A DNA stretch of 55,175 nt from Pseudomonadota bacterium (GTDB lineage: Bacteria > Bdellovibrionota > Bdellovibrionia > Bdellovibrionales > Bdellovibrionaceae). Below the pieces are notes generated by a model that did no database searches, was not told the origin of the DNA, and worked only from the letters and a program-made list of their open reading frames with translations. The stretch lies in assembly GCA_021300175.1 (NCBI GenBank), contig JAJTIC010000030.1:1-55175 (forward strand), given 5' to 3'. Shown here in pieces: positions 1 to 55,175 of this stretch (position 1 is its first letter; each line of letters begins with the position of its first letter). A program made the position numbers and the translations under genes.

Positions 1-137
1 ATTTAGTCATACTTCCCGCTTCGGAGTATATCACGGATCGCGACTGTAAATTGATTTCTTGCTTGGGAAGTAGGGGTGGTGCCGACAGTCAGGTTGGAAT
101 TTCTGGCCTGGCCAAAGAATTCTTTGAGATGGCATAA
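1..137 (+). CDS. C-terminal end of an unidentified protein (5' partial)
   Basis: An open frame enters from the left edge and ends at TAA 135-137, giving 44 residues that finish with [10 protein letters not shown]. There is no start codon in view, so only the tail of the protein is present. The residues include two Cys and a Gly/Ser-rich [10 protein letters not shown] stretch, but I do not recognise a family. It lies 20 bases before ddl on the same strand, so co-transcription with ddl is likely. The frame could be chance in so short a piece, but its composition is protein-like and its distance to ddl is typical of an operon. Confidence 0.5.
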
Positions 138-157
138 TTTTCCTAACGAGGACTTCC

Positions 158-1246
158 ATGAAAAAAACAGTGGCTCTCATTTTTGGTGGTAAATCAGCAG
201 AACACGAAATCTCATTGCTCTCTTGCAAGAACGTTGCAAGTGCTGTGGATACTCAAGTTTACAATAAGTTCCTCGTGGGAATTAGCAAGCAAGGCACTTG
301 GTTCTATTTTGAGCATGAGTCTGTCTTTGAAAAAATCAAAGCTCTCAACGACCACGAACTCCCAGCTGGAGCTGAACCAGTCGCACTGATCACTCGCAAT
401 GGCTCTCCTGTGTTCTTTTTTCTGAATTCAAAAAAAGAAGTGGCCATTGATATTGCTTTCCCCGTCCTTCATGGAACCTACGGCGAGGATGGCTCGATCC
501 AAGGATTGTTTAAAATGATGAATCTCCCTTTCGTCGGATGTGGTGTTTGGGGTTCCGCCGCCGGCATGGATAAAGCCGTTATGAAAAAAGTTCTTAAAGA
601 TGCTGGAATTCCCCATGCTCGGTACAAGGTGCTTTATTCCCACAAATCCTATCGCTACGAGGACATTGCTGCAGAGCTAGGTTCACCCTTCTTTATTAAG
701 CCCGCCAATGCAGGATCCTCCGTGGGAGTTCACAAAATAAAAACTGCGACTGACTTTAGCTCTCAGCTGCAAGACAGTTTTAAATTTGATCACAAAGTCC
801 TGGCTGAAGAATTTATTCAAGGCCGCGAAATTGAGTGCTCGGTCATGGGACTCAATCACAGCCCCAAGGCCTCTGTGGCCGGAGAAGTGATCCCCACTCA
901 CGAATTTTATTCTTACGAAGCCAAATACTTGGATGATCAAGGGGCCGCTCTCAAAATCCCTGCAGAACTCAGTGCACAGGAACTGGCAACCATTCAAAAA
1001 ATTGCGAGGGAGACTTTCACAGCGATGGGTTGCGATGGTTTAACTCGAGTTGATTTCTTTTTAAAGAAGGATGGCCAAGCATATATCAATGAAATCAATA
1101 CGATTCCTGGTTTTACTAAAATTAGTATGTATCCCAAAATGTGGGAAGCCAGTGGTCTTGGATATAAAGACCTGATTTCCCAGCTGATTCAGCTAGGATT
1201 TGACCGCTACGCTTTAGATAAGAAGCTTGAGACAAACTACTTTTAG
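158..1246 (+). CDS. ddl: D-alanine--D-alanine ligase
   Basis: Cytoplasmic ATP-grasp ligase that joins two D-alanines for the peptidoglycan stem peptide. The N-terminal [13 protein letters not shown] motif, the [12 protein letters not shown] loop near residue 105, the GSSVGV ATP-binding loop near residue 185 and the metal-binding EINTIPGFT near residue 315 are all present. The length of 362 residues matches the longer VanA/DdlA-like class. The ATG follows a GAGGA Shine-Dalgarno sequence with 6-base spacing. A weak hairpin with a T run follows the stop. The family call is secure. Substrate preference (D-Ala rather than D-Lac or D-Ser) is assumed from the absence of any resistance cluster. Confidence 0.96.
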
Positions 1247-1253
1247 ACATCAT

Positions 1254-1276
1254 CAGTTTAATTGAAACTGTTTTTT
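1254..1276 (+). terminator. Weak Rho-independent terminator after ddl
   Basis: Inverted repeat CAGTTT-AATTG-AAACTG directly followed by six T residues, 8 bases after the ddl stop. The stem is short and AT-rich, so termination may be partial. Confidence 0.45.
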
Positions 1277-1357
1277 GTATTTCATCATTTCCGAGGCAGT
1301 TGACTTTTTTTTCTGATGAAATAAAAAAATCTTTGATATCTTTTTTCAGAGGTAAGA

Positions 1358-1708
1358 ATGGTTTCTGATTTTGGTTCTGATAATAGTTTTTGGTCCAACC
1401 GCTTAGGCCTGTTTTTGAAAAACAAGCGGGAAGCCCAAGGCCTCACTCAGTCTGATGTTGCCAAGCGCCTGGGTTATGGAAGCCCCCAGTTTATTTCTAA
1501 TATTGAGCGCGGTATTTCCAGCGTCCCTTTGAAGTCCCTCAAAACCTTGGTTGAAATGTATGGAGTTTCTCCTGAGGAAATCATCGATGTTTTCCTTGAA
1601 GAGAAGAAGTCTCAACTTTTGAAAGCCCTCCGTGGGCAAGAGCTGCACCAAGACCATGCTCGTCGCAGAGAAGGCCGAGTTTTCGTAGCTGAAGGAAATA
1701 ACTCCTAG
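1358..1708 (+). CDS. XRE-family helix-turn-helix transcriptional regulator
   Basis: A 116-residue putative DNA-binding protein. Residues 15-70 form a Cro/C1-type HTH: LFLKNKREAQGLTQSDVAKR is followed by GYGSPQFISNIERG and then a helix ending at EEIIDVF. The basic tail (residues 85-116) has no recognised domain. Preceding bases contain AGAGG about 5 bases before the ATG. The upstream region 1277-1357 is AT-rich with long T and A tracts, compatible with a promoter. The target genes are unknown. It is not accompanied by phage genes or a toxin partner, so a housekeeping or stress regulator is more likely than a prophage repressor. Confidence 0.85.
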   Translation: MVSDFGSDNSFWSNRLGLFLKNKREAQGLTQSDVAKRLGYGSPQFISNIERGISSVPLKSLKTLVEMYGVSPEEIIDVFLEEKKSQLLKALRGQELHQDHARRREGRVFVAEGNNS

Positions 1709-1770
1709 ACCTTTTTCTGTGTCTCATTCTTGCATTGATCTTTCTCTGACAACAGAAAGGTCTGGCACAA

Positions 1771-1977
1771 ATGGACTTGAGCAAGATTCAATATTTCGAA
1801 AGAATCGATTCCAAAAAACACCGTGATTTTATTTCCTCTCACAACAACTGTATTTTGTGTGGGACCGTTCTCGAGCTTCAACATATAGCTGAGCGGGAAA
1901 AATCCGAAATCAAAGAAGAAGCCCACTGCCCTTCTTGTGAGCTTAGAACCAGAGTCAAAACTTACACCATAAATTAA
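1771..1977 (+). CDS. Small two-CxxC putative zinc-ribbon protein
   Basis: A 68-residue protein with two Cys pairs, CILC near residue 29 and CPSC near residue 54, spaced as in a zinc ribbon. It has no signal peptide or membrane segment and is rich in charged residues. It stands 62 bases after the XRE regulator on the same strand and could share its transcript. The Shine-Dalgarno is weak (AGAAAGG about 13 bases upstream). I do not recognise the family. Metal binding is inferred from the Cys spacing only. Confidence 0.6.
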   Translation: MDLSKIQYFERIDSKKHRDFISSHNNCILCGTVLELQHIAEREKSEIKEEAHCPSCELRTRVKTYTIN

Positions 1978-1993
1978 GAGAACGCCAAAAATC

Positions 1994-3292
1994 CTACGGC
2001 AAACTGTCAAATCTCCGACGGCGGGAGAAAAATTCGTCATTCCAGTGACAGCTCATTTGACCTCGAAGGGTCGCTTTCAGACCCATCGAATAAGAAGAGC
2101 TTTGGTCGTACCATTGATTGATCCATACTGTTCCCACTTCAAACTTAGCCCCTAAGTTTCGAGCTTTCTCTGGTTCACCGAAAATCTGAGCGGCTAAGGC
2201 TAGCTCTCCTTGATTCACCCACCGAACCATTTCATGGGGATACTTCACAGACGAAACCAGAGCAATGGGGAAAGGTAATTCCTCTTGCTGATAAACGGAA
2301 CAATGGGGAAGCTCGCGGATCACTGAGAAATTCAACCGATTCTGTGTCTTCAAAAAACTGAGGTCAGGTTTGGTCAGCCATTGACCCACATCTTGATTGA
2401 TCTCACCAATAGCTTTCTCGGCAAACTGCAAATGATCCTGCAAAAAGAACTCACCAGCTTCTTTCTCAAAAAGCCTTTCGGCAGCTTGGCGAAACAGCTC
2501 GAAGAACTCTTTTGAACTCTGATCCAAACAAATGACTTTCTTCACCGAATAAGGATGCTGACCTTGAAAAAGAAAACAAGACTGCGCCAACTGCTCAGCG
2601 ACCTGCAAACTTTCGCTACCCCCAAGGACAAGAGCTGTATTGCTCGAAGGCCCATAGCCCGTATAAGCTTTGCCTCCCTTTGCGGCCAAGGTAGCCAGAT
2701 GGGACAAAGTTTCGCTTCCTCCTGCCACCATCAATCCATTGACTGACGGATGCTGAACCAAAAATTCTTTGAGAGTGCTTTCCTGAAGACGCACAATCTG
2801 CACAGCACCTTCTTGAAGAACGCTGATCTGATCTGATTTCAAAAATTTTGATAAAGTTTCCGCCGTCAAACTCCATAACGGGTTCAGCCTTGCTGGAGTC
2901 CTCGAGCTGGGCTTAATCACAAGACCATTTCCTGCCACGAGATTTTGAATGATGGCATGCCATACCCATTGAAACCAGAACACTCGAGGTGCTAGGGCCA
3001 CAACAAGCCCTTGAGGAGTGTATAAACTTTCTAAGTTTTCATTGGTCTGCAGAAGGGTCGACCTGAGCTCTTTCAAAACCGGATCGAAGAAATACTTTTC
3101 ACTGACAGCCTGAGAGCAAGCATATCCCTCATTGAGGGCTTTTAAGAGATCTTCTTTGCCATCTAAAATCACTGCTTCTAAGCGCCGAAGCCATTGACGT
3201 CGATCTTCGATTGTCGGGCGCACCATGGGCTGAGAAAACTTTTTCCCCGCTTGCAGGACAGAAATAAGTTGAGGCAAAGATACAATGTTCAC
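1994..3292 (-). CDS. Aldehyde-dehydrogenase-fold protein lacking the catalytic Cys
   Basis: A 432-residue protein of the ALDH superfamily. Family landmarks are a WHAIIQNLVAGNGLVIKPSS cofactor-binding segment (Lys127), a VAGGSETLS nucleotide-loop equivalent near 189-197, and a C-terminal GTVWINQW near residue 397. The place of the nucleophile (GQxC) reads GQHP at 244-247, so Cys is replaced by Pro. The base Glu region reads YTGYGPSSN, resembling CoA-acylating relatives, which naturally lack that Glu. Cys239 is nearby but out of register. The start is GTG. It sits just after the terminator of the upstream operon, with little room for its own promoter. It could be a non-catalytic relative or an unusual acyl-CoA reductase; the function is not known. 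Confidence 0.8.
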   Translation of the reverse strand: MNIVSLPQLISVLQAGKKFSQPMVRPTIEDRRQWLRRLEAVILDGKEDLLKALNEGYACSQAVSEKYFFDPVLKELRSTLLQTNENLESLYTPQGLVVALAPRVFWFQWVWHAIIQNLVAGNGLVIKPSSRTPARLNPLWSLTAETLSKFLKSDQISVLQEGAVQIVRLQESTLKEFLVQHPSVNGLMVAGGSETLSHLATLAAKGGKAYTGYGPSSNTALVLGGSESLQVAEQLAQSCFLFQGQHPYSVKKVICLDQSSKEFFELFRQAAERLFEKEAGEFFLQDHLQFAEKAIGEINQDVGQWLTKPDLSFLKTQNRLNFSVIRELPHCSVYQQEELPFPIALVSSVKYPHEMVRWVNQGELALAAQIFGEPEKARNLGAKFEVGTVWINQWYDQSSSYSMGLKATLRGQMSCHWNDEFFSRRRRFDSLP

Positions 3293-3315
3293 TGCCTGAC
3301 CATACCTGAGGACAT

Positions 3316-3347
3316 AAAAAAAGGCGATAGCTTTGCTATCGCCTTTT
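3316..3347 (-). terminator. Strong Rho-independent terminator of the 10766-3386 operon
   Basis: Stem GGCGATAGC / GCTATCGCC closed by a 3-base loop, extended by A/T pairs and followed on the minus strand by seven T residues (3322-3316). It lies 39 bases after the stop of the 36-residue gene and 24 bases before the start of the ALDH-like gene, so some readthrough may feed that gene. Confidence 0.9.
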
Positions 3348-3385
3348 CAATCCTCGGGCGGATCGTAGTCATCACTTAACTGACG

Positions 3386-3496
3386 TTAAATGACAGCCAC
3401 CTCCGCCTTGGTCTTGTGATATTCTGACATAACCAAGCACCACCCCCTTTCATGCCAGTAGACTGGCTCCCCTAGTTTAAATGGAGTGCCCTTCAC
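3386..3496 (-). CDS. 36-residue small protein, translationally coupled to the methyltransferase
   Basis: A short frame starting with GTG that overlaps the methyltransferase stop (GTGA), the same junction used two genes upstream between the HIT and methyltransferase genes. The product has a strongly structured pattern: FKLGEPVYWHERGWCLVM followed by a charged turn and ending AEVAVI. That alternation of a Gly-Glu turn with short beta-like strands resembles a KOW or SH3-like barrel half, which is an inference. It is the last gene before the operon terminator. It has no signal peptide or membrane segment. The function is unknown; possible roles are nucleic-acid or protein binding. Confidence 0.6.
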   Translation of the reverse strand: MKGTPFKLGEPVYWHERGWCLVMSEYHKTKAEVAVI

Positions 3497-4134
3497 AGGG
3501 AAGAAGAATTGCGATGTATCTCAACAAGGGACGTGGCTCTGATCAGGCCTAGCTCATTGACTTGAGCCTGGCCTCGGCAAAAAACATCAATATCTTTGAG
3601 CATTTGCAATCCATGCTGACTTTGATCTCGAATCAGAACGTATCCCAAAGAGCCAGGCTTTAGCAGACCAAGAAGAGCCTGGACCAGTTGCTCAAGGTTT
3701 CCATCCAAAAAAAATCGACTGCGATTCTTAAACTCAGAAGGGCTGAGCTTACCTTGGCTCGGCAAAAAAAAGGGGGGATTGCAGACAATCAAATCAAAAA
3801 CCTGCAAACCAAAAGTCTGATTCCAATTCCGAAAATCTCCAAAATTCAAATTCATGATGGTCACCGGGAACCGCTTCTGGAGTTCCCGAACATTTCTTTC
3901 TAAGTGAACTTGATTGGCTGCTTGCAGCTCTAAAAAATCAAACGACCGAATCGTTGTAAAATGAAAGAGCGTTTCTAATCCCATCACTCCGCACCCCGCG
4001 CAGAGATCCAACGCACGATCTACTGAGAGAATTCCTCGCTCCTTCAGCCGAGCTGCAATTCTGCGAGGCCCCTCTACCGAATCGAGAGAAAAATGGTACT
4101 CCGGATTTTGAGAGTACCGAAACGTAAAACTCAC
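3493..4134 (-). CDS. TrmN6-like SAM-dependent N6-adenine methyltransferase
   Basis: A 213-residue class I methyltransferase. Motif I is ALDLCAGCGVMGLE (residues 41-54) and motif IV is VCNPPFF (residues 118-123), the NPPF signature of N6-adenine or amide-N methylases. The overall form fits the tRNA1(Val) A37 methylase family (YfiC/TrmN6), so tRNA is the likely substrate. The start is GTG and overlaps the HIT gene stop by 4 bases (GTGA). The assignment to N6-adenine chemistry is firm from the NPPF motif; the exact RNA target is inferred and an RNA or protein (PrmC-like) target is not excluded. Confidence 0.85.
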   Translation of the reverse strand: MSFTFRYSQNPEYHFSLDSVEGPRRIAARLKERGILSVDRALDLCAGCGVMGLETLFHFTTIRSFDFLELQAANQVHLERNVRELQKRFPVTIMNLNFGDFRNWNQTFGLQVFDLIVCNPPFFLPSQGKLSPSEFKNRSRFFLDGNLEQLVQALLGLLKPGSLGYVLIRDQSQHGLQMLKDIDVFCRGQAQVNELGLIRATSLVEIHRNSSSL

Positions 4135-4517
4135 AGAGCTTCAATGATCTTCTTTTGGATCTCCTTCATTTCAGCTTCAGATCTTTTCTGAGCTTTCGAA
4201 AAAGAAAGATCTGCAATAGACCAAGCAGGAATCAAATGAAGATGATAATGGTGCACTTCGAATCCCACAGCCGTGGTCAAGACTCTAGCGCATCCCGTTG
4301 CCTTACGAATTGCTTTCCCAATCTTCTGCGCATTCAATCCAACCCGAGTATAAACTTCAGGCGAAACATCAAACCAGTGATCCACTTCTTGTTTAGGGAC
4401 AACGAGTGTATGACCTAAATTCACTTGGTCTAAAGCGAGAATTGCGATCGTCAAATCATCTTCGTAGATTTTGTAAGAAGGAAGCTCGCCGTTGATAATT
4501 TTTGTAAATACGCTCAT
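4131..4517 (-). CDS. HIT-family nucleotide hydrolase
   Basis: A 128-residue histidine-triad protein. The triad VHHYHLHLIP at residues 89-97 carries the HxHxH core that handles the alpha-phosphate of nucleotides. The N-terminal FTKIINGELPSYKIYEDD is the usual opening of the HinT/Hit-like branch. Its members cleave AMP-lysine, adenosine phosphoramidates or dinucleoside polyphosphates in the cytoplasm. It begins with ATG 7 bases after the PilZ gene and overlaps the methyltransferase by 4 bases. The family is secure; the substrate is not determined. Confidence 0.92.
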   Translation of the reverse strand: MSVFTKIINGELPSYKIYEDDLTIAILALDQVNLGHTLVVPKQEVDHWFDVSPEVYTRVGLNAQKIGKAIRKATGCARVLTTAVGFEVHHYHLHLIPAWSIADLSFSKAQKRSEAEMKEIQKKIIEAL

Positions 4518-4524
4518 CGTGCCC

Positions 4525-5220
4525 TCAAATATTTTTCATTAAATTTTCGTAGACATCATCCCGATTGACAAACATGACACCAAATCCCATGACACCATCA
4601 TCTTGCTTTTTCTTCCAAACGACTTTGGCATCGAAAACAAAACTTCGATGCGAATTTCCAATCAGAGCGCTGACCTTGATAAAGTTCTCGGGCTCGATCG
4701 GAAAAGCGAGTTGTGCGGCCTCAATGTACGCTCCTGTCAGAGACAAATTCTTCATCACTCCGGCAATTTTTCCTTGATGAAAGTCAGAAAGAATATCCAC
4801 TTTTTGATCCGTCAAATATCGAGGATGAACTTGCTGCTTACCCGGTTCATACTCTTTAGTGTTGTCGACCACCGCTCGGTACAAAGCGAATCCATCCACG
4901 GGGGCCTTCATCATTCGAACGCGGTTAAAGCTCTGACTGAGTTGCATCAACGGCACGGTGACCTCGGAGCACAAAAACAACAGAGGCTGAGTCGTCGGCA
5001 CAGAAGAACGCAGCTTTGCAAAGTAGTAAGTGTGGAGTATGTCATCACCTGGGAGTTGAATGATAACGAGAGCTGGAGGTTGGGAGATCCAATAACTCGG
5101 GTCTTGCCCAAAAGAAGCTGTGGTCTCAAAAGATAATCCGTCTCGATCATGGTGAAAAGCCACCTCTTCTAACTTTTTCTGCTCGTCAAAAGAGGTGCTG
5201 ATGATCAAAACTTTTTTCAA
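4525..5220 (-). CDS. PilZ-domain protein with N-terminal receiver-like domain
   Basis: A 231-residue protein. Residues 1-120 look like a degenerate response-regulator receiver (KVLIIS start, hydrophobic strand ALVIIQLPGD near 50-59) without a clear phosphoacceptor context. Residues 128-231 form a PilZ domain, seen from NLSLTGAYIE at 158-167, the N/DxSxxG half of the c-di-GMP motif. The RxxxR half is imperfect: QVHPRY keeps only the second Arg. Binding of c-di-GMP may therefore be weak. The start appears to be TTG at 5220, since no suitable ATG is near. It lies 15 bases after citrate synthase. Confidence 0.82.
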   Translation of the reverse strand: MKKVLIISTSFDEQKKLEEVAFHHDRDGLSFETTASFGQDPSYWISQPPALVIIQLPGDDILHTYYFAKLRSSVPTTQPLLFLCSEVTVPLMQLSQSFNRVRMMKAPVDGFALYRAVVDNTKEYEPGKQQVHPRYLTDQKVDILSDFHQGKIAGVMKNLSLTGAYIEAAQLAFPIEPENFIKVSALIGNSHRSFVFDAKVVWKKKQDDGVMGFGVMFVNRDDVYENLMKNI

Positions 5221-5235
5221 TGGACTTGGCCCTAC

Positions 5236-6381
5236 CTATTGTCGGCTCGCCGCAGGCGACCATTTCTGGCCAGTCTTCCCCGTCCATTTACCACGTGGCC
5301 TGTAAATCCGGTTGTTTGCATACTGCTCCATGGCATGTGCCACCCAGCCGCTTATTCGAGAAACTGCAAAAATCGGAGTATAGATATCGATGGGAATATC
5401 CATGCTGTAATACACAGTCGCCGAGTAAAAATCCACGTTCGGCATCAGGCCTTTTTCTTTGTACATGGTATCGTCAATCAATGTCGACATTTGGTACCAA
5501 TGGTGCTCACCTTTATCAGCTGTCAACTTGTCAGAGATTTTTCTGAGCAAAGCTGCACGAGGATCTCCGTTTTTGTAGACTCGGTGACCGATTCCCATCA
5601 CTTTTTCCTTAGCGGACAAGGCATCTTTTACAAAAGCTTGAGCTTTTTCGATGGTGCCAATTCTCTTGAGCATGATCATCACTTGCTCATTAGCTCCTCC
5701 ATGTAATGGCCCTTTCAAAGCGCCAATGGCAGAGACAATCGCAGAGTATAAATCACTTAATGAAGATGTGGTCACTCGAGTTGCAAAAGCCGAACAATTC
5801 AACTCATGGTCAGCGTGCAAAATTAAACAAGTATCAAAAATCTTCACGTGATCTGCTTTGGGCTCAACTCCGCCTTTGAGCATATACATGAAATTCCAAG
5901 CAATCGACTTGTCAGATTTAGGAGCTACAGGCTCTTTTCCGTTTCTGATCGCTTCGAAAGCGGCCACTAAAGTTCCCATCTTTGCGACCAACTTGATGCC
6001 TTTTCTTAAATTGGCTTCATTCGAGTTATCGTTGGCTTCACCATCCCAGTGAGCCATCAAACTCACTGCTGTTCTTAGCCAAGCCATCGGATGAACATTC
6101 TTGGTGGGAATTGTTTTCAGAACTTGAATAAAAGCAGGAGCTAAAGTGTATTCCGCTGCCAACTGCTTTTTGAAGCTCTCAAGCTCAGGAGCCTTAGGAA
6201 GACGGTTATTCCATAACAGAAAAACAGTTTCTTCAAATGTTGAATTGGCTGCCAAGTCTTCGATGGTAAAACCACGATAGCTTAACGTTGCATCTTGGAT
6301 CGAAGAAACCGCTGTGGAGCAGGCCACAACTCCTTCAAGTCCCTTATCTAAAGCGCCTTCAAAAATCTGAATATCAGCCAT
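5236..6381 (-). CDS. gltA: Citrate synthase family protein
   Basis: Condenses acetyl-CoA with oxaloacetate at the entry of the TCA cycle. The catalytic residues are visible: His in GPLHGGANEQV near residue 225, His in MGIGHRVYKNGDPRA near 264, and Asp in NVDFYSATVYYSM near 316. The length of 381 residues matches the shorter bacterial type II-like or methylcitrate branch rather than the about 430-residue E. coli enzyme. A 2-methylcitrate synthase cannot be excluded, but no prp genes are near. ATG start. It sits 54 bases after the phosphatase gene and 15 bases before the PilZ gene. Confidence 0.93.
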   Translation of the reverse strand: MADIQIFEGALDKGLEGVVACSTAVSSIQDATLSYRGFTIEDLAANSTFEETVFLLWNNRLPKAPELESFKKQLAAEYTLAPAFIQVLKTIPTKNVHPMAWLRTAVSLMAHWDGEANDNSNEANLRKGIKLVAKMGTLVAAFEAIRNGKEPVAPKSDKSIAWNFMYMLKGGVEPKADHVKIFDTCLILHADHELNCSAFATRVTTSSLSDLYSAIVSAIGALKGPLHGGANEQVMIMLKRIGTIEKAQAFVKDALSAKEKVMGIGHRVYKNGDPRAALLRKISDKLTADKGEHHWYQMSTLIDDTMYKEKGLMPNVDFYSATVYYSMDIPIDIYTPIFAVSRISGWVAHAMEQYANNRIYRPRGKWTGKTGQKWSPAASRQ

Positions 6382-6435
6382 TTAAGAATGTCCTTTCAAG
6401 AGGTGTATTAAACACTCTCGAATTTCTCACTTCGT

Positions 6436-7326
6436 CTATTTTTTAGCAAGTTTTATCACTTTGTCTTTGATCTCTGTAATAACCACTGTCCGGTCTCGTC
6501 GGGGCATTGAGATTTTCGAAAATTGTTCCACAAAAAATAGGATTTCATTGCGCAGTTCATGAACTCCCGTTTTCGGGGATTTCAACACAGCCTCAAGAAT
6601 TCGGTCTCGACCGAAGGATTCGCGCTCTGCATTCTCTGCCTCACTGACTCCTTCAGAACAAAGTATCAACCGATCTCGAGGTCCCAAGTGAATCGAGTCT
6701 GTCAGTGGCTGGGCATTAAACTGTGCGCTAAATGGTGGCGCCGAAGGAGCCAGCCACTGAGCTCCCCCTTTAGGCTCTCCGAAAACCTGCAAAATGGCAT
6801 TAATGTGACCCACGCTACAGTACTTCAATTCAAAGTTTCGGCGATCAACCACCCCATAAAACAAAGAAGCTGTGTCATTGCCTTGAATATGCGGTAACAA
6901 TTCTCTGGCTATTCCTTCGACCACCTTATGGGGCTCCATGCCTTTACGAGCTTCTATCTGCCCACTCAGCTTTATAAGAACTGATAAAAACAAAGCCGAC
7001 ATCGTGTAGCCCGATGACCCAGCAAGCAAAATGCCAAATTTCAAACGATCTTCGTGTTCAAAAATATCGAAATAGTCCCCGCCACGCTCTTCGCCCGCGA
7101 GAAACTTCGAAGAAAATTCCACACCTGAAATGTGGGGTATTTCTGTGGGCGACAACAACTTCTGGATCAAGCCTGCCATTTTGATCTCGTAGTCCATGTT
7201 CGAGATCATTTTTTCCACAGCCGCATTAGCACGACTGAGCTGTCGACGGTACTCAGCAAGTTCGCTGTTCTTGTCTTTCAGCTCGTTCTCTAATTCTTGG
7301 ATTCGCTTTTCGAGGTCCTTTGCCAT
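6436..7326 (-). CDS. SpoIIE/PP2C-type phosphatase with N-terminal coiled coil, metal sites degenerate
   Basis: A 296-residue cytoplasmic protein. Residues 1-50 are a charged heptad-like coiled coil (KRIQELENELKDKNSELAEY). The remainder is a PPM/SpoIIE domain, with RGGDYFDIF at 81-89 holding the first two metal Asp residues. The next motif, usually D-x-x-G-x-G, reads LAGSSGY so its Asp is lost, and the usual TDG motif reads CSEGVSEAEN, with Glu for Asp. The final Asp survives in RRDRTVVI. Activity may be changed or absent. The start overlaps the membrane-protein gene by 37 bases, suggesting a coupled membrane sensor and phosphatase pair. In other bacteria such enzymes act on anti-sigma antagonists. 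Confidence 0.85.
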   Translation of the reverse strand: MAKDLEKRIQELENELKDKNSELAEYRRQLSRANAAVEKMISNMDYEIKMAGLIQKLLSPTEIPHISGVEFSSKFLAGEERGGDYFDIFEHEDRLKFGILLAGSSGYTMSALFLSVLIKLSGQIEARKGMEPHKVVEGIARELLPHIQGNDTASLFYGVVDRRNFELKYCSVGHINAILQVFGEPKGGAQWLAPSAPPFSAQFNAQPLTDSIHLGPRDRLILCSEGVSEAENAERESFGRDRILEAVLKSPKTGVHELRNEILFFVEQFSKISMPRRDRTVVITEIKDKVIKLAKK

Positions 7327-8126
7327 GCAGATCTATAATGCATGAAGACCGAAGCAACACCAAGGTCAACCAACCAAAACACGGCCAAAGCTAGAACAAA
7401 CTGCCACCGCCTGAGCGCGGGAATAAACTCGTCTCCAAAAATAGTGAAACTCAAAGCTTTCACCCAAGGAAAACCTAGACCAAGAACAAGGACAGCTGAA
7501 CCGAGCATCATCAACCCTCGATAGAATCTTTCCCGCGCAAAGGCTTCCCAGCGCCTTCGTGTCATGAGCATCAATCCAAAAAAGATCGCTTCCCCAAGAA
7601 CCATGGCCACACAAAACTCCAGCGAAGCCAAACCACCCAAAAGTAAAGGAGTTGCCAACAGAAGCGTCAGTCCAAAAAGTCGAGAAATGGCAAGAGAGAC
7701 AACCCCAAAACTGATCCCCGCAAAAATCACAGTGAGAGAATTGTCAGCAACAAACAGAAGCCATGTTGGTGGAACTTCCGCTTGGCTTGCTTCTACGAGT
7801 GTCCTCAGGAGAGTCCTTTCAATGAAATGAGTAAATATGGCATAACAAAAAAAGAGAACTGCTATCGCCTTGGTTTGTTGGCGCTGCCTAAATATCCAAA
7901 TAAAGGCAAAAAATATCATGGCGAGTAGCAGCCAAGAATTCAGTTGAAACAAACTGACTTGGACCAAACCCCATAACACCACCGGAAAACTCAAAATCCA
8001 GCAAAGCTTGAATTGCTCAGCTCTCAGGTCCTCTGTAGCAAATTCTTTAAAATAGGGATTTCCTTGCGTCCCCATCGACTCAAAAATCAAACGAGGCATT
8101 TTCTTATAGAATTCAAAATCTTTCAT
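7290..8126 (-). CDS. Polytopic membrane protein of unknown function
   Basis: A 278-residue protein with about seven hydrophobic segments: near residues 44-64, 68-80, 88-104, 125-145, 150-190, 205-222 and 240-262. The first 40 residues are cytoplasmic and charged. I do not recognise a family; the arrangement resembles membrane sensor modules such as MASE-type domains, but no output domain follows in the same protein. It overlaps rsmJ by 4 bases (ATGA) and the SpoIIE-type phosphatase by 37 bases. The tight overlap suggests it could be a membrane input or anchor for the phosphatase. This is inference from context. Confidence 0.75.
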   Translation of the reverse strand: MKDFEFYKKMPRLIFESMGTQGNPYFKEFATEDLRAEQFKLCWILSFPVVLWGLVQVSLFQLNSWLLLAMIFFAFIWIFRQRQQTKAIAVLFFCYAIFTHFIERTLLRTLVEASQAEVPPTWLLFVADNSLTVIFAGISFGVVSLAISRLFGLTLLLATPLLLGGLASLEFCVAMVLGEAIFFGLMLMTRRRWEAFARERFYRGLMMLGSAVLVLGLGFPWVKALSFTIFGDEFIPALRRWQFVLALAVFWLVDLGVASVFMHYRSAWQRTSKSESKN

Positions 8127-8743
8127 AAGGTTCCTTTTGGAGTGTAAAGATCATAGCGAATGGCACTGCCTTCGAATTGATGGATAGGATTCGGCAGCAG
8201 GGGGTCAGCTTTGATCGGACGCTTAACGACAAATCTGGCAGCTGCTGTTTTGAGAGCGCACTCTGCTAAGATGTGGGCGTCCAAATCATCGCCGACCACT
8301 TCACGAAAAATGCGCATTTCCTTTCGAGGGAGCGCCGATTTCTTTTTAGGAGCAAACATGGGGTCGAAGTAGAGGACTTGACCGCTCAGCTCTTGACAAT
8401 GTTCTTCCAACCAATGCTTTGCGTCCGCAAATTGAAAACCAGGATTAGCGAGAGTCTGCTCACGAGCGGCTTGTTGTAGCAAGGCAAAAATCAGAGGATT
8501 TCTTTCAAGAGCTGTAACGTGAAACCCCAATCTCGAGAGGAAAACTGCATCTTCACCAAGACCTGCACTCAGATCAATCACACGATCAAAGCCTTTGGGC
8601 GCGCCACAGGCTTTGGCAATGAGTTCACTCTTGCCGCGATGGGGCCTTTGATACTCTTTTTCAGAAAAATCAATTTTGAAATTACCCCATTCTGGATGTT
8701 TCAACCAAAGCTTTTCTTGCTCCAGTTCTAACCAAGCGGGCAT
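8123..8743 (-). CDS. rsmJ: 16S rRNA (guanine1516-N2)-methyltransferase RsmJ-like
   Basis: A 206-residue methyltransferase. RVIDLSAGLGEDAVFLSRLG is motif I, and VLYFDPMFAPKKKSALPRKE is the RsmJ-typical DPM(Y/F)P-KKSA signature. It would methylate G1516 of 16S rRNA in the cytoplasm. I place the start at ATG 8743, which overlaps the previous stop as TAATG. The longer in-frame extension to 8998 would run into the UbiA-like gene and has no homologous look. The E. coli enzyme is about 250 residues; the shorter N-terminus here is as expected for this branch. It sits inside a prenyl-lipid and signalling operon, with no obvious functional link. Confidence 0.9.
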   Translation of the reverse strand: MPAWLELEQEKLWLKHPEWGNFKIDFSEKEYQRPHRGKSELIAKACGAPKGFDRVIDLSAGLGEDAVFLSRLGFHVTALERNPLIFALLQQAAREQTLANPGFQFADAKHWLEEHCQELSGQVLYFDPMFAPKKKSALPRKEMRIFREVVGDDLDAHILAECALKTAAARFVVKRPIKADPLLPNPIHQFEGSAIRYDLYTPKGTL

Positions 8744-9828
8744 TACTCCACCCCAGCCGTGACTAGGATGAGAAAAACAAAATTCAAAGAAAACCATAAA
8801 CTCATCTGTAAAAGAGCAATCTGCTTTCCAACCCGCAAAGTTTTTGTCATGTCGGATCCCAAAGGACTTTGCAGGCGATCCAGATTTTTCCAAAAAACAA
8901 AACTCGCAAAAAATCCTGAAACAAGAAAAACCAAAGCCACTTCCGGCAACGAGTACAAAACATGCAACAGAACAAGACCTAAACAGAAAGTGCTCCACCA
9001 GATTTTCAAAAGCACTTTTGAACTATCAAATCCTAAATGAGTGATTGAATTGCGAAAACGAGCTTGGGACTGAACCATCAACAATTCAAAATTTCTCAAG
9101 TGCAAAGAAAAAACACCCACCCACCCCGTGAGGAGACCAATCAAAACCGCTTCTACATCCAGCGGGGCCCCAAAAGAGAGCTGAAATCCGCTGGTCAAAA
9201 AGGGACCTAAAAGTAAAAATACCAAAAGCTCTGTCCAACTTCTGTACTTAACGCCCATTCGAAAGGAAGTGATCAAAATCACTCCCAAAGCAGACAAGGA
9301 ACCCACAAAAAGAAGAACTTGAGGGTAATCCAACACAGGCTTCAAACCAAAAAGAACACCTAAGATAAAATAAATCCAAGCCCAAACTTTCACGGACTGG
9401 GCAGTGACCCAACCTTTTTGAATCGCTCGGGATCCTGCTGTCGGCAAAACACGATCAAGGCCTTTCATGTGATCTACAAAATCATTTCTTAAGTTAAGGC
9501 TTGTATGTAGGAAAAAAGCCCCAACGGCGGCAAGCAAACCATCCAAGGGATTGATCAAAGTTCCATCAAACAAATTTTTCACGATGATCAAGAACATCGG
9601 AAGAGCTGCATAAATGAAAGTGTGGAGCTTGAAGACCTGGGACCATTTGACGAAAAAGTCGGGTGTCTCAATCTGTTGTACCGGCACAATTTGGAAAGTC
9701 ACTCGCTCTTGATCAGAATCCACATTCAACGACTGCAAAGGCAGTGCTCTGTGAGTGTTTGAAAAAGTGCCCAACAGATAACTTTGAAAGTCAGAATCCG
9801 ACTTATTTAATGTTTTGAGCTCGCTCAT
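8743..9828 (-). CDS. UbiA-family prenyltransferase homologue with degenerate second Asp motif
   Basis: A 361-residue membrane protein with about eight hydrophobic segments beginning near residue 65. The first prenyl-diphosphate motif, NLRNDFVDHMKGLDR near 113-126, matches the MenA/UbiA NDxxD site. The second motif, which in the neighbouring menA is RDMEGDRK, is replaced here by LRNFELLMVQSQARFR, with no Asp pair. There is also a 60-residue polar N-terminal extension absent from menA. The start is ATG 9828, overlapping the synthase stop (ATGA). It is probably a MenA paralogue that prenylates another acceptor or has lost transferase activity. Confidence 0.75.
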   Translation of the reverse strand: MSELKTLNKSDSDFQSYLLGTFSNTHRALPLQSLNVDSDQERVTFQIVPVQQIETPDFFVKWSQVFKLHTFIYAALPMFLIIVKNLFDGTLINPLDGLLAAVGAFFLHTSLNLRNDFVDHMKGLDRVLPTAGSRAIQKGWVTAQSVKVWAWIYFILGVLFGLKPVLDYPQVLLFVGSLSALGVILITSFRMGVKYRSWTELLVFLLLGPFLTSGFQLSFGAPLDVEAVLIGLLTGWVGVFSLHLRNFELLMVQSQARFRNSITHLGFDSSKVLLKIWWSTFCLGLVLLHVLYSLPEVALVFLVSGFFASFVFWKNLDRLQSPLGSDMTKTLRVGKQIALLQMSLWFSLNFVFLILVTAGVE

Positions 9829-10766
9829 GAGGAGACTTTTCTCCAATAAAGAATATCTGTGAGCGGAGCTAACGATTGCACAAGATCTTTTTCAGAATCT
9901 TTGAGATACCCAGATAAAGTTTTCAAGTGATGACTGTAAAGCTGAATCAAAAACTCATTCATTTTATCAAATTCACTGACGTGCTGATCAAACTGAGAAG
10001 CTCCCCCCAGGACTGATTGGAAATCCGCCATCGTCTGACAAGTTCGAAGTTTTTCTCTTTGATCGCGAGAAAGACCACGGCTCGCATAAGCTGCGAAAGA
10101 ATTTAAATAACCTGATTTCAAATCACCTAAGACAGCTTTACCTTCATTGTTGCGAATATTGTAATCCAACAGGTCATCCGAACGCTGAAACAACTGACCC
10201 AGCAGAGTTCCCATTTCTTCGAGATTGGTGTGGAGCTGCGCTTCGTTCCTTTGCTGGGCAATAAAAGGGGCTCGTAAGCACCACTTAAACAAAGAAGCTG
10301 TTTTTAAATTATGAACTCTGTCGAGCTGGGAAAGCTCAACGTTCATGTCTTTGACCAATGAGTCTTGCAGCCACTCCCCTTCGAGAAGGTCTGAAATCAC
10401 TTGAGCTGTGTACTGCACGAGCTGAATATTGCCATACCCAGAGAGGTTCACCATCACTCGCGCCAACAAATAGTCGCCCGCAAGCACCGCATACTCGGGG
10501 GTGTACTTGTTCCAAGCCGCTGGCTTTCCTCGACGCAACACCGACCGATCGATCAAATCATCGTGAAGAAGGGACGCATTGTGAATAAACTCGATTGTCT
10601 GACTCAAGAGCTCTTGCGTGCGCAGATCTAAGCCCATGTGCTGCGCCATTAAGCCGATCAGTTTTGAGCGAAAGCCTTTCCCCCCAGAAAACAAATCGTC
10701 ATAAAGCAGATTCAGCTTTGGCAAATAAGCTGGGAAGTCTTTGGGATCATAAATCTTAATATTCAT
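9825..10766 (-). CDS. Trans-polyprenyl diphosphate synthase
   Basis: A 313-residue enzyme that condenses isopentenyl diphosphate onto an allylic primer. The first Asp-rich motif is LLHDDLIDRSVLRRGKPA near residue 67. The second, QRSDDLLDYN near 194, is also complete. This matches the IspB/HepT group making long chains for quinone tails, rather than farnesyl synthase; the chain length cannot be read from the sequence with confidence. It opens the operon running to 3386 and overlaps the UbiA-like gene by 4 bases, so their products may be used together. The gene menA lies 4 kb away. Confidence 0.92.
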   Translation of the reverse strand: MNIKIYDPKDFPAYLPKLNLLYDDLFSGGKGFRSKLIGLMAQHMGLDLRTQELLSQTIEFIHNASLLHDDLIDRSVLRRGKPAAWNKYTPEYAVLAGDYLLARVMVNLSGYGNIQLVQYTAQVISDLLEGEWLQDSLVKDMNVELSQLDRVHNLKTASLFKWCLRAPFIAQQRNEAQLHTNLEEMGTLLGQLFQRSDDLLDYNIRNNEGKAVLGDLKSGYLNSFAAYASRGLSRDQREKLRTCQTMADFQSVLGGASQFDQHVSEFDKMNEFLIQLYSHHLKTLSGYLKDSEKDLVQSLAPLTDILYWRKVSS

Positions 10767-10864
10767 AGTGATTTAACTCGGCGCATCTGGCTCCCACACT
10801 CAGCCCTTACATTTCAGATTTCTCTTCTTGATGTCAAGCTGTGGATGATCCATTGTTAAAAAAA

Positions 10865-11284
10865 ATGAAAGCTTTTGAATACCAACACACCGTTCGATTT
10901 CGTGAATCTGATCCCGCTCAAATGTTGTTCTTTGGGAACACTCTTTCTATTGTCCATGATGCCTATGAAGAGTTTGTGCAATTCTTGGGCTTTAGCTTTG
11001 ATGAGTGGTTTTTGAACCCCCAAGTGATTTACCCACTCCGAGCCAGCCATCAAGAATTCCTGCGCCCCTTGAAGCCAGGTCAGAACTATCGGATTCAGGT
11101 CACCGTGAAAGACCTCAGTGAAAGCACTTTCACACTGCAATTTTTGTTTTTAGATGATCAACAGCAAGTTTGTTGCAAAGTAGAAACAGTCCATGTCTGT
11201 GTCGATCGTAAGACCACGACCAAACAAAAATTACCTTCTCGCTTAGACAGCGAACTTCGACAGAGAAAGGCTCCTTCTTTATGA
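10865..11284 (+). CDS. Hotdog-fold acyl-CoA thioesterase (MenI/YbgC-like)
   Basis: A 139-residue thioesterase of the 4HBT family. VRFRESDPAQMLFFGN near residues 9-24 is the typical strand and helix with the catalytic Asp (ESDPAQ). Because it sits among menE, menC, menA and menB, hydrolysis of 1,4-dihydroxy-2-naphthoyl-CoA (the MenI step) is the most economical role, but a YbgC-like role is possible. An upstream GTG at 10841 would add eight residues. The ATG fits the family opening, though neither start has a clear Shine-Dalgarno. The stop overlaps the next start (ATGA). Confidence 0.82.
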   Translation: MKAFEYQHTVRFRESDPAQMLFFGNTLSIVHDAYEEFVQFLGFSFDEWFLNPQVIYPLRASHQEFLRPLKPGQNYRIQVTVKDLSESTFTLQFLFLDDQQQVCCKVETVHVCVDRKTTTKQKLPSRLDSELRQRKAPSL

Positions 11285-11718
11285 CTTGGTGGAAAGAAGG
11301 CGTTCGCTTTGAGTGCCAAGGTTCGGGCAAGTGCTGCACCTCCCATGGCGAATATGGTTTTGTATTTTTAACTTTGGATGACCGGCGAATAATGGCCAAG
11401 CACTTGGGAATTTCGACGTCGGTTTTCACTCGAAAATATTGTGAAAATAAAAATGGGGTTTTCCATCTCATCGAAGATCCTAAAAACACTGACTGCATGT
11501 TTTTGAAAGACAAAAAGTGTTCGATTTACGAAGCTCGCCCCACTCAGTGTCGAACTTGGCCGTTTTGGCCCGAAGTCATGAACGCCAAAACTTGGAAAAA
11601 AGAAGTCATGTCTTTCTGCCCTGGGGTTGGAAAAGGGCCTTTAATTCCCGCAGAGAAAATCAAAAAAACTTTGAAAGAACAGCAGCGATCAGAAGATCAG
11701 ATTCTCGCGATGAAGTAA
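11281..11718 (+). CDS. YkgJ-family Cys cluster protein (zinc or iron chelating)
   Basis: A 145-residue protein with the YkgJ-type Cys pattern: CQGSGKCC near residues 11-18, then KDKKCSIYEARPTQCRTWPFWP near residues 76-98. Members are thought to bind a metal or Fe-S cluster; the cellular role is not established. It overlaps the thioesterase by 4 bases (ATGA), so the two are co-translated. Its 3' end overlaps the convergent menE gene by 30 bases. Confidence 0.88.
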   Translation: MTWWKEGVRFECQGSGKCCTSHGEYGFVFLTLDDRRIMAKHLGISTSVFTRKYCENKNGVFHLIEDPKNTDCMFLKDKKCSIYEARPTQCRTWPFWPEVMNAKTWKKEVMSFCPGVGKGPLIPAEKIKKTLKEQQRSEDQILAMK

Positions 11719-12855
11719 CTGCTTTTTTGTTTCTGATTCGAGTGGTTTTCCCAACGAAGAACGCAAGATTTCCTTCACCCACAGAATGGCATGAATGCGA
11801 TGAACTCCGGGCACGTGTTGGTTCCACTCTTGGACCTGTTTTTTGCAATCCTGGCAAGTCTCGTCGGCATACAGAACAATCTGATGGCCCTTTCGAAGGT
11901 CGGCCTCCGAAGAAATGTAAGTGTTTCGGTCCATTCCCGGGAACCTTTGTTGCCACTGCGCTTGCAGTCGATCCAAATCGACACCTTCGCCCAAAATCTT
12001 CACGGACCGCGAAGCTCTCCCAAGCCATTTCATTTTCGATCCATCTTCACTGATCCAACACAGGTCCTGAGTTTTCACAAGATAGGGAGCTTCAGGACTA
12101 AAAAACTGAGGTATTCCCCGATTGATTTGAGCGTAACCCGTGAAAGCTGACGTGGTCTGAATTTGCAGTTTTCTTTCCTCATCCAATGAAAACCGAGCGT
12201 GAGACAAAGCAGATAGAACTCTCTCAGGGGTTGAATTCAGCTCTGCCAAAGACCACTTTCGTCCTGCAACCAAAGAGCAGGTCTCTGTCATCCCGTAACT
12301 TTCAACGACGGGATATCCCAAATCCAAAGCTGATCTTAAAAGCTCCACTTCTAGCACCGCTCCCCCCATGAGTGCGCCTTTCAAGCTCGATGGCGCAGGC
12401 TGACCTAGCTGAACCAGATCATAAAGCTGCGTGGGCACAAGGGAGATCCACTGGCAATTTTCTGAATGAAGGCGTTGATAAGTTTCTCCGGCATTCCAGC
12501 GCCCCTCTGACGAAAGAACTTGAAAACCACCCACGGCTGCCCTGGCTTCGATGGCAAGACCACCGACATGAAAGCGTGGCAAGACTTGGAGCCAACGATC
12601 TTGGGGACGTGTTTCTAAGAACTCATTCACTGAACGCGCAGAGCTCAAAAATGCTTTCTTAGAAATCGCGATCAGTTTCAATGATTGATGCACTGATTTG
12701 GTAGAACCTGACGAGGGAATCCACAAATGCCCCGGGAAAACAGAGAAGGCATTAAAAAGAGATTTGAGTTCACTCTGCTCAGTAGTCGACAGATGAGGAC
12801 TATAAAAAAGATGGGATTCTTCAGAACCCCAATCTATTTTTTGAGAGGTGTCCAT
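11689..12855 (-). CDS. menE: o-Succinylbenzoate--CoA ligase
   Basis: A 388-residue ANL-superfamily adenylating enzyme that activates o-succinylbenzoate with ATP and CoA. Visible motifs are an abbreviated SSGSTKS phosphate loop near residue 48, ESYGMTETCSLVAG near residue 189, and RSSLGKPLE near residue 368 with the catalytic lysine. At 388 residues it is shorter than the about 450-residue E. coli enzyme. The N-terminal region is trimmed and the GxPK part of the loop is missing, a deviation worth noting. It follows menC with a 22-base overlap, which strongly supports the assignment. Cytoplasmic. Confidence 0.88.
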   Translation of the reverse strand: MDTSQKIDWGSEESHLFYSPHLSTTEQSELKSLFNAFSVFPGHLWIPSSGSTKSVHQSLKLIAISKKAFLSSARSVNEFLETRPQDRWLQVLPRFHVGGLAIEARAAVGGFQVLSSEGRWNAGETYQRLHSENCQWISLVPTQLYDLVQLGQPAPSSLKGALMGGAVLEVELLRSALDLGYPVVESYGMTETCSLVAGRKWSLAELNSTPERVLSALSHARFSLDEERKLQIQTTSAFTGYAQINRGIPQFFSPEAPYLVKTQDLCWISEDGSKMKWLGRASRSVKILGEGVDLDRLQAQWQQRFPGMDRNTYISSEADLRKGHQIVLYADETCQDCKKQVQEWNQHVPGVHRIHAILWVKEILRSSLGKPLESETKKQLLHRENLIF

Positions 12856-13838
12856 TCCACTTTTGCCAGCAGGTCATCGAAGCCAACACCGTGGCCAACG
12901 ACACTTTGAATATAAGGACCTTGCACTTGAATGCGACTTGAATAGTCGTTGGGTTTATACGATCTCAAGCTCAAACAGCCCGCTTCTAAGCTGTTATTGG
13001 GAAGAATTTTTTTGATCTCACCCGCCACAGCTGCTGCATGAACGACTCCCACCGGATGATCCAAAGCAGAAGTGACAACGCATTTGAGATTAAACTTAGA
13101 AACTAAATCTTTGGCAGCTTCGACATCTTGGCGCGCTGGTTTGATCACAACAACTTTAAAAGGCAATTCACCCACAGAGCCCAGTCGTTCTGGATCAACT
13201 TTATCAAGTTCGTTGTCCATGGCGATCGTCGTCAGTTTCGCAGCTTCTCTCCAGCCATCGAGATCCCAAGGAATTGGGTCTTCGATAAACTCGATCTTTG
13301 CCCTCTCAGCAGACCCCATCTGAGACATAAACCTTTCAAACTGTGAGAAATCCACTTTGGCATTAAAATCCAATCGCAAAGTCAGCCAAGTGTTCTGCTT
13401 GATCGTTCGAGCAATAAATTTTGCTTCTTGGTCGACATCTTTTCCTACTTTGACTTTCAGGGTAGTGAACCCCGCTGATTTGATTTCCTTAATCATCGCA
13501 TCAGACAGCTTGGTAGAGTCATTGAGCAAGAAGTGATTTTTGACCTTGGGTAAACCTGTGAGTAAGTTCTTACCCTCTTTGCGAGCATCTGCATCCCTTT
13601 TGGCGAGCCAAATGACTTGCTCGACCAGGGCGGAAATTTTACCTGCTCGAAGAGCATCCAAGTGGGTTGACAGATCATGATCACCAAGCTCAGGCCATGG
13701 GTGCAGATCTGCATAGCCCACTTTTCCGTTGGGCCATTGCACTTTCATCAAAGCCCCTTTACGAGCTTCTTGAGCCGCCACAGCTCCAATGCTCATGATT
13801 GGACTGAGCTCATATTCGTGGAACCAAAACTGGATCAC
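12834..13838 (-). CDS. menC: o-Succinylbenzoate synthase
   Basis: A 334-residue member of the enolase superfamily that dehydrates SHCHC to o-succinylbenzoate. The catalytic KxK pair is in TLKVKVGKD near residue 146. Metal ligands follow in LRLDFNAKVD, EFIEDPIPWD and IAMDNELDKV, and the second catalytic Lys is in VVIKPAR. The start is taken as GTG 13838, which overlaps the menA stop (GTGA) and gives the expected IQFWFHEYELSP beginning. The longer frame to 14018 would lie inside menA and is rejected. Downstream it overlaps menE. Confidence 0.9.
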   Translation of the reverse strand: MIQFWFHEYELSPIMSIGAVAAQEARKGALMKVQWPNGKVGYADLHPWPELGDHDLSTHLDALRAGKISALVEQVIWLAKRDADARKEGKNLLTGLPKVKNHFLLNDSTKLSDAMIKEIKSAGFTTLKVKVGKDVDQEAKFIARTIKQNTWLTLRLDFNAKVDFSQFERFMSQMGSAERAKIEFIEDPIPWDLDGWREAAKLTTIAMDNELDKVDPERLGSVGELPFKVVVIKPARQDVEAAKDLVSKFNLKCVVTSALDHPVGVVHAAAVAGEIKKILPNNSLEAGCLSLRSYKPNDYSSRIQVQGPYIQSVVGHGVGFDDLLAKVEWTPLKK

Positions 13839-14716
13839 AACACCAACCCCACTGAAAGCAAAATACCAAAAATTAAATGCAGGCCTGCAGCCATCCCCAA
13901 GAATCGATTGTACTCTCTTCCCGGCTCGGTAATGAAGACCAGTTTCACGATTTTTACTCCTAAGGGCAATGCTGCCCAAGGCAAAAGAAAAGCCCAGAAC
14001 TCTGAGCGAAAGCCCCAAAAAATTCCAAGAAGAAACGGCGACAGGGAAAGCACGGCAATTTCATAGCGACCAAATTTCAACCCAAACCGTGCCGCCAAAG
14101 TCATTTTGTTCACTTTGCGATCACCTTCCATGTCCCGCAAATTATTGATCGCAATCAACACGGTGGCGTGAAGGCCAATTTGGAGTCCTAAAACAACGGC
14201 CTCCCATGTCACCAACTTGGTTTGAATGAAAAAGAGGCCCACAACAGCAACAATCCCAAAGAATAAAATCACAAAAAGATCCCCAAGGCCTTTGTAAGCT
14301 AAAGGATAGGGGCCTGCTGTGTAGCCATAGCCTAGAGCCACCGAAATGAGGCCCACCACGAAAATGGGCCAGCCGCCTTCGAGGACCAAAGGAACTCCAC
14401 AAAGGATGGCGAGAGCAAACAGCACGGTGGCCATAAAAAGGACTTCTTTCGTAGTAAACACTCCCGATTGAGTGACTCTCTGTGGACCCAAGCGCTCCGA
14501 AGTGTCAGCACCTTTCATAAAATCCACAGCATCATTCACAAGATTCGTTCCGATCTGAATGAGAAAGCTTGCCAGCAATGCTAATAAGCTCCATTGCCAA
14601 ACCCATGAACCCGTTTGTGAAAACGTCAGTGCGGAAGCTCCAAGAATGGGCACGAGGGCTGCTGTCAGGGTTCTGGGGCGAAAAGCTAAAATCCACATCT
14701 TTATGCGTTTCATCAT
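13835..14716 (-). CDS. menA: 1,4-Dihydroxy-2-naphthoate polyprenyltransferase
   Basis: A 293-residue inner membrane enzyme with about eight to nine hydrophobic segments. It joins a polyprenyl tail to 1,4-dihydroxy-2-naphthoate. Both Asp-rich motifs are present: NLVNDAVDFMKGADTSERLG near residues 58-77 and INNLRDMEGDRKVNK near 191-205. It is the first gene of menA-menC-menE, with ATG at 14716. It contrasts with the UbiA-like paralogue at 8743-9828, which has only the first motif. A divergent gap of 76 bases separates it from rmuC, with likely promoters for both. Confidence 0.94.
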   Translation of the reverse strand: MMKRIKMWILAFRPRTLTAALVPILGASALTFSQTGSWVWQWSLLALLASFLIQIGTNLVNDAVDFMKGADTSERLGPQRVTQSGVFTTKEVLFMATVLFALAILCGVPLVLEGGWPIFVVGLISVALGYGYTAGPYPLAYKGLGDLFVILFFGIVAVVGLFFIQTKLVTWEAVVLGLQIGLHATVLIAINNLRDMEGDRKVNKMTLAARFGLKFGRYEIAVLSLSPFLLGIFWGFRSEFWAFLLPWAALPLGVKIVKLVFITEPGREYNRFLGMAAGLHLIFGILLSVGLVL

Positions 14717-14792
14717 TAAAGCAGTTAGCCATTTTTTCGCACCAACATGAAGTAAAAAAATGCTATGGTAGCGCTTCGAATCAGGGAGCTTT

Positions 14793-15896
14793 ATGGAACT
14801 CGTTATTTTTGCTTTCGGAGCCGTTGTCGGACTTGTTATCGGATATGTTTTGAGTCAAAAAAAGTTTCAGTCCACCCAAGCACAGCTCGAAAAAGTGATG
14901 GAGCAAAGATTTGAAAATTTGGCCAACCGAATTCTGAATGATAATTCACAAAAATTTAGCGACCAAAGCTTCAAACATTTGAATCATCTGATTGAACCTT
15001 TCAAAGAGCGCTTGAAAGATTTTGAAAAGAAAGTGGAAGAATCCTACTCCACAGAACGAGCTGAAAGAGGCTCTCTCCGCGGTGAACTCACCCGATTGAT
15101 GGAACTCAATTCAAAAATGAGCCAAGAGGCTGAAAGCCTGTCCCGAGCCCTCAAAGGTGATAACAAAACCATGGGGAATTGGGGCGAGATGATTCTGGAG
15201 AATATTCTCGAGCGCTCTGGCCTCAGAAAAAACGAAGAGTATATTGTTCAGGGTACAGAACTTTCTCTTAAAAATGACGATGGGCAAAGCATTCGACCTG
15301 ATGTTTTGGTGAAACTCCCCGACGGCAAACACTTGATCATCGATTCAAAAGTTTCTCTCACAGCCTATGAGTCTTATGTGAATGCTGAGACTGAGGCCGA
15401 GCGCGAAGTCGCAGCGAAAGCTCACGTCGAAAGTCTGAAGCGCCATATTGATGGCTTGAGTGCTAAAAAATACCACACAGCCCAGGGACTAGCCTCTCCT
15501 GATTTTGTCATGCTCTTTATGCCCATTGAACCTGCTTTTGCTTTAGCGTTTAAACTCAAGCCTGATTTGTTGCAAATGGCTTGGGATAAAAACATCGCGC
15601 TGGTCAGCCCAACCACTTTACTCAGTACCTTGCGCACCGTCGCTGCCACTTGGAAGCATGAACGCCAAGAGCGCAATGCTTTAGAAATCGCTAAACAAGG
15701 AGGAGCGCTCTACGACAAATTCGTCGGCTTTGTCGATGACCTCACTGAGCTCGGCAAAAAAATCGAGCAAACTCAAAAAGCGCATCATCAAGTGATGAAT
15801 AAGCTGAGCGAAGGCTCTGGAAATCTGATCCGCAGAGTGGAAAACCTCAAAGAGCTTGGTGTAAAAACAGATAAAAGGTTGATGCTGGATCAATAA
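14793..15896 (+). CDS. rmuC: DNA recombination protein RmuC
   Basis: A 367-residue RmuC-family protein. Residues 3-22 are a membrane anchor, residues 25-115 a long coiled coil, and the remainder the nuclease-like core. The core is marked by GNWGEMILENILERSGL near 128-144, IRPDVLVKLPDGKHLIIDSK near 167-186, and SPTTLLSTLRTVAATWKHER near 270-289. The family limits inversions and rearrangements at short repeats; its enzymatic role is not settled. GGGAG precedes the ATG. It ends in TAATG shared with the next gene, so the two are coupled. Confidence 0.94.
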   Translation: MELVIFAFGAVVGLVIGYVLSQKKFQSTQAQLEKVMEQRFENLANRILNDNSQKFSDQSFKHLNHLIEPFKERLKDFEKKVEESYSTERAERGSLRGELTRLMELNSKMSQEAESLSRALKGDNKTMGNWGEMILENILERSGLRKNEEYIVQGTELSLKNDDGQSIRPDVLVKLPDGKHLIIDSKVSLTAYESYVNAETEAEREVAAKAHVESLKRHIDGLSAKKYHTAQGLASPDFVMLFMPIEPAFALAFKLKPDLLQMAWDKNIALVSPTTLLSTLRTVAATWKHERQERNALEIAKQGGALYDKFVGFVDDLTELGKKIEQTQKAHHQVMNKLSEGSGNLIRRVENLKELGVKTDKRLMLDQ

Positions 15897-16807
15897 TGAA
15901 GTGGAAATTGAGCGGTGCTCTTTTTATTTTGCTTCTGGCCTATGTTGGGACTGTGCGCATCCTTGAGCCTGAACTTCCCGCTGAGATTCTTGCTGTCCTT
16001 CAGGAGATACCAAGAAAGGCTTTGACCGAACAAGAACAGAACTTGCTTCTTGCTCTGGAGACACCTTATGGCTTCAAAGAAGAATTTAAGATCGACAACT
16101 ATAGCGACCCCCAAAAGTATCTCAAAGACACTGCTGGAAAAATTAGTTTCTCCGCCGTCTTTGAAACGAACTTAAGTCTTTCTCACTCTAATTCTTGTGA
16201 AATTGTCTTTACTCACTGGTCTCGTTTTTTGAGTTTGGAAGAAAATGACACTGCTCGAGCCGTCGCCGAGATTCAAAGGGATCCACGACCCTTTTACAAA
16301 CACATGCAAAAAAAGGTTCGCTTTTATGTTCATCACCTTGGTGAAGAAATTCCATTTATTGAAAAACTTATGATCCTCTCGATCCTTTCAAAAATAGGTG
16401 AGAGTTTTTTGAAAGTTCAATCCCAGGGCCCCCTCTGGACACTTCCTCAGGAAATTCGCTCTTTGCTCGCGTCTCTGGATCGTGAGAAAATTCTACGGTC
16501 TTCAAAAGTGGCTGAGATGCGAGGTGCCGCTTGCTTATTGAAAATGAGCAAAGGCTCAAGGCTCAGTCTGTCCGCTTACCTCATTCAAAAAAATGTTGTT
16601 CTGATCGATGTCTGGAAAAAGTGGGAGACTCTCATTGAGCACTGTGGTCGACTCAAAAAATGTGAAGCAGTCACTGAATTAAAGAAACCCTTTAACCCCT
16701 TTTATCCTCTCAGGCAGTTGTATTTAACTTGGCTCTCACCTCGAGGAAATTTCCATTCCTTCTCTGAAAAAGTCGATTTCCTTAGAAGTTTTTCTGAACC
16801 TGACTAG
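15896..16807 (+). CDS. Hypothetical protein with N-terminal membrane anchor
   Basis: A 303-residue protein that I do not recognise. Residues 5-22 are hydrophobic (a signal anchor or uncleaved signal peptide), then the protein is polar and mostly helical by appearance, with charged stretches and a few isolated Cys. It begins at the ATG within the TAATG shared with the rmuC stop, so it is co-expressed with rmuC. It ends 7 bases before the stop of convergent menB. No catalytic motif is visible. A periplasmic or membrane-attached location is the most that can be said. Confidence 0.72.
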   Translation: MKWKLSGALFILLLAYVGTVRILEPELPAEILAVLQEIPRKALTEQEQNLLLALETPYGFKEEFKIDNYSDPQKYLKDTAGKISFSAVFETNLSLSHSNSCEIVFTHWSRFLSLEENDTARAVAEIQRDPRPFYKHMQKKVRFYVHHLGEEIPFIEKLMILSILSKIGESFLKVQSQGPLWTLPQEIRSLLASLDREKILRSSKVAEMRGAACLLKMSKGSRLSLSAYLIQKNVVLIDVWKKWETLIEHCGRLKKCEAVTELKKPFNPFYPLRQLYLTWLSPRGNFHSFSEKVDFLRSFSEPD

Positions 16808-16814
16808 AGACACC

Positions 16815-17714
16815 CTAGTAATGCCAAGGGAATTTGCCGAAATTTTTATCGCGCTTTTCGAGGAAAGAATCTCGCCCCTCTTGCGCTTCTTCTGTCCCAT
16901 AAGCCAGTCTTGTCGCTTCACCCGCAAACAGCTGCTGCCCCACAAGACCATCATCAATCAAATTAAATCCAAATTTCAGCATACGCATCGCTGTGGGACT
17001 CTTTGAGTTCATTTCTTGCGCCCACTTCAAAGCTTCTTCTTCAAGCTGCTCATGGGGAACGACAGCATTCACCATCCCCATTTCAAAAGCTTCTTGAGCT
17101 GAATAATTTCGTCCTAAAAAGAAAATTTCACGAGCGCGTTTTTGGCCCACCTGTCTTGCGAGATAAGCTGACCCGTAACCTGAATCAAAGCTCGCCACAT
17201 CAGGATCTGTCTGCTTGAACACAGCATGTTCTCGGCTGGCCAGAGTGAGATCACACACGACATGCAAGGAGTGCCCACCACCCACCGCCCAACCAGGCAC
17301 AACTGCCATCACCACTTTGGGCATAAATCGAATCAGTCTTTGCACTTCTAAAATATGTAAACGTCCAAGCCTTGCAAGATCGGCTTTGTTTTTAGCTTCA
17401 GCGCTTTCGTATTTATAACCATCTTTGCCGCGAATCCGCTGATCTCCCCCCGAGCAGAATGCCCAGCCCCCATCTTTCGGCGAGGGTCCGTTGCCTGTGA
17501 TCAGCACCACTCCCACATCAGCGGTGGTTCGCGCGTGCTCAAGAGCCAGGTAGAGTTCATCCACGGTTTTGGGACGGAAGGCATTTCTGACTTCAGGTCG
17601 ATTAAAAGCAATGCGCACAGTGCCCTGATCCACCGCGCGGTGATAAGTGATATCTTCAAATTTAAAATCAGATACTTCGCGCCATCTTTGGGGATTGAAG
17701 AGAGGTGAAATCAT
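16815..17714 (-). CDS. menB: 1,4-Dihydroxy-2-naphthoyl-CoA synthase
   Basis: A 299-residue crotonase-fold enzyme that cyclises o-succinylbenzoyl-CoA. The start MISPLFNPQRWREV is typical of MenB, as is FCSGGDQRIRGKDGYK near residues 87-102, with the oxyanion-hole Gly and a lid. QTDPDVASFDSGYGSAYLAR near 168-187 carries the family active-site region. It overlaps the E2-like gene upstream by 4 bases (ATGA), placing it at the tail of the flagellar gene run, away from menA-menC-menE but on the same strand. Confidence 0.95.
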   Translation of the reverse strand: MISPLFNPQRWREVSDFKFEDITYHRAVDQGTVRIAFNRPEVRNAFRPKTVDELYLALEHARTTADVGVVLITGNGPSPKDGGWAFCSGGDQRIRGKDGYKYESAEAKNKADLARLGRLHILEVQRLIRFMPKVVMAVVPGWAVGGGHSLHVVCDLTLASREHAVFKQTDPDVASFDSGYGSAYLARQVGQKRAREIFFLGRNYSAQEAFEMGMVNAVVPHEQLEEEALKWAQEMNSKSPTAMRMLKFGFNLIDDGLVGQQLFAGEATRLAYGTEEAQEGRDSFLEKRDKNFGKFPWHY

Positions 17715-18562
17715 TTGAGAAAACTCCGAGGGTTCATCATTCGAGATTTAAAAACCTTAACCATCTCTGCAGCATGTACACCGTCCATCAATCGATGGTC
17801 AAATGTCACACCAATGCGCAATACCGGAGCCACGACCACTGTGTCATTTCTCACCCAGGGTCTCTTTTGGACTGAGCCCACCGCGAGCAGCATTGGACAA
17901 CGGGTGTAGGGAACCAACGGAGCAAAAGCCACGTCGACTCCATCGTTTTGTCCAGTCAGCGCACCCACGTTAGTGATCATCGCCGAACCAAAAGGATCCG
18001 TCGGAACACCTAAAATATGCAAAGGAAGTTTGAGATCATAACTCAAAAATGAAGAGAGCAGCAGCACCCATTTCATCAGGGGTTGAGGAACTTGGGAAAG
18101 AGTTCGAAAAGTCTTACCAAACTCTAAGTCCTGCCCAGATTTTGTTCGAGCAGTTTTCTCATTAAGCTCTTCTGCTAACTGGACAATAGATTTTTGGTCC
18201 ACTCTGCGAATGAGTGTCCCTGAAAGAGTGGCTTGCCCGGTTCGCTCAGGTCCCAAGCCTGGAATATTGACTTGAAAAAACAGATCCACATTTTTTCGTC
18301 GGTAAATTTGCCCCCAACGGAGAACGGAATTCACTTCAGGTCTGATCTTAAGAGTCTCTGCCAAAGCCCAGCCCACCAAATGAGTGACAGTGAGCTTCGT
18401 CGAATGAGTTTGATTTTGCTCTTCCAAGAAGCGCAGAGCTTCGGTCATTTCAATTTCAAGGATTCCGTAAACACTAGGGTCCCCTGCCGTCCACCAAGAT
18501 CCCAGAGCGACCTTTCTGAAGACAGAGGATTGCGGAGCTTTGGTGATCTCGAAATCGCTCAC
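17711..18562 (-). CDS. E2-type acyltransferase catalytic domain without lipoyl domain
   Basis: A 283-residue protein matching the catalytic core of 2-oxoacid dehydrogenase acyltransferases. The active-site signature FDHRLMDGVHAAEM has His256 and Asp260. GSAMITNVGALTG near 191-203 is another conserved stretch. There is no lipoyl domain and no E3-binding domain: the protein starts directly with the core. It therefore cannot act as a standard E2 and its acyl donor is unknown. It overlaps fliW upstream and menB downstream by 4 bases each. Similar stand-alone E2-core proteins exist, but I do not know a defined role. Confidence 0.82.
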   Translation of the reverse strand: MSDFEITKAPQSSVFRKVALGSWWTAGDPSVYGILEIEMTEALRFLEEQNQTHSTKLTVTHLVGWALAETLKIRPEVNSVLRWGQIYRRKNVDLFFQVNIPGLGPERTGQATLSGTLIRRVDQKSIVQLAEELNEKTARTKSGQDLEFGKTFRTLSQVPQPLMKWVLLLSSFLSYDLKLPLHILGVPTDPFGSAMITNVGALTGQNDGVDVAFAPLVPYTRCPMLLAVGSVQKRPWVRNDTVVVAPVLRIGVTFDHRLMDGVHAAEMVKVFKSRMMNPRSFLK

Positions 18563-19077
18563 ATTGTCTGTTCAGGTAAGCGAACAGCCACATCCAAAGA
18601 GTTGGATTGATCTTTGATGGATTTGGTCGGGTTCTGCACCACACGCTGTTGAAGTTTTGCAAAAATTGGCTCGCGAATCGCCAAAGCGTTGTCCTGGAGA
18701 ACACACTGACGGGCACTGCGAGTCTGCACGTTAATCACAATCGGCGCTTTCATATTTGCTGTCATCGCCGTTGGATCATCAGGGATGGTAACAATACAGA
18801 ACGTTCTTGCGCCCTGAGCTGATGTCATTTGCAAAGCTTCTAGATCAGACTTTGCCAGATTGATTCTGTAATTTTCAGCAAAAAGTTCTGGTTCCAAAAC
18901 GGGGAATGCAATGGCTGGTTCTTCACAGCTTTGCAACCAAGCAAAAATATCATCATTGGGGTCATCGAGCAGAACAAAATCACGGAGTTCAGCGAATCCG
19001 AGAATCCCTTCTGAAAAGCGAATCAGGTCTTCGGATTTAATTTCTATGAGTCCAAAACGCGTCGTCTGAATATTCAA
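18559..19077 (-). CDS. fliW: Flagellar assembly factor FliW
   Basis: A 172-residue protein that binds CsrA and flagellin. Free flagellin releases FliW from CsrA, which times flagellin translation. The opening NIQTTRFGLIEIKSEDLIRFSEGI and FAELRDFVLLDD are typical. I choose TTG 19077, preceded by GGGGGGA, over the earlier TTG 19089, since homologues begin at this point; the TTG start suggests low translation. The gene follows csrA with a 168-base gap containing an inverted repeat (19094-19107). It overlaps the E2-like gene by 4 bases. The C-terminal about 35 residues are less conserved in type. Confidence 0.92.
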   Translation of the reverse strand: MNIQTTRFGLIEIKSEDLIRFSEGILGFAELRDFVLLDDPNDDIFAWLQSCEEPAIAFPVLEPELFAENYRINLAKSDLEALQMTSAQGARTFCIVTIPDDPTAMTANMKAPIVINVQTRSARQCVLQDNALAIREPIFAKLQQRVVQNPTKSIKDQSNSLDVAVRLPEQTM

Positions 19078-19093
19078 GCTTCCCCCCAAGGCT

Positions 19094-19107
19094 TAGACCA
19101 AGGTCTA
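19094..19107. repeat. Perfect 6-2-6 inverted repeat before fliW
   Basis: TAGACC-AA-GGTCTA, 14 bases, lying 17-30 bases upstream of the chosen fliW start and just before its G-rich ribosome binding site. It may form a small hairpin in the leader or be a protein-binding site. A second short inverted repeat, CCTAA-TTAGG, lies near 19122-19136. Confidence 0.5.
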
Positions 19108-19245
19108 GAATATTATGATCCTAACGGAATTAGGATGCCCCTGAAGTGAAGACACAGCAAGACAAAAAAAAGGTCAATGAGGTGCGGCCCCATTTTTGGT
19201 AGCAGCAATGCGTCAAATGAAATGGACTACAATGAGAGATGAGAC

Positions 19246-19497
19246 TTAGTTAGAACCCGAAGTTTTCTTCTCCGGGCTTAAAAGTTTAGAAATAGCTCGA
19301 GTTTTCTCAGAGGAAACCTCAGCAGACTGTTTATTCGTATCTTGAATCGCCAAATAGACTTCTTCGCGATGGATCTTCGTCTCTTTTGGGGCTTCAATCC
19401 CCAGTCGGACTTGCTTGCCTTTGATCTGAACAACCCTAATTTTTATATGGTCATCAATGGCAATGCTCTCACCCAACTTCCGTGTAAGTACTAGCAT
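19246..19497 (-). CDS. csrA: Carbon storage regulator CsrA
   Basis: An 83-residue RNA-binding dimer that blocks or stabilises mRNAs at GGA sites. The core [20 protein letters not shown] at 1-20 and [19 protein letters not shown] near 30-48 are complete; the tail after residue 50 is longer and polar. The Gram-positive-style partner FliW is the next gene. Its own leader carries an AAGGAG Shine-Dalgarno 7 bases before the ATG and a near-consensus CsrA site just upstream, so self-repression is likely. Located 68 bases after flgL. Confidence 0.97.
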
Positions 19498-19504
19498 GAA
19501 TTAG

Positions 19505-19524
19505 CTCCTTCTACATCCTTGTAA
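19505..19524 (-). promoter_or_regulatory. Probable CsrA autoregulatory site plus ribosome binding site of csrA
   Basis: On the minus strand, 19524-19513 reads TTACAAGGATGT, 11 of 12 matches to the CsrA consensus RUACARGGAUGU. The Shine-Dalgarno AAGGAG at 19510-19505 supplies a second GGA, 7 bases from the ATG. Two GGA sites, one over the ribosome binding site, is the arrangement seen in known CsrA-repressed leaders. Confidence 0.75.
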
Positions 19525-19561
19525 TAGCTATCGGTCGCCCTTCTTGGGAACTGTAGCTATT
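19523..19561 (-). promoter_or_regulatory. Hairpin in the csrA leader
   Basis: Inverted repeat AATAGCTA / TAGCTATT (8-bp stem, about 23-base loop) ending where the CsrA site begins. A second small CCC-GGG pairing is possible in the loop. It may present the CsrA site in single-stranded form or act as a weak attenuator between flgL and csrA. The same stretch holds a FliA-like TACAGTTC-N12-ACCGATAG. Confidence 0.45.
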
Positions 19562-19565
19562 ATTT

Positions 19566-20651
19566 TTAGCGTAGAAAGTCAAGTAAGCTCAAATTCATGA
19601 CTTTTCCGGACGTTTCGAGAGTTGCTTTGAGAGTGGAATCGGTTTTGTTCATATCAGACACAACTTGGAACAGATCGGCATCTTCCAGTTGAGAAGCCAC
19701 GACCTTTTGGTCCACTGTCGATTTTTGGAGGGAATCCGTAGCGGCGTTCAGAGAGGTCACCCGAGAGCCCACTGCCGCACGAGCATTCACGACTTGGTTC
19801 AAAGCCGCATCAATTCCATCAATCGCATCTTGAATCTCTTCTTTATCGTTGGTTCGAAGTGCAATCTCAAAATCTTTGAGTACACCAAGCACATCCACAC
19901 CTTTGCTTTTAGGTCCAGTCACAGACTCAAAAGTTTTCTGGTCTCTTGGGTTGGACGTCGCAGGACCTCGCAAAGGCAGTGGTTCACTTTCAAGTTCCTC
20001 GTTCTTTTGAGCTTTCACTCTATCCTCGAGGATCTTGTCTTTGAGCTCCTGGCTATTTCGTGGAACTCGACCTGAAACTTTAACAAGTCCATCTTCACTC
20101 AAGCCCTGGCCTAAAAACACTTTATCACCACTCACGTTCATGGCGACAAAAGCATCTTTATTGATATGAATTTTCATATCTCCATCGTCGCCGGTGTATT
20201 CACCTGAAATATCAAATGGCGGACTCGTTGTATTGAATCCCCCAAAGATGTAGCGATCCGCGAGCTTTCGATTTCCAATTTGTACCGCTTGGTTGTAGAT
20301 CTGCTCCACTTCCATGGCGACCACTCTTCGGGTATCTCCACTCGCCCCGGCATCTGAAGCTTGCTGAATCGCCAGCTCTTTTGCACGCATCAAGGACTCT
20401 GCAAGCTCAGACAAAGATTGATCCGTGAATTCAAGGAAGCTTCGCGCGTAATTGATGTTTTTGATGTACTGAGCAGCCCCGCGCTCTTCTGTCCTTGCGG
20501 TCAGAACACGGGCTGCAGCAGCGGGGTCATCTGAAGGCTTCGTGATCCGTTTTTGAGTCGCGGCTTTATTCTGCAAGTCACTCATTTCTCCACGATTGCT
20601 CTGGAGATTATTCACGACTTGAGTGTGCACCATCTTATCCGTGACTCTCAT
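19566..20651 (-). CDS. flgL: Flagellar hook-filament junction protein FlgL
   Basis: A 361-residue flagellin-like HAP3 protein exported through the flagellar secretion system. The N-terminal MRVTDKMVHTQVVNNLQSNR is typical of FlgL and related to flagellin helix D0. The C-terminal residues repeat this coil near VVSDMNKTDSTLKATLETSG. A middle region (residues 130-260) is charged and variable, as expected for the exposed D2. It follows flgK by 4 bases and precedes csrA by 68. Confidence 0.95.
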   Translation of the reverse strand: MRVTDKMVHTQVVNNLQSNRGEMSDLQNKAATQKRITKPSDDPAAAARVLTARTEERGAAQYIKNINYARSFLEFTDQSLSELAESLMRAKELAIQQASDAGASGDTRRVVAMEVEQIYNQAVQIGNRKLADRYIFGGFNTTSPPFDISGEYTGDDGDMKIHINKDAFVAMNVSGDKVFLGQGLSEDGLVKVSGRVPRNSQELKDKILEDRVKAQKNEELESEPLPLRGPATSNPRDQKTFESVTGPKSKGVDVLGVLKDFEIALRTNDKEEIQDAIDGIDAALNQVVNARAAVGSRVTSLNAATDSLQKSTVDQKVVASQLEDADLFQVVSDMNKTDSTLKATLETSGKVMNLSLLDFLR

Positions 20652-20655
20652 TTAA

Positions 20656-22071
20656 TTACATCCTCTTCAAACTCAAAACAGTTTCAAGCATTTCGTCAGC
20701 TGCTTTGATCACCCTTGCTGAAGCTTCGAAGGCTTTTTGAAATTCGATCATATTCGTGGTTTCTTCATCCAACGAAACTCCGCTAATGCTTTCTCGAATG
20801 TTACTCAATTGATTCAAAATATTTTGCTGGGACTCTTTCGTTTTCACAGCCCTTTGAGCCAAGACCCCCACACTTCCCACCTGTGAGTTGTAATAGTCAT
20901 CGATCGTCGCCGATCCACCATCCATCAGTGCTTTGTTTTGAATCTGAGAGATCACGTTAGCGACCGTATTATCACCAGCAGCTCCTGGTTTTGCTCCTGC
21001 CGCAATACGATTGACATCTAATGTGATAGACTCATTGAGCTTCATGTGTTTAGCAAAAGACTGTCCTGGAACTCGCTCAAATTGAAAGAGCTCTACGCCT
21101 TGCCGACCAGCTCGGTCAAAGCCCAGGGTGTGGGCCTTATTCACCTCTTCTGCGAGAGTCAAAGCCACACTGTCGATTTTCTCTTTCAGATCCTCGATCA
21201 CGTGGTCTCTGACAGAGATCGCTCCGCCGACAGTGCCACCTCTCACGCGATCCGTGATGTTAAAAGGTGTAGCCCCTGGAACTCCCGCATAAGTAAGCTC
21301 CATCCGCTCTGACACCGGATCTCTATACGTTCCAATCTCATAGGAATCATAGCCAGACACAAGAATGGCATTCCCTGCTGTCGAGACTGTCACCATTCCC
21401 TGAGAGCCTTCGGCAAATTTAATATCAATTTTTTCAGTCAGCTTCTTGAGAAGAAGATCGCGACGATCACGAGCATCGTTCGCTGGCATTCCTTGAATCT
21501 CAACTTGCGCGACCTTTTCATTGAGAGTAGCGACTTCTCTGACCATTTTGTTAACTTCATTGATTTCATTTCGAATTTGTTCATCAGCATCCTTTTGAGC
21601 GGCTTCGAGCTGATTAATAACCCTTTTGAAATCCATCACAAGGCCTTCCGAAGCTTCTTTCACCATCGTTCGAGATGTCGTGCTTTCCGGATTGTTCGAA
21701 AGTTCCCTGAAAGAATTAAAGAAATCAGTGATGTATTGATTCAAACCTTTATTCATTTGCTCGTTGAAGACTTGTTCGACTCTTTGAAGAGAGTCAGTTC
21801 GGCCCTGCTCAAATCCCAACTTTCCAGTTTCCCCTTGAATTTGCTTTTCCAACCAAGGGTTATTTGTGCGAGTGACCAAGGATGCTCTCGTCCCCATTCC
21901 AATCTGCAAATTGCCTTCACCAATGGGTTGAGCTGTAGTGAGCTCCACTCGCTGACGAGAATACCCTTCGGTGGCTTTGTTCGCGATGTTGTGAGAAACC
22001 GTTTGCAATGCCGACTGACTGTTCAGCATTGAACGTTTCCCGATATCCATCATCGAACTAATTTTAGACAT
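20656..22071 (-). CDS. flgK: Flagellar hook-associated protein FlgK
   Basis: A 471-residue HAP1 protein joining hook to filament. The N-terminal MLNSQSALQTVSHNIANKAT carries the axial NIAN motif of rod/hook proteins, and the C-terminal SGVSLDEETTNMIEFQKAFE is the other axial signature. It follows flgN by 44 bases and precedes flgL by 4. Length is normal to slightly short. Exported through the flagellar type III apparatus, with FlgN as its expected chaperone. Confidence 0.97.
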   Translation of the reverse strand: MSKISSMMDIGKRSMLNSQSALQTVSHNIANKATEGYSRQRVELTTAQPIGEGNLQIGMGTRASLVTRTNNPWLEKQIQGETGKLGFEQGRTDSLQRVEQVFNEQMNKGLNQYITDFFNSFRELSNNPESTTSRTMVKEASEGLVMDFKRVINQLEAAQKDADEQIRNEINEVNKMVREVATLNEKVAQVEIQGMPANDARDRRDLLLKKLTEKIDIKFAEGSQGMVTVSTAGNAILVSGYDSYEIGTYRDPVSERMELTYAGVPGATPFNITDRVRGGTVGGAISVRDHVIEDLKEKIDSVALTLAEEVNKAHTLGFDRAGRQGVELFQFERVPGQSFAKHMKLNESITLDVNRIAAGAKPGAAGDNTVANVISQIQNKALMDGGSATIDDYYNSQVGSVGVLAQRAVKTKESQQNILNQLSNIRESISGVSLDEETTNMIEFQKAFEASARVIKAADEMLETVLSLKRM

Positions 22072-22115
22072 ATCTCCCTCTCAGGCGAATCCTTCGCCCT
22101 CGGAGTTATTACCGA

Positions 22116-22619
22116 CTAAGCTTCTTTGGAAACAAAGTTTCCAGATCGGTCGGGACCTGTTGTCATCTTTCCTTGCTGACCATAGGTCTTCTTGCCACCT
22201 AATGTTTCTTTCACTTCGTTCAAAGCACCATGGATTGTTCTCAGTGCAGAGTTTGCGTACTCTTCGTTTTCTTTATTAAGGCTTGCGATTCGCCCCAACA
22301 GCATCTCGAGTGTTGAGTGCAGATTTCGCAGGCGATCGCCTTCAGGTCCTTGGCACTTACGAGCCAACTCAAGCAACCGTGGTGCATTCACATCCGCACC
22401 AATCGCTTGCGCGACCTCTTTAGCGTAACGCTCGCGAGCGGCATCTAAACTTCTGATCTTATAAATCAAAGCTTCTTTTGATTGATTATTTTCATTGAGT
22501 TTTTCAATGTCGGCAGCAATGAGAAGATCCTTTTCTTTACGAACAACATCGAGCAAAAGGCGATACTGCTTGACCAGATCTTCTAAGTTGTTAACAAGTT
22601 TAGCTGTGGAAACTTCCAT
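22116..22619 (-). CDS. flgN: Flagellar export chaperone FlgN
   Basis: A 167-residue, almost wholly helical protein: LVNNLEDLVKQYRLLLDVVR at 8-27 starts a long coiled coil, with LLGRIASLNKENEEYANSAL near 108-127. This size, shape and place next to flgM and flgK fit FlgN, which keeps FlgK and FlgL soluble before export. Sequence conservation of FlgN is low, so position carries much of the call. The tail (140-167) is basic and probably unstructured. Confidence 0.85.
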   Translation of the reverse strand: MEVSTAKLVNNLEDLVKQYRLLLDVVRKEKDLLIAADIEKLNENNQSKEALIYKIRSLDAARERYAKEVAQAIGADVNAPRLLELARKCQGPEGDRLRNLHSTLEMLLGRIASLNKENEEYANSALRTIHGALNEVKETLGGKKTYGQQGKMTTGPDRSGNFVSKEA

Positions 22620-22648
22620 GTTTCTCTCCGCTATTTTAAAAAATTAAA

Positions 22649-22969
22649 TTATCTCCACTGCATTTCTTCATCGACCATTTTGTCAGCAATATCCTTAGCG
22701 CTGACGTTATATTTACCTTCATCAATCATTTTCTGAAGGGCAGCCACACGATCTTCACGAACATCTGGAGTTTTCATTGCAATTTCTTTGGCTTTCTTAG
22801 CATCTTGAGCTCGCTGAGACACATTCACTGAAGAAGCGGTGGCCTCTTGAGCATTGAGCAGAGCATCGGCTTTCGCATTTCCTGCGGCTCCTGATTTCTT
22901 TGCGTCGTCAGATTTTTTGGTGTCAGAAACATTCAAATTCTGTCCGACTTTATTGTGAGTGATCTTCAT
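22649..22969 (-). CDS. flgM: Anti-sigma-28 factor FlgM
   Basis: A 106-residue protein. The C-terminal part, VREDRVAALQKMIDEGKYNVSA and then KDIADKMVDEE, is the FlgM sigma-28 binding region. The N-terminal 60 residues are low complexity (Ala, Lys, Asp) and likely disordered, as for FlgM. It holds FliA inactive until the hook is complete and FlgM is exported. It sits 50 bases after flgJ and 29 before flgN. Confidence 0.92.
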   Translation of the reverse strand: MKITHNKVGQNLNVSDTKKSDDAKKSGAAGNAKADALLNAQEATASSVNVSQRAQDAKKAKEIAMKTPDVREDRVAALQKMIDEGKYNVSAKDIADKMVDEEMQWR

Positions 22970-23019
22970 AGCGCCTCCTGCTTTTTCTTAGTGTATCATA
23001 GTGAGACGGCCCCACCAAA

Positions 23020-23742
23020 TCATTCTACCTCTGACTTCGGTCCAAGATTCAAGCTCCAAGTCAGAGTCTTTGAGTCGGGGGCCAAGACCCCAACCCTTTG
23101 TCCCGCTTGGATTTCCTGTCCATTTAAATTCGAGATGGGCTCTCCGCGGTACACAAACTGGCTCGTCAGTCCGTTGCTGTGTTCAATTCCTACTTTTGCA
23201 AAACCTTCGCCAAATCGCTCAGTGGTCCTTAAAACCCCAGACCAAGGGCTTTTGACTTCTTCTGTGCCCTCTTGGCCATGCTTTCGCTGAAATTCCACAG
23301 TGTATTTTTGTAAATCATTTGGACTCTGAGGCCCAACAACGCCTTGCTGGATAAAGCCTCTGAACTTCGATTTCTCGTCCATGGGCAGGGGACCTTGAGG
23401 TCTCATTGCAGGTGTTTTAATTCCGAGGGCTGGTCCATAGCGCTCAATGAGTTGCTGGTAAATCATGTCAGCGAGGCCGATACCGCCTTGCCCGCCCCAT
23501 TTTTCTACATACTCTTGATCGAGCTGTTCAGTGAAAATACTTTCTGCTTGATTCATGGGAAGCATGCCGCCATTTCCGATAGTGCCTCTCATCTGCTTGA
23601 CCATTTCCCGCAAGAACTGTTTCTCATAAAGTTCACCCACTTCGCGCAACTTTTGGTCTTGCTCTTGTGGAGTCGGCAAACGACGGAGCTGCTGAAACTT
23701 TTGAAGCGGCAAACCTGAGCCGCCGCCACCTACTGTGGACAT
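23020..23742 (-). CDS. flgJ: FlgJ-type rod-binding protein with a LytM-like C-terminal domain lacking metal ligands
   Basis: A 240-residue protein. Residues 25-105 match the FlgJ rod-cap domain (GELYEKQFLREMVKQMRGTI; SIFTEQLDQEYVEKW). Residues 155-238 resemble an M23/LytM fold (SPWSGVLRTTERFGEG, VGIEHSNGLTSQFVYRG, V.AGQRVGVL), but the HxxxD and HxH zinc ligands are absent; the last strand reads LTWSLNLG. There is no glucosaminidase domain. I choose ATG 23742, which has GGAG 6 bases upstream, over 23754. The protein would cap the rod without cutting peptidoglycan itself. Confidence 0.85.
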   Translation of the reverse strand: MSTVGGGGSGLPLQKFQQLRRLPTPQEQDQKLREVGELYEKQFLREMVKQMRGTIGNGGMLPMNQAESIFTEQLDQEYVEKWGGQGGIGLADMIYQQLIERYGPALGIKTPAMRPQGPLPMDEKSKFRGFIQQGVVGPQSPNDLQKYTVEFQRKHGQEGTEEVKSPWSGVLRTTERFGEGFAKVGIEHSNGLTSQFVYRGEPISNLNGQEIQAGQRVGVLAPDSKTLTWSLNLGPKSEVE

Positions 23743-24035
23743 GCTTCGCTCCATTTAAATTTTTCAACGAGAGAAAAAAGAAATTGGGGAGTTGAGTCAG
23801 AGTGCCTAGTGCATCCTGCACTGTCCTCTCTTAGCTTCGGCCTATCATCGCCAATCCTTGGCGTTTGCTGACCTATTGCCTCTGTTTCCTGCGAGAAACT
23901 TTTAGTTGAGATCCGTGACCGTCCTTGGTTTCCGACCTCTAACTCACCCTCCCCGCGCTGAAATCCCGTCCTTGGAACTCCAGCGGTTACTTTTATTCTA
24001 TGCGAAGCGGTGTCAATTCCATAATTAATTTTCAT
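23730..24035 (-). CDS. Uncertain 101-residue ORF between flgI and flgJ
   Basis: This frame begins at an ATG overlapping the flgI stop (ATGA) and fills the gap to flgJ, overlapping its start region by 13 bases. Context favours a gene, but the codon use is poor, with many AGG, AGA, CGG and ATA codons unlike neighbours, and the product (rich in Arg, Ser and Thr) has no recognisable fold. It may instead be a decayed gene or a non-coding spacer of about 280 bases. Confidence 0.35.
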   Translation of the reverse strand: MKINYGIDTASHRIKVTAGVPRTGFQRGEGELEVGNQGRSRISTKSFSQETEAIGQQTPRIGDDRPKLREDSAGCTRHSDSTPQFLFSLVEKFKWSEACPQ

Positions 24036-25036
24036 AAAACGTCGAGTTCCCCGTGCAAAGCTCCAGCTGCTTTTATCGACTGAAGTATTGAAATCAGGTC
24101 CTTCGGACTGACTCCCAATTTGTTCAGTGCTTGCACCAGCTCACCAACGCTGACACCTGTATCTAAGACAGCAACACGATCGCCACCGCCTTCTTCTTTT
24201 CCTTTTTTATCTCCGACTTTCACTGTGAGATTTCCGTGCGCAATGGCCACTCGAGATATTTTCACTTTATCTCCAATGATCACTGTTCCCGTTTTTTCAT
24301 TCACAATCACTCGCGCTTTAGAGTCAGGATTGATCTCAATGGCCTCGATCGTTGCCAGCAATTCCACACCGCGATTCTCATAAGCAAAAGGTGTCACGAT
24401 ATCAATGGTACCTGCATCTTTCGCTGAAGCATATTGGCCACCAAGCTCGCGATTGATCGTAAGCATCGTTCGAGCGGCTGTGATGAAATCAGGATTATGC
24501 AACGTCAGTCGAAACATTTTTCGAGACGCGAAATCCGCACCCACATCTTTCTCGATGATCGCACCATTGGGAATTCTTCCCACGGTCGAATGCGCGGCTT
24601 TTCCTTCGCCACCAATGATTATCGCCCCTTGAGCCACAGCGTACACCTCTTCATTCGCTGCACGCAGAGGCGTTTGGAGCAAAGTTCCGCCTTCCAGAGA
24701 ACTTGCATCTCCGAGAGCATTCACAGTGATGTCCAGAGGATTTCCGGATTTACCAAAGGCAGGCAGAGTCGCTGTCACAATCACGGCTGCTACATTTTTA
24801 CTTTCTACCGATTGAGTGTCGAGCTTCACACCGAGCTTGTCCAGCATGCGACCGACTGATTTCGACGTGAACTCGTTTTTCCCATCGCCTGTGCCCTTCA
24901 GTCCGACAACGATTCCGTAACCAATCAGTTGGTTTTCACGCACACCGCGAATACTGGCGATATCTTTCAATCGTGCCGCCGAAGCTTCAAGAGTGATGAC
25001 GTTTAGGATGAGTAGAGTCGAGAATATCTTCCTCAT
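24032..25036 (-). CDS. flgI: Flagellar P-ring protein FlgI
   Basis: A 334-residue periplasmic P-ring subunit. It has a signal peptide ending near ASA at residue 20, then the typical ARLKDIASIRGVRENQLIGYG and the IVVGLKGTGDGKNEFTSK stretch. The C-terminal SPKDLISILQSIKAAGALHG is conserved. It starts at the TAATG shared with flgH. It builds a bushing around the rod in the peptidoglycan layer with the help of FlgA, which lies upstream. Slightly short but within range. Confidence 0.97.
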   Translation of the reverse strand: MRKIFSTLLILNVITLEASAARLKDIASIRGVRENQLIGYGIVVGLKGTGDGKNEFTSKSVGRMLDKLGVKLDTQSVESKNVAAVIVTATLPAFGKSGNPLDITVNALGDASSLEGGTLLQTPLRAANEEVYAVAQGAIIIGGEGKAAHSTVGRIPNGAIIEKDVGADFASRKMFRLTLHNPDFITAARTMLTINRELGGQYASAKDAGTIDIVTPFAYENRGVELLATIEAIEINPDSKARVIVNEKTGTVIIGDKVKISRVAIAHGNLTVKVGDKKGKEEGGGDRVAVLDTGVSVGELVQALNKLGVSPKDLISILQSIKAAGALHGELDVL

Positions 25037-25821
25037 TAATTTCTCCGAATACTAACCACATCAAACTGTGGATCTAATAATTGATTAGAACTCAGCGCAC
25101 TCTGATCATTGAAATCTTCAGGACGCACAAGCCCTGTCACAATGACTTTGTACTCACGCTTGCCGATCATAAAAGGCTGCTGTCCTTTCACTCGGTAGTT
25201 GCCATCTGGAAGCCTTTCCACAATGCGAGTGGGCACCATTTCCAGATTGAGAGGCTCGTCTTTTTCTTCTACTTTCTTTGGCTCTGAAGCAGGAGCTCGA
25301 GCCGGCGTTTCACCTTTGGGAGACTGCGCTAAATTCCCTGCGGGAACTTCTGGTTGATTCTTTTTGAGTTCTTCTTCCTCGAGCTGCTTCAAAAGCTTTT
25401 TGATGACAGAAACTTTGGTCTCGACCTGCTTTTGAGCTGATCCTTCAATTTTAACGTTCAGAAGATCGCCCTCACGACGAGACTTATTCTGTGCAAACAA
25501 ATACGCCCCTTGGCCTTCGTTCACCCACATAGAACCAGCTTTATCATGCAGCTGGGCCTCTTCTTCCATGCGTGTTCTTGTCATTTTACGATACTGACGA
25601 TTCGATGGATTGTAAGTGTTCGGATTCTCAGAAAACTTCACAATCGGATCACCATTAAACTGAGTGGGGGGTGGTGGTGGCGCATCAGGATCTTGAGAGA
25701 GCCCCACCCATGAACCTGCTTTTTGAGTTCCATAGGAAAGTGTCGAACATCCTGTGTTCAGCAACGACAGAAAGATGGCAATACAAAAACAGACTTGGAA
25801 AAACAAAGAACGACTCATCAT
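25036..25821 (-). CDS. flgH: Flagellar L-ring lipoprotein FlgH
   Basis: A 261-residue outer membrane L-ring subunit. The lipobox LLNTGC has the lipid-accepting Cys near residue 25. NEGQGAYLFAQNKSRREGDLL near 101-121 and the C-terminal NQLLDPQFDVVSIRR match FlgH. A Glu/Lys/Pro-rich insertion at residues 145-185 is unusual. Its presence supports a diderm cell. It overlaps flgA by 4 bases and flgI by 1. Confidence 0.94.
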   Translation of the reverse strand: MMSRSLFFQVCFCIAIFLSLLNTGCSTLSYGTQKAGSWVGLSQDPDAPPPPPTQFNGDPIVKFSENPNTYNPSNRQYRKMTRTRMEEEAQLHDKAGSMWVNEGQGAYLFAQNKSRREGDLLNVKIEGSAQKQVETKVSVIKKLLKQLEEEELKKNQPEVPAGNLAQSPKGETPARAPASEPKKVEEKDEPLNLEMVPTRIVERLPDGNYRVKGQQPFMIGKREYKVIVTGLVRPEDFNDQSALSSNQLLDPQFDVVSIRRN

Positions 25822-26759
25822 TGCACCTTCACGACACCTTTCTCGACCAATACACCTGAAATAACTTTTTTAGTTTCTGGCTGCTTCACTCGGATCACAT
25901 CACCTAAGAATCCTGTTTCCTCAGCGACAGCTGAAGAGGTGATCTCCATGACATCTGATCCAATCAATAACTTCACTGTCTGGCCGCGTTCAACGGCAGC
26001 TTCTTTTTTCAGATCCTGAAAACTCACATTCTGTCCGATCGTGATCGTGCGAGCGCTCACTCTCCCTACAAGATCTTGTAGCTGAGGAGTCGCATCCTTT
26101 ACGAATCCAATGTTGATTTTCTTCAGCTCAAGATCACTCATCTGAATTCGTTGTCCAAACTGAATCATTCGTTTCGCAATCGGAGCTTCCTTCCACCATT
26201 GCATTCGGCCTTGGACAAAGAGTTGCTGTTTTCCTTGGCTTGTTTCTACGATCAGTGGCAGCAGAAAGCTTCCGGGTTGCCGCACCGATTGGGTATCGAG
26301 TTGAACGCCCAAAACTTCGCTGGAACCTTGAATCTCTGGAATCTTCAGGTCAGTGTAGACAACTTCACAAGATCCACAGTATCTCTCTACTTCCTCATAG
26401 ATTTGCCGGCGAAGGCCGTTTTCGGAAATAAAGTTTCTTTTAGCTTTGATCTGCACGACTTCAGGAATTCTCAGTGAAACTTGCTGTAGATCCTGAAAAC
26501 TGAGTTTGCCACGAATTTCTTGGGCTAGGCTTTTAGCCTCGATAGGAACGGTTGTTTCATTTAGAATGGAATCATAAATCACAAGATCATAAAGCTTTTG
26601 AACCAAAGGCTTTTGAAAATCTGTAAGATCTGAGATTTCTCCCAGTCGGATAGGTTCGCCTGTGCGAACAGTGGCCTGCGACTTAATCTGCACATCAAGC
26701 TTTTCTGCTTGAGCTGTCATACTGAATAAAAATGTCGCAAGTACCAAAGCCTTCACCAT
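25818..26759 (-). CDS. flgA: P-ring assembly chaperone FlgA
   Basis: A 313-residue periplasmic protein with a signal peptide (LVLATFLFSMTAQA, residues 5-18). The C-terminal SAF-like domain is marked by KRMIQFGQRIQMSDLELKKI, VGRVSARTITIGQNVSFQDL and the final VIRVKQPETKKVISGVLVEKG. It assists P-ring assembly of FlgI. It sits 3 bases after flgG and overlaps flgH by 4. The N-terminal domain is longer than in E. coli FlgA (about 220 residues), a common form in delta-type bacteria. Confidence 0.9.
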   Translation of the reverse strand: MVKALVLATFLFSMTAQAEKLDVQIKSQATVRTGEPIRLGEISDLTDFQKPLVQKLYDLVIYDSILNETTVPIEAKSLAQEIRGKLSFQDLQQVSLRIPEVVQIKAKRNFISENGLRRQIYEEVERYCGSCEVVYTDLKIPEIQGSSEVLGVQLDTQSVRQPGSFLLPLIVETSQGKQQLFVQGRMQWWKEAPIAKRMIQFGQRIQMSDLELKKINIGFVKDATPQLQDLVGRVSARTITIGQNVSFQDLKKEAAVERGQTVKLLIGSDVMEITSSAVAEETGFLGDVIRVKQPETKKVISGVLVEKGVVKVQ

Positions 26760-26762
26760 CGC

Positions 26763-27548
26763 TTACCTCAAGTTATTGACCGATTGCAGCATTTGATCTG
26801 CAGCTTGGACGGCTTTCGAGTTGGTTTCGTAAAACCTTTGAGCTGTGATCATATTGACCATCTCTTCTGCGATATTCACGTTGGAACCTTCCAACTGCCC
26901 CTGAGCCAGAAGTCCCGTGCCCTGCAAGCCAGGACGCGAAGTCAGCGGCTGCCCACTCGCTCCGGTTTGCAAAAGAAGATTTCGTCCGATTGATTTGAGA
27001 CCCGCTGGGTTCACAAAATTCACGACATCAATCTGTCCAATTTGCTGAGGAACAGAGTTAGGGCCCTGAATAATTCTAACAGCTCCATCTTGCGCAATTT
27101 CAACACCCATCGAGTCGGCGGGAATCACAATCTCGGGCTGCAAAACATTGCCGTTTTTGTCCACCATCCGACCTTGAGTGTCTCGGCGGAAAGCCCCATC
27201 CCGAGTGTAGGCCACTTGGCCATCTGGGGTCAGAACTTGAAAAAATCCAGTTCCTTCAATTTGAATATCGAGAGCGTTTTTGGTGATCATCGCTCCGCCA
27301 TTGGAAAAATCTTTTTGAACAGCTGCTGTGCGTACGCCCATTCCTGTCTGTACACCTGTGGGACTGACAGCATTCAGTCCGGAAGCAGCTCCTGGCTCTT
27401 TCACAGTTTGATACATGAGATCTTCAAACTCAGCTCGAGATTTTTTAAATCCTGCTGTGGAAGAGTTCGCTAAGTTATTGGAAATCACTTCCATGCTTTC
27501 TTGTTGCGCCTGAAGTCCTGTGGCTGCTGTATTCAGAGCTTTTAACAT
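26763..27548 (-). CDS. flgG: Flagellar distal rod protein FlgG
   Basis: A 261-residue axial protein forming the distal rod. MLKALNTAATGLQAQQESME opens as FlgG does, followed by VISNNLANSSTAGFKKSRAE, and the C-terminal NVNIAEEMVNMITAQRFYET is the axial repeat. Length is standard for FlgG. Secreted through the flagellar export apparatus without a signal peptide. It follows flgF by 15 bases. Confidence 0.96.
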   Translation of the reverse strand: MLKALNTAATGLQAQQESMEVISNNLANSSTAGFKKSRAEFEDLMYQTVKEPGAASGLNAVSPTGVQTGMGVRTAAVQKDFSNGGAMITKNALDIQIEGTGFFQVLTPDGQVAYTRDGAFRRDTQGRMVDKNGNVLQPEIVIPADSMGVEIAQDGAVRIIQGPNSVPQQIGQIDVVNFVNPAGLKSIGRNLLLQTGASGQPLTSRPGLQGTGLLAQGQLEGSNVNIAEEMVNMITAQRFYETNSKAVQAADQMLQSVNNLR

Positions 27549-27563
27549 CGTTTACCGCCTCAC

Positions 27564-28379
27564 CTATCTCGTATTTCCAACTTGATTGACAACTTTGTCT
27601 GCCATTTGGTCATAAGCTGAAATTGCTTTCTGAGTGCTTTCAAAAATCCGTGTCGTCTGAATCATGTCTGTCATTTCTTTCACAACATTCACATTCGACA
27701 TTTCTAAGAATCCCTGTTTCAAACTTGCTGCTGGTGCCGGAGTTGTTTCTGGGGTGGAATTGCTTTTGAAATTGTACATAGAACTGCCAATTTTCTGGAG
27801 ACTATCCTTATTGGCAACGTCCACCACAGCTAATCGAGCAATCACGTTCTCGCCTTCGTAAACATCTCCATTAGGAGCAATGTTGATGGGATTCTCACCA
27901 GTCAAACGAATCACTCTTGTCGCAGGATCTGCTCCAGCTTCAGCTTGTCTTAGAACCGGATACCCTTCTTTCGTGACGAGTTGACCATTGCCATCCATCT
28001 TAAAGCTTCCAAGTCTGGTGAGACGTACACCTTGGGGAGAAGCAATTTCAAAGAATCCCCCACCTTCAATAGCTACATCCAAAGGATTATTGGTATTTTT
28101 GAGTGGGCCTTGGGACCAATCGGTAAAAGTTCCTGCGGAATCCACATAGCTCATGTCTCCACCTTGCATGTCATAGAAACTTTCGATCGATGCGGGAACT
28201 CGGGGAACTTGCAAGACTGTTGGCGGCTTTTCGTTGGCTGTTAAATACTCTTGAAAAGTTTGCTGATCTTTTTTGAAGCCGGGAGTATTCACATTTGCCA
28301 AATTGTTTGCAATGGTGTCCAACTGCTGCGACTGCGCCAGCGCTCCACTCAATGCTGTGTAGATCCCTTTAATGGCCAT
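27564..28379 (-). CDS. flgF: Flagellar proximal rod protein FlgF
   Basis: A 271-residue axial protein of the rod. The N-terminal GIYTALSGALAQSQQLDTIA, then NNLANVNTPGFKK, and the C-terminal MSNVNVVKEMTDMIQTTRIF are family signatures. I choose ATG 28379 with GGGGGAGG about 4 bases upstream; an upstream in-frame extension to 28475 would read across the sigma-54 promoter and is rejected. It is the first gene of the flagellar operon and its leader is only about 15 bases from the predicted start site. Confidence 0.93.
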   Translation of the reverse strand: MAIKGIYTALSGALAQSQQLDTIANNLANVNTPGFKKDQQTFQEYLTANEKPPTVLQVPRVPASIESFYDMQGGDMSYVDSAGTFTDWSQGPLKNTNNPLDVAIEGGGFFEIASPQGVRLTRLGSFKMDGNGQLVTKEGYPVLRQAEAGADPATRVIRLTGENPINIAPNGDVYEGENVIARLAVVDVANKDSLQKIGSSMYNFKSNSTPETTPAPAASLKQGFLEMSNVNVVKEMTDMIQTTRIFESTQKAISAYDQMADKVVNQVGNTR

Positions 28380-28404
28380 AGGCCTCCCCCTATCACAGTG
28401 AAAC

Positions 28405-28420
28405 AGCAATGCCTGTGCCA
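28405..28420 (-). promoter_or_regulatory. Sigma-54 (RpoN) promoter for the flgF operon
   Basis: On the minus strand TGGCACAGGCATTGCT matches the -24/-12 consensus TGGCAC-N5-TTGCW completely, with GG and GC separated by 10 bases. The start site would be near 28394, placing flgF 15 bases downstream. It implies an enhancer-binding activator encoded elsewhere. Confidence 0.92.
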
Positions 28421-28597
28421 GTAGATCTCGACTCGACCAATGCAGGGAATTGAAGCTCGGAGATTTAGCATTCAAGCGCTATAACCGATAAGAGCGACGA
28501 CACCGACAAAAGTCCTGATGTCATTTTTCTGTCCTCTGATGTTGAAACCGTCAAAAAGTTGAATCGACTTCACCGTCTTCTCCTGTAAGAATGAATC

Positions 28598-29521
28598 ATG
28601 CTATCGATCCTTTTGTTTTCATTCATAGTTCAATCAGCACCCGTCACGGCGCCAACAAAGCCTCTGAGTTTGAAGGAGAAGCTCCAAGCAAGAATGGCAG
28701 AAAGCCCCAAGGCCTCTGCCAGCACTTTGTTCTTCGACTTCCCAGTAACCTACAATGCTCGAGTTTCACACTGGATTAATCATTTTCAAAATAAAGGTCG
28801 CAACTGGTTTCACCGATGGATTGAAAAGTCCACCAAATACATGCCGCCCATTCAACGTGAACTGAAAGCTGCAGGACTGCCTCAGGACTTGGCTTTTATG
28901 GTCATGATTGAAAGTGGTTTTGAACCGAATGCAATTTCTCATGCTGATGCCGTGGGGCCTTGGCAGTTTATTCAACCAACGGGTGAAAGATATGGGCTTC
29001 AAGTGAAGTGGTGGGTGGATGAACGCCGTGATTTGATGAAGGCTACTGGTGCAGCCATTCGCTACATGCGAGATCTCTATGCCGAATTCGGTTCGTGGTA
29101 CTTGGTGGCGGCTTCTTACAACATGGGTGAGAATGGCCTGAGAAGGCAAATTCAGAAACATAAGACCCGAGATTTTTGGGAACTTTCAAAATTGGGAGCT
29201 CTTCCGCAAGAAACGATGGATTACGTACCCAAGATTCTAGCTGTGATGATGATCACTAAATCACCGTCTCTTTATGGCTTTCGTGACATTGCTGAACTCG
29301 AACCTCTCTCCTACGACGTCGTGATGGTCCCTGGAGGAACTGATCTTAATAAACTTGCCGATCACCTTGGAATCACGCACAAATCCATGAAGGATCTTAA
29401 CGCCGAACTTCTTGTAGGTTATATACCTGAGACAGTGCGATCCTATCCAGTCCGTGTTCCTTTTGGCGCCGCAAAAGCCGCGGGAACTTTTATCGCAAAG
29501 AACGAGAGCTCATGGCGCTAA
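28598..29521 (+). CDS. Lytic transglycosylase, SLT domain (MltD-like)
   Basis: A 307-residue exported peptidoglycan lyase. A signal peptide ends near residue 13. The SLT domain shows MVMIESGFEPNAISHADAVGPWQFIQP near 101-127 with the catalytic Glu, and YLVAASYNMGENGLRR near 166. The last 70 residues (LNKLADHLGITHKSMKDLNA) resemble a degenerate LysM-like peptidoglycan-binding part. It is transcribed away from flgF, with a 218-base shared upstream region, and overlaps the aspartate kinase start by 10 bases. It could clear peptidoglycan for the flagellum, since FlgJ lacks a hydrolase domain, but that is inference. Confidence 0.92.
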   Translation: MLSILLFSFIVQSAPVTAPTKPLSLKEKLQARMAESPKASASTLFFDFPVTYNARVSHWINHFQNKGRNWFHRWIEKSTKYMPPIQRELKAAGLPQDLAFMVMIESGFEPNAISHADAVGPWQFIQPTGERYGLQVKWWVDERRDLMKATGAAIRYMRDLYAEFGSWYLVAASYNMGENGLRRQIQKHKTRDFWELSKLGALPQETMDYVPKILAVMMITKSPSLYGFRDIAELEPLSYDVVMVPGGTDLNKLADHLGITHKSMKDLNAELLVGYIPETVRSYPVRVPFGAAKAAGTFIAKNESSWR

Positions 29522-30663
29522 TTGTTCAAAAATATGGAGGAGCCACCGTCGCTGACCCCGAGAAAATCAAAGCTGTCGCCAGACGGGTCGCGACTCAAGT
29601 GAAGAGTGGTGACCAGCTTGTGGTTGTTGTTTCCGCCATGGGAAAAACAACCAATCAGTTGATCGAACTTGCCCACCAAGTTTCATCTCACCCCAGTCGG
29701 CGCGAAATGGACATGCTTCTCACCACCGGTGAGCGTATCAGCATGGCTTTACTGTCGATGGCTTTACAGGCTGAAGGCGTCAGCGCTATTTCTTTTACTG
29801 GCAGCCAAGCAGGTATTCTCACTGATGATTCTCATGTGAATGCCAGCGTCATTGAAGTGAAAGGGCACCGCGTACAAGAAGCTCTTCAAGCTGGAAAAGT
29901 CGTCGTCCTTGCAGGCTTTCAAGGGGTTTCCCCAAAAACAAAGGAGATCACCACTTTGGGTCGCGGGGGATCTGATACGACTGCAGTTGCTATGGCTGGA
30001 TTTCTGAAAGCCGATCACTGCGAGATTCTCAAAGATGTGAATTCTATCTTCAATGCAGATCCCAAAATTTTCTCTGAAGCTCAAGCGATCACTTCTTTGA
30101 CCTACGATCAGCTTGTGGAAATGACTTTTTGGGGGGCCAAAGTTCTGAGTTATAAATCAGCCGTGATGGCCAGAGATCAAGCAATTCCTCTTTATGTGGG
30201 ACCAGCGTCTCAGAAAACCAACGAAGGCACTTGGGTCAAAAAAGAATCTCAATCCCTCGAGCAAAAGTTTCTCGCTTTCAATCAACATCGCTGCGTTTTG
30301 GGAATCAAGACATCTTTGAGTCTGCCTGAACTCTTTCAGTGGTTTCACGATTATGAAATTGCGGATCCTTTGGTTCTTCAAAAAACGCAGGATCTTTTAT
30401 GGGTCACCGGCCCTGAAGAAGTGACGGAAGATTTGCGCACAACAATCACCCAAGTCCAAAGCCATGTGATTCAAATTCAAGAAGTGGCTCAATCCATCAG
30501 CTTCACTTTCCAAAAGCCGGTCACGGCGAAAGAAAAAACAAGACTCGATCAGCTCACCAAAAACCTCAAGAAAATGGCCACGATTGAAACTGAACTCAGT
30601 TGCACTTACTTGATTTCAAATCAGGAAAATTTTTCCGATCTTGTTCGATCACTATTGAAGTAG
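29512..30663 (+). CDS. lysC: Aspartate kinase with divergent regulatory region
   Basis: A 383-residue aspartokinase, first step to lysine, threonine, methionine and diaminopimelate. The kinase core has VQKYGGATVADPEKI at 5-19, LLTTGERISMALLSM near 70-84, FQGVSPKTKEITTLGRGGSDTTA near 139-161, and VNSIFNADPK near 180. The C-terminal 140 residues, where paired ACT domains belong, lack the usual VTxVG-like motifs. Feedback control may therefore differ. It overlaps the transglycosylase by 10 bases. Asd, the next enzyme of the path, is 19 kb away. Confidence 0.88.
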   Translation: MALIVQKYGGATVADPEKIKAVARRVATQVKSGDQLVVVVSAMGKTTNQLIELAHQVSSHPSRREMDMLLTTGERISMALLSMALQAEGVSAISFTGSQAGILTDDSHVNASVIEVKGHRVQEALQAGKVVVLAGFQGVSPKTKEITTLGRGGSDTTAVAMAGFLKADHCEILKDVNSIFNADPKIFSEAQAITSLTYDQLVEMTFWGAKVLSYKSAVMARDQAIPLYVGPASQKTNEGTWVKKESQSLEQKFLAFNQHRCVLGIKTSLSLPELFQWFHDYEIADPLVLQKTQDLLWVTGPEEVTEDLRTTITQVQSHVIQIQEVAQSISFTFQKPVTAKEKTRLDQLTKNLKKMATIETELSCTYLISNQENFSDLVRSLLK

Positions 30664-30833
30664 CTTTCGAGCATTTTCATCGCTCTTTTGGGCACTTATA
30701 AGACCTGCAATCCTGTAAGACCAGCGATCCTAATTCGCCGTTGTCGTGGTCAAGCATCTGAAGTTTGGCCTGAAGCCTTAAGCATCATATCCCTTCTCAA
30801 ATAATTATCTTCGGATGAAAAAGCAAAACCAAT

Positions 30834-32114
30834 TTAAGGCAAGAATCCTTCCGTCGAGAGCAAATCAAAATATCGACCGTTCACTTTTCGAAAGATATTT
30901 GTGTTCGGCCCTGTGATTCCATCGGGACCAACGACTCCGGCAATAGAACGAGTGGGATCTTTAGCTCCACCCGGCATGAACTGTTGAAGATTCACACCTG
31001 TTTGTCCAGGTAATCCGCTATATCCGCCGCCGCCATAAGAAGATCCGCTACCACCACCGCCGCCACCAAATCCTCCGCCTCCGCTGCCACCGCCACTACC
31101 ACCGCCACTGAATCCCGAAAGAATTTTGGTATTATATCCGCTGGCACCTTTGCCTTGAGGTTGAGGACTGGAACCCGTGTCGCCACCGCGACCCCCACCA
31201 CCAAGTCCACCGCCACCACCGCCGCCGGGACGATTGGGTGCCTCGTTGCCGGCATTTACGCCACCACCGGTTGGGGAGATGCCGCCGAAATCAGAGCCAC
31301 CTAAATCTAATCCGCCGCCTGAGCCAGGTCCACCACCTAGGCCAGCACTCGATGCACTGGATGATCCTGTATTACCGCCACCGCCACCGCTACCGCCGCC
31401 ACCTCCGAATCCACCACATCGCGGATCCGCAGGATTCGTTCGACAAACACAAACAGTATTATTCGCAGCCGTCTCGGGATTTGTACAATCCGTTCCGGCG
31501 AGATCTCCACCACCTTGTCCACAAACAGGAGCTTGAGGATTCGCTTTACAAAACTCAGTCAATGGATTCGACGCTGCTTTCTCACATTGTGCTGCACTTT
31601 GCGCCGTCATCATCAAATTCATCACATTCATCGCCGCCCCCGCCAAATTCTGCTGGAGTGAGTTGCATCGCTTACGCGGCTCGCGGATTTGAAATTGAGC
31701 TTGCTGAAGGGCTGCATATTTTGAATCACTCTGTGAGGTCGTTCTTAGCAGTTCTGAAATCTTCTTCGAGTCCTGCTCACAAGCGCTCGAACACTCCATG
31801 TACTTCGCTCCACAGTATCCTTGATACGCGCCAAGAGCTGCATTCGCTGCATTGACCAATGTCCCCATTCCCGAGCAAGCGGCTTGAGGATTCGATGCCG
31901 CCATCATCGTCATCTGTTGCAACATCCCCATACCCATCGCCTGCACTTGCCGCATACCTGGATCTGTTTCAGTGTTGCAAGTTTGACTAGCATCATCAGT
32001 TTTTGCCTGACATTCCTGGTAATAAAGATTTGCCTCTTTGTCCAACTGTTCAGCCAAAGAGTACGCTGAAAGGAATATTAGAGTAATTCCCAGAATGCGC
32101 GCAAACTTCCCCAT
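30834..32114 (-). CDS. Secreted Cys-rich and Gly-rich protein of unknown function
   Basis: A 426-residue exported protein. Residues 1-21 are a signal peptide ending SLA. Residues 22-240 form a Cys-rich, helical part with about 17 Cys, including YQECQAKTD, YMECSSACEQ, EFCKAN and VCVCRTNP. Residues 240-375 are low-complexity Gly/Ser runs such as GGGGGSGGGGG. The last 50 residues are structured (RKVNGRYFDLLSTEGFLP). A strong GGGGGA ribosome binding site precedes the ATG. I do not recognise the family; it may be a surface or envelope protein. Upstream it has a FliA-like -10 box and an inverted repeat also found before the lipoprotein at 43674. Confidence 0.8.
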   Translation of the reverse strand: MGKFARILGITLIFLSAYSLAEQLDKEANLYYQECQAKTDDASQTCNTETDPGMRQVQAMGMGMLQQMTMMAASNPQAACSGMGTLVNAANAALGAYQGYCGAKYMECSSACEQDSKKISELLRTTSQSDSKYAALQQAQFQIREPRKRCNSLQQNLAGAAMNVMNLMMTAQSAAQCEKAASNPLTEFCKANPQAPVCGQGGGDLAGTDCTNPETAANNTVCVCRTNPADPRCGGFGGGGGSGGGGGNTGSSSASSAGLGGGPGSGGGLDLGGSDFGGISPTGGGVNAGNEAPNRPGGGGGGGLGGGGRGGDTGSSPQPQGKGASGYNTKILSGFSGGGSGGGSGGGGFGGGGGGSGSSYGGGGYSGLPGQTGVNLQQFMPGGAKDPTRSIAGVVGPDGITGPNTNIFRKVNGRYFDLLSTEGFLP

Positions 32115-32132
32115 GATTCCCCCTACAGTTAA

Positions 32133-32191
32133 GTATCGGCGAAAACTGGGGATTGATGAAGATTCTCAATCTAGGAATCTCAATTTGAGAC
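32133..32191 (-). promoter_or_regulatory. Candidate promoter and inverted repeat upstream of the Gly-rich gene
   Basis: On the minus strand 32140-32133 reads GCCGATAC, one base from the FliA -10 consensus GCCGATAA, but no good -35 is visible. At 32191-32177 lies GTCTCA-AAT-TGAGAT, an almost perfect 6-3-6 inverted repeat whose centre is 70 bases from the ATG. A similar repeat precedes the lipoprotein at 43674. Confidence 0.4.
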
Positions 32192-32250
32192 GTTAAATGA
32201 TGGCTGATTCTGCCCACTGAGCACCCCGCTCTCCTCATTCGCAGCTTGCT

Positions 32251-32358
32251 CTCAAAATTAAGGGCACCTCAGAGTATCGCCCTCTCATATGCCACAGGAC
32301 GACGAGGAGTTTTGGTTCCACTCCCCCCTCAAAATGGGGTAGATTTCCCTCTCAAAAT
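32251..32358. repeat. Three CTCAAAAT direct repeats before the glutathione peroxidase gene
   Basis: CTCAAAAT occurs at 32251, 32328 and 32351; the first and third extend to CTCTCAAAAT(T)AAGG. The third leads into the AAGGAG ribosome binding site. They could be regulator sites or traces of local duplication. Confidence 0.35.
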
Positions 32359-32370
32359 AAGGAGTACACC

Positions 32371-32853
32371 ATGTCGACTTTTCATGATTTCAAAGTCAAA
32401 AATACCAAAGGCGAAGAAGTTTCTCTTGCTGATTATCGCGGAAAATTTGTGCTTGTCGTGAATGTGGCCAGCAAATGTGGATTCACTCCCCAATACACTG
32501 GCCTTGAAAAATTGTATAAAAATCTTTCAGCGAAGAACGTGGTGGTGCTTGGATTTCCGTGCAATCAGTTCGGCGCTCAAGAACCTGGCAACATGGAAGA
32601 GATTCAAAACTTTTGTAAGCTGACTTATGATATTTCATTTCCTTTGATGTCGAAAATTGACGTGAATGGAGATAAGGCTCATCCCGTGTATTCATGGCTC
32701 AAGAGCTCAGCTCCCGGCCTTCTTGGGACCGAAGCCATCAAATGGAATTTCACTAAATTTTTAGTGGGACCTGATGGCCAAGTGATCAAGCGATATGCGC
32801 CCCAAACTTCTCCAGAGGACATTGAAAAAGAAATTCTCGGTTTATTGAAATAA
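32371..32853 (+). CDS. Glutathione peroxidase-family thiol peroxidase
   Basis: A 160-residue peroxidase that reduces hydrogen or lipid peroxides. Residues 31-41 are NVASKCGFTPQ with peroxidatic Cys36; VLGFPCNQFGAQEPG near 63-77 holds the catalytic Gln and likely resolving Cys; KWNFTKFLVGPDGQ near 128 holds the Trp-Asn pair. As with most bacterial Cys-type members the real reductant is probably thioredoxin. AAGGAG precedes the ATG. It stands 16 bases before the peptidase gene, so the two may share a transcript. Confidence 0.95.
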   Translation: MSTFHDFKVKNTKGEEVSLADYRGKFVLVVNVASKCGFTPQYTGLEKLYKNLSAKNVVVLGFPCNQFGAQEPGNMEEIQNFCKLTYDISFPLMSKIDVNGDKAHPVYSWLKSSAPGLLGTEAIKWNFTKFLVGPDGQVIKRYAPQTSPEDIEKEILGLLK

Positions 32854-32869
32854 TTGAGATGAGGTTTTT

Positions 32870-34696
32870 ATGAATCCAGTTTTAGAAAAAAATCCAGCTT
32901 GGGACATTTCTTCTGAGTATCCCAGTGTTGATTCACCTATTCTTGCTTCTGATTTTCAATTGGTCACTGCGAAAATTGAGACCCTCAAGAAATTAGCTCT
33001 TGCTCTGGATGAAGCCACCCAGAATTCCAGAACAGAAGCTCTTGTGGAAACCCTCCAGCAGAGTCTTGTCACTCGAGATCAGGCCATGGTGGCTTTGTCC
33101 AATATGTTCACTTTTGTTCACTGTGAACTTTCTGTGGATGCCACTCACAAAGCTGCTAAAGCAAAAATGAGCGAGCTCGAGTCTTTGTCAACACAGTTGC
33201 AAGAAGCTTTCACAAAGACGTCTTTGTTAATGATTCGCTGTGAAGATTCTGTCTTTCAAAAAGTGATGACTCATCCAGAAATCAAGCCTGCTGAATTTGA
33301 GTGGACACAGACTCGAAAATTAAAGCCAACACTTTTAACCGAAACCGAAGAGACTTTAGCGACAACTCTTGCTCAAAGTGGATTTTCGTCTTGGGGAAGC
33401 CTGTACTCATCATTGTCTGGGACAATGAAGGTCAAAGTTATCCGTGATGGCAAAGAAGAAGAGATGGGCTTGGCTCAAGCTCACGCCTTGACTCGCACCG
33501 GTGTCGAATCGGACCGTCGCGCAGCGTGGGAAGCCATTCAAAAAGGCTGGAAAGAACATCAAGAGACAGCAGCTTCGATTTTGAACTCGATCGCGGGTTG
33601 GCGTTTGGATATGAATCGTCGAAGATCCCAAACCAAGAAAGTTCATTTTTTGGATCAACCTTGCTTTCAAGCTCGTATCGAAAAAGAGACTTTAGAAGCC
33701 ATGATGACGGCCATCGAGAATAACATTGAAAGCATTCGCGAGGCCGCTCTTTCTATGGCGGGTATCCTCGGCAAAAAACAATTGGACCCTTGGGACTTAC
33801 TGGCGCCTTCACCGATTAAAGGTCAGTCAGCCGAGCTCAGCTATGCCGAGGGATTGAATCAGATTAAATCTTCTTTTGATCAAGTCGATCCTGAACTGGG
33901 GCAATTTGTATCCATGATGGATAAAAACCATTGGATCGAAGCTCGAGTGATGCCCAACAAAACCACAGGAGCTTATTGCACAGGATTTGTGAAATCAAAA
34001 ACACCTCGCGTGTACATGACCTACATGGGTAGCAGTAATGATGTGTCCACATTGGCCCATGAGTTGGGACACGCTTATCACTCTTGGGTGATGCGAGATC
34101 TTCCTTTGGTGCAGCAAGAATATCCAATGACATTGGCTGAGACTGCGAGCATTTTTGCAGAAACCCTGCTCAATGAAACTTTATTGAGACAAGCAAAAAC
34201 CAGAAATGAAAAACTTGAATTTGCTTGGAATGCAGCTGCCGATGCCGTGAGTTTGTTACTCAATATTCCTGCCAGATACACCTTTGAAAAATCCTTTTAT
34301 GAAGCTAGGGAAAAGCGGGCTCTCAGTGCCGAAGAGCTTTGCCAGCTCACCGACAAAGCCTGGAGCCATTGGTACGGACCTGTGCTTAGCAAAAATGATC
34401 AAATGTTCTGGGCCCACAAACTGCACTTTTCAATGACGGGCGTGAGTTTTTACAACTTCCCTTATGCTTTTGGGTATTTGTTCAGTCTTTCGATCTATGC
34501 TCGCAGACAAACATTAGGCACTGATTTTATGCCCAAGTACCGAGCTTTGCTTATGGATACCGGCCGCATGACAGCAGAAGACTGCGTGATGAAACACCTC
34601 GGTGAAGACATCCGTAAGCCAGAGTTCTGGCAAGCTTCTATCGAAGTCGTGAAAAAACAAATCGCCCTTTTTAAAGATTTGGCATCAGCTCACTAA
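32870..34696 (+). CDS. pepF: M3-family oligoendopeptidase F
   Basis: A 608-residue zinc metallopeptidase of the M3B group, degrading short peptides in the cytoplasm. The HExxH site lies in LAHELGHAYHSWVM near residues 394-407, with the third ligand Glu in MTLAETASIFAETLLNE about 25 residues on. YCTGFVKSKTPRVYMTYMGS upstream and SFYNFPYAFGYLFSLSIYAR near residue 525 are family blocks. There is no signal peptide. Downstream it converges on the RND pump gene across a 24-base gap. Confidence 0.95.
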   Translation: MNPVLEKNPAWDISSEYPSVDSPILASDFQLVTAKIETLKKLALALDEATQNSRTEALVETLQQSLVTRDQAMVALSNMFTFVHCELSVDATHKAAKAKMSELESLSTQLQEAFTKTSLLMIRCEDSVFQKVMTHPEIKPAEFEWTQTRKLKPTLLTETEETLATTLAQSGFSSWGSLYSSLSGTMKVKVIRDGKEEEMGLAQAHALTRTGVESDRRAAWEAIQKGWKEHQETAASILNSIAGWRLDMNRRRSQTKKVHFLDQPCFQARIEKETLEAMMTAIENNIESIREAALSMAGILGKKQLDPWDLLAPSPIKGQSAELSYAEGLNQIKSSFDQVDPELGQFVSMMDKNHWIEARVMPNKTTGAYCTGFVKSKTPRVYMTYMGSSNDVSTLAHELGHAYHSWVMRDLPLVQQEYPMTLAETASIFAETLLNETLLRQAKTRNEKLEFAWNAAADAVSLLLNIPARYTFEKSFYEAREKRALSAEELCQLTDKAWSHWYGPVLSKNDQMFWAHKLHFSMTGVSFYNFPYAFGYLFSLSIYARRQTLGTDFMPKYRALLMDTGRMTAEDCVMKHLGEDIRKPEFWQASIEVVKKQIALFKDLASAH

Positions 34697-34703
34697 CACA
34701 GAG

Positions 34704-34732
34704 GAGCAGTGATGAATACCTCATCTCTGCTC
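34704..34732. terminator. Hairpin between convergent pepF and RND pump genes
   Basis: GAGCAGTGATGA / TCATCTCTGCTC forms a 12-bp stem with one mismatch and a 5-base loop. No long T run follows on either strand, so it may work poorly alone. It overlaps the last codons of the RND gene. Confidence 0.5.
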
Positions 34733-37700
34733 TTCAATTCTCAAATCAATTTCTTTCCTTCTCTCAAGCTTTGAGAGCGCCAAATAAATCGAAGGTACCA
34801 CAACAAGGGTCAAGATTGTTGAGACAAGGGTTCCACCTATAATTGATAACCCCAAGGGGATCCGGGTCTCGCTGCCAAGGCCACTTCCGAGCACTAAAGG
34901 AATTGCAGCAGCGATAGTGGCTACAGATGTCATTAGAATCGGTCTCAAGCGAACAGCGCCCGCTTCAACCATGGCATCGAAGACATTTTTTCCTGAGTGC
35001 TCTCGAACTTGGTTCGCAAACTCCACAAGTAGAATTGAATTCTTCTTGGCAATCCCCATCAAAACGATCAGTCCAATAAAGCTAAACAAATTCAACGAAG
35101 CTCCAAACATCCAAAGTGCAATAAAGGCTCCACTGATACTGAAAGGAAGTGCTACGAGCACCGTGATCGGATGAATGAATGAATTGAACTGAATCGCTAG
35201 AATCATGTAGGCCACGAGCAACCCAATCAGCAATGCTTGAGTCAACCCCGAGAACGTTTGCGAGAATCCTGCCGATGCTCCTTCGAGCACAGCTGAGTAG
35301 CCCGTTGGCAAAATCTTGAGGGCGTGAGCTTGAGCTTGCTGCAATACTTCAGCTTGTGACTTTCCCTGAGCGATATTACCAAAAACACTGATCGCGCGCA
35401 GTCGATTCACACGCTGAATGGTTTGAATGGCGCTACCTTCTTTGAGTGTCACGAGCTCAGACAACGGAATCAGATTCCCAGCGGTGTTTCTCACATAGAT
35501 AGACTTGAAGTCTTTTGGTTCACGAATTTGCGTCTCATCAAATTTGAAGCGAATATCAAAACGATCTCCATCTTTAGTAAAGCGACCCAAGCGAAAGCCA
35601 CCCACACCGGCAGCGAGGATTTGGCCCACAGCTTCCACACTCACCCCACGAGCTGCCATGGCTTGGCGATTGGGCTCAACGAGAAGCTCTGGGACTCCTC
35701 GGCGATAATCGGTGTCCATATCTACACCTAGCTTTTGTTCTTCAAGCCAATCAGCTAATTCTTTGGACTTTTCTTCGAGCACTGTGAGATCCGGCCCCCG
35801 CAGTGAAATTGCCAGTGGATTCTGCCGTCCTGAAGTGAGGTTCCTCGCCGAAATATCTCTCATGTTCACTCGAAGACCTTTAAGATCTTTAAACTGCGGA
35901 CGCAGCTTCTCCATCACTTCTAAGTGTGTCAGCTCTCTTTCGGCTTTTGGCTTCAATACAATGGGCATAAAGATCTGATTCACCGAAGCGCTGGGCCCTC
36001 CGGCACCTACACTTGTAAAGAAGCCTTCGATATTTGGTTCTTTTCTAAGGATCTCTTCAATCTTCAAGGCAAACTGATCAGTGACCTGCAAAGCGGATCC
36101 GACAGGGGCTTGAGCCGTGAGGATAATAAAATCTTGATCCTGCGCTGGGACAAACTCTTTTTTCACCAGCTTTATCATGTAAAGAGAAGCAATAAAAAAA
36201 GCAGTCGACGCAAGGATCACGGTCCATTTTCTATTCATCGCAGCTCGCACCACCCCAGAGTATCTCTCACCCAACCGGTGAAAGACCTCATCCAACCAAA
36301 TTTCCATTTTTGTCGACTTGGGACTTGTTTGCAAAAAGGCCGCAGCTCGCATGGGCGTGATCGTGATCGCTTCCACTAACGACAAAAGGACCGCCGCACT
36401 CATCGCAATCCCAAATTGAAAGAAAAACTTTCCAATCACTCCATCAAGAACCACAACAGGTAAAAAGACAGCGACAACAGCAAAAGTCGCAGCAATCGCT
36501 GCTGGTAGAATCTCCACAGAACCGTCATAAGCCGCTTGGGCCGCTGACTTTCCCATGCGGTGATGACGTACGATGTTTTCCAAAAGCATGATCGCGTCAT
36601 CCACCACTATTGAAACTGCCAGGGTCAATGCGAGCAGTGTGAACAGATTCAAAGTAAAGCCTGAGAAATAAAGAATCAGAAAAGTTCCCACGATGGATGT
36701 AGGAATACTGAATAGGATATTGATCGCAGCTTGCAGACTCCCCAAGAAAAGAAAACAAATCAAGATGGTCACTAAAGCTGCCGCGACGAGCTTTTCAAAG
36801 GTCAGATTCACAGTGGATTCCGTAGGTTTAGTAAAATCCACATTGAAGAAATAGTTATAGCCCGGAGGAAATTGAGGCTTAATTTTTTCAAGGCGCTCTC
36901 GGATTGCTTTGGCAATTTCGACTTCGTTAGTGCCTCGCTGCTTTCGAATTTGCATGGCAACGGCTTGCTGCCCATCAATTCTTGCCAGCCTTCGAATATC
37001 GCTCAAACCATCTTCAACTCGGGCCACGTCTTTAACTCGAAACTCACCTTCGAAAATTCGCTGCCCACCCCTTTGAAGAATTCGAATATTTTCAACTTCT
37101 TCCACTGTGGTGGCCTCACCCATCCAGCGCACTTGCAGTTCTCTTTTGCCATCGGAAAATTGGCCTGCTGCACTTTCGACGTGCTGAGTGTTGAGCGCTT
37201 GCACCACATCTGTGATCGTGAGGTAATATTTTTCCAATTTCTTAGTATCAATCCAAATACGCAAATTTCTCTCTGAAAAACCACCTACTGAAACTTCACC
37301 CACGCCCTCCAAGAAGCGAATTTGATCCAGCAGAAAGTTATTCGTCCAATCGAGCATCTCTTTGATATCTTTTCCACCATAAACAGAGAGAATCAAAATA
37401 GGATCTTCTTCAGGGTTTTGCTTTCTGATGGTCGGTGCATCCACGCCTTGAGGGGGCTGCCAGCGCCCCAGAGCTGTTTGCACTTCTTGCAAGACGACAT
37501 CGACGTTCCTATCGAGACTAAAATCTAATGTTATAGATCCCTGGCCAGCTCTTGCCGACGACTTCATTTCTTTGATGCCTTCAATCGCGAGAAGCCTTTC
37601 TTCAAGAGGCTCTAAAATCTCGGTCTCAATCACTTGAGGAGCGGCTCCGTCATAAGACACGCTGATTGATATCACTGGAAAGTCTACATCTGGTAGCTGA

Positions 37701-37807
37701 CTGACTCCCATCCGGCTGAGAGCAATCCCTCCGAAGATGATGAACGCTGACATGAAAATCCAAGCAAAAACTGGCCGACGAATTGAAAGTGCAATAAGAT
37801 TTTTCAT
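34721..37807 (-). CDS. RND efflux transporter permease (AcrB/MdtB-like)
   Basis: A 1028-residue inner membrane pump of the HAE1 group driven by proton flow. It has the expected 12 membrane segments in two repeats and two large periplasmic loops. The N-terminal NLIALSIRRPVFAWIFMSAF, the proton-relay Asp pair in SIVVDDAIMLLENIVRHHRM near residue 400, and FIGLIVLMGIAKKNSILLVE near 915 are visible. No membrane-fusion or TolC-like partner gene is adjacent, so partners must be encoded elsewhere. Substrates cannot be deduced. A downstream hairpin separates it from pepF. Confidence 0.94.
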   Translation of the reverse strand: MKNLIALSIRRPVFAWIFMSAFIIFGGIALSRMGVSQLPDVDFPVISISVSYDGAAPQVIETEILEPLEERLLAIEGIKEMKSSARAGQGSITLDFSLDRNVDVVLQEVQTALGRWQPPQGVDAPTIRKQNPEEDPILILSVYGGKDIKEMLDWTNNFLLDQIRFLEGVGEVSVGGFSERNLRIWIDTKKLEKYYLTITDVVQALNTQHVESAAGQFSDGKRELQVRWMGEATTVEEVENIRILQRGGQRIFEGEFRVKDVARVEDGLSDIRRLARIDGQQAVAMQIRKQRGTNEVEIAKAIRERLEKIKPQFPPGYNYFFNVDFTKPTESTVNLTFEKLVAAALVTILICFLFLGSLQAAINILFSIPTSIVGTFLILYFSGFTLNLFTLLALTLAVSIVVDDAIMLLENIVRHHRMGKSAAQAAYDGSVEILPAAIAATFAVVAVFLPVVVLDGVIGKFFFQFGIAMSAAVLLSLVEAITITPMRAAAFLQTSPKSTKMEIWLDEVFHRLGERYSGVVRAAMNRKWTVILASTAFFIASLYMIKLVKKEFVPAQDQDFIILTAQAPVGSALQVTDQFALKIEEILRKEPNIEGFFTSVGAGGPSASVNQIFMPIVLKPKAERELTHLEVMEKLRPQFKDLKGLRVNMRDISARNLTSGRQNPLAISLRGPDLTVLEEKSKELADWLEEQKLGVDMDTDYRRGVPELLVEPNRQAMAARGVSVEAVGQILAAGVGGFRLGRFTKDGDRFDIRFKFDETQIREPKDFKSIYVRNTAGNLIPLSELVTLKEGSAIQTIQRVNRLRAISVFGNIAQGKSQAEVLQQAQAHALKILPTGYSAVLEGASAGFSQTFSGLTQALLIGLLVAYMILAIQFNSFIHPITVLVALPFSISGAFIALWMFGASLNLFSFIGLIVLMGIAKKNSILLVEFANQVREHSGKNVFDAMVEAGAVRLRPILMTSVATIAAAIPLVLGSGLGSETRIPLGLSIIGGTLVSTILTLVVVPSIYLALSKLERRKEIDLRIEEQR

Positions 37808-37863
37808 AGCCCCAGAATAGATCGAGGATTGGTTAAAAAACCAGCAATGACTTCAGATCAAAT

Positions 37864-37898
37864 AAAAAAGGCGAGCTTATTCTAAGACTCGCCTTTTT
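37864..37898 (-). terminator. Rho-independent terminator after recA
   Basis: On the minus strand GGCGAG-(bulge)-CTTA / TAAG-CTCGCC with a 3-base loop, followed by six T residues, 22 bases after the recA stop. The reverse strand also ends in T residues, so it may act on both strands. Confidence 0.9.
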
Positions 37899-37919
37899 CT
37901 TCTTTAGCAAATGACAAAC

Positions 37920-39038
37920 TTAGTGCTTTGCAGGCTTCTTCTTTGCTGGAGCTTTTTCCTCAGCAACAGCGTCTACTTCTGAACCTTCAGCATCAGCTTC
38001 AGGCCCCGCCATCAAAAGCTTTCCAATTCCGTTGGCTGCCAGCAATTTGTTGCGAATTTCCCCATTTGTTTCAGGATGCTCTTTCAAGAATGTTTTCGCT
38101 TGGTCGCGGCCTTGACCCATGCGCTCCCCATTGTAGCTAAACCATGCGCCCGATTTCTCGATGATATTAGCAGTGACAGCCAAATCCAAAATATCACCTT
38201 CCATAGAAATACCTTCACCGTACATCAAATCAAATTCAACTTTAGTGAAGGGAGGCGCCATTTTGTTTTTAACAACTTTCACAGCAGTTCTGTTACCAAT
38301 CACATCTTCACCGTTTTTCAGAGCGCCCACACGACGAACATCCAAACGAACAGAAGAATAGAATTTCAGTGCATTTCCACCTGTGGTTGTTTCAGGGTTA
38401 CCGAACATCACACCAATTTTCATACGGATTTGGTTGATGAAAATCACTAAACAGTTGGATCGGTTGATCGCTGCTGTTAATTTTCTCAAAGCTTGAGACA
38501 TTAAACGAGCTTGAAGACCCATGTGTGAATCACCCATTTCGCCTTCGATTTCAGCACGAGGCACCAGAGCTGCCACAGAGTCCACAACCAATACGTCGAT
38601 CGCGCCTGAGCGGACCAAAGTTTCTGTGATTTCGAGAGCCTGCTCACCTGTATCTGGCTGAGAGATCAAAAGATCTTCGGTGTTCACACCCAGCTTGCGA
38701 GCGTAATTCACATCCAAAGCATGTTCTGCGTCGACGTATGCCACCACGCCACCTTTTTTCTGAGCTTGAGCCGCCACAGAAAGAGCAATGGTTGTTTTAC
38801 CTGAAGACTCTGGGCCAAAAACTTCGACAATACGTCCTTTTGGCAAACCACCAATGCCCAAAGCAATATCCAAGCTCAACGAGCCTGTGCTGATGGCCTC
38901 AACGTCTTTGTGCATTTTTTCATCTGCGCCCAAGCGCATGATTGAACCTTTTCCAAACTGTTTTTCGATGGCAGAAACTGCGAGTTCGAGGGCTTTTGCC
39001 TTCTCCGCATTTGTTTTTGCATCTGTCTGTGTTGCCAT
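37920..39038 (-). CDS. recA: Recombinase RecA
   Basis: A 372-residue DNA strand-exchange ATPase. Walker A is GPESSGKTT near residue 75 and the family block [14 protein letters not shown] near 222 is present. [12 protein letters not shown] covers loop 2. The C-terminal 25 residues are acidic then Lys-rich ([13 protein letters not shown]). It starts with ATG after a 53-base gap from cinA. That gap holds an 18-base inverted repeat but no obvious strong Shine-Dalgarno. Ends before a clear terminator. Confidence 0.99.
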
Positions 39039-39053
39039 GATTCACTCGCTTTC

Positions 39054-39071
39054 TTCGCAGACTCCTGCGAA
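39054..39071. promoter_or_regulatory. Inverted repeat upstream of recA
   Basis: TTCGCAG-ACTC-CTGCGAA has perfect 7-bp arms and a 4-base centre, 16-33 bases before the recA ATG. It could be a repressor operator or a leader hairpin. It does not match the TTAC-N3-GTAA LexA box reported for Bdellovibrio. Confidence 0.55.
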
Positions 39072-39091
39072 CGCTGTTGTTGTTAAAAACT

Positions 39092-39589
39092 TTAGTTCAC
39101 TAACTCATTCAATAACTTTAAAGCATGAGCCGCTGACTGCTCTTGGATTTCTTGCCGATTTCCTGAGAACAGTTTTCTCTCCGCTCGTTCACCTTGCGGG
39201 CCACTCACGGCAAACCACACAGTGCCTACGGGCTTGTCAGGCGTTCCACCGCTCGGACCAGCAATTCCCGTGATACTTGCAGCGACTTGCACTTTTAAAG
39301 ACTCACGCACACCGCGCACCATCTCTAAAGCCACGGCTTCGCTCACAGCTCCTTCTTTTTTTAAAGTGTCCCAAGACACCCTCAAAAGATCCACTTTGGC
39401 TTGGTAAGAGTAACTCACAATAGATCCCATAAAGAGATCAGAAACTCCTGGTACCTTTGCCAAAGTTGCCGAGAGCAAACCACCCGTGCAGCTTTCGCCA
39501 AAACCTAAAGAGAGCTTCTTGCTTCTGAGCTTCAGGATTAAATTTTCCAGGTCTATTTGAACCCGCTGATCGAAGTCTTTCAAAATCAC
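39092..39589 (-). CDS. CinA C-terminal-domain amidase (PncC-like)
   Basis: A 165-residue protein corresponding to the nicotinamide-nucleotide amidase domain (PncC) used for NMN recycling. LSLGFGESCTGGLLSATLAK near residues 27-46, SIVSYSYQAKVDLLRV near 57 and ITGIAGPSGGTPDKPVGTVW near 105-124 are diagnostic. The N-terminal molybdopterin-like half of full CinA is missing. The start is GTG, directly after the pgpA stop. The gene lies upstream of recA, as cinA-type genes do in many bacteria. Confidence 0.93.
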   Translation of the reverse strand: MILKDFDQRVQIDLENLILKLRSKKLSLGFGESCTGGLLSATLAKVPGVSDLFMGSIVSYSYQAKVDLLRVSWDTLKKEGAVSEAVALEMVRGVRESLKVQVAASITGIAGPSGGTPDKPVGTVWFAVSGPQGERAERKLFSGNRQEIQEQSAAHALKLLNELVN

Positions 39590-40063
39590 TTAACCAATTC
39601 TTACGCCCAACCAAATCGTTTGAGTGAGCATAATTTGTAGAGCGATATTGGTCAGAACTCCTGCCACAACATCATCCACTACGACTCCGATTCCTCCTGG
39701 AATCTTTCTATCCAAATATCCTATGGGGAAAGGTTTGAAGATGTCCAGAACTCGAAACAGCAGAAAGCCCACCAGAAGCGCCTGCCAGGTCATGGGAACC
39801 CATGTCATTGCGATAAGTACGCCTAATACTTCATCAATTACAACTTCAGAATTATCATGTGAGCCCACAGTGTTTTCATAAATCTCACAGGCCACAACGG
39901 AGAGCGGCAAAAGTAAAAGAACCACTGCCATATAAATGAAAGGTCCCGCCTGATAAAGTGCCCAAACTATGGGCAAAGTGGCGAGACTGGCAACTGTACC
40001 AGGAGCTTTTGAGACTTTTCCTAATCCAAAAAATGTAGCCGATTTAAAAAGAAAGTCCCTCAT
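39590..40063 (-). CDS. pgpA: Phosphatidylglycerophosphatase A
   Basis: A 157-residue inner membrane protein with four hydrophobic segments. It removes phosphate from phosphatidylglycerophosphate to give phosphatidylglycerol. FFGLGKVSKAPGTVASLATL near 12-31, EVVIDEVLGVLIAMTW near 73 and FKPFPIGYLDRKIPGGIGVV near 109-128, followed by VDDVVAGV, are PgpA blocks. It is the first gene of pgpA-cinA-recA. The stop is directly followed by the cinA GTG. Confidence 0.94.
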   Translation of the reverse strand: MRDFLFKSATFFGLGKVSKAPGTVASLATLPIVWALYQAGPFIYMAVVLLLLPLSVVACEIYENTVGSHDNSEVVIDEVLGVLIAMTWVPMTWQALLVGFLLFRVLDIFKPFPIGYLDRKIPGGIGVVVDDVVAGVLTNIALQIMLTQTIWLGVRIG

Positions 40064-40116
40064 ACGAGGGACTTTATCACAGAGACTTTCAGAGTCTTCT
40101 CAAATTTAATTTTTGA

Positions 40117-40299
40117 CTACTGTGTCTTTTTTGATTTTCGGTGCTGATGAGCGGCTTTGTTTCGCTCTTTCCGCACATCCTGCTGCAGCTCTTTCATTTC
40201 CTGGCCGATACCTGGATTCGAATGTGCGGGGGTTTCGCTTTCCTGAGCAAAAGCTGAAAAACTCAAAGACAGGAACAGGGCCATTATGAGGTTTTTCAT
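40117..40299 (-). CDS. Small exported protein of unknown function
   Basis: A 60-residue protein. Residues 1-19 are a clear signal peptide (MALFLSLSFSAFAQ, cleavage after AFA). The mature part is about 41 residues and highly charged, ending in a basic HRKSKKTQ. An AAAGGAG ribosome binding site precedes the ATG by 7 bases, which strongly supports a real gene. I do not recognise the family. It could be a small periplasmic protein. It is divergent from recX. Confidence 0.75.
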   Translation of the reverse strand: MKNLIMALFLSLSFSAFAQESETPAHSNPGIGQEMKELQQDVRKERNKAAHQHRKSKKTQ

Positions 40300-40411
40300 A
40301 AGAACTCCTTTGATGAGGCCAACAGACCAACCTCAAAAAGGTTACAAACTTTCATTCCGGATGAGTCATATACACTACGCAAAATGCGATCAAATTCTTC
40401 ATAGGAAAAGG

Positions 40412-40912
40412 ATGACCGCCAGGATTTCGTTTGTCTATAACCAAGGCATGAGAGACCCAGAAAATTCTCAAAAAAAACGCCCTCCGATGACGGCCCGGAA
40501 TAAAATGATGGATTACCTCGCGCGTCGGGATCACTCGGAAAAAGAGCTTCGTCAGAAGCTGCGAGAGCGTTTTCCTCAAGAAGAGATTGATCAAGCTATT
40601 GAGTTTGGCAAAGAAAAGGGCTGGATCCCCACAGATACCGAGTCCGCTATGAAGCTCTCCGAAAAATCGGCAGAGTTCCTTCATCGCCGGGGCAAAGGAA
40701 TTCGCTACATCAATGCAAAGCTTTATGAGCGAGGTCTGCCTCCGATTTCGTCCGAAACTGAAGATGAGCTTGAAAAAGCACAAAGCCTTGTGAAAACTAA
40801 ATTTCCCCACTTAGACTTGAAAGACAAAAAAGCTCAGGGCAAAGTAGGTCGCTTTTTGGTGTCTCGAGGCTTTGATTTGGATATCGTTCGAAAGGTGATT
40901 TATGAAAAGTAA
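40412..40912 (+). CDS. recX: RecA regulator RecX
   Basis: A 166-residue protein. KMMDYLARRDHSEKELRQKL near residues 32-51, then EEIDQAIEFGKEKGWI, and the C-terminal GRFLVSRGFDLDIVRKVI form the three-helix RecX repeats. It binds RecA filaments and limits RecA activity. Start choice is uncertain: ATG 40412 has AGGA 5 bases upstream; ATG 40448 is also possible and would give 154 residues. recX is not joined to recA here; the recA operon lies on the other strand. The 3' end overlaps alaS by 11 bases. Confidence 0.88.
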   Translation: MTARISFVYNQGMRDPENSQKKRPPMTARNKMMDYLARRDHSEKELRQKLRERFPQEEIDQAIEFGKEKGWIPTDTESAMKLSEKSAEFLHRRGKGIRYINAKLYERGLPPISSETEDELEKAQSLVKTKFPHLDLKDKKAQGKVGRFLVSRGFDLDIVRKVIYEK

Positions 40913-43637
40913 TGAAGTTCGCGGACAATTTTTAGAGTACTTCAAAAAACAGGGTCACGAAGTTTTACCTTCTTCCTCTTTGATTCCTGAGAACGACCCA
41001 ACCCTTCTTTTTGCCAATGCAGGAATGAACCAGTTTAAAAATCTGTTCTTGGGCCTTGAACATAAACCTTTCAAGCGAGCTGCAACGTCTCAGAAGTGCG
41101 TCCGAGCTGGCGGTAAACACAATGACCTTGAAAACGTAGGGTTCACAGCAAGACACCATACTTTCTTCGAAATGCTTGGGAACTTTTCTTTTGGTGATTA
41201 CTTTAAAAAAGATGCGATTCACTTTGCCTGGGAACTCCTCACGAAAGTTTACGGTATTCCCAAAGAAAAGCTCTATGTGACAGTTTTTCAAACTGATGAT
41301 GAAGCTGCTGATATCTGGCACCAGCAAGAGGGAGTTCCTAAAGAGCGCATTTTTCGCCTTGGCGAGAAAGATAATTTTTGGAGAATGGGTGACACAGGTC
41401 CCTGCGGTCCTTGCACAGAAATTTTCTATGACCACGGTCCTCGCGCAGGACGTGAAACGGATCCTTTCAAAGGGATCTTGGCCGGTGAAGATCGCTTCGT
41501 GGAAATTTGGAACTTAGTTTTCATGCAGTTTTACGAAAAATCACCTGGGGTTATGGATCCCTTGCCAAAGCCCAGCGTGGACACAGGCTCGGGACTGGAG
41601 CGCCTCACAGCAGCTCTTCAAGGAAAGTTGAATAACTACGACACAGATCTTTTCTGGCCCATGGTTGTTCGCACCGCTGAGCTTGCGAAAAAAGAAAGTC
41701 TTCTCAAAGTCATCGAGCAAATCGACAAAGAGGGCGTTCATGCACAGATCTCTCCGTCAATTCGCGAGGAAGTTGCGGCTCTGAGAGTTGTGGCAGACCA
41801 TATTCGCTCTGGCTCATTCCTCATTGCTGACGGTGCCTTGCCATCCAATGAAGGCCGCGGCTATGTTTTGCGACGAATTTTACGAAGATCTATCCGCTAT
41901 TTCCAAAAGCTCAGTGGTGGTGATTCTTTCCTGCCACAAGTTTCTGAGATTTTGATTCGTGAAATGTCTGGACAATATCCAGAACTGAATGCTCGCAAAG
42001 ACGTGGTCTTGAGCACACTGAAAGACGAACAAGATCGATTCATGCAGACTTTGGGGACAGGGACCTCCATCCTTAATGAATCTCTCGCAAAACTGAAGTC
42101 ACAAAACCAAAAACAAGTCCCTGGCGATCTTGTTTTTAAGCTCTATGACACTTATGGATTTCCGGCCGATCTCACACGCTTAATGGCAGAAGAGCAAGGC
42201 TTCAGTGTCGACGAAAAACAATTCGACAAAGAGATGGAAGCTGCCAAGGAAAAAGCAAAGGCTAGCTGGAAGGGTAAAGGAATTTCTTCAAACGAAGCTC
42301 ACTTAGTCGCGCTCGCACAAAAAGCGAAAGATCAATCGTCTGCGACAAATTTCACGGGTTATAAAACGACCGATGATCTAGCAGAAGTCCTACTTCTGTC
42401 TGACGGCGAAAAAGAAGTTTCTTCTTTAAGAGCAGGGCAAACTGGATTTGCCATTTTGAAATCGACTCCTTTCTACGCCGAGGGCGGTGGTCAAGCTGGC
42501 GATCAAGGGCTTCTAATTGCAGACGGCACTGAAGTTCAGGTTGTTGATTGCACCAAACAACTCGATATCCATTTGCATCAACTGAGTCTTCAAAAAGGCG
42601 AGATTAAAGTGGGCCAGAAGCTCAAGGCCACAGTTCATAGCAAAGACCGTCGAAATACCGCAGCTAACCACAGTGCGACTCATTTACTACACTCAGCTCT
42701 TAGAAAAGTGCTGGGGACTCATGTCACTCAAGCGGGACAGATGGTAGATCCGCAAAGAATCAGATTTGACTTCACTCATAATAAACCTCTCACCAATTCA
42801 GAGCTCGAACAAATTGAAAGTCTCATCAATGAAGAAATCGCCAAAGCAGTTCCTGTGACTGCAAACATTATGAAACACAAAGAAGCTCTTGCTGCTGGGG
42901 CTATGGCTTTGTTTGGTGAAAAGTATGGGGATGAAGTTCGCGTTTTAAAAATGGGAGATTTCTCCACAGAACTCTGCGGTGGAACGCATGTGCAGAATAC
43001 AGCTGAAATCCGCATCTTCAAAATCGTGTCTGAGTCGGGAGTCAGTGCGGGCGTGCGCCGTATTGAAGCCATCACTGGGGACTTGGCAGTGCAGTATCTC
43101 TTTAAAAACTTGACCGAGAATCAGAGAGCTCGACATCAAGCAGGTCTTGGCGAGAACTGGGTCACCTACTTAGAGTCGACAAAAGATATGTCTCAATGGA
43201 TTGAAGAGAAGAAGACAGAGATCAAGAATCTCGAAAGAGAAATGAAAAAAGCTCAAGGGGGCCAAATCAATCTCGATGCTTTGGTGCAAAGTTCTCATCT
43301 TTTCAAATCAAAAGCGGGCGACGCCAAGTTTGTCTTTGCTGATTTGAAGGTGGAAGATCGTGATGTGCTGGCACAAGCTACAGACCAACTCAAAGACAAA
43401 GTCCGTACAGGTGTGGTCGTGGTCCTGGGACAAGGGTCATCGACACATCCTTTGATCGTTGCCGTCTCTAAAGACCTCAACCCCGAAGTTTCGGCCGGAA
43501 ATCTGCTGAAAGAGCTTGCCGCTGTTATGGGTGGCAAAGGCGGTGGCAGACCTGATTTCGCTCAAGGAGCAATCCCTGATCGAAGCAAATCCCAAGAAGC
43601 CCTCAAAAAAGCAAAAGAGCTACTGAACATCCAGTAG
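40902..43637 (+). CDS. alaS: Alanyl-tRNA synthetase
   Basis: A 911-residue class II synthetase with all domains in order. The aminoacylation domain begins with RGQFLEYFKKQGHEVLPSSS and FANAGMNQFKNLFLG; the middle domain has the VADHIRSGSFLIADGALPSN block near residue 300. The editing domain carries NHSATHLLHSALR near residue 588 and a later Cys-His site (ELCGGTHVQ near residue 690). The C-terminal domain ends with MGGKGGGRPDFAQG near 871. It overlaps recX by 11 bases. A terminator overlaps its last codons. Confidence 0.98.
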   Translation: MKSNEVRGQFLEYFKKQGHEVLPSSSLIPENDPTLLFANAGMNQFKNLFLGLEHKPFKRAATSQKCVRAGGKHNDLENVGFTARHHTFFEMLGNFSFGDYFKKDAIHFAWELLTKVYGIPKEKLYVTVFQTDDEAADIWHQQEGVPKERIFRLGEKDNFWRMGDTGPCGPCTEIFYDHGPRAGRETDPFKGILAGEDRFVEIWNLVFMQFYEKSPGVMDPLPKPSVDTGSGLERLTAALQGKLNNYDTDLFWPMVVRTAELAKKESLLKVIEQIDKEGVHAQISPSIREEVAALRVVADHIRSGSFLIADGALPSNEGRGYVLRRILRRSIRYFQKLSGGDSFLPQVSEILIREMSGQYPELNARKDVVLSTLKDEQDRFMQTLGTGTSILNESLAKLKSQNQKQVPGDLVFKLYDTYGFPADLTRLMAEEQGFSVDEKQFDKEMEAAKEKAKASWKGKGISSNEAHLVALAQKAKDQSSATNFTGYKTTDDLAEVLLLSDGEKEVSSLRAGQTGFAILKSTPFYAEGGGQAGDQGLLIADGTEVQVVDCTKQLDIHLHQLSLQKGEIKVGQKLKATVHSKDRRNTAANHSATHLLHSALRKVLGTHVTQAGQMVDPQRIRFDFTHNKPLTNSELEQIESLINEEIAKAVPVTANIMKHKEALAAGAMALFGEKYGDEVRVLKMGDFSTELCGGTHVQNTAEIRIFKIVSESGVSAGVRRIEAITGDLAVQYLFKNLTENQRARHQAGLGENWVTYLESTKDMSQWIEEKKTEIKNLEREMKKAQGGQINLDALVQSSHLFKSKAGDAKFVFADLKVEDRDVLAQATDQLKDKVRTGVVVVLGQGSSTHPLIVAVSKDLNPEVSAGNLLKELAAVMGGKGGGRPDFAQGAIPDRSKSQEALKKAKELLNIQ

Positions 43638-43646
43638 CTTTTTTTT
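43619..43646 (+). terminator. Rho-independent terminator overlapping the end of alaS
   Basis: GCTACTG-AACATC-CAGTAGC hairpin followed by eight T residues. The alaS stop codon lies in its 3' arm. Confidence 0.92.
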
Positions 43647-43673
43647 AGTCTCTCAGATTCTTTTTCCAGCTGT

Positions 43674-44279
43674 TTAGTTACAGCTGAAGTTCTTATATGC
43701 ATTATTGTTCAAGAGCTCTTCTGCTAAGAAACTCTTAAGTAGTTCGCCTTTACCATCACAAATGTCTGTCGACAAATCACAAGGTGTTGCTTTGTAACCC
43801 AGCTGATCACTGCCCTGTCCATCAAAGGCCTCTGCATAAGGAAAGCTAGAAATCACTTGAGCGCATAAACGGCCCGCTTCATAAACAGGTTGATTAACTA
43901 TGCGACAAATTTTGTTCGATGCAATGAATTCAGTAATAAATTGTGCGTGTTTTCCTTTCACACAATAGATTCCCGACAACTCTTCACCACCAGTTCTAGG
44001 ATTTAGTCTAAATGATTTTAATATGTAAGAAACTTCGTCGACTCCATTACTCGGAGAAAGATCCAGATCAAGCATCAAGTGAGAATCAGAAAGCACAAAG
44101 TCCTGAGCCAAAATTTTAAGACTGCTATAATCAGAAAGGTCTATCTGCTGCACAACCGCTTCTTGCAGAATCTTACCACTCAAGCTCGCATTAGACTCTC
44201 CGCTCGGTACGGGCGCACCGCAGTTTTGATAAGAAACCATAAGCAACAATGAACCGAGAATCAGACCGATCTGTCTCAT
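43674..44279 (-). CDS. Probable lipoprotein of unknown function
   Basis: A 201-residue exported protein. Residues 1-20 form a short signal peptide (LILGSLLLMVSYQNC). The likely lipid-accepting Cys20 sits in SYQNC, which is not a canonical lipobox because Asn takes the small-residue position. The mature part holds about six Cys, suggesting disulfides, with no recognised domain. I choose ATG 44279, since GGGGGA lies about 6 bases upstream; the longer frame to 44372 lacks a start context. It converges on alaS. An unusual inverted repeat and FliA-like box lie upstream. Confidence 0.72.
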   Translation of the reverse strand: MRQIGLILGSLLLMVSYQNCGAPVPSGESNASLSGKILQEAVVQQIDLSDYSSLKILAQDFVLSDSHLMLDLDLSPSNGVDEVSYILKSFRLNPRTGGEELSGIYCVKGKHAQFITEFIASNKICRIVNQPVYEAGRLCAQVISSFPYAEAFDGQGSDQLGYKATPCDLSTDICDGKGELLKSFLAEELLNNNAYKNFSCN

Positions 44280-44299
44280 CCGAATCCCCCTTGAGGAAA

Positions 44300-44353
44300 T
44301 TATCGGAATAAGACAGACCAAAGTTGAGACTTTTTTTTGTCTCACAGTGAGAC
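44300..44353 (-). promoter_or_regulatory. Candidate promoter and TGAGAC/GTCTCA repeats upstream of the lipoprotein gene
   Basis: On the minus strand 44353-44339 reads GTCTCA-CTG-TGAGAC (perfect 6-3-6, extended to 7-1-7), followed by eight A residues and a further GTCTCA (44330-44325). Downstream TCAACTTT-N12-TCCGATAA resembles a FliA promoter (TAAAGTTT-N11-GCCGATAA), with the -10 box at 44307-44300, 20 bases before the ATG. Confidence 0.45.
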
Positions 44354-44390
44354 ACCACTTTGGGGGCCTCAACGATTGCGCACCTCAAAC

Positions 44391-44420
44391 AAAAAACCCA
44401 GGTTCATCACCTGGGTTTTT
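44391..44420 (-). terminator. Rho-independent terminator after rpsI
   Basis: On the minus strand AAAAACCCAGGT-GATGA-ACCTGGGTTTTTT forms a 12-bp stem with a T run. It lies 25 bases after the rpsI stop; the mirrored T run suggests it also works on the plus strand. Confidence 0.93.
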
Positions 44421-44444
44421 AGCACTAGCATTTGCGCTAAGTAA

Positions 44445-44840
44445 TTATCGCTTAGAGTACTGACCTCTGCGACGAGCACCACGGAGACCGTATTTCTTAC
44501 GTTCAACCGCACGCTGATCACGAGTCAAGAATCCAGCTTTTTTCAGCAGAGGTCTGAATTCTGCGCTAAAAGCTGTCAATGCACGCGCGATACCTAAACG
44601 GATCGCACCAGTTTGTCCATTCTCACCACCACCAGCAACAGTGATATCAACATCAAATTTGCCAAGTTGGTTAACAGTGTCGAATGGCTGCAAGATAACC
44701 ATCTTTGACTGCATGCGCTTCAAATAGTCATCAGATTTCAAACCATTGATCGTTAAATTTCCTTTTCCAGGCTTCAAGAAAACGCGAGCTGCGCTCGTTT
44801 TTCTTCTCCCAGTTGCGTAAAATACTTTTTCTGCTGCCAT
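44445..44840 (-). CDS. rpsI: Small-subunit ribosomal protein uS9
   Basis: A 131-residue uS9. The N-terminal [20 protein letters not shown], the [19 protein letters not shown] block near residues 67-85 and the basic C-terminal [13 protein letters not shown], which reaches the P-site tRNA, are all present. It follows rplM by 3 bases in the conserved rplM-rpsI operon. ATG start. Confidence 0.99.
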
Positions 44841-44843
44841 GGA

Positions 44844-45287
44844 TTAGTCCTTCTTTGCCTTAATAACGTAAGGTTGAGGTTTTTGAGTTGAGTGTGGGTG
44901 CTCAGCCCCGCTGTAAGCTTTCAACTTGTTGATCAAGCTGTAAGAAAGCTTATTTGTGGGAAGCATTCCACGAACGGCTTCAGAGATAATGAAAGCAGGA
45001 TCTTCAACTTTCATTTGCGCCGCAGTCTTTTCTTTCATTGATCCGAAGAAGCGTGAGTGTCGATAGTATTTTTTCTCTTCCCACTTTGTTCCAGTCATTT
45101 CAATTTTGTCAGCATTGATCACAACAACAAAGTCCCCATTATCCACGTGAGGAGTAAAAGTCGGTTTGTGTTTTCCACGGAGAAGAGTTGCAACGTGTGT
45201 GGCTACACGGCCGAGTCTCTGTCCGGAAGCATCGATGATCCACCATTGGCGATCTGCTTCTTCATTTTTTGCCATCCAAGTATTCAT
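44844..45287 (-). CDS. rplM: Large-subunit ribosomal protein uL13
   Basis: A 147-residue uL13. WWIIDASGQRLGRVATHVAT near 15-34, GKHKPTFTPHVDNGDFVVVI near 39-58 and VRGMLPTNKLSYSLINKLKA near 110-129 are family blocks. It heads the rplM-rpsI operon, and AGAAGGA lies just upstream of the ATG. The 127-base gap to truA probably contains its promoter. Confidence 0.99.
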   Translation of the reverse strand: MNTWMAKNEEADRQWWIIDASGQRLGRVATHVATLLRGKHKPTFTPHVDNGDFVVVINADKIEMTGTKWEEKKYYRHSRFFGSMKEKTAAQMKVEDPAFIISEAVRGMLPTNKLSYSLINKLKAYSGAEHPHSTQKPQPYVIKAKKD

Positions 45288-45414
45288 AAATATTCCTTCT
45301 ATGTTTTGTGAAATCTCTCAACAAGGGATAACGGGCCGCTTGCCAAGAATCTCAAAAACTTTCGCCTTTTTCGAAGTGATAAGCGTCTCCGGAAATGCAA
45401 AAGGAATGGACTTT

Positions 45415-46200
45415 TTAGATTCGGCGGCACTTCTTGTCAAGAGATGATGGATAATTAACTTTCCAAAGAAAGAGACCTTGGGGCGGAGCTGCGGGCCCAG
45501 CTTCCCTGCGATCTTGAGCATTTATAATTTCATCAATAGTTTCAATGGGTTGTGACTTCATGGCCAAATCTAGCTGAGTGCCTACCAAATTTCTCACCAT
45601 TTGCTTAAGAAAACCATTCCCGGTGACTTCGAACTCAATCAGCCCAGGCTTGCGCTGCCACCAGCGGGCAGAATGTATTTTTCTCACAGTGTGGGGAACC
45701 ACAGTCCCACTACTTTGGAACGACTTAAAGTCTTTTTCCCCAATCAATCGCTCAGCGAAAGAGTTGAGCTGAGCCAGATCCAATGGAGAGCGAATCCAAT
45801 AGCTGTAACGATGAAGAAGTGCTGTGGGGCGCGGAGAATTCCAAATCCAATAGCGATAAGTCTTTTTCTCTGCTGACAATGTGGAATGAAATTCCTCGGG
45901 GGCCGTGTAGGCTTTCTTGATGACAATCGAGTGCGGAAGCAAAGATCTGACGGCCCAACAAAAATCCCGAGGCATTTTTCGAGAAGTTTCGAAATCACCC
46001 ACTTGCCCATAAGCGTGAACACCGGCATCGGTTCTCCCTGAAGCATTCACTCCGATGGGTTCATTGAAAAGTTTTGAGAGTGCTGTCTCCACAGTTTCTT
46101 GAAGGGATGGCTTTTCAGAAGCATGTTTATGCTCTTTTTGCTTCTGCCAACCACAATAATCTGTCCCATCATAAGAGACGATGAATTTTACTTTCTGCAT
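45415..46200 (-). CDS. truA: tRNA pseudouridine(38-40) synthase TruA
   Basis: A 261-residue pseudouridine synthase modifying positions 38-40 of tRNA anticodon arms. The catalytic Asp is in VNASGRTDAGVHAYGQVGDF near residues 52-71. VSYDGTDYCGWQKQ near 6-19 and FEVTGNGFLKQMVRNLVGTQ near 195-214 are conserved. I choose ATG 46200; an alternative TTG at 46209 would add three residues. It lies 139 bases after the gene for the outer membrane-like protein on the same strand and 127 bases before rplM. Confidence 0.96.
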   Translation of the reverse strand: MQKVKFIVSYDGTDYCGWQKQKEHKHASEKPSLQETVETALSKLFNEPIGVNASGRTDAGVHAYGQVGDFETSRKMPRDFCWAVRSLLPHSIVIKKAYTAPEEFHSTLSAEKKTYRYWIWNSPRPTALLHRYSYWIRSPLDLAQLNSFAERLIGEKDFKSFQSSGTVVPHTVRKIHSARWWQRKPGLIEFEVTGNGFLKQMVRNLVGTQLDLAMKSQPIETIDEIINAQDRREAGPAAPPQGLFLWKVNYPSSLDKKCRRI

Positions 46201-46339
46201 AGCGATCAACTACTCTAGAAGAAGGTCATTGACCAGCCTAAAGTAGGGGCCTGGATTTGCATTTCAAAGGCGATTGTGTTTGCGATTGCCATGACTGTGG
46301 GAATGGCCATTCATCATTTTGTACGGCAGATTTTTAGTT

Positions 46340-47146
46340 CTAAAAATCAACTGTAACTCCGAGACTGATCGCCTGCGAAGTGAAGTCGATGTCTTTCTTC
46401 AAGCCTTGCATGGCCCGAGCTTCGAGGTTCACATACATGTCGGCAATTCCGTACTCTTCACCCAAGCGAAAGGCACTTTGGGGATCAAACGCCGTGATTG
46501 AAAACAATAGACCACCCCCCCCACCCACGGCCGCTGCACCAGCAAACTGTGGAGATTTCCCATCATCCCGAGACTCTGCCAAACCGTAATAAGTTCCGCC
46601 CCCCAAGACATAAGGAACAACCCACTGGCGGCGCACGTATTCAAAACGATAAATCAAAAATGCCGACAAGGGCACGAGATACAGATTGTAAGCTTCGCGA
46701 GCTTTAGAATTATCACGCACAAAAGTGCCGCTTCCGCGCCCTGTGGCAATCCCTGTTCCCAGTTGCCCGCCAAAAGCACCGAAGCGTGTGCGAAGTTGCC
46801 ATTCATAATCGTAGTTGAATCCAAAAACATTGGACTCTCCATACATGGACTCAAAAGTAATTCCATTTCCACCTCTAATTTCGGGTGGAGTCATTGACGT
46901 GAATCGAAAGCTGCTGGATTTCGTTTTTTCCCTCAGAGGAACTCGGTATTGATAAGTTCCGTCTTTATTAATCCTCATAAGCCCCTTGGCAGCTCCAGGA
47001 TGTGGAACTTTCAAAACTCCTCCCTTGGGTGGCGCAGGAGGTAATTTCGGAGGTCCTTGTAAAATTGAATCTTGAGCCAGAGCCCCCGATGAAATTCCAA
47101 AACTCAAAAAAGCTACAAAAAGGAGAAAGACTTTGGATCTACGCAT
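46340..47146 (-). CDS. Putative outer membrane beta-barrel protein
   Basis: A 268-residue exported protein. Residues 1-24 are a signal peptide ending ALA. Residues 28-60 are Pro/Lys-rich. From residue 75 there are alternating amphipathic strands with Gly and aromatic residues (VFGFNYDYEWQLRTRFGAFG, WVVPYVLGGGTYYGLAES), and the protein ends in a terminal Phe (VTVDF). These are typical of a small outer membrane barrel, although I do not recognise a named family. Its ATG overlaps the end of the CFI-box gene by 8 bases, so the two are co-translated. Confidence 0.72.
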   Translation of the reverse strand: MRRSKVFLLFVAFLSFGISSGALAQDSILQGPPKLPPAPPKGGVLKVPHPGAAKGLMRINKDGTYQYRVPLREKTKSSSFRFTSMTPPEIRGGNGITFESMYGESNVFGFNYDYEWQLRTRFGAFGGQLGTGIATGRGSGTFVRDNSKAREAYNLYLVPLSAFLIYRFEYVRRQWVVPYVLGGGTYYGLAESRDDGKSPQFAGAAAVGGGGGLLFSITAFDPQSAFRLGEEYGIADMYVNLEARAMQGLKKDIDFTSQAISLGVTVDF

Positions 47147-48485
47147 GTTTTCTCCCGCTTTTTTTGATCAGCAAGAAAAACACTGCGGCCAGAGACAGAG
47201 TCAAGAGAGCAAAAACAAGTGGAGCATTGAAATACATCCAAACCCCGGCCACCATGGGCCAAAGTAAAACGCGAACCAAAGCACGTAAACTCTCTGATTG
47301 AGAAATTTTCAAGGCCCAATCTGGTGAGTTCTCGTAGTACCACTTCACAAAAGATCTTCCAGCCTGGAATTTTAAGAGCACTTCGCTGCGGAACTGGCGA
47401 AGCAAGTTCACTTGTGGCGCCATACTTGATCCGAAAGCGGCTGTCGCAATGAAACAACTCTGCCCGTCGAGAAGGCCCACCACTTTACCAGGTGTCGCAC
47501 GGTATCTCGTGGGTGTCGCATTGAGGACTGCGGGATCAGAAAAGTACTGAACATTCCCCGCTTCATCTACTGAGGCCATCAAAAAGTCATAAGTCACATC
47601 ATTATTAAGCCCGTCCACTTTATTATTACTGAGGGATGCCGCGACCACAGTTTTGTCTTTCACCAACAAGTCAGCATACCCATCAGTGGCGGGGCTCAAA
47701 CAAAAACTTCCTTGAGTGGGCCGATAGTACATTCTCAGACGGTCCCACTTGATATTCGACGAATCACTGGGGCCTGTTGCTGCACGCTCGAGGTCATTCA
47801 CAAAAGCTTTTTTATCACCGGGCTGCATGGAAAACTTACAAAATCCTTCGTCTGCCGCACAGGCCGTTGACCAACCATCGGCATGACGGGCAGCTAATGC
47901 CGCATCGACGCCGCGAAAGTTGACTTTCAGACTGACTTTATTCGAAAAATCAGTGGTGCTTGAACCATTAGAAACTCCAACATCAAGGGTACCGTTAAAA
48001 TCAGAATTGCTCGAACAACTGGCGGAATCCGCAGCGTTGCAAATGTTATCCCAATCAATACGTACCCAGAGTATTGACCCAGCGACCGGAGTTGAAACTG
48101 ATTGATCTGAAATTGTAACTGTTGCGTTGCCCCACTTAGCCATGAACGAAGAGCTTGCAGGGACTGAGTCGACTTGAAACTCAACATAAAGTCTTAAATC
48201 ATTGTGCACTGACTTTTCATTGCACGCCAATTGAGTCGTCGTGCAAAGATTTGTTATGTTAGCGCAAGTATCACAAGTGGAATTCGGATCATTGGCCCCA
48301 GATGGGCATAAAGAGGTCGTACCATTACCGATGTACCCCGCATAAATTTTGATATTCGCCGGATCTGAGGTATCGAGAGCTGAAACAGTATCAGAGCTGA
48401 CGACGACATTACTGATCGCCGCCAGTGAGAGTGCTGAATAAAATAGCAATGCAATGAAGGCCCATCCCGTGACAACTCTGGTCAT
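47139..48485 (-). CDS. Exported protein with CFI-box C-terminal domain
   Basis: A 448-residue protein. Residues 1-23 are a signal peptide. The middle (25-335) is a beta-rich, Thr/Ser/Asp-rich region with several Cys pairs (CPSG, CDTCANITNLC, CNAADSASC), probably extracytoplasmic. Residues 344-448 match the CFI-box C-terminal arrangement: CFIATAAFGS, then LLRQFRSEVLL, a Trp/Tyr-rich spacer and two hydrophobic segments (near 401-435), and a basic end (KKSGRKHA). Such tails suggest membrane sorting of the upstream part. The function of the large domain is unknown. Confidence 0.7.
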   Translation of the reverse strand: MTRVVTGWAFIALLFYSALSLAAISNVVVSSDTVSALDTSDPANIKIYAGYIGNGTTSLCPSGANDPNSTCDTCANITNLCTTTQLACNEKSVHNDLRLYVEFQVDSVPASSSFMAKWGNATVTISDQSVSTPVAGSILWVRIDWDNICNAADSASCSSNSDFNGTLDVGVSNGSSTTDFSNKVSLKVNFRGVDAALAARHADGWSTACAADEGFCKFSMQPGDKKAFVNDLERAATGPSDSSNIKWDRLRMYYRPTQGSFCLSPATDGYADLLVKDKTVVAASLSNNKVDGLNNDVTYDFLMASVDEAGNVQYFSDPAVLNATPTRYRATPGKVVGLLDGQSCFIATAAFGSSMAPQVNLLRQFRSEVLLKFQAGRSFVKWYYENSPDWALKISQSESLRALVRVLLWPMVAGVWMYFNAPLVFALLTLSLAAVFFLLIKKSGRKHA

Positions 48486-48506
48486 AGAGTGATTGCAGCA
48501 CGGCTT

Positions 48507-49529
48507 TTAGTGGATGTCAAAAATTCGCTCGGCTATTTGAATGCCGTTCAAAGCAGCGCCTTTTCGAATATTGTCAGAAACAACCCACATCAACCACAAT
48601 TTTGGGTTCTCGGGATCACGATGGATCCTTCCCACATAAACAGGGTCTTTCCCAGAAACTTGAATTTGCAGAGGATAATCAGATCCTTTGGCATTTTCTT
48701 GCACCACAAGCCCCCGTTCAGATTTGAGGCTTGAAAGAAACTGCTCGCGAGAGACTTCTTTGTCCAAAGTGATCCAAACGGTTTCTGCGTGAGCATTCAA
48801 CACGGGTACTCGAACAGTGAAAGCGGAAACATGAAGATGAGGAGCTCTAAGAATTTTTTTAGTTTCTTTTTGAACTTTGACTTCTTCAGACGTGAAGCCC
48901 TCTTCGTTGAAAGAGCCAATTTGAGGAATACAATTAAAAGCAATTTGATGAGCAAAATTCTGAGACTGCACTTTTTCGCCAGCTTGAACTTGCTTGGTTT
49001 GAAACAAGAGCTCATCAAAGGCCGCTTGCCCGGCTCCGCTGACCGCTTGATAAGAAGAAACTTTGACTTCTTTGATTCCAAAATCCCTGAGGAGTGGCTT
49101 CAAAGCCACCACCAACTGAATGGTACTACAATTGGGGTTAGCAATGATTTGGGGGCGAGGATTGGTCGTCAGTAAATCCCCGTTGACCTCGGGTACAACC
49201 AAGTGAGTCTGAGGATCCATGCGGAAAGCTGCTGAGTTATCTACAGCCCACGCGCCACTGGCCACCGCTTGAGGAGCCCATTCTTTGCTGATGTCATCCC
49301 CTGAGGAAAAAAACACCAAATCAAGTCCTTCAAAACATCCTGGCTTTAAAACTTCAAGAGGATAGTTCTTACCCTGAAGTGTAATGACTTTTCCGAGCGA
49401 AGCTTCGCTAGCAAAAGGACGCAAGAGATCGACAGGAAACTTCCTCTGTTCGAGAGTTTCCATAAAGCTTTTTCCCACCATACCGGTGGCGCCAACGACT
49501 CCAATTTTAAGTTTTCTTAGGCGCATCAT
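48507..49529 (-). CDS. asd: Aspartate-semialdehyde dehydrogenase
   Basis: A 340-residue enzyme that reduces aspartyl phosphate to the semialdehyde, the second step for diaminopimelate, lysine, threonine and methionine. KIGVVGATGMVGKSF at 7-21 is the nucleotide site. IANPNCSTIQLVVAL near 126-140 holds the catalytic Cys, and SAFTVRVPVLNAHAETVWI near 241 holds the catalytic His. The start is ATG 49529, with GAGGA 5 bases upstream; it overlaps the pssA end by 23 bases. Aspartate kinase is elsewhere in this window. Confidence 0.96.
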   Translation of the reverse strand: MMRLRKLKIGVVGATGMVGKSFMETLEQRKFPVDLLRPFASEASLGKVITLQGKNYPLEVLKPGCFEGLDLVFFSSGDDISKEWAPQAVASGAWAVDNSAAFRMDPQTHLVVPEVNGDLLTTNPRPQIIANPNCSTIQLVVALKPLLRDFGIKEVKVSSYQAVSGAGQAAFDELLFQTKQVQAGEKVQSQNFAHQIAFNCIPQIGSFNEEGFTSEEVKVQKETKKILRAPHLHVSAFTVRVPVLNAHAETVWITLDKEVSREQFLSSLKSERGLVVQENAKGSDYPLQIQVSGKDPVYVGRIHRDPENPKLWLMWVVSDNIRKGAALNGIQIAERIFDIH

Positions 49530-50337
49530 CTGCTTCCTCGATGAGATCTTGTTCGTGGGGTGAATGGGCTGGCAAGTAAACATTGGCACGAATGCGCTTG
49601 TTCTTACCAAAATTCAAAACCCCAAAAATAGCTCCCAGAACAGCATAAGTTAAAAACAGGACGAACAAATGAACTTCCGGTCGATAGGCAACCACAAGTA
49701 ATACTAAAACCCCAATAACGAGGTACATAAACGGCAAACGCTCTTTCAAATCCAAATCTTTGAAACTGCGGTAGCGAAAAGTACTTACCATAACAAGTGC
49801 GAGCAAAAACGTCATCGCGAGCAGCCCAACATTCCCGCTAGCATCATAACCGAGATCATTGAAAGCCAAGACCGAAGAAGCGACGATCCCTGCTGCCATC
49901 GGGATCGGCAAACCTTGGAAATAAGCTTTTTCCACCACGTGCGCTTGAACGTTAAATCGAGCGAGCCTCAATGCCCCGCAAGCACAGAAAAGAAAACTTG
50001 CTAACCATCCCAAACGCCCAAAAGGCTGCAAGGCCCATAGGTAAAGCAGAACTGCTGGTGCCATCCCGAAACTCAAGACATCCGAAAGCGAATCGTACTC
50101 TGCACCAAACTTCGAAGTGGAACGAGTGAGCCTTGCCAATCGCCCATCCATCAAATCAAAAACAGCTGCGATCACGATCGAGTAAGCAGCCATCAAAAAA
50201 TCACCTTTGATTGCCATGATGATGCCGTAGAATCCAAAGAACATGTTTCCTGTTGTGATTAAATTCGGCAAAATATAAATGTGAATAGCTAGCTTCTTTT
50301 GGGGCTCGGAACTGTCGATTTCTTGAGTTGTTGCCAT
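49507..50337 (-). CDS. pssA: CDP-diacylglycerol--serine O-phosphatidyltransferase
   Basis: A 276-residue inner membrane enzyme making phosphatidylserine, precursor of phosphatidylethanolamine. The CDP-alcohol phosphotransferase motif is complete near residues 62-87: DLMDGRLAR, eight residues, then GAEYDSLSD. About eight hydrophobic segments surround it. The N-terminal 15 and C-terminal 35 residues are polar. It follows the dolichol-kinase-like gene by 25 bases. Confidence 0.95.
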   Translation of the reverse strand: MATTQEIDSSEPQKKLAIHIYILPNLITTGNMFFGFYGIIMAIKGDFLMAAYSIVIAAVFDLMDGRLARLTRSTSKFGAEYDSLSDVLSFGMAPAVLLYLWALQPFGRLGWLASFLFCACGALRLARFNVQAHVVEKAYFQGLPIPMAAGIVASSVLAFNDLGYDASGNVGLLAMTFLLALVMVSTFRYRSFKDLDLKERLPFMYLVIGVLVLLVVAYRPEVHLFVLFLTYAVLGAIFGVLNFGKNKRIRANVYLPAHSPHEQDLIEEADDAPKKT

Positions 50338-50362
50338 AGATCCTCTTCAATTTTTGGTAAAT

Positions 50363-51031
50363 TTAATAAGCTGCAAAAGCTCCAAATAGAGAAAACACCA
50401 ACCAAAGCGCTGATGCACTCAAGACCGGTAAGGTCAAATTGTCATCCAATTTCCAGATGGGTATCAATTCTGCGAGTGCACCGATAAGTCCGCCAATAAG
50501 GCTGACGATCAACAGTCGTTCGAGCAGGAGCCCGTTAAAACTCAAGAAGAGATAAGTGACAATGGCACAAACCGAGAAAGCTGCCAAGGAGCCCTGCAAA
50601 CTCTTTTCACCAAAAATTTTGTCTTTGCCAAAGCGAATTCCAAAATAGCTCGCAATAGGATCTGCAAAAGCCAGAAAGAGAAGGGTCAGCAATACCACGT
50701 CACGCGGAAATAAGTATACAACGATCATGGTTCCTGTGACCAAGTAAGTTGTCCCTGCGAGCTTATTGACTTCACTTCGCCGCATGATCGGTTTAAACAG
50801 CAAAATCATGAGATCATTGAGAGCCTTTGATCTTTGTCTTGCAAAATCCAAAGGAACAAAAAGAAAGAACGAGACTGTTAAAATCGTCAGCGACCAGGTT
50901 TCAGGAGCATAAGCATAAAAAGCTGCCATGCTGGAAACGGCAACGATGTGCCAAATCTTTCGAGCCAAGTGCAAGTCAGATTTTCGTTTTAGGTCCACAT
51001 CCAAATCCGCAGTTTTTACAGTGTTTTCCAT
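50363..51031 (-). CDS. Dolichol-kinase/SEC59-like membrane protein
   Basis: A 222-residue membrane protein of the family that includes CTP-dependent diacylglycerol and polyprenol kinases. LARKIWHIVAVSSMAAFYAY near 23-42, FADPIASYFGIRFGKDKIFG near 122-141, EKSLQGSLAAF near 142-152, and LAELIP with DDNLTLPVLSA near 191-207 are family blocks. It would phosphorylate a lipid, but the substrate is not known. I choose ATG 51031; GTG 51046 would add five residues. It heads the operon with pssA and asd, suggesting a role in phospholipid recycling. Confidence 0.82.
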   Translation of the reverse strand: MENTVKTADLDVDLKRKSDLHLARKIWHIVAVSSMAAFYAYAPETWSLTILTVSFFLFVPLDFARQRSKALNDLMILLFKPIMRRSEVNKLAGTTYLVTGTMIVVYLFPRDVVLLTLLFLAFADPIASYFGIRFGKDKIFGEKSLQGSLAAFSVCAIVTYLFLSFNGLLLERLLIVSLIGGLIGALAELIPIWKLDDNLTLPVLSASALWLVFSLFGAFAAY

Positions 51032-51262
51032 AGTTTGTGCTGGCACCTTAACTGTCCTTTTTTGTCCTTACAAGCATTTCAGCCATACATTGTAACCTAT
51101 TGAAATTAATAAGTTTTTTTATTAAGCAAGGCGGCACTGCTGAAAAGCTCTACAGGCCTCCCCGGAAGGCCCCGCGCCCCCCCAGATAGGTCATTAATAA
51201 TCCTTTAATTTCATATATTTACAAGCCCACCCCTGGCGAGAATGTTGCAGTATCTAGGTCTG

Positions 51263-52069
51263 ATGAAGGGTTTTTTCTCGGGCCTTTTGGCCACTCTGAT
51301 GTTGGGATCCATGGCTTTCGCGCAGTCGAGGGATTGGGAAGGCTATACCCAAGATGTGTCCGCTGAGAGATCTCAGAGATTTTATGAAATCTATCTTTTC
51401 TCTTATCGGCCGGCTCAAGCCGCCGATTTGAGCCAGAAAATTTTTAACCCGCTGACTTCGGAGTTTAAACTCAAGTATCGAGAGACCTTCGGACAAGTGG
51501 ATGCCGAAAGTATCAGCTACCAACCGGCCAATTTTGGAATGCTTGAATCATTCAAAGGCTATAACACAGCCGTGGAAGCGGAAAATAAAAAACGAAAATC
51601 TTTTGCCGAATACATGACCAAACGACTCTTCGAGCATCACGTCGATAATTACTTTAAAAACGATCCTACAATGAGACCTGTTTACGAAACGAAAGAAAAA
51701 CTCAGCAATATCAACGTCCAAGTGAATCAAAGTTTCAAATTCAACTTTCGGTATAATTTGTCCAATAATACTTTGGATATTAACACTTTAAACCCTTGGG
51801 TGGATTCAAAAGTCACTTTGGAAATGAATCCACGGTCCTTCGGCCCATCAACACCGCTCGAAGAAAGAGTGTGGATTGGAAAAACATTTTTTCGCAAATG
51901 GAGATTGCAATCCAATGTTGCCAATAAAGACGGTGTGATTAAAATTGAAAGCATCCATTGGTTGCAAGCTCGCTGGACAACTTCGATGGGATACCAAGAC
52001 ACTTTTAAAGAAGTCGGTCTTACGACAAGACAGCGGATTTACTATCTCAGGGCACAGAATTCATTTTAG
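51263..52069 (+). CDS. Exported protein of unknown function
   Basis: A 268-residue protein. Residues 1-21 are a signal peptide (GLLATLMLGSMAFA). The mature part is rich in Tyr, Phe, Asn and Gln, with a beta-rich second half (FKFNFRYNLSNNTLDINT; FFRKWRLQSN), possibly a periplasmic or outer-membrane protein. I do not recognise it. I choose ATG 51263, since it gives the compact signal peptide and has AGG upstream; ATG 51242 would add seven residues. It ends in a 4-base overlap with the convergent gene. Confidence 0.7.
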   Translation: MKGFFSGLLATLMLGSMAFAQSRDWEGYTQDVSAERSQRFYEIYLFSYRPAQAADLSQKIFNPLTSEFKLKYRETFGQVDAESISYQPANFGMLESFKGYNTAVEAENKKRKSFAEYMTKRLFEHHVDNYFKNDPTMRPVYETKEKLSNINVQVNQSFKFNFRYNLSNNTLDINTLNPWVDSKVTLEMNPRSFGPSTPLEERVWIGKTFFRKWRLQSNVANKDGVIKIESIHWLQARWTTSMGYQDTFKEVGLTTRQRIYYLRAQNSF

Positions 52070-52575
52070 TTTTTGGTAGATGCAGGAGAGCGACGCTGAA
52101 TGGTCAATTTCTTTTCAAATGTAGAACCATCGGCAGCGGTCCCTTTGATCAAGAAAAGATTTTCCCCATCAGCAAGATCAATGTAATCAGTTGTGACTTT
52201 TTCCTGTTTTAAAAAAACCACAGAAGCAGTGAATCCATTAGTTATATTCGTGATCTCAAGTTCTTTTAAAGATGCGCCTTGACCACACTTGGAGCGAACA
52301 AGACGCAAGTGAGTGGCATCGATGGACTCGGGTAACTCGTAGTTACAGCCCAAGTCAGCAGTCACATTCTGTCCGAGAGCCTTGACGGCTTCAGTCGCAC
52401 TTTCTGTTGGGCCAACACTGGCTGGCTGACGTCCCTGAGTAGCTTGGTTTTGTTCCTTTTGCGGCTCTGAAACGATAGACCAAGTGGTGGGAATAGAAAG
52501 CAAAGTCACAAATACAAAAGTGACCTTTAGAAACTGTTGCTCAAGATTTTTGAGTTCTTTATGTGACTGAGCCAT
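52066..52575 (-). CDS. Single-pass inner membrane protein downstream of exbD
   Basis: A 169-residue protein with one membrane segment (residues 17-36) and a periplasmic part, the topology of TonB or TolA without recognised TonB sequence. Residues 38-70 are Gln/Pro-rich and probably flexible. Residues 75-160 look beta-rich, with two Cys at about 78 and 98 that could pair. It lies 96 bases after exbD on the same strand. Coupling to ExbB/ExbD is a context inference, and an independent promoter in the gap is possible. Confidence 0.6.
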   Translation of the reverse strand: MAQSHKELKNLEQQFLKVTFVFVTLLSIPTTWSIVSEPQKEQNQATQGRQPASVGPTESATEAVKALGQNVTADLGCNYELPESIDATHLRLVRSKCGQGASLKELEITNITNGFTASVVFLKQEKVTTDYIDLADGENLFLIKGTAADGSTFEKKLTIQRRSPASTKN

Positions 52576-52671
52576 GCCCTAAGACATCGGCAGTATTTTG
52601 ACGCGACTAAAGACGTGCCATATTGAGACAAGCCTTTGAGAGAGTTTGAAATCAATTTCTCGGACAAAAGA

Positions 52672-53079
52672 CTAGGGCTTTTCGATACTGATCGCGAACT
52701 TTTTGACTCCGACGGACTTAATCACATCCATGATCCCGACCACGGTCCCGTGCGGAACATCTTTATCTGCAGAAATCACCGCTTGGATTTCAGGGTTTTT
52801 AGCAAGCTCTTCAGTCGCCTTAGCTCGCAACTGATCTGAAGTACTTGGGTTTCCGTTCATAATGACTTGGCCATCCTTGGTCAAAGTGATGTTGAGCTGA
52901 CTCGGTACCGTTTGATCTGACGAAGCTGCTTTCGGCAAGTTCACATTGATCGAAGGTTTAATAAACATCGGAGCTGTCACCATGAAGATAATCAAAACCA
53001 CTAAAATGATATCGACCAAGGGAACGACATTGATCTCTGAGATCGAATCCTCATGGTCCGAATGAGATTTCATCGCCAT
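52672..53079 (-). CDS. exbD: ExbD/TolR-type proton-channel subunit
   Basis: A 135-residue single-span inner membrane protein. SEINVVPLVDIILVVLIIFM near 13-32 contains the conserved Asp that carries protons, followed by MVTAPMF. The periplasmic part has VISADKDVPHGTVVGIMDVI near 98-117, as in ExbD and TolR. I choose ATG 53079, just after the exbB stop. Together with ExbB it drives an outer membrane or envelope process through a TonB- or TolA-like partner not identified here. Confidence 0.93.
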   Translation of the reverse strand: MAMKSHSDHEDSISEINVVPLVDIILVVLIIFMVTAPMFIKPSINVNLPKAASSDQTVPSQLNITLTKDGQVIMNGNPSTSDQLRAKATEELAKNPEIQAVISADKDVPHGTVVGIMDVIKSVGVKKFAISIEKP

Positions 53080-53080
53080 T

Positions 53081-53710
53081 TTATAAACCCTTTTTCTTAG
53101 CATAAGCTACGCAGAGTTCCTTCACAGAGTCCAAACTCTGCATAACTCCCCTTACTTGCCTCTGGAAATAGTTGTAAGCGATCACAGCAGGGATTGCGAC
53201 AAACAAGCCCGCAGCTGTTGCGACAAGGGCCAATGAGATCCCTTCCATCACGGTTTGCTGACCCGCCTCTGGGCTCTGAGCAAGATCGTTGAATGCTTTC
53301 ATAATTCCAAGAACTGTTCCTAATAAGCCGATGTAGGGAGCATTTGATCCCACCGTTGCGAGAAAGCTCAAATACTTTTCAAGCTCTGGTCGCTCTGTCA
53401 GGGCAAAAACATTGAAAACCTCTTCAAGTCCCTTCGAACCCGATTCTTTGATGTGCTTGAGAGCAAAGTTCAAAGCCCTGCCCTCGACTGTTGACGGATC
53501 TTTGGAAAGCTCTTCCACATCCGCAACACTATGACTTTGGAGTGCGAGTTTAATCCGATTTCTGGTCGCTAAAGAGTTCTGTGAAATTTTTCTCAAAGAA
53601 ACCCAACGCTCCAGAATCATTCCGATGGAGACAATACTCAAAAGGACAAGAATCCAAAGAACAACTTGATCAGCAACATGGGCTACAGCAAAAATGCGTT
53701 CTGTTAACAT
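53081..53710 (-). CDS. exbB: MotA/TolQ/ExbB-type proton channel protein
   Basis: A 209-residue inner membrane protein with three membrane segments (near 13-33, 117-140 and 155-180). NAPYIGLLGTVLGIMKAFND near 116-135 and LALVATAAGLFVAIPAVIAY near 156-175 are the family core. The proximity and order with exbD identify it as the ExbB or TolQ type rather than flagellar MotA. ATG start; a divergent 66-base gap separates it from the sulfatase-like gene. Confidence 0.92.
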   Translation of the reverse strand: MLTERIFAVAHVADQVVLWILVLLSIVSIGMILERWVSLRKISQNSLATRNRIKLALQSHSVADVEELSKDPSTVEGRALNFALKHIKESGSKGLEEVFNVFALTERPELEKYLSFLATVGSNAPYIGLLGTVLGIMKAFNDLAQSPEAGQQTVMEGISLALVATAAGLFVAIPAVIAYNYFQRQVRGVMQSLDSVKELCVAYAKKKGL

Positions 53711-53776
53711 AGTTTTACCTCTCGACTGACAGATTATCCCTAGATATATTCAAAACGGTCAAGAAAGGACCTACAA

Positions 53777-55175
53777 ATGAGAGACTTCGCCCTCTACAGA
53801 GTATTGATTTGGACTTTTGTGGGGCTTTGTCTCTGCGCCTGCCAAGGGCAAAAGAGCAAACCTGTTTCGTTTCTCATCATCGCCGTGGACGACCTCGGCT
53901 TCAACGAAAGTTACTGTGCTAACCAAGGCCAGGAGCCCGCGCAAGCTCTGGAAATTTTATGTGCCGAGAGCATTCGATTCACTCATGCTTTCACGTCTTC
54001 AACGATGACAGTGCCGGCGATGGCATCCTTGCTGACGGGACTTTACCCTTTTGAAAGCCAGGTGCGCACCAATGCAGATTCCCTGAAAATGCACTATTAC
54101 ACTCCTGCTGAAGCCGTTCGAGCTTTAGGATATCGAACTTCTTTCTTCTCGGGGGGCGCACCGCTGCTGCGAATGTCAGGACTGAATCAAGGATTTGAAC
54201 TATTTGAAGATAGTTTCAATCCTCAAACTGGTCTCAGGCCTTTTGATGAGACGCTTTCACTGTTTTTAGATTGGCTCTCTACCGAGAATCCTTCGCAAGC
54301 TTTCTTCTCAGTGCTCTATGTGCCAGATCTGTTGCATAAAAATCGTCAAACTTACAACAACTTGGGAGAATCTCGGACCAAATCCTATGAATCTCAAATC
54401 GAAGAATTTGATGAAAATATGTCTCACCTGATGAAAACAATGAAGTCTAAAGGACAGTGGGATAACACGATGGTGATCCTCGCAGGACTGTCGGCCCCAG
54501 GCCATGTTTTTCGAGACAAAGAATTCAGACAAACACAGATCCTTGCCGAGCGCTCTCAAGTGACTTTGATGATCAAACCTCCTTCAAAGCCGAGAGATGA
54601 GTCTATCCACTGGTCCATTGATGAAAACTACAGCCTTGTGGATGTGGGATTCACCCTTTCAAAAATCTTAAAAATCAAACTTGCTGAAAGTCCTGACTTC
54701 AAAAAAATCTCTTTTGAACGCTTTCTCAAGTCAGCTCAGAGCAGTGGCCAAGATCAACGATGGATCATGACCGAAAATCCGTGGATGAATTGGATTTATC
54801 AAACGGAAGTTCGAAGAACTCTTCGCCGAGGACATATGGTTTATCTCGCAGATCGTAAAGGTCTTATCTACAACTCTTTGTTAGACCGTTTCGAAGTTTC
54901 TCCTTATTCCACCTCAGAGCCGAGCGTCGCCGAATTCACTAAGAGTGCCGAGAAATTATTTGAAGCTAACTTTTGGAAGAGCACTGTGAACTTACCTTTG
55001 CAGGAACTAAGGGGCCTGTCAAATCTTCAAGCCCAAGTCGGCACCTTAAATCTTGTGCAAAACCCGGTGGGATTTATTGAGAGACTTTTGGCCCTTAAAT
55101 CTGAGATTAGTTGGGCCCCTTTGATTTTAGCTCCCTGTCGCCCAGAGCTGAAATGCCCCGATTCGTTGGTGGAAG
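53777..55175 (+). CDS. Sulfatase-fold lipoprotein with altered active site (3' partial)
   Basis: At least 466 residues, running off the right edge without a stop. Residues 1-22 are a lipoprotein signal (LCLCAC, Cys22). IIAVDDLGF at 34-42 holds the metal-binding Asp pair of sulfatases. The C/S-x-P-S-R site reads T78-V-P-A-M before ASLLTGLYP, so Thr may be the nucleophile, as in phosphoethanolamine or phosphoglycerol transferases. The usual DHG site reads GLSAPGH, so a ligand may be missing. AAAGGA lies about 8 bases before the ATG. The substrate is unknown. Confidence 0.8.
   Translation, partial: MRDFALYRVLIWTFVGLCLCACQGQKSKPVSFLIIAVDDLGFNESYCANQGQEPAQALEILCAESIRFTHAFTSSTMTVPAMASLLTGLYPFESQVRTNADSLKMHYYTPAEAVRALGYRTSFFSGGAPLLRMSGLNQGFELFEDSFNPQTGLRPFDETLSLFLDWLSTENPSQAFFSVLYVPDLLHKNRQTYNNLGESRTKSYESQIEEFDENMSHLMKTMKSKGQWDNTMVILAGLSAPGHVFRDKEFRQTQILAERSQVTLMIKPPSKPRDESIHWSIDENYSLVDVGFTLSKILKIKLAESPDFKKISFERFLKSAQSSGQDQRWIMTENPWMNWIYQTEVRRTLRRGHMVYLADRKGLIYNSLLDRFEVSPYSTSEPSVAEFTKSAEKLFEANFWKSTVNLPLQELRGLSNLQAQVGTLNLVQNPVGFIERLLALKSEISWAPLILAPCRPELKCPDSLVE

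Follow-up and report, generated by a model that had tools for sequence, protein, structure and literature searches.

A small-RNA gene of Bdellovibrionota homologous to APsRNA2, with a strong Shine-Dalgarno sequence near each end of a short reading frame

Bdellovibrio bacteriovorus HD100 encodes APsRNA2, a 134-nt small RNA located at 535,188-535,321 (+) (Karunker et al. 2013, Table 2; PMC3627812). It is published as a non-coding attack-phase sRNA with no function given, and its RPKM is 8,869 in attack phase vs 204 in growth phase, a 43-fold difference (PMC3627812). The same study reported no significant homology for these sRNAs in genomes other than B. bacteriovorus (PMC3627812). No other mention of APsRNA2 was found in the literature searched.

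The window analysed here, a stretch of 55,175 nt, has a predicted RNA gene that is homologous to APsRNA2 of HD100 by sequence comparison. The window copy and the HD100 copy are related in sequence and structure, as both fit one model and the first hairpin, P1, covaries. In G036, a genome whose coordinates match those of HD100, the model match covers 535,188-535,274 (+) and begins exactly at the published APsRNA2 start. As a check on the coordinates, the published merRNA interval holds a c-di-GMP-I aptamer in G036 with 54.3 bits, which just misses the gathering score of 59. The 5' end of the window RNA is set at the base homologous to the mapped APsRNA2 start. The predicted gene, its parts and its neighbours are listed by position, strand and basis.

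3316-3469 (-): predicted sRNA gene of about 154 nt, APsRNA2 homolog (covariance-model match, 5' end, terminator)
3497-3502 (-): weak -35-like box TTCCCT with a 17-nt spacer to the -10-like box (consensus match only)
3474-3479 (-): -10-like box TAAACT, 4 nt 5' of the RNA (consensus match only)
3454-3467 (-): P1, 5'-end hairpin GCCAG-TCTA-CTGGC (covariation)
3439-3449 (-): SD1, AAGGGGGTGGT, an 11-nt complement of the 16S tail including two G-U pairs (sequence, anti-SD energy)
3386-3436 (-): mini-ORF from TTG 3436 (MVMSEYHKTKAEVAVI) or ATG 3430 (MSEYHKTKAEVAVI) to stop codon TAA 3388-3386 (in-frame homologs)
3407-3437 (-): P2, stem of CUUGGU (3437-3432) with ACCAAG (3412-3407) around the start codon (folding; partly conserved)
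3398-3404 (-): SD2, GGAGGTG, inner SD-like stretch ending 9 nt 5' of the stop codon (sequence, anti-SD energy)
3370-3395 (-): P3, predicted hairpin containing the stop codon, 3395-3385 with 3380-3370 (MFE fold)
3357-3407 (-): P4, predicted long-range helix of GGCGGA (3407-3402) with TCCGCC (3362-3357) (MFE fold; homologous helices)
3316-3346 (-): intrinsic terminator AAAAGGCGATAGCAAAGCTATCGCCTTTTTTT (sequence)
3493-4134 (-): methyltransferase (Cons_hypoth95/MTS), upstream neighbour, outside the RNA (domain search)
1994-3292 (-): ALDH-family gene, downstream neighbour, outside the RNA (domain search, PDB alignment)

The covariance-model match itself spans 3382-3469 (-) with an E-value of 1.9e-22 under model R1, which has the window copy among its training sequences. 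The 16S tail used for the SD assignments, GGATCACCTCCTTT, was found in four relatives including HD100 and not in the incomplete assembly of the window. P4 encloses P3 and covers part of SD2.

The first-pass annotation had read this locus as an unlisted 36-residue protein at the end of a large operon. The 36-codon GTG frame is present at 3496-3386 (-), and what was said of its position is correct. The GTG start shares a GTGA with the methyltransferase stop codon, the HIT/methyltransferase junction at 4131-4134 is an overlap of the same type, and 39 nt lie between the end of the frame and the terminator hairpin (3346-3316). The open frame taken alone is not beyond chance, since 63 ORFs of at least 30 aa overlap the surrounding 6 kb and GTGA overlaps are common. 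The 3' half of the frame is far beyond chance. The pattern GGTGGTGCTTGGT-N(5-30)-CCAAGGCGGAGGTGG has no match in 100 window shuffles, and other genera have it in nearly the same form. For two genera, G014 and G018, the stretch GAAAGGGGGTGGTGCTTGGT...ACCAAGGCGGAGGTGG is almost identical, with identical third codon positions. There is a conserved stretch with a kept frame and the same stop codon that annotation missed, as had been proposed, but a 36-aa protein is not supported.

The GTG has no SD; its best anti-SD energy is +1.9 kcal/mol vs -13.6 kcal/mol at the inner start (3436). It sits between the -35-like and -10-like boxes, a position that looks like the promoter of the RNA itself. Since the GTG is without an SD and lies inside an apparent promoter, the inner start is favoured, and translation very probably begins 20 (TTG, 3436) or 22 (ATG, 3430) codons 3' of it. 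The TTG at 3436 fits homologs that read TTG-GTG there, with the ATG at 3430 as the alternative. The methyltransferase was sought in 60 genomes (that of the window and 59 relatives) and is present in 24. The 36-aa frame was seen behind it in 0 of the 23 other genomes with a homologous gene, in one of which the contig ends there. The closest elements are those of G014 and G018, and there stop codons just upstream close the frame. A Pfam search of the 36-residue frame gave no match. The suggested KOW or SH3-like fold is excluded in practice because the peptide would have only 14-16 residues and its sequence drifts across families. The combination of a conserved protein sequence and a valid start, which a folded small protein should have, was not found. 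A 36-residue folded protein translated through coupling to the methyltransferase would agree with the GTGA overlap and the open frame, but it is already contradicted by the missing SD, the upstream stops and the absence from the other methyltransferase genomes, and is extremely improbable. Rather than the last protein of an operon, the element appears to be an independent RNA gene.

A relaxed pattern found three further copies in genus g7, which is Bdellovibrio as judged from G036, and the methyltransferase is not adjacent there. A first covariance model (R1), built from six copies, detected a single strong copy in about 49 of the 66 genomes of the family, six of these being the training sequences. 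A second model (R2), built from 50 copies and applied at E<=0.001, places the element in 50/66 family genomes and in 92/369 genomes of the phylum, mostly as one copy each. In 16/66 family genomes, all six of genus g6 among them, there was no covariance-model match. All five pairs of P1 show double-sided changes among 46 distinct sequences, with 99.1% of cells paired, and slid controls are far lower for the structure as a whole. P2 is conserved only in part, with 54% of cells paired across the alignment of 50 sequences. The window segment and the homolog loci have no match in Rfam 15 above the gathering score; the sub-threshold matches are mostly terminator-like, and an Rfam identity was rejected. 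A broad pattern scan of genome contigs returned Bdellovibrionota and scattered matches in other phyla. Two doubtful ones (L129, L138) were rescored with R2 and neither was convincing; the remaining scattered matches are taken as chance. These comparisons establish the predicted element as a stand-alone, mostly single-copy small-RNA gene of Bdellovibrionota.

Two variants of the element were also seen. The locus L085 1009-1088 (-) in G009 has P1 and SD1 without the SD2 anchor or the usual mini-ORF, and is a degenerate or misidentified copy. About ten relatives (among them L062, L038, L039, L064, L069 and L072) have a terminator-like hairpin with a recurring internal loop, GAGCA-CC..GG-ATCCA, about 57-72 nt past the mini-ORF stop. 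Its stems vary, it is not seen in HD100 or the window, and it is possibly a protein or ligand site.

The reading frame of the predicted mini-ORF is preserved. The spacing from SD1 to the start codon (ATG or TTG) is 4-6 nt in 49/49 family copies with a mini-ORF, and 49 of 50 family copies run 14-17 codons in frame to the stop. With 38 copies mostly from other families, there are 87 mini-ORFs of 13-21 codons. Within the family the distance from SD1 to the start codon differs in steps of one base (4, 5, 6), and the ORF length only in steps of three. When the strongest inner SD-like 7-mer is chosen blind to frame, the first stop comes 3-12 nt past it in the mini-ORF frame in 86/87 copies and in 0/87 in both the +1 and +2 frames; the copies were selected with frame 0 open, so that these zeros are a fair composition contrast and not a clean probability. 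The stop codon is TAG in 40/49 family copies and never TGA, and is mostly TAA outside the family. Strong comparative evidence suggests that the mini-ORF may be translated, as a dual-function sRNA would require.

The second feature that is constant is SD2. Together with the very strong SD1 at the start, it gives the predicted RNA a twin-SD layout, with SD2 about 9 nt before the stop. SD2 ends exactly 9 nt 5' of the stop codon in 72/87 copies. The mean anti-SD energy near the stop is -13.9 kcal/mol in the family vs -3.4 kcal/mol for codon-shuffled ORFs. For the other copies it is -12.0 vs -2.8 kcal/mol, a comparison that is partly ascertained because the model used to select the copies includes SD2-like sequence and the distant set was required to have an ORF of 10-24 codons. 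The cleanest support comes from the most distant copies, whose matches end before SD2. Distant copies build SD2 from other codons (ACA GGA GGA, GCT GAA GGA GTG, AAG GAG GTA).

SD2 appears to be masked by pairing, usually with RNA 3' of the stop. Its mean unpaired probability is 0.15 vs 0.35 for SD1, a value at which SD1 too is open only to a moderate degree. Helices without gaps over SD2 score 22.7 and 20.8, compared with 14.4 and 14.2 for shuffled and 19.0 and 16.6 for swapped controls, and beat all 20 shuffles in 26/48 and 14/37. Many lineages have a homologous helix whose partners have changed, and changes such as GGCGGAGG/CCTTCGCC, CACGGTGGAGG/TTTCCACCGTG and AAGCCGGAGGTGATCG/CGATCATTTTCGGCTT argue for a real masking helix in those lineages. 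P4 is weaker in the window than in most homologs and is unsupported in some lineages (p>0.3). Two further roles were considered and rejected: reinitiation at SD2 (no start codon at a suitable spacing in the copies inspected) and a CsrA sponge (GGA is absent from SD1 of the window).

The preferred reading is that of a translation-gated sRNA that holds ribosomes at its own stop codon, in which the act of translation and not the peptide is selected. It is adopted tentatively and given somewhat less than an even chance. Ribosomes recruited at SD1 would open the P3 and P4 helices as they translate the mini-ORF. Once the stop codon occupies the A site, SD2 would be 6 nt from the P-site codon, which equals the SD1-to-start geometry (4-8 nt). 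The duplex of SD2 with the anti-SD could then slow release or hold the 30S subunit after termination; retention of this kind is assumed from the general behaviour of SD sequences. Since a parked ribosome would keep P4 open, the 3' part may be in a different state in translating and in idle cells. We infer these three steps, translation, holding at the stop and the switch of the 3' part, from the conserved layout. A broader version, put forward with more reserve, is that these twin-SD mini-mRNAs form a phylum-wide class with a single conserved output, a stop-codon ribosome held by an initiation-spaced inner SD, which would serve predatory bacteria as a structural switch or translation sensor.

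A functional peptide of 13-21 residues would also explain why the frame is preserved across copies, and family peptides commonly read MVxxxDITKAEVxxS, with a common TKAEV core. However, the conserved family residues coincide with nucleotides of SD2 and of the P2/P4 pairing and are under strong synonymous constraint. The Ile codon at -10 is ATA in 38/39 copies vs 3% in five HD100 genes, and the Glu codon at -6 is GAG in 44/44 vs 34% in the same genes. Changes of GAG to GGG replace Glu with Gly and retain the G-run. Outside the family the peptides differ (MQNTLDSTEVKFS, MNTLNKLRAETGGLSH, MSSDSSNLGALCGGLQ) while the SD2-to-stop layout stays, and a peptide product seems rather improbable. A leader or attenuator acting in cis on the gene that follows, an ALDH-like gene in many genera and CheA in Bdellovibrio, would fit most family genomes, where a same-strand ALDH (20) or CheA (21) gene follows within about 30-240 nt, usually with the terminator between. 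Against this, the RNA is retained in G014, G011 and G016, where the following gene is on the opposite strand, neighbours outside the family are unrelated and often opposed, and in HD100 CheA and other chemotaxis-like genes separate the RNA from the ALDH gene (L086, G036 533000-545000). No conserved regulated gene of the kind expected downstream of a leader-peptide attenuator was found, and this role is distinctly improbable. A riboswitch for the ALDH gene was rejected on the same neighbours. Most copies have a -10-like box at a similar place 5' of the element, and 70/87 have an intrinsic terminator at a median of 41.5 nt past the stop.

A trans-acting role would be that of a dual-function or base-pairing sRNA, in which the C/U-rich strand masking SD2 (ACCUUCGCC, ACCUCCGCC) is a seed for the SDs of target mRNAs and the mini-ORF only regulates access to this seed or is incidental. 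The strand is similar to an anti-SD, occupation of SD2 would release it, and the 43-fold attack-phase rise of APsRNA2 (PMC3627812) agrees with such a role. Yet the strand changes with the SD2 flanks from lineage to lineage and is not kept as a seed, and the frame and stop spacing are better conserved than the strand; this explanation is unlikely but deserves some weight. As a short attack-phase RNA with two very strong SDs, the element could also be taken for a bulk decoy that sequesters 30S subunits during the attack phase, when cells do not grow. This is very unlikely, as SD2 is masked and the RNA is too scarce to titrate ribosomes: merRNA has an RPKM of 2,038,479 and is reported to be 2-fold above tmRNA (PMC3627812), which puts APsRNA2, at 8,869, at roughly 1% of tmRNA.

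The ALDH-family neighbour (1994-3292, -) has features of its own. Its best PDB alignment places GQHPYS against GQRCTA of an NADP-GAPDH, so that the catalytic Cys is lacking. The ALDH homologs adjoining the RNA in G018 and G026 also lack the catalytic Cys, by eye. Since this Cys is missing, the neighbour may be a pseudoenzyme. In HD100 the ALDH gene, a 71-aa CxxC protein and a D-Ala-D-Ala ligase are in the same order as in the window.

With these results an orphan attack-phase transcript of one strain becomes a phylum-wide RNA family with a testable design. It offers a naturally occurring case in which to ask whether ribosome release is controlled by an SD just 5' of a stop codon, and indicates that what looks like a gene for a small protein can be the coding portion of a structured RNA. 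To our knowledge, no described RNA works as a twin-SD stop-codon ribosome holder. The SD-stimulated recoding sites of prfB and dnaX have an inner SD at a defined distance from the decoding site, which in prfB is next to a stop codon. The element resembles them in this defined distance. In contrast to both, no conserved frame to shift into was seen in the element before the terminator. The SD spacing of prfB is short, whereas here about 6 nt would separate SD2 from the P-site codon, as for initiation.

Two described small RNAs are similar in having a short ORF. VcdRP of Vibrio cholerae is a dual-function sRNA and, like the element, a structured small RNA (PMC8672173). Its 29-aa protein and its base-pairing site both act, whereas here the peptide is not conserved and there is no known target. 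The rnTrpL/peTrpL attenuator of Sinorhizobium meliloti likewise combines a short ORF, alternative helices and a terminator in a small RNA (PMC7298713), but outside the family the gene downstream of the element is not conserved, and the element has no regulatory codon run. The closest relative is APsRNA2 itself, at the same locus in HD100 and with the same start. It was published as a 134-nt non-coding RNA of B. bacteriovorus only (PMC3627812), whereas the predicted family described here is phylum-wide and carries a mini-ORF.
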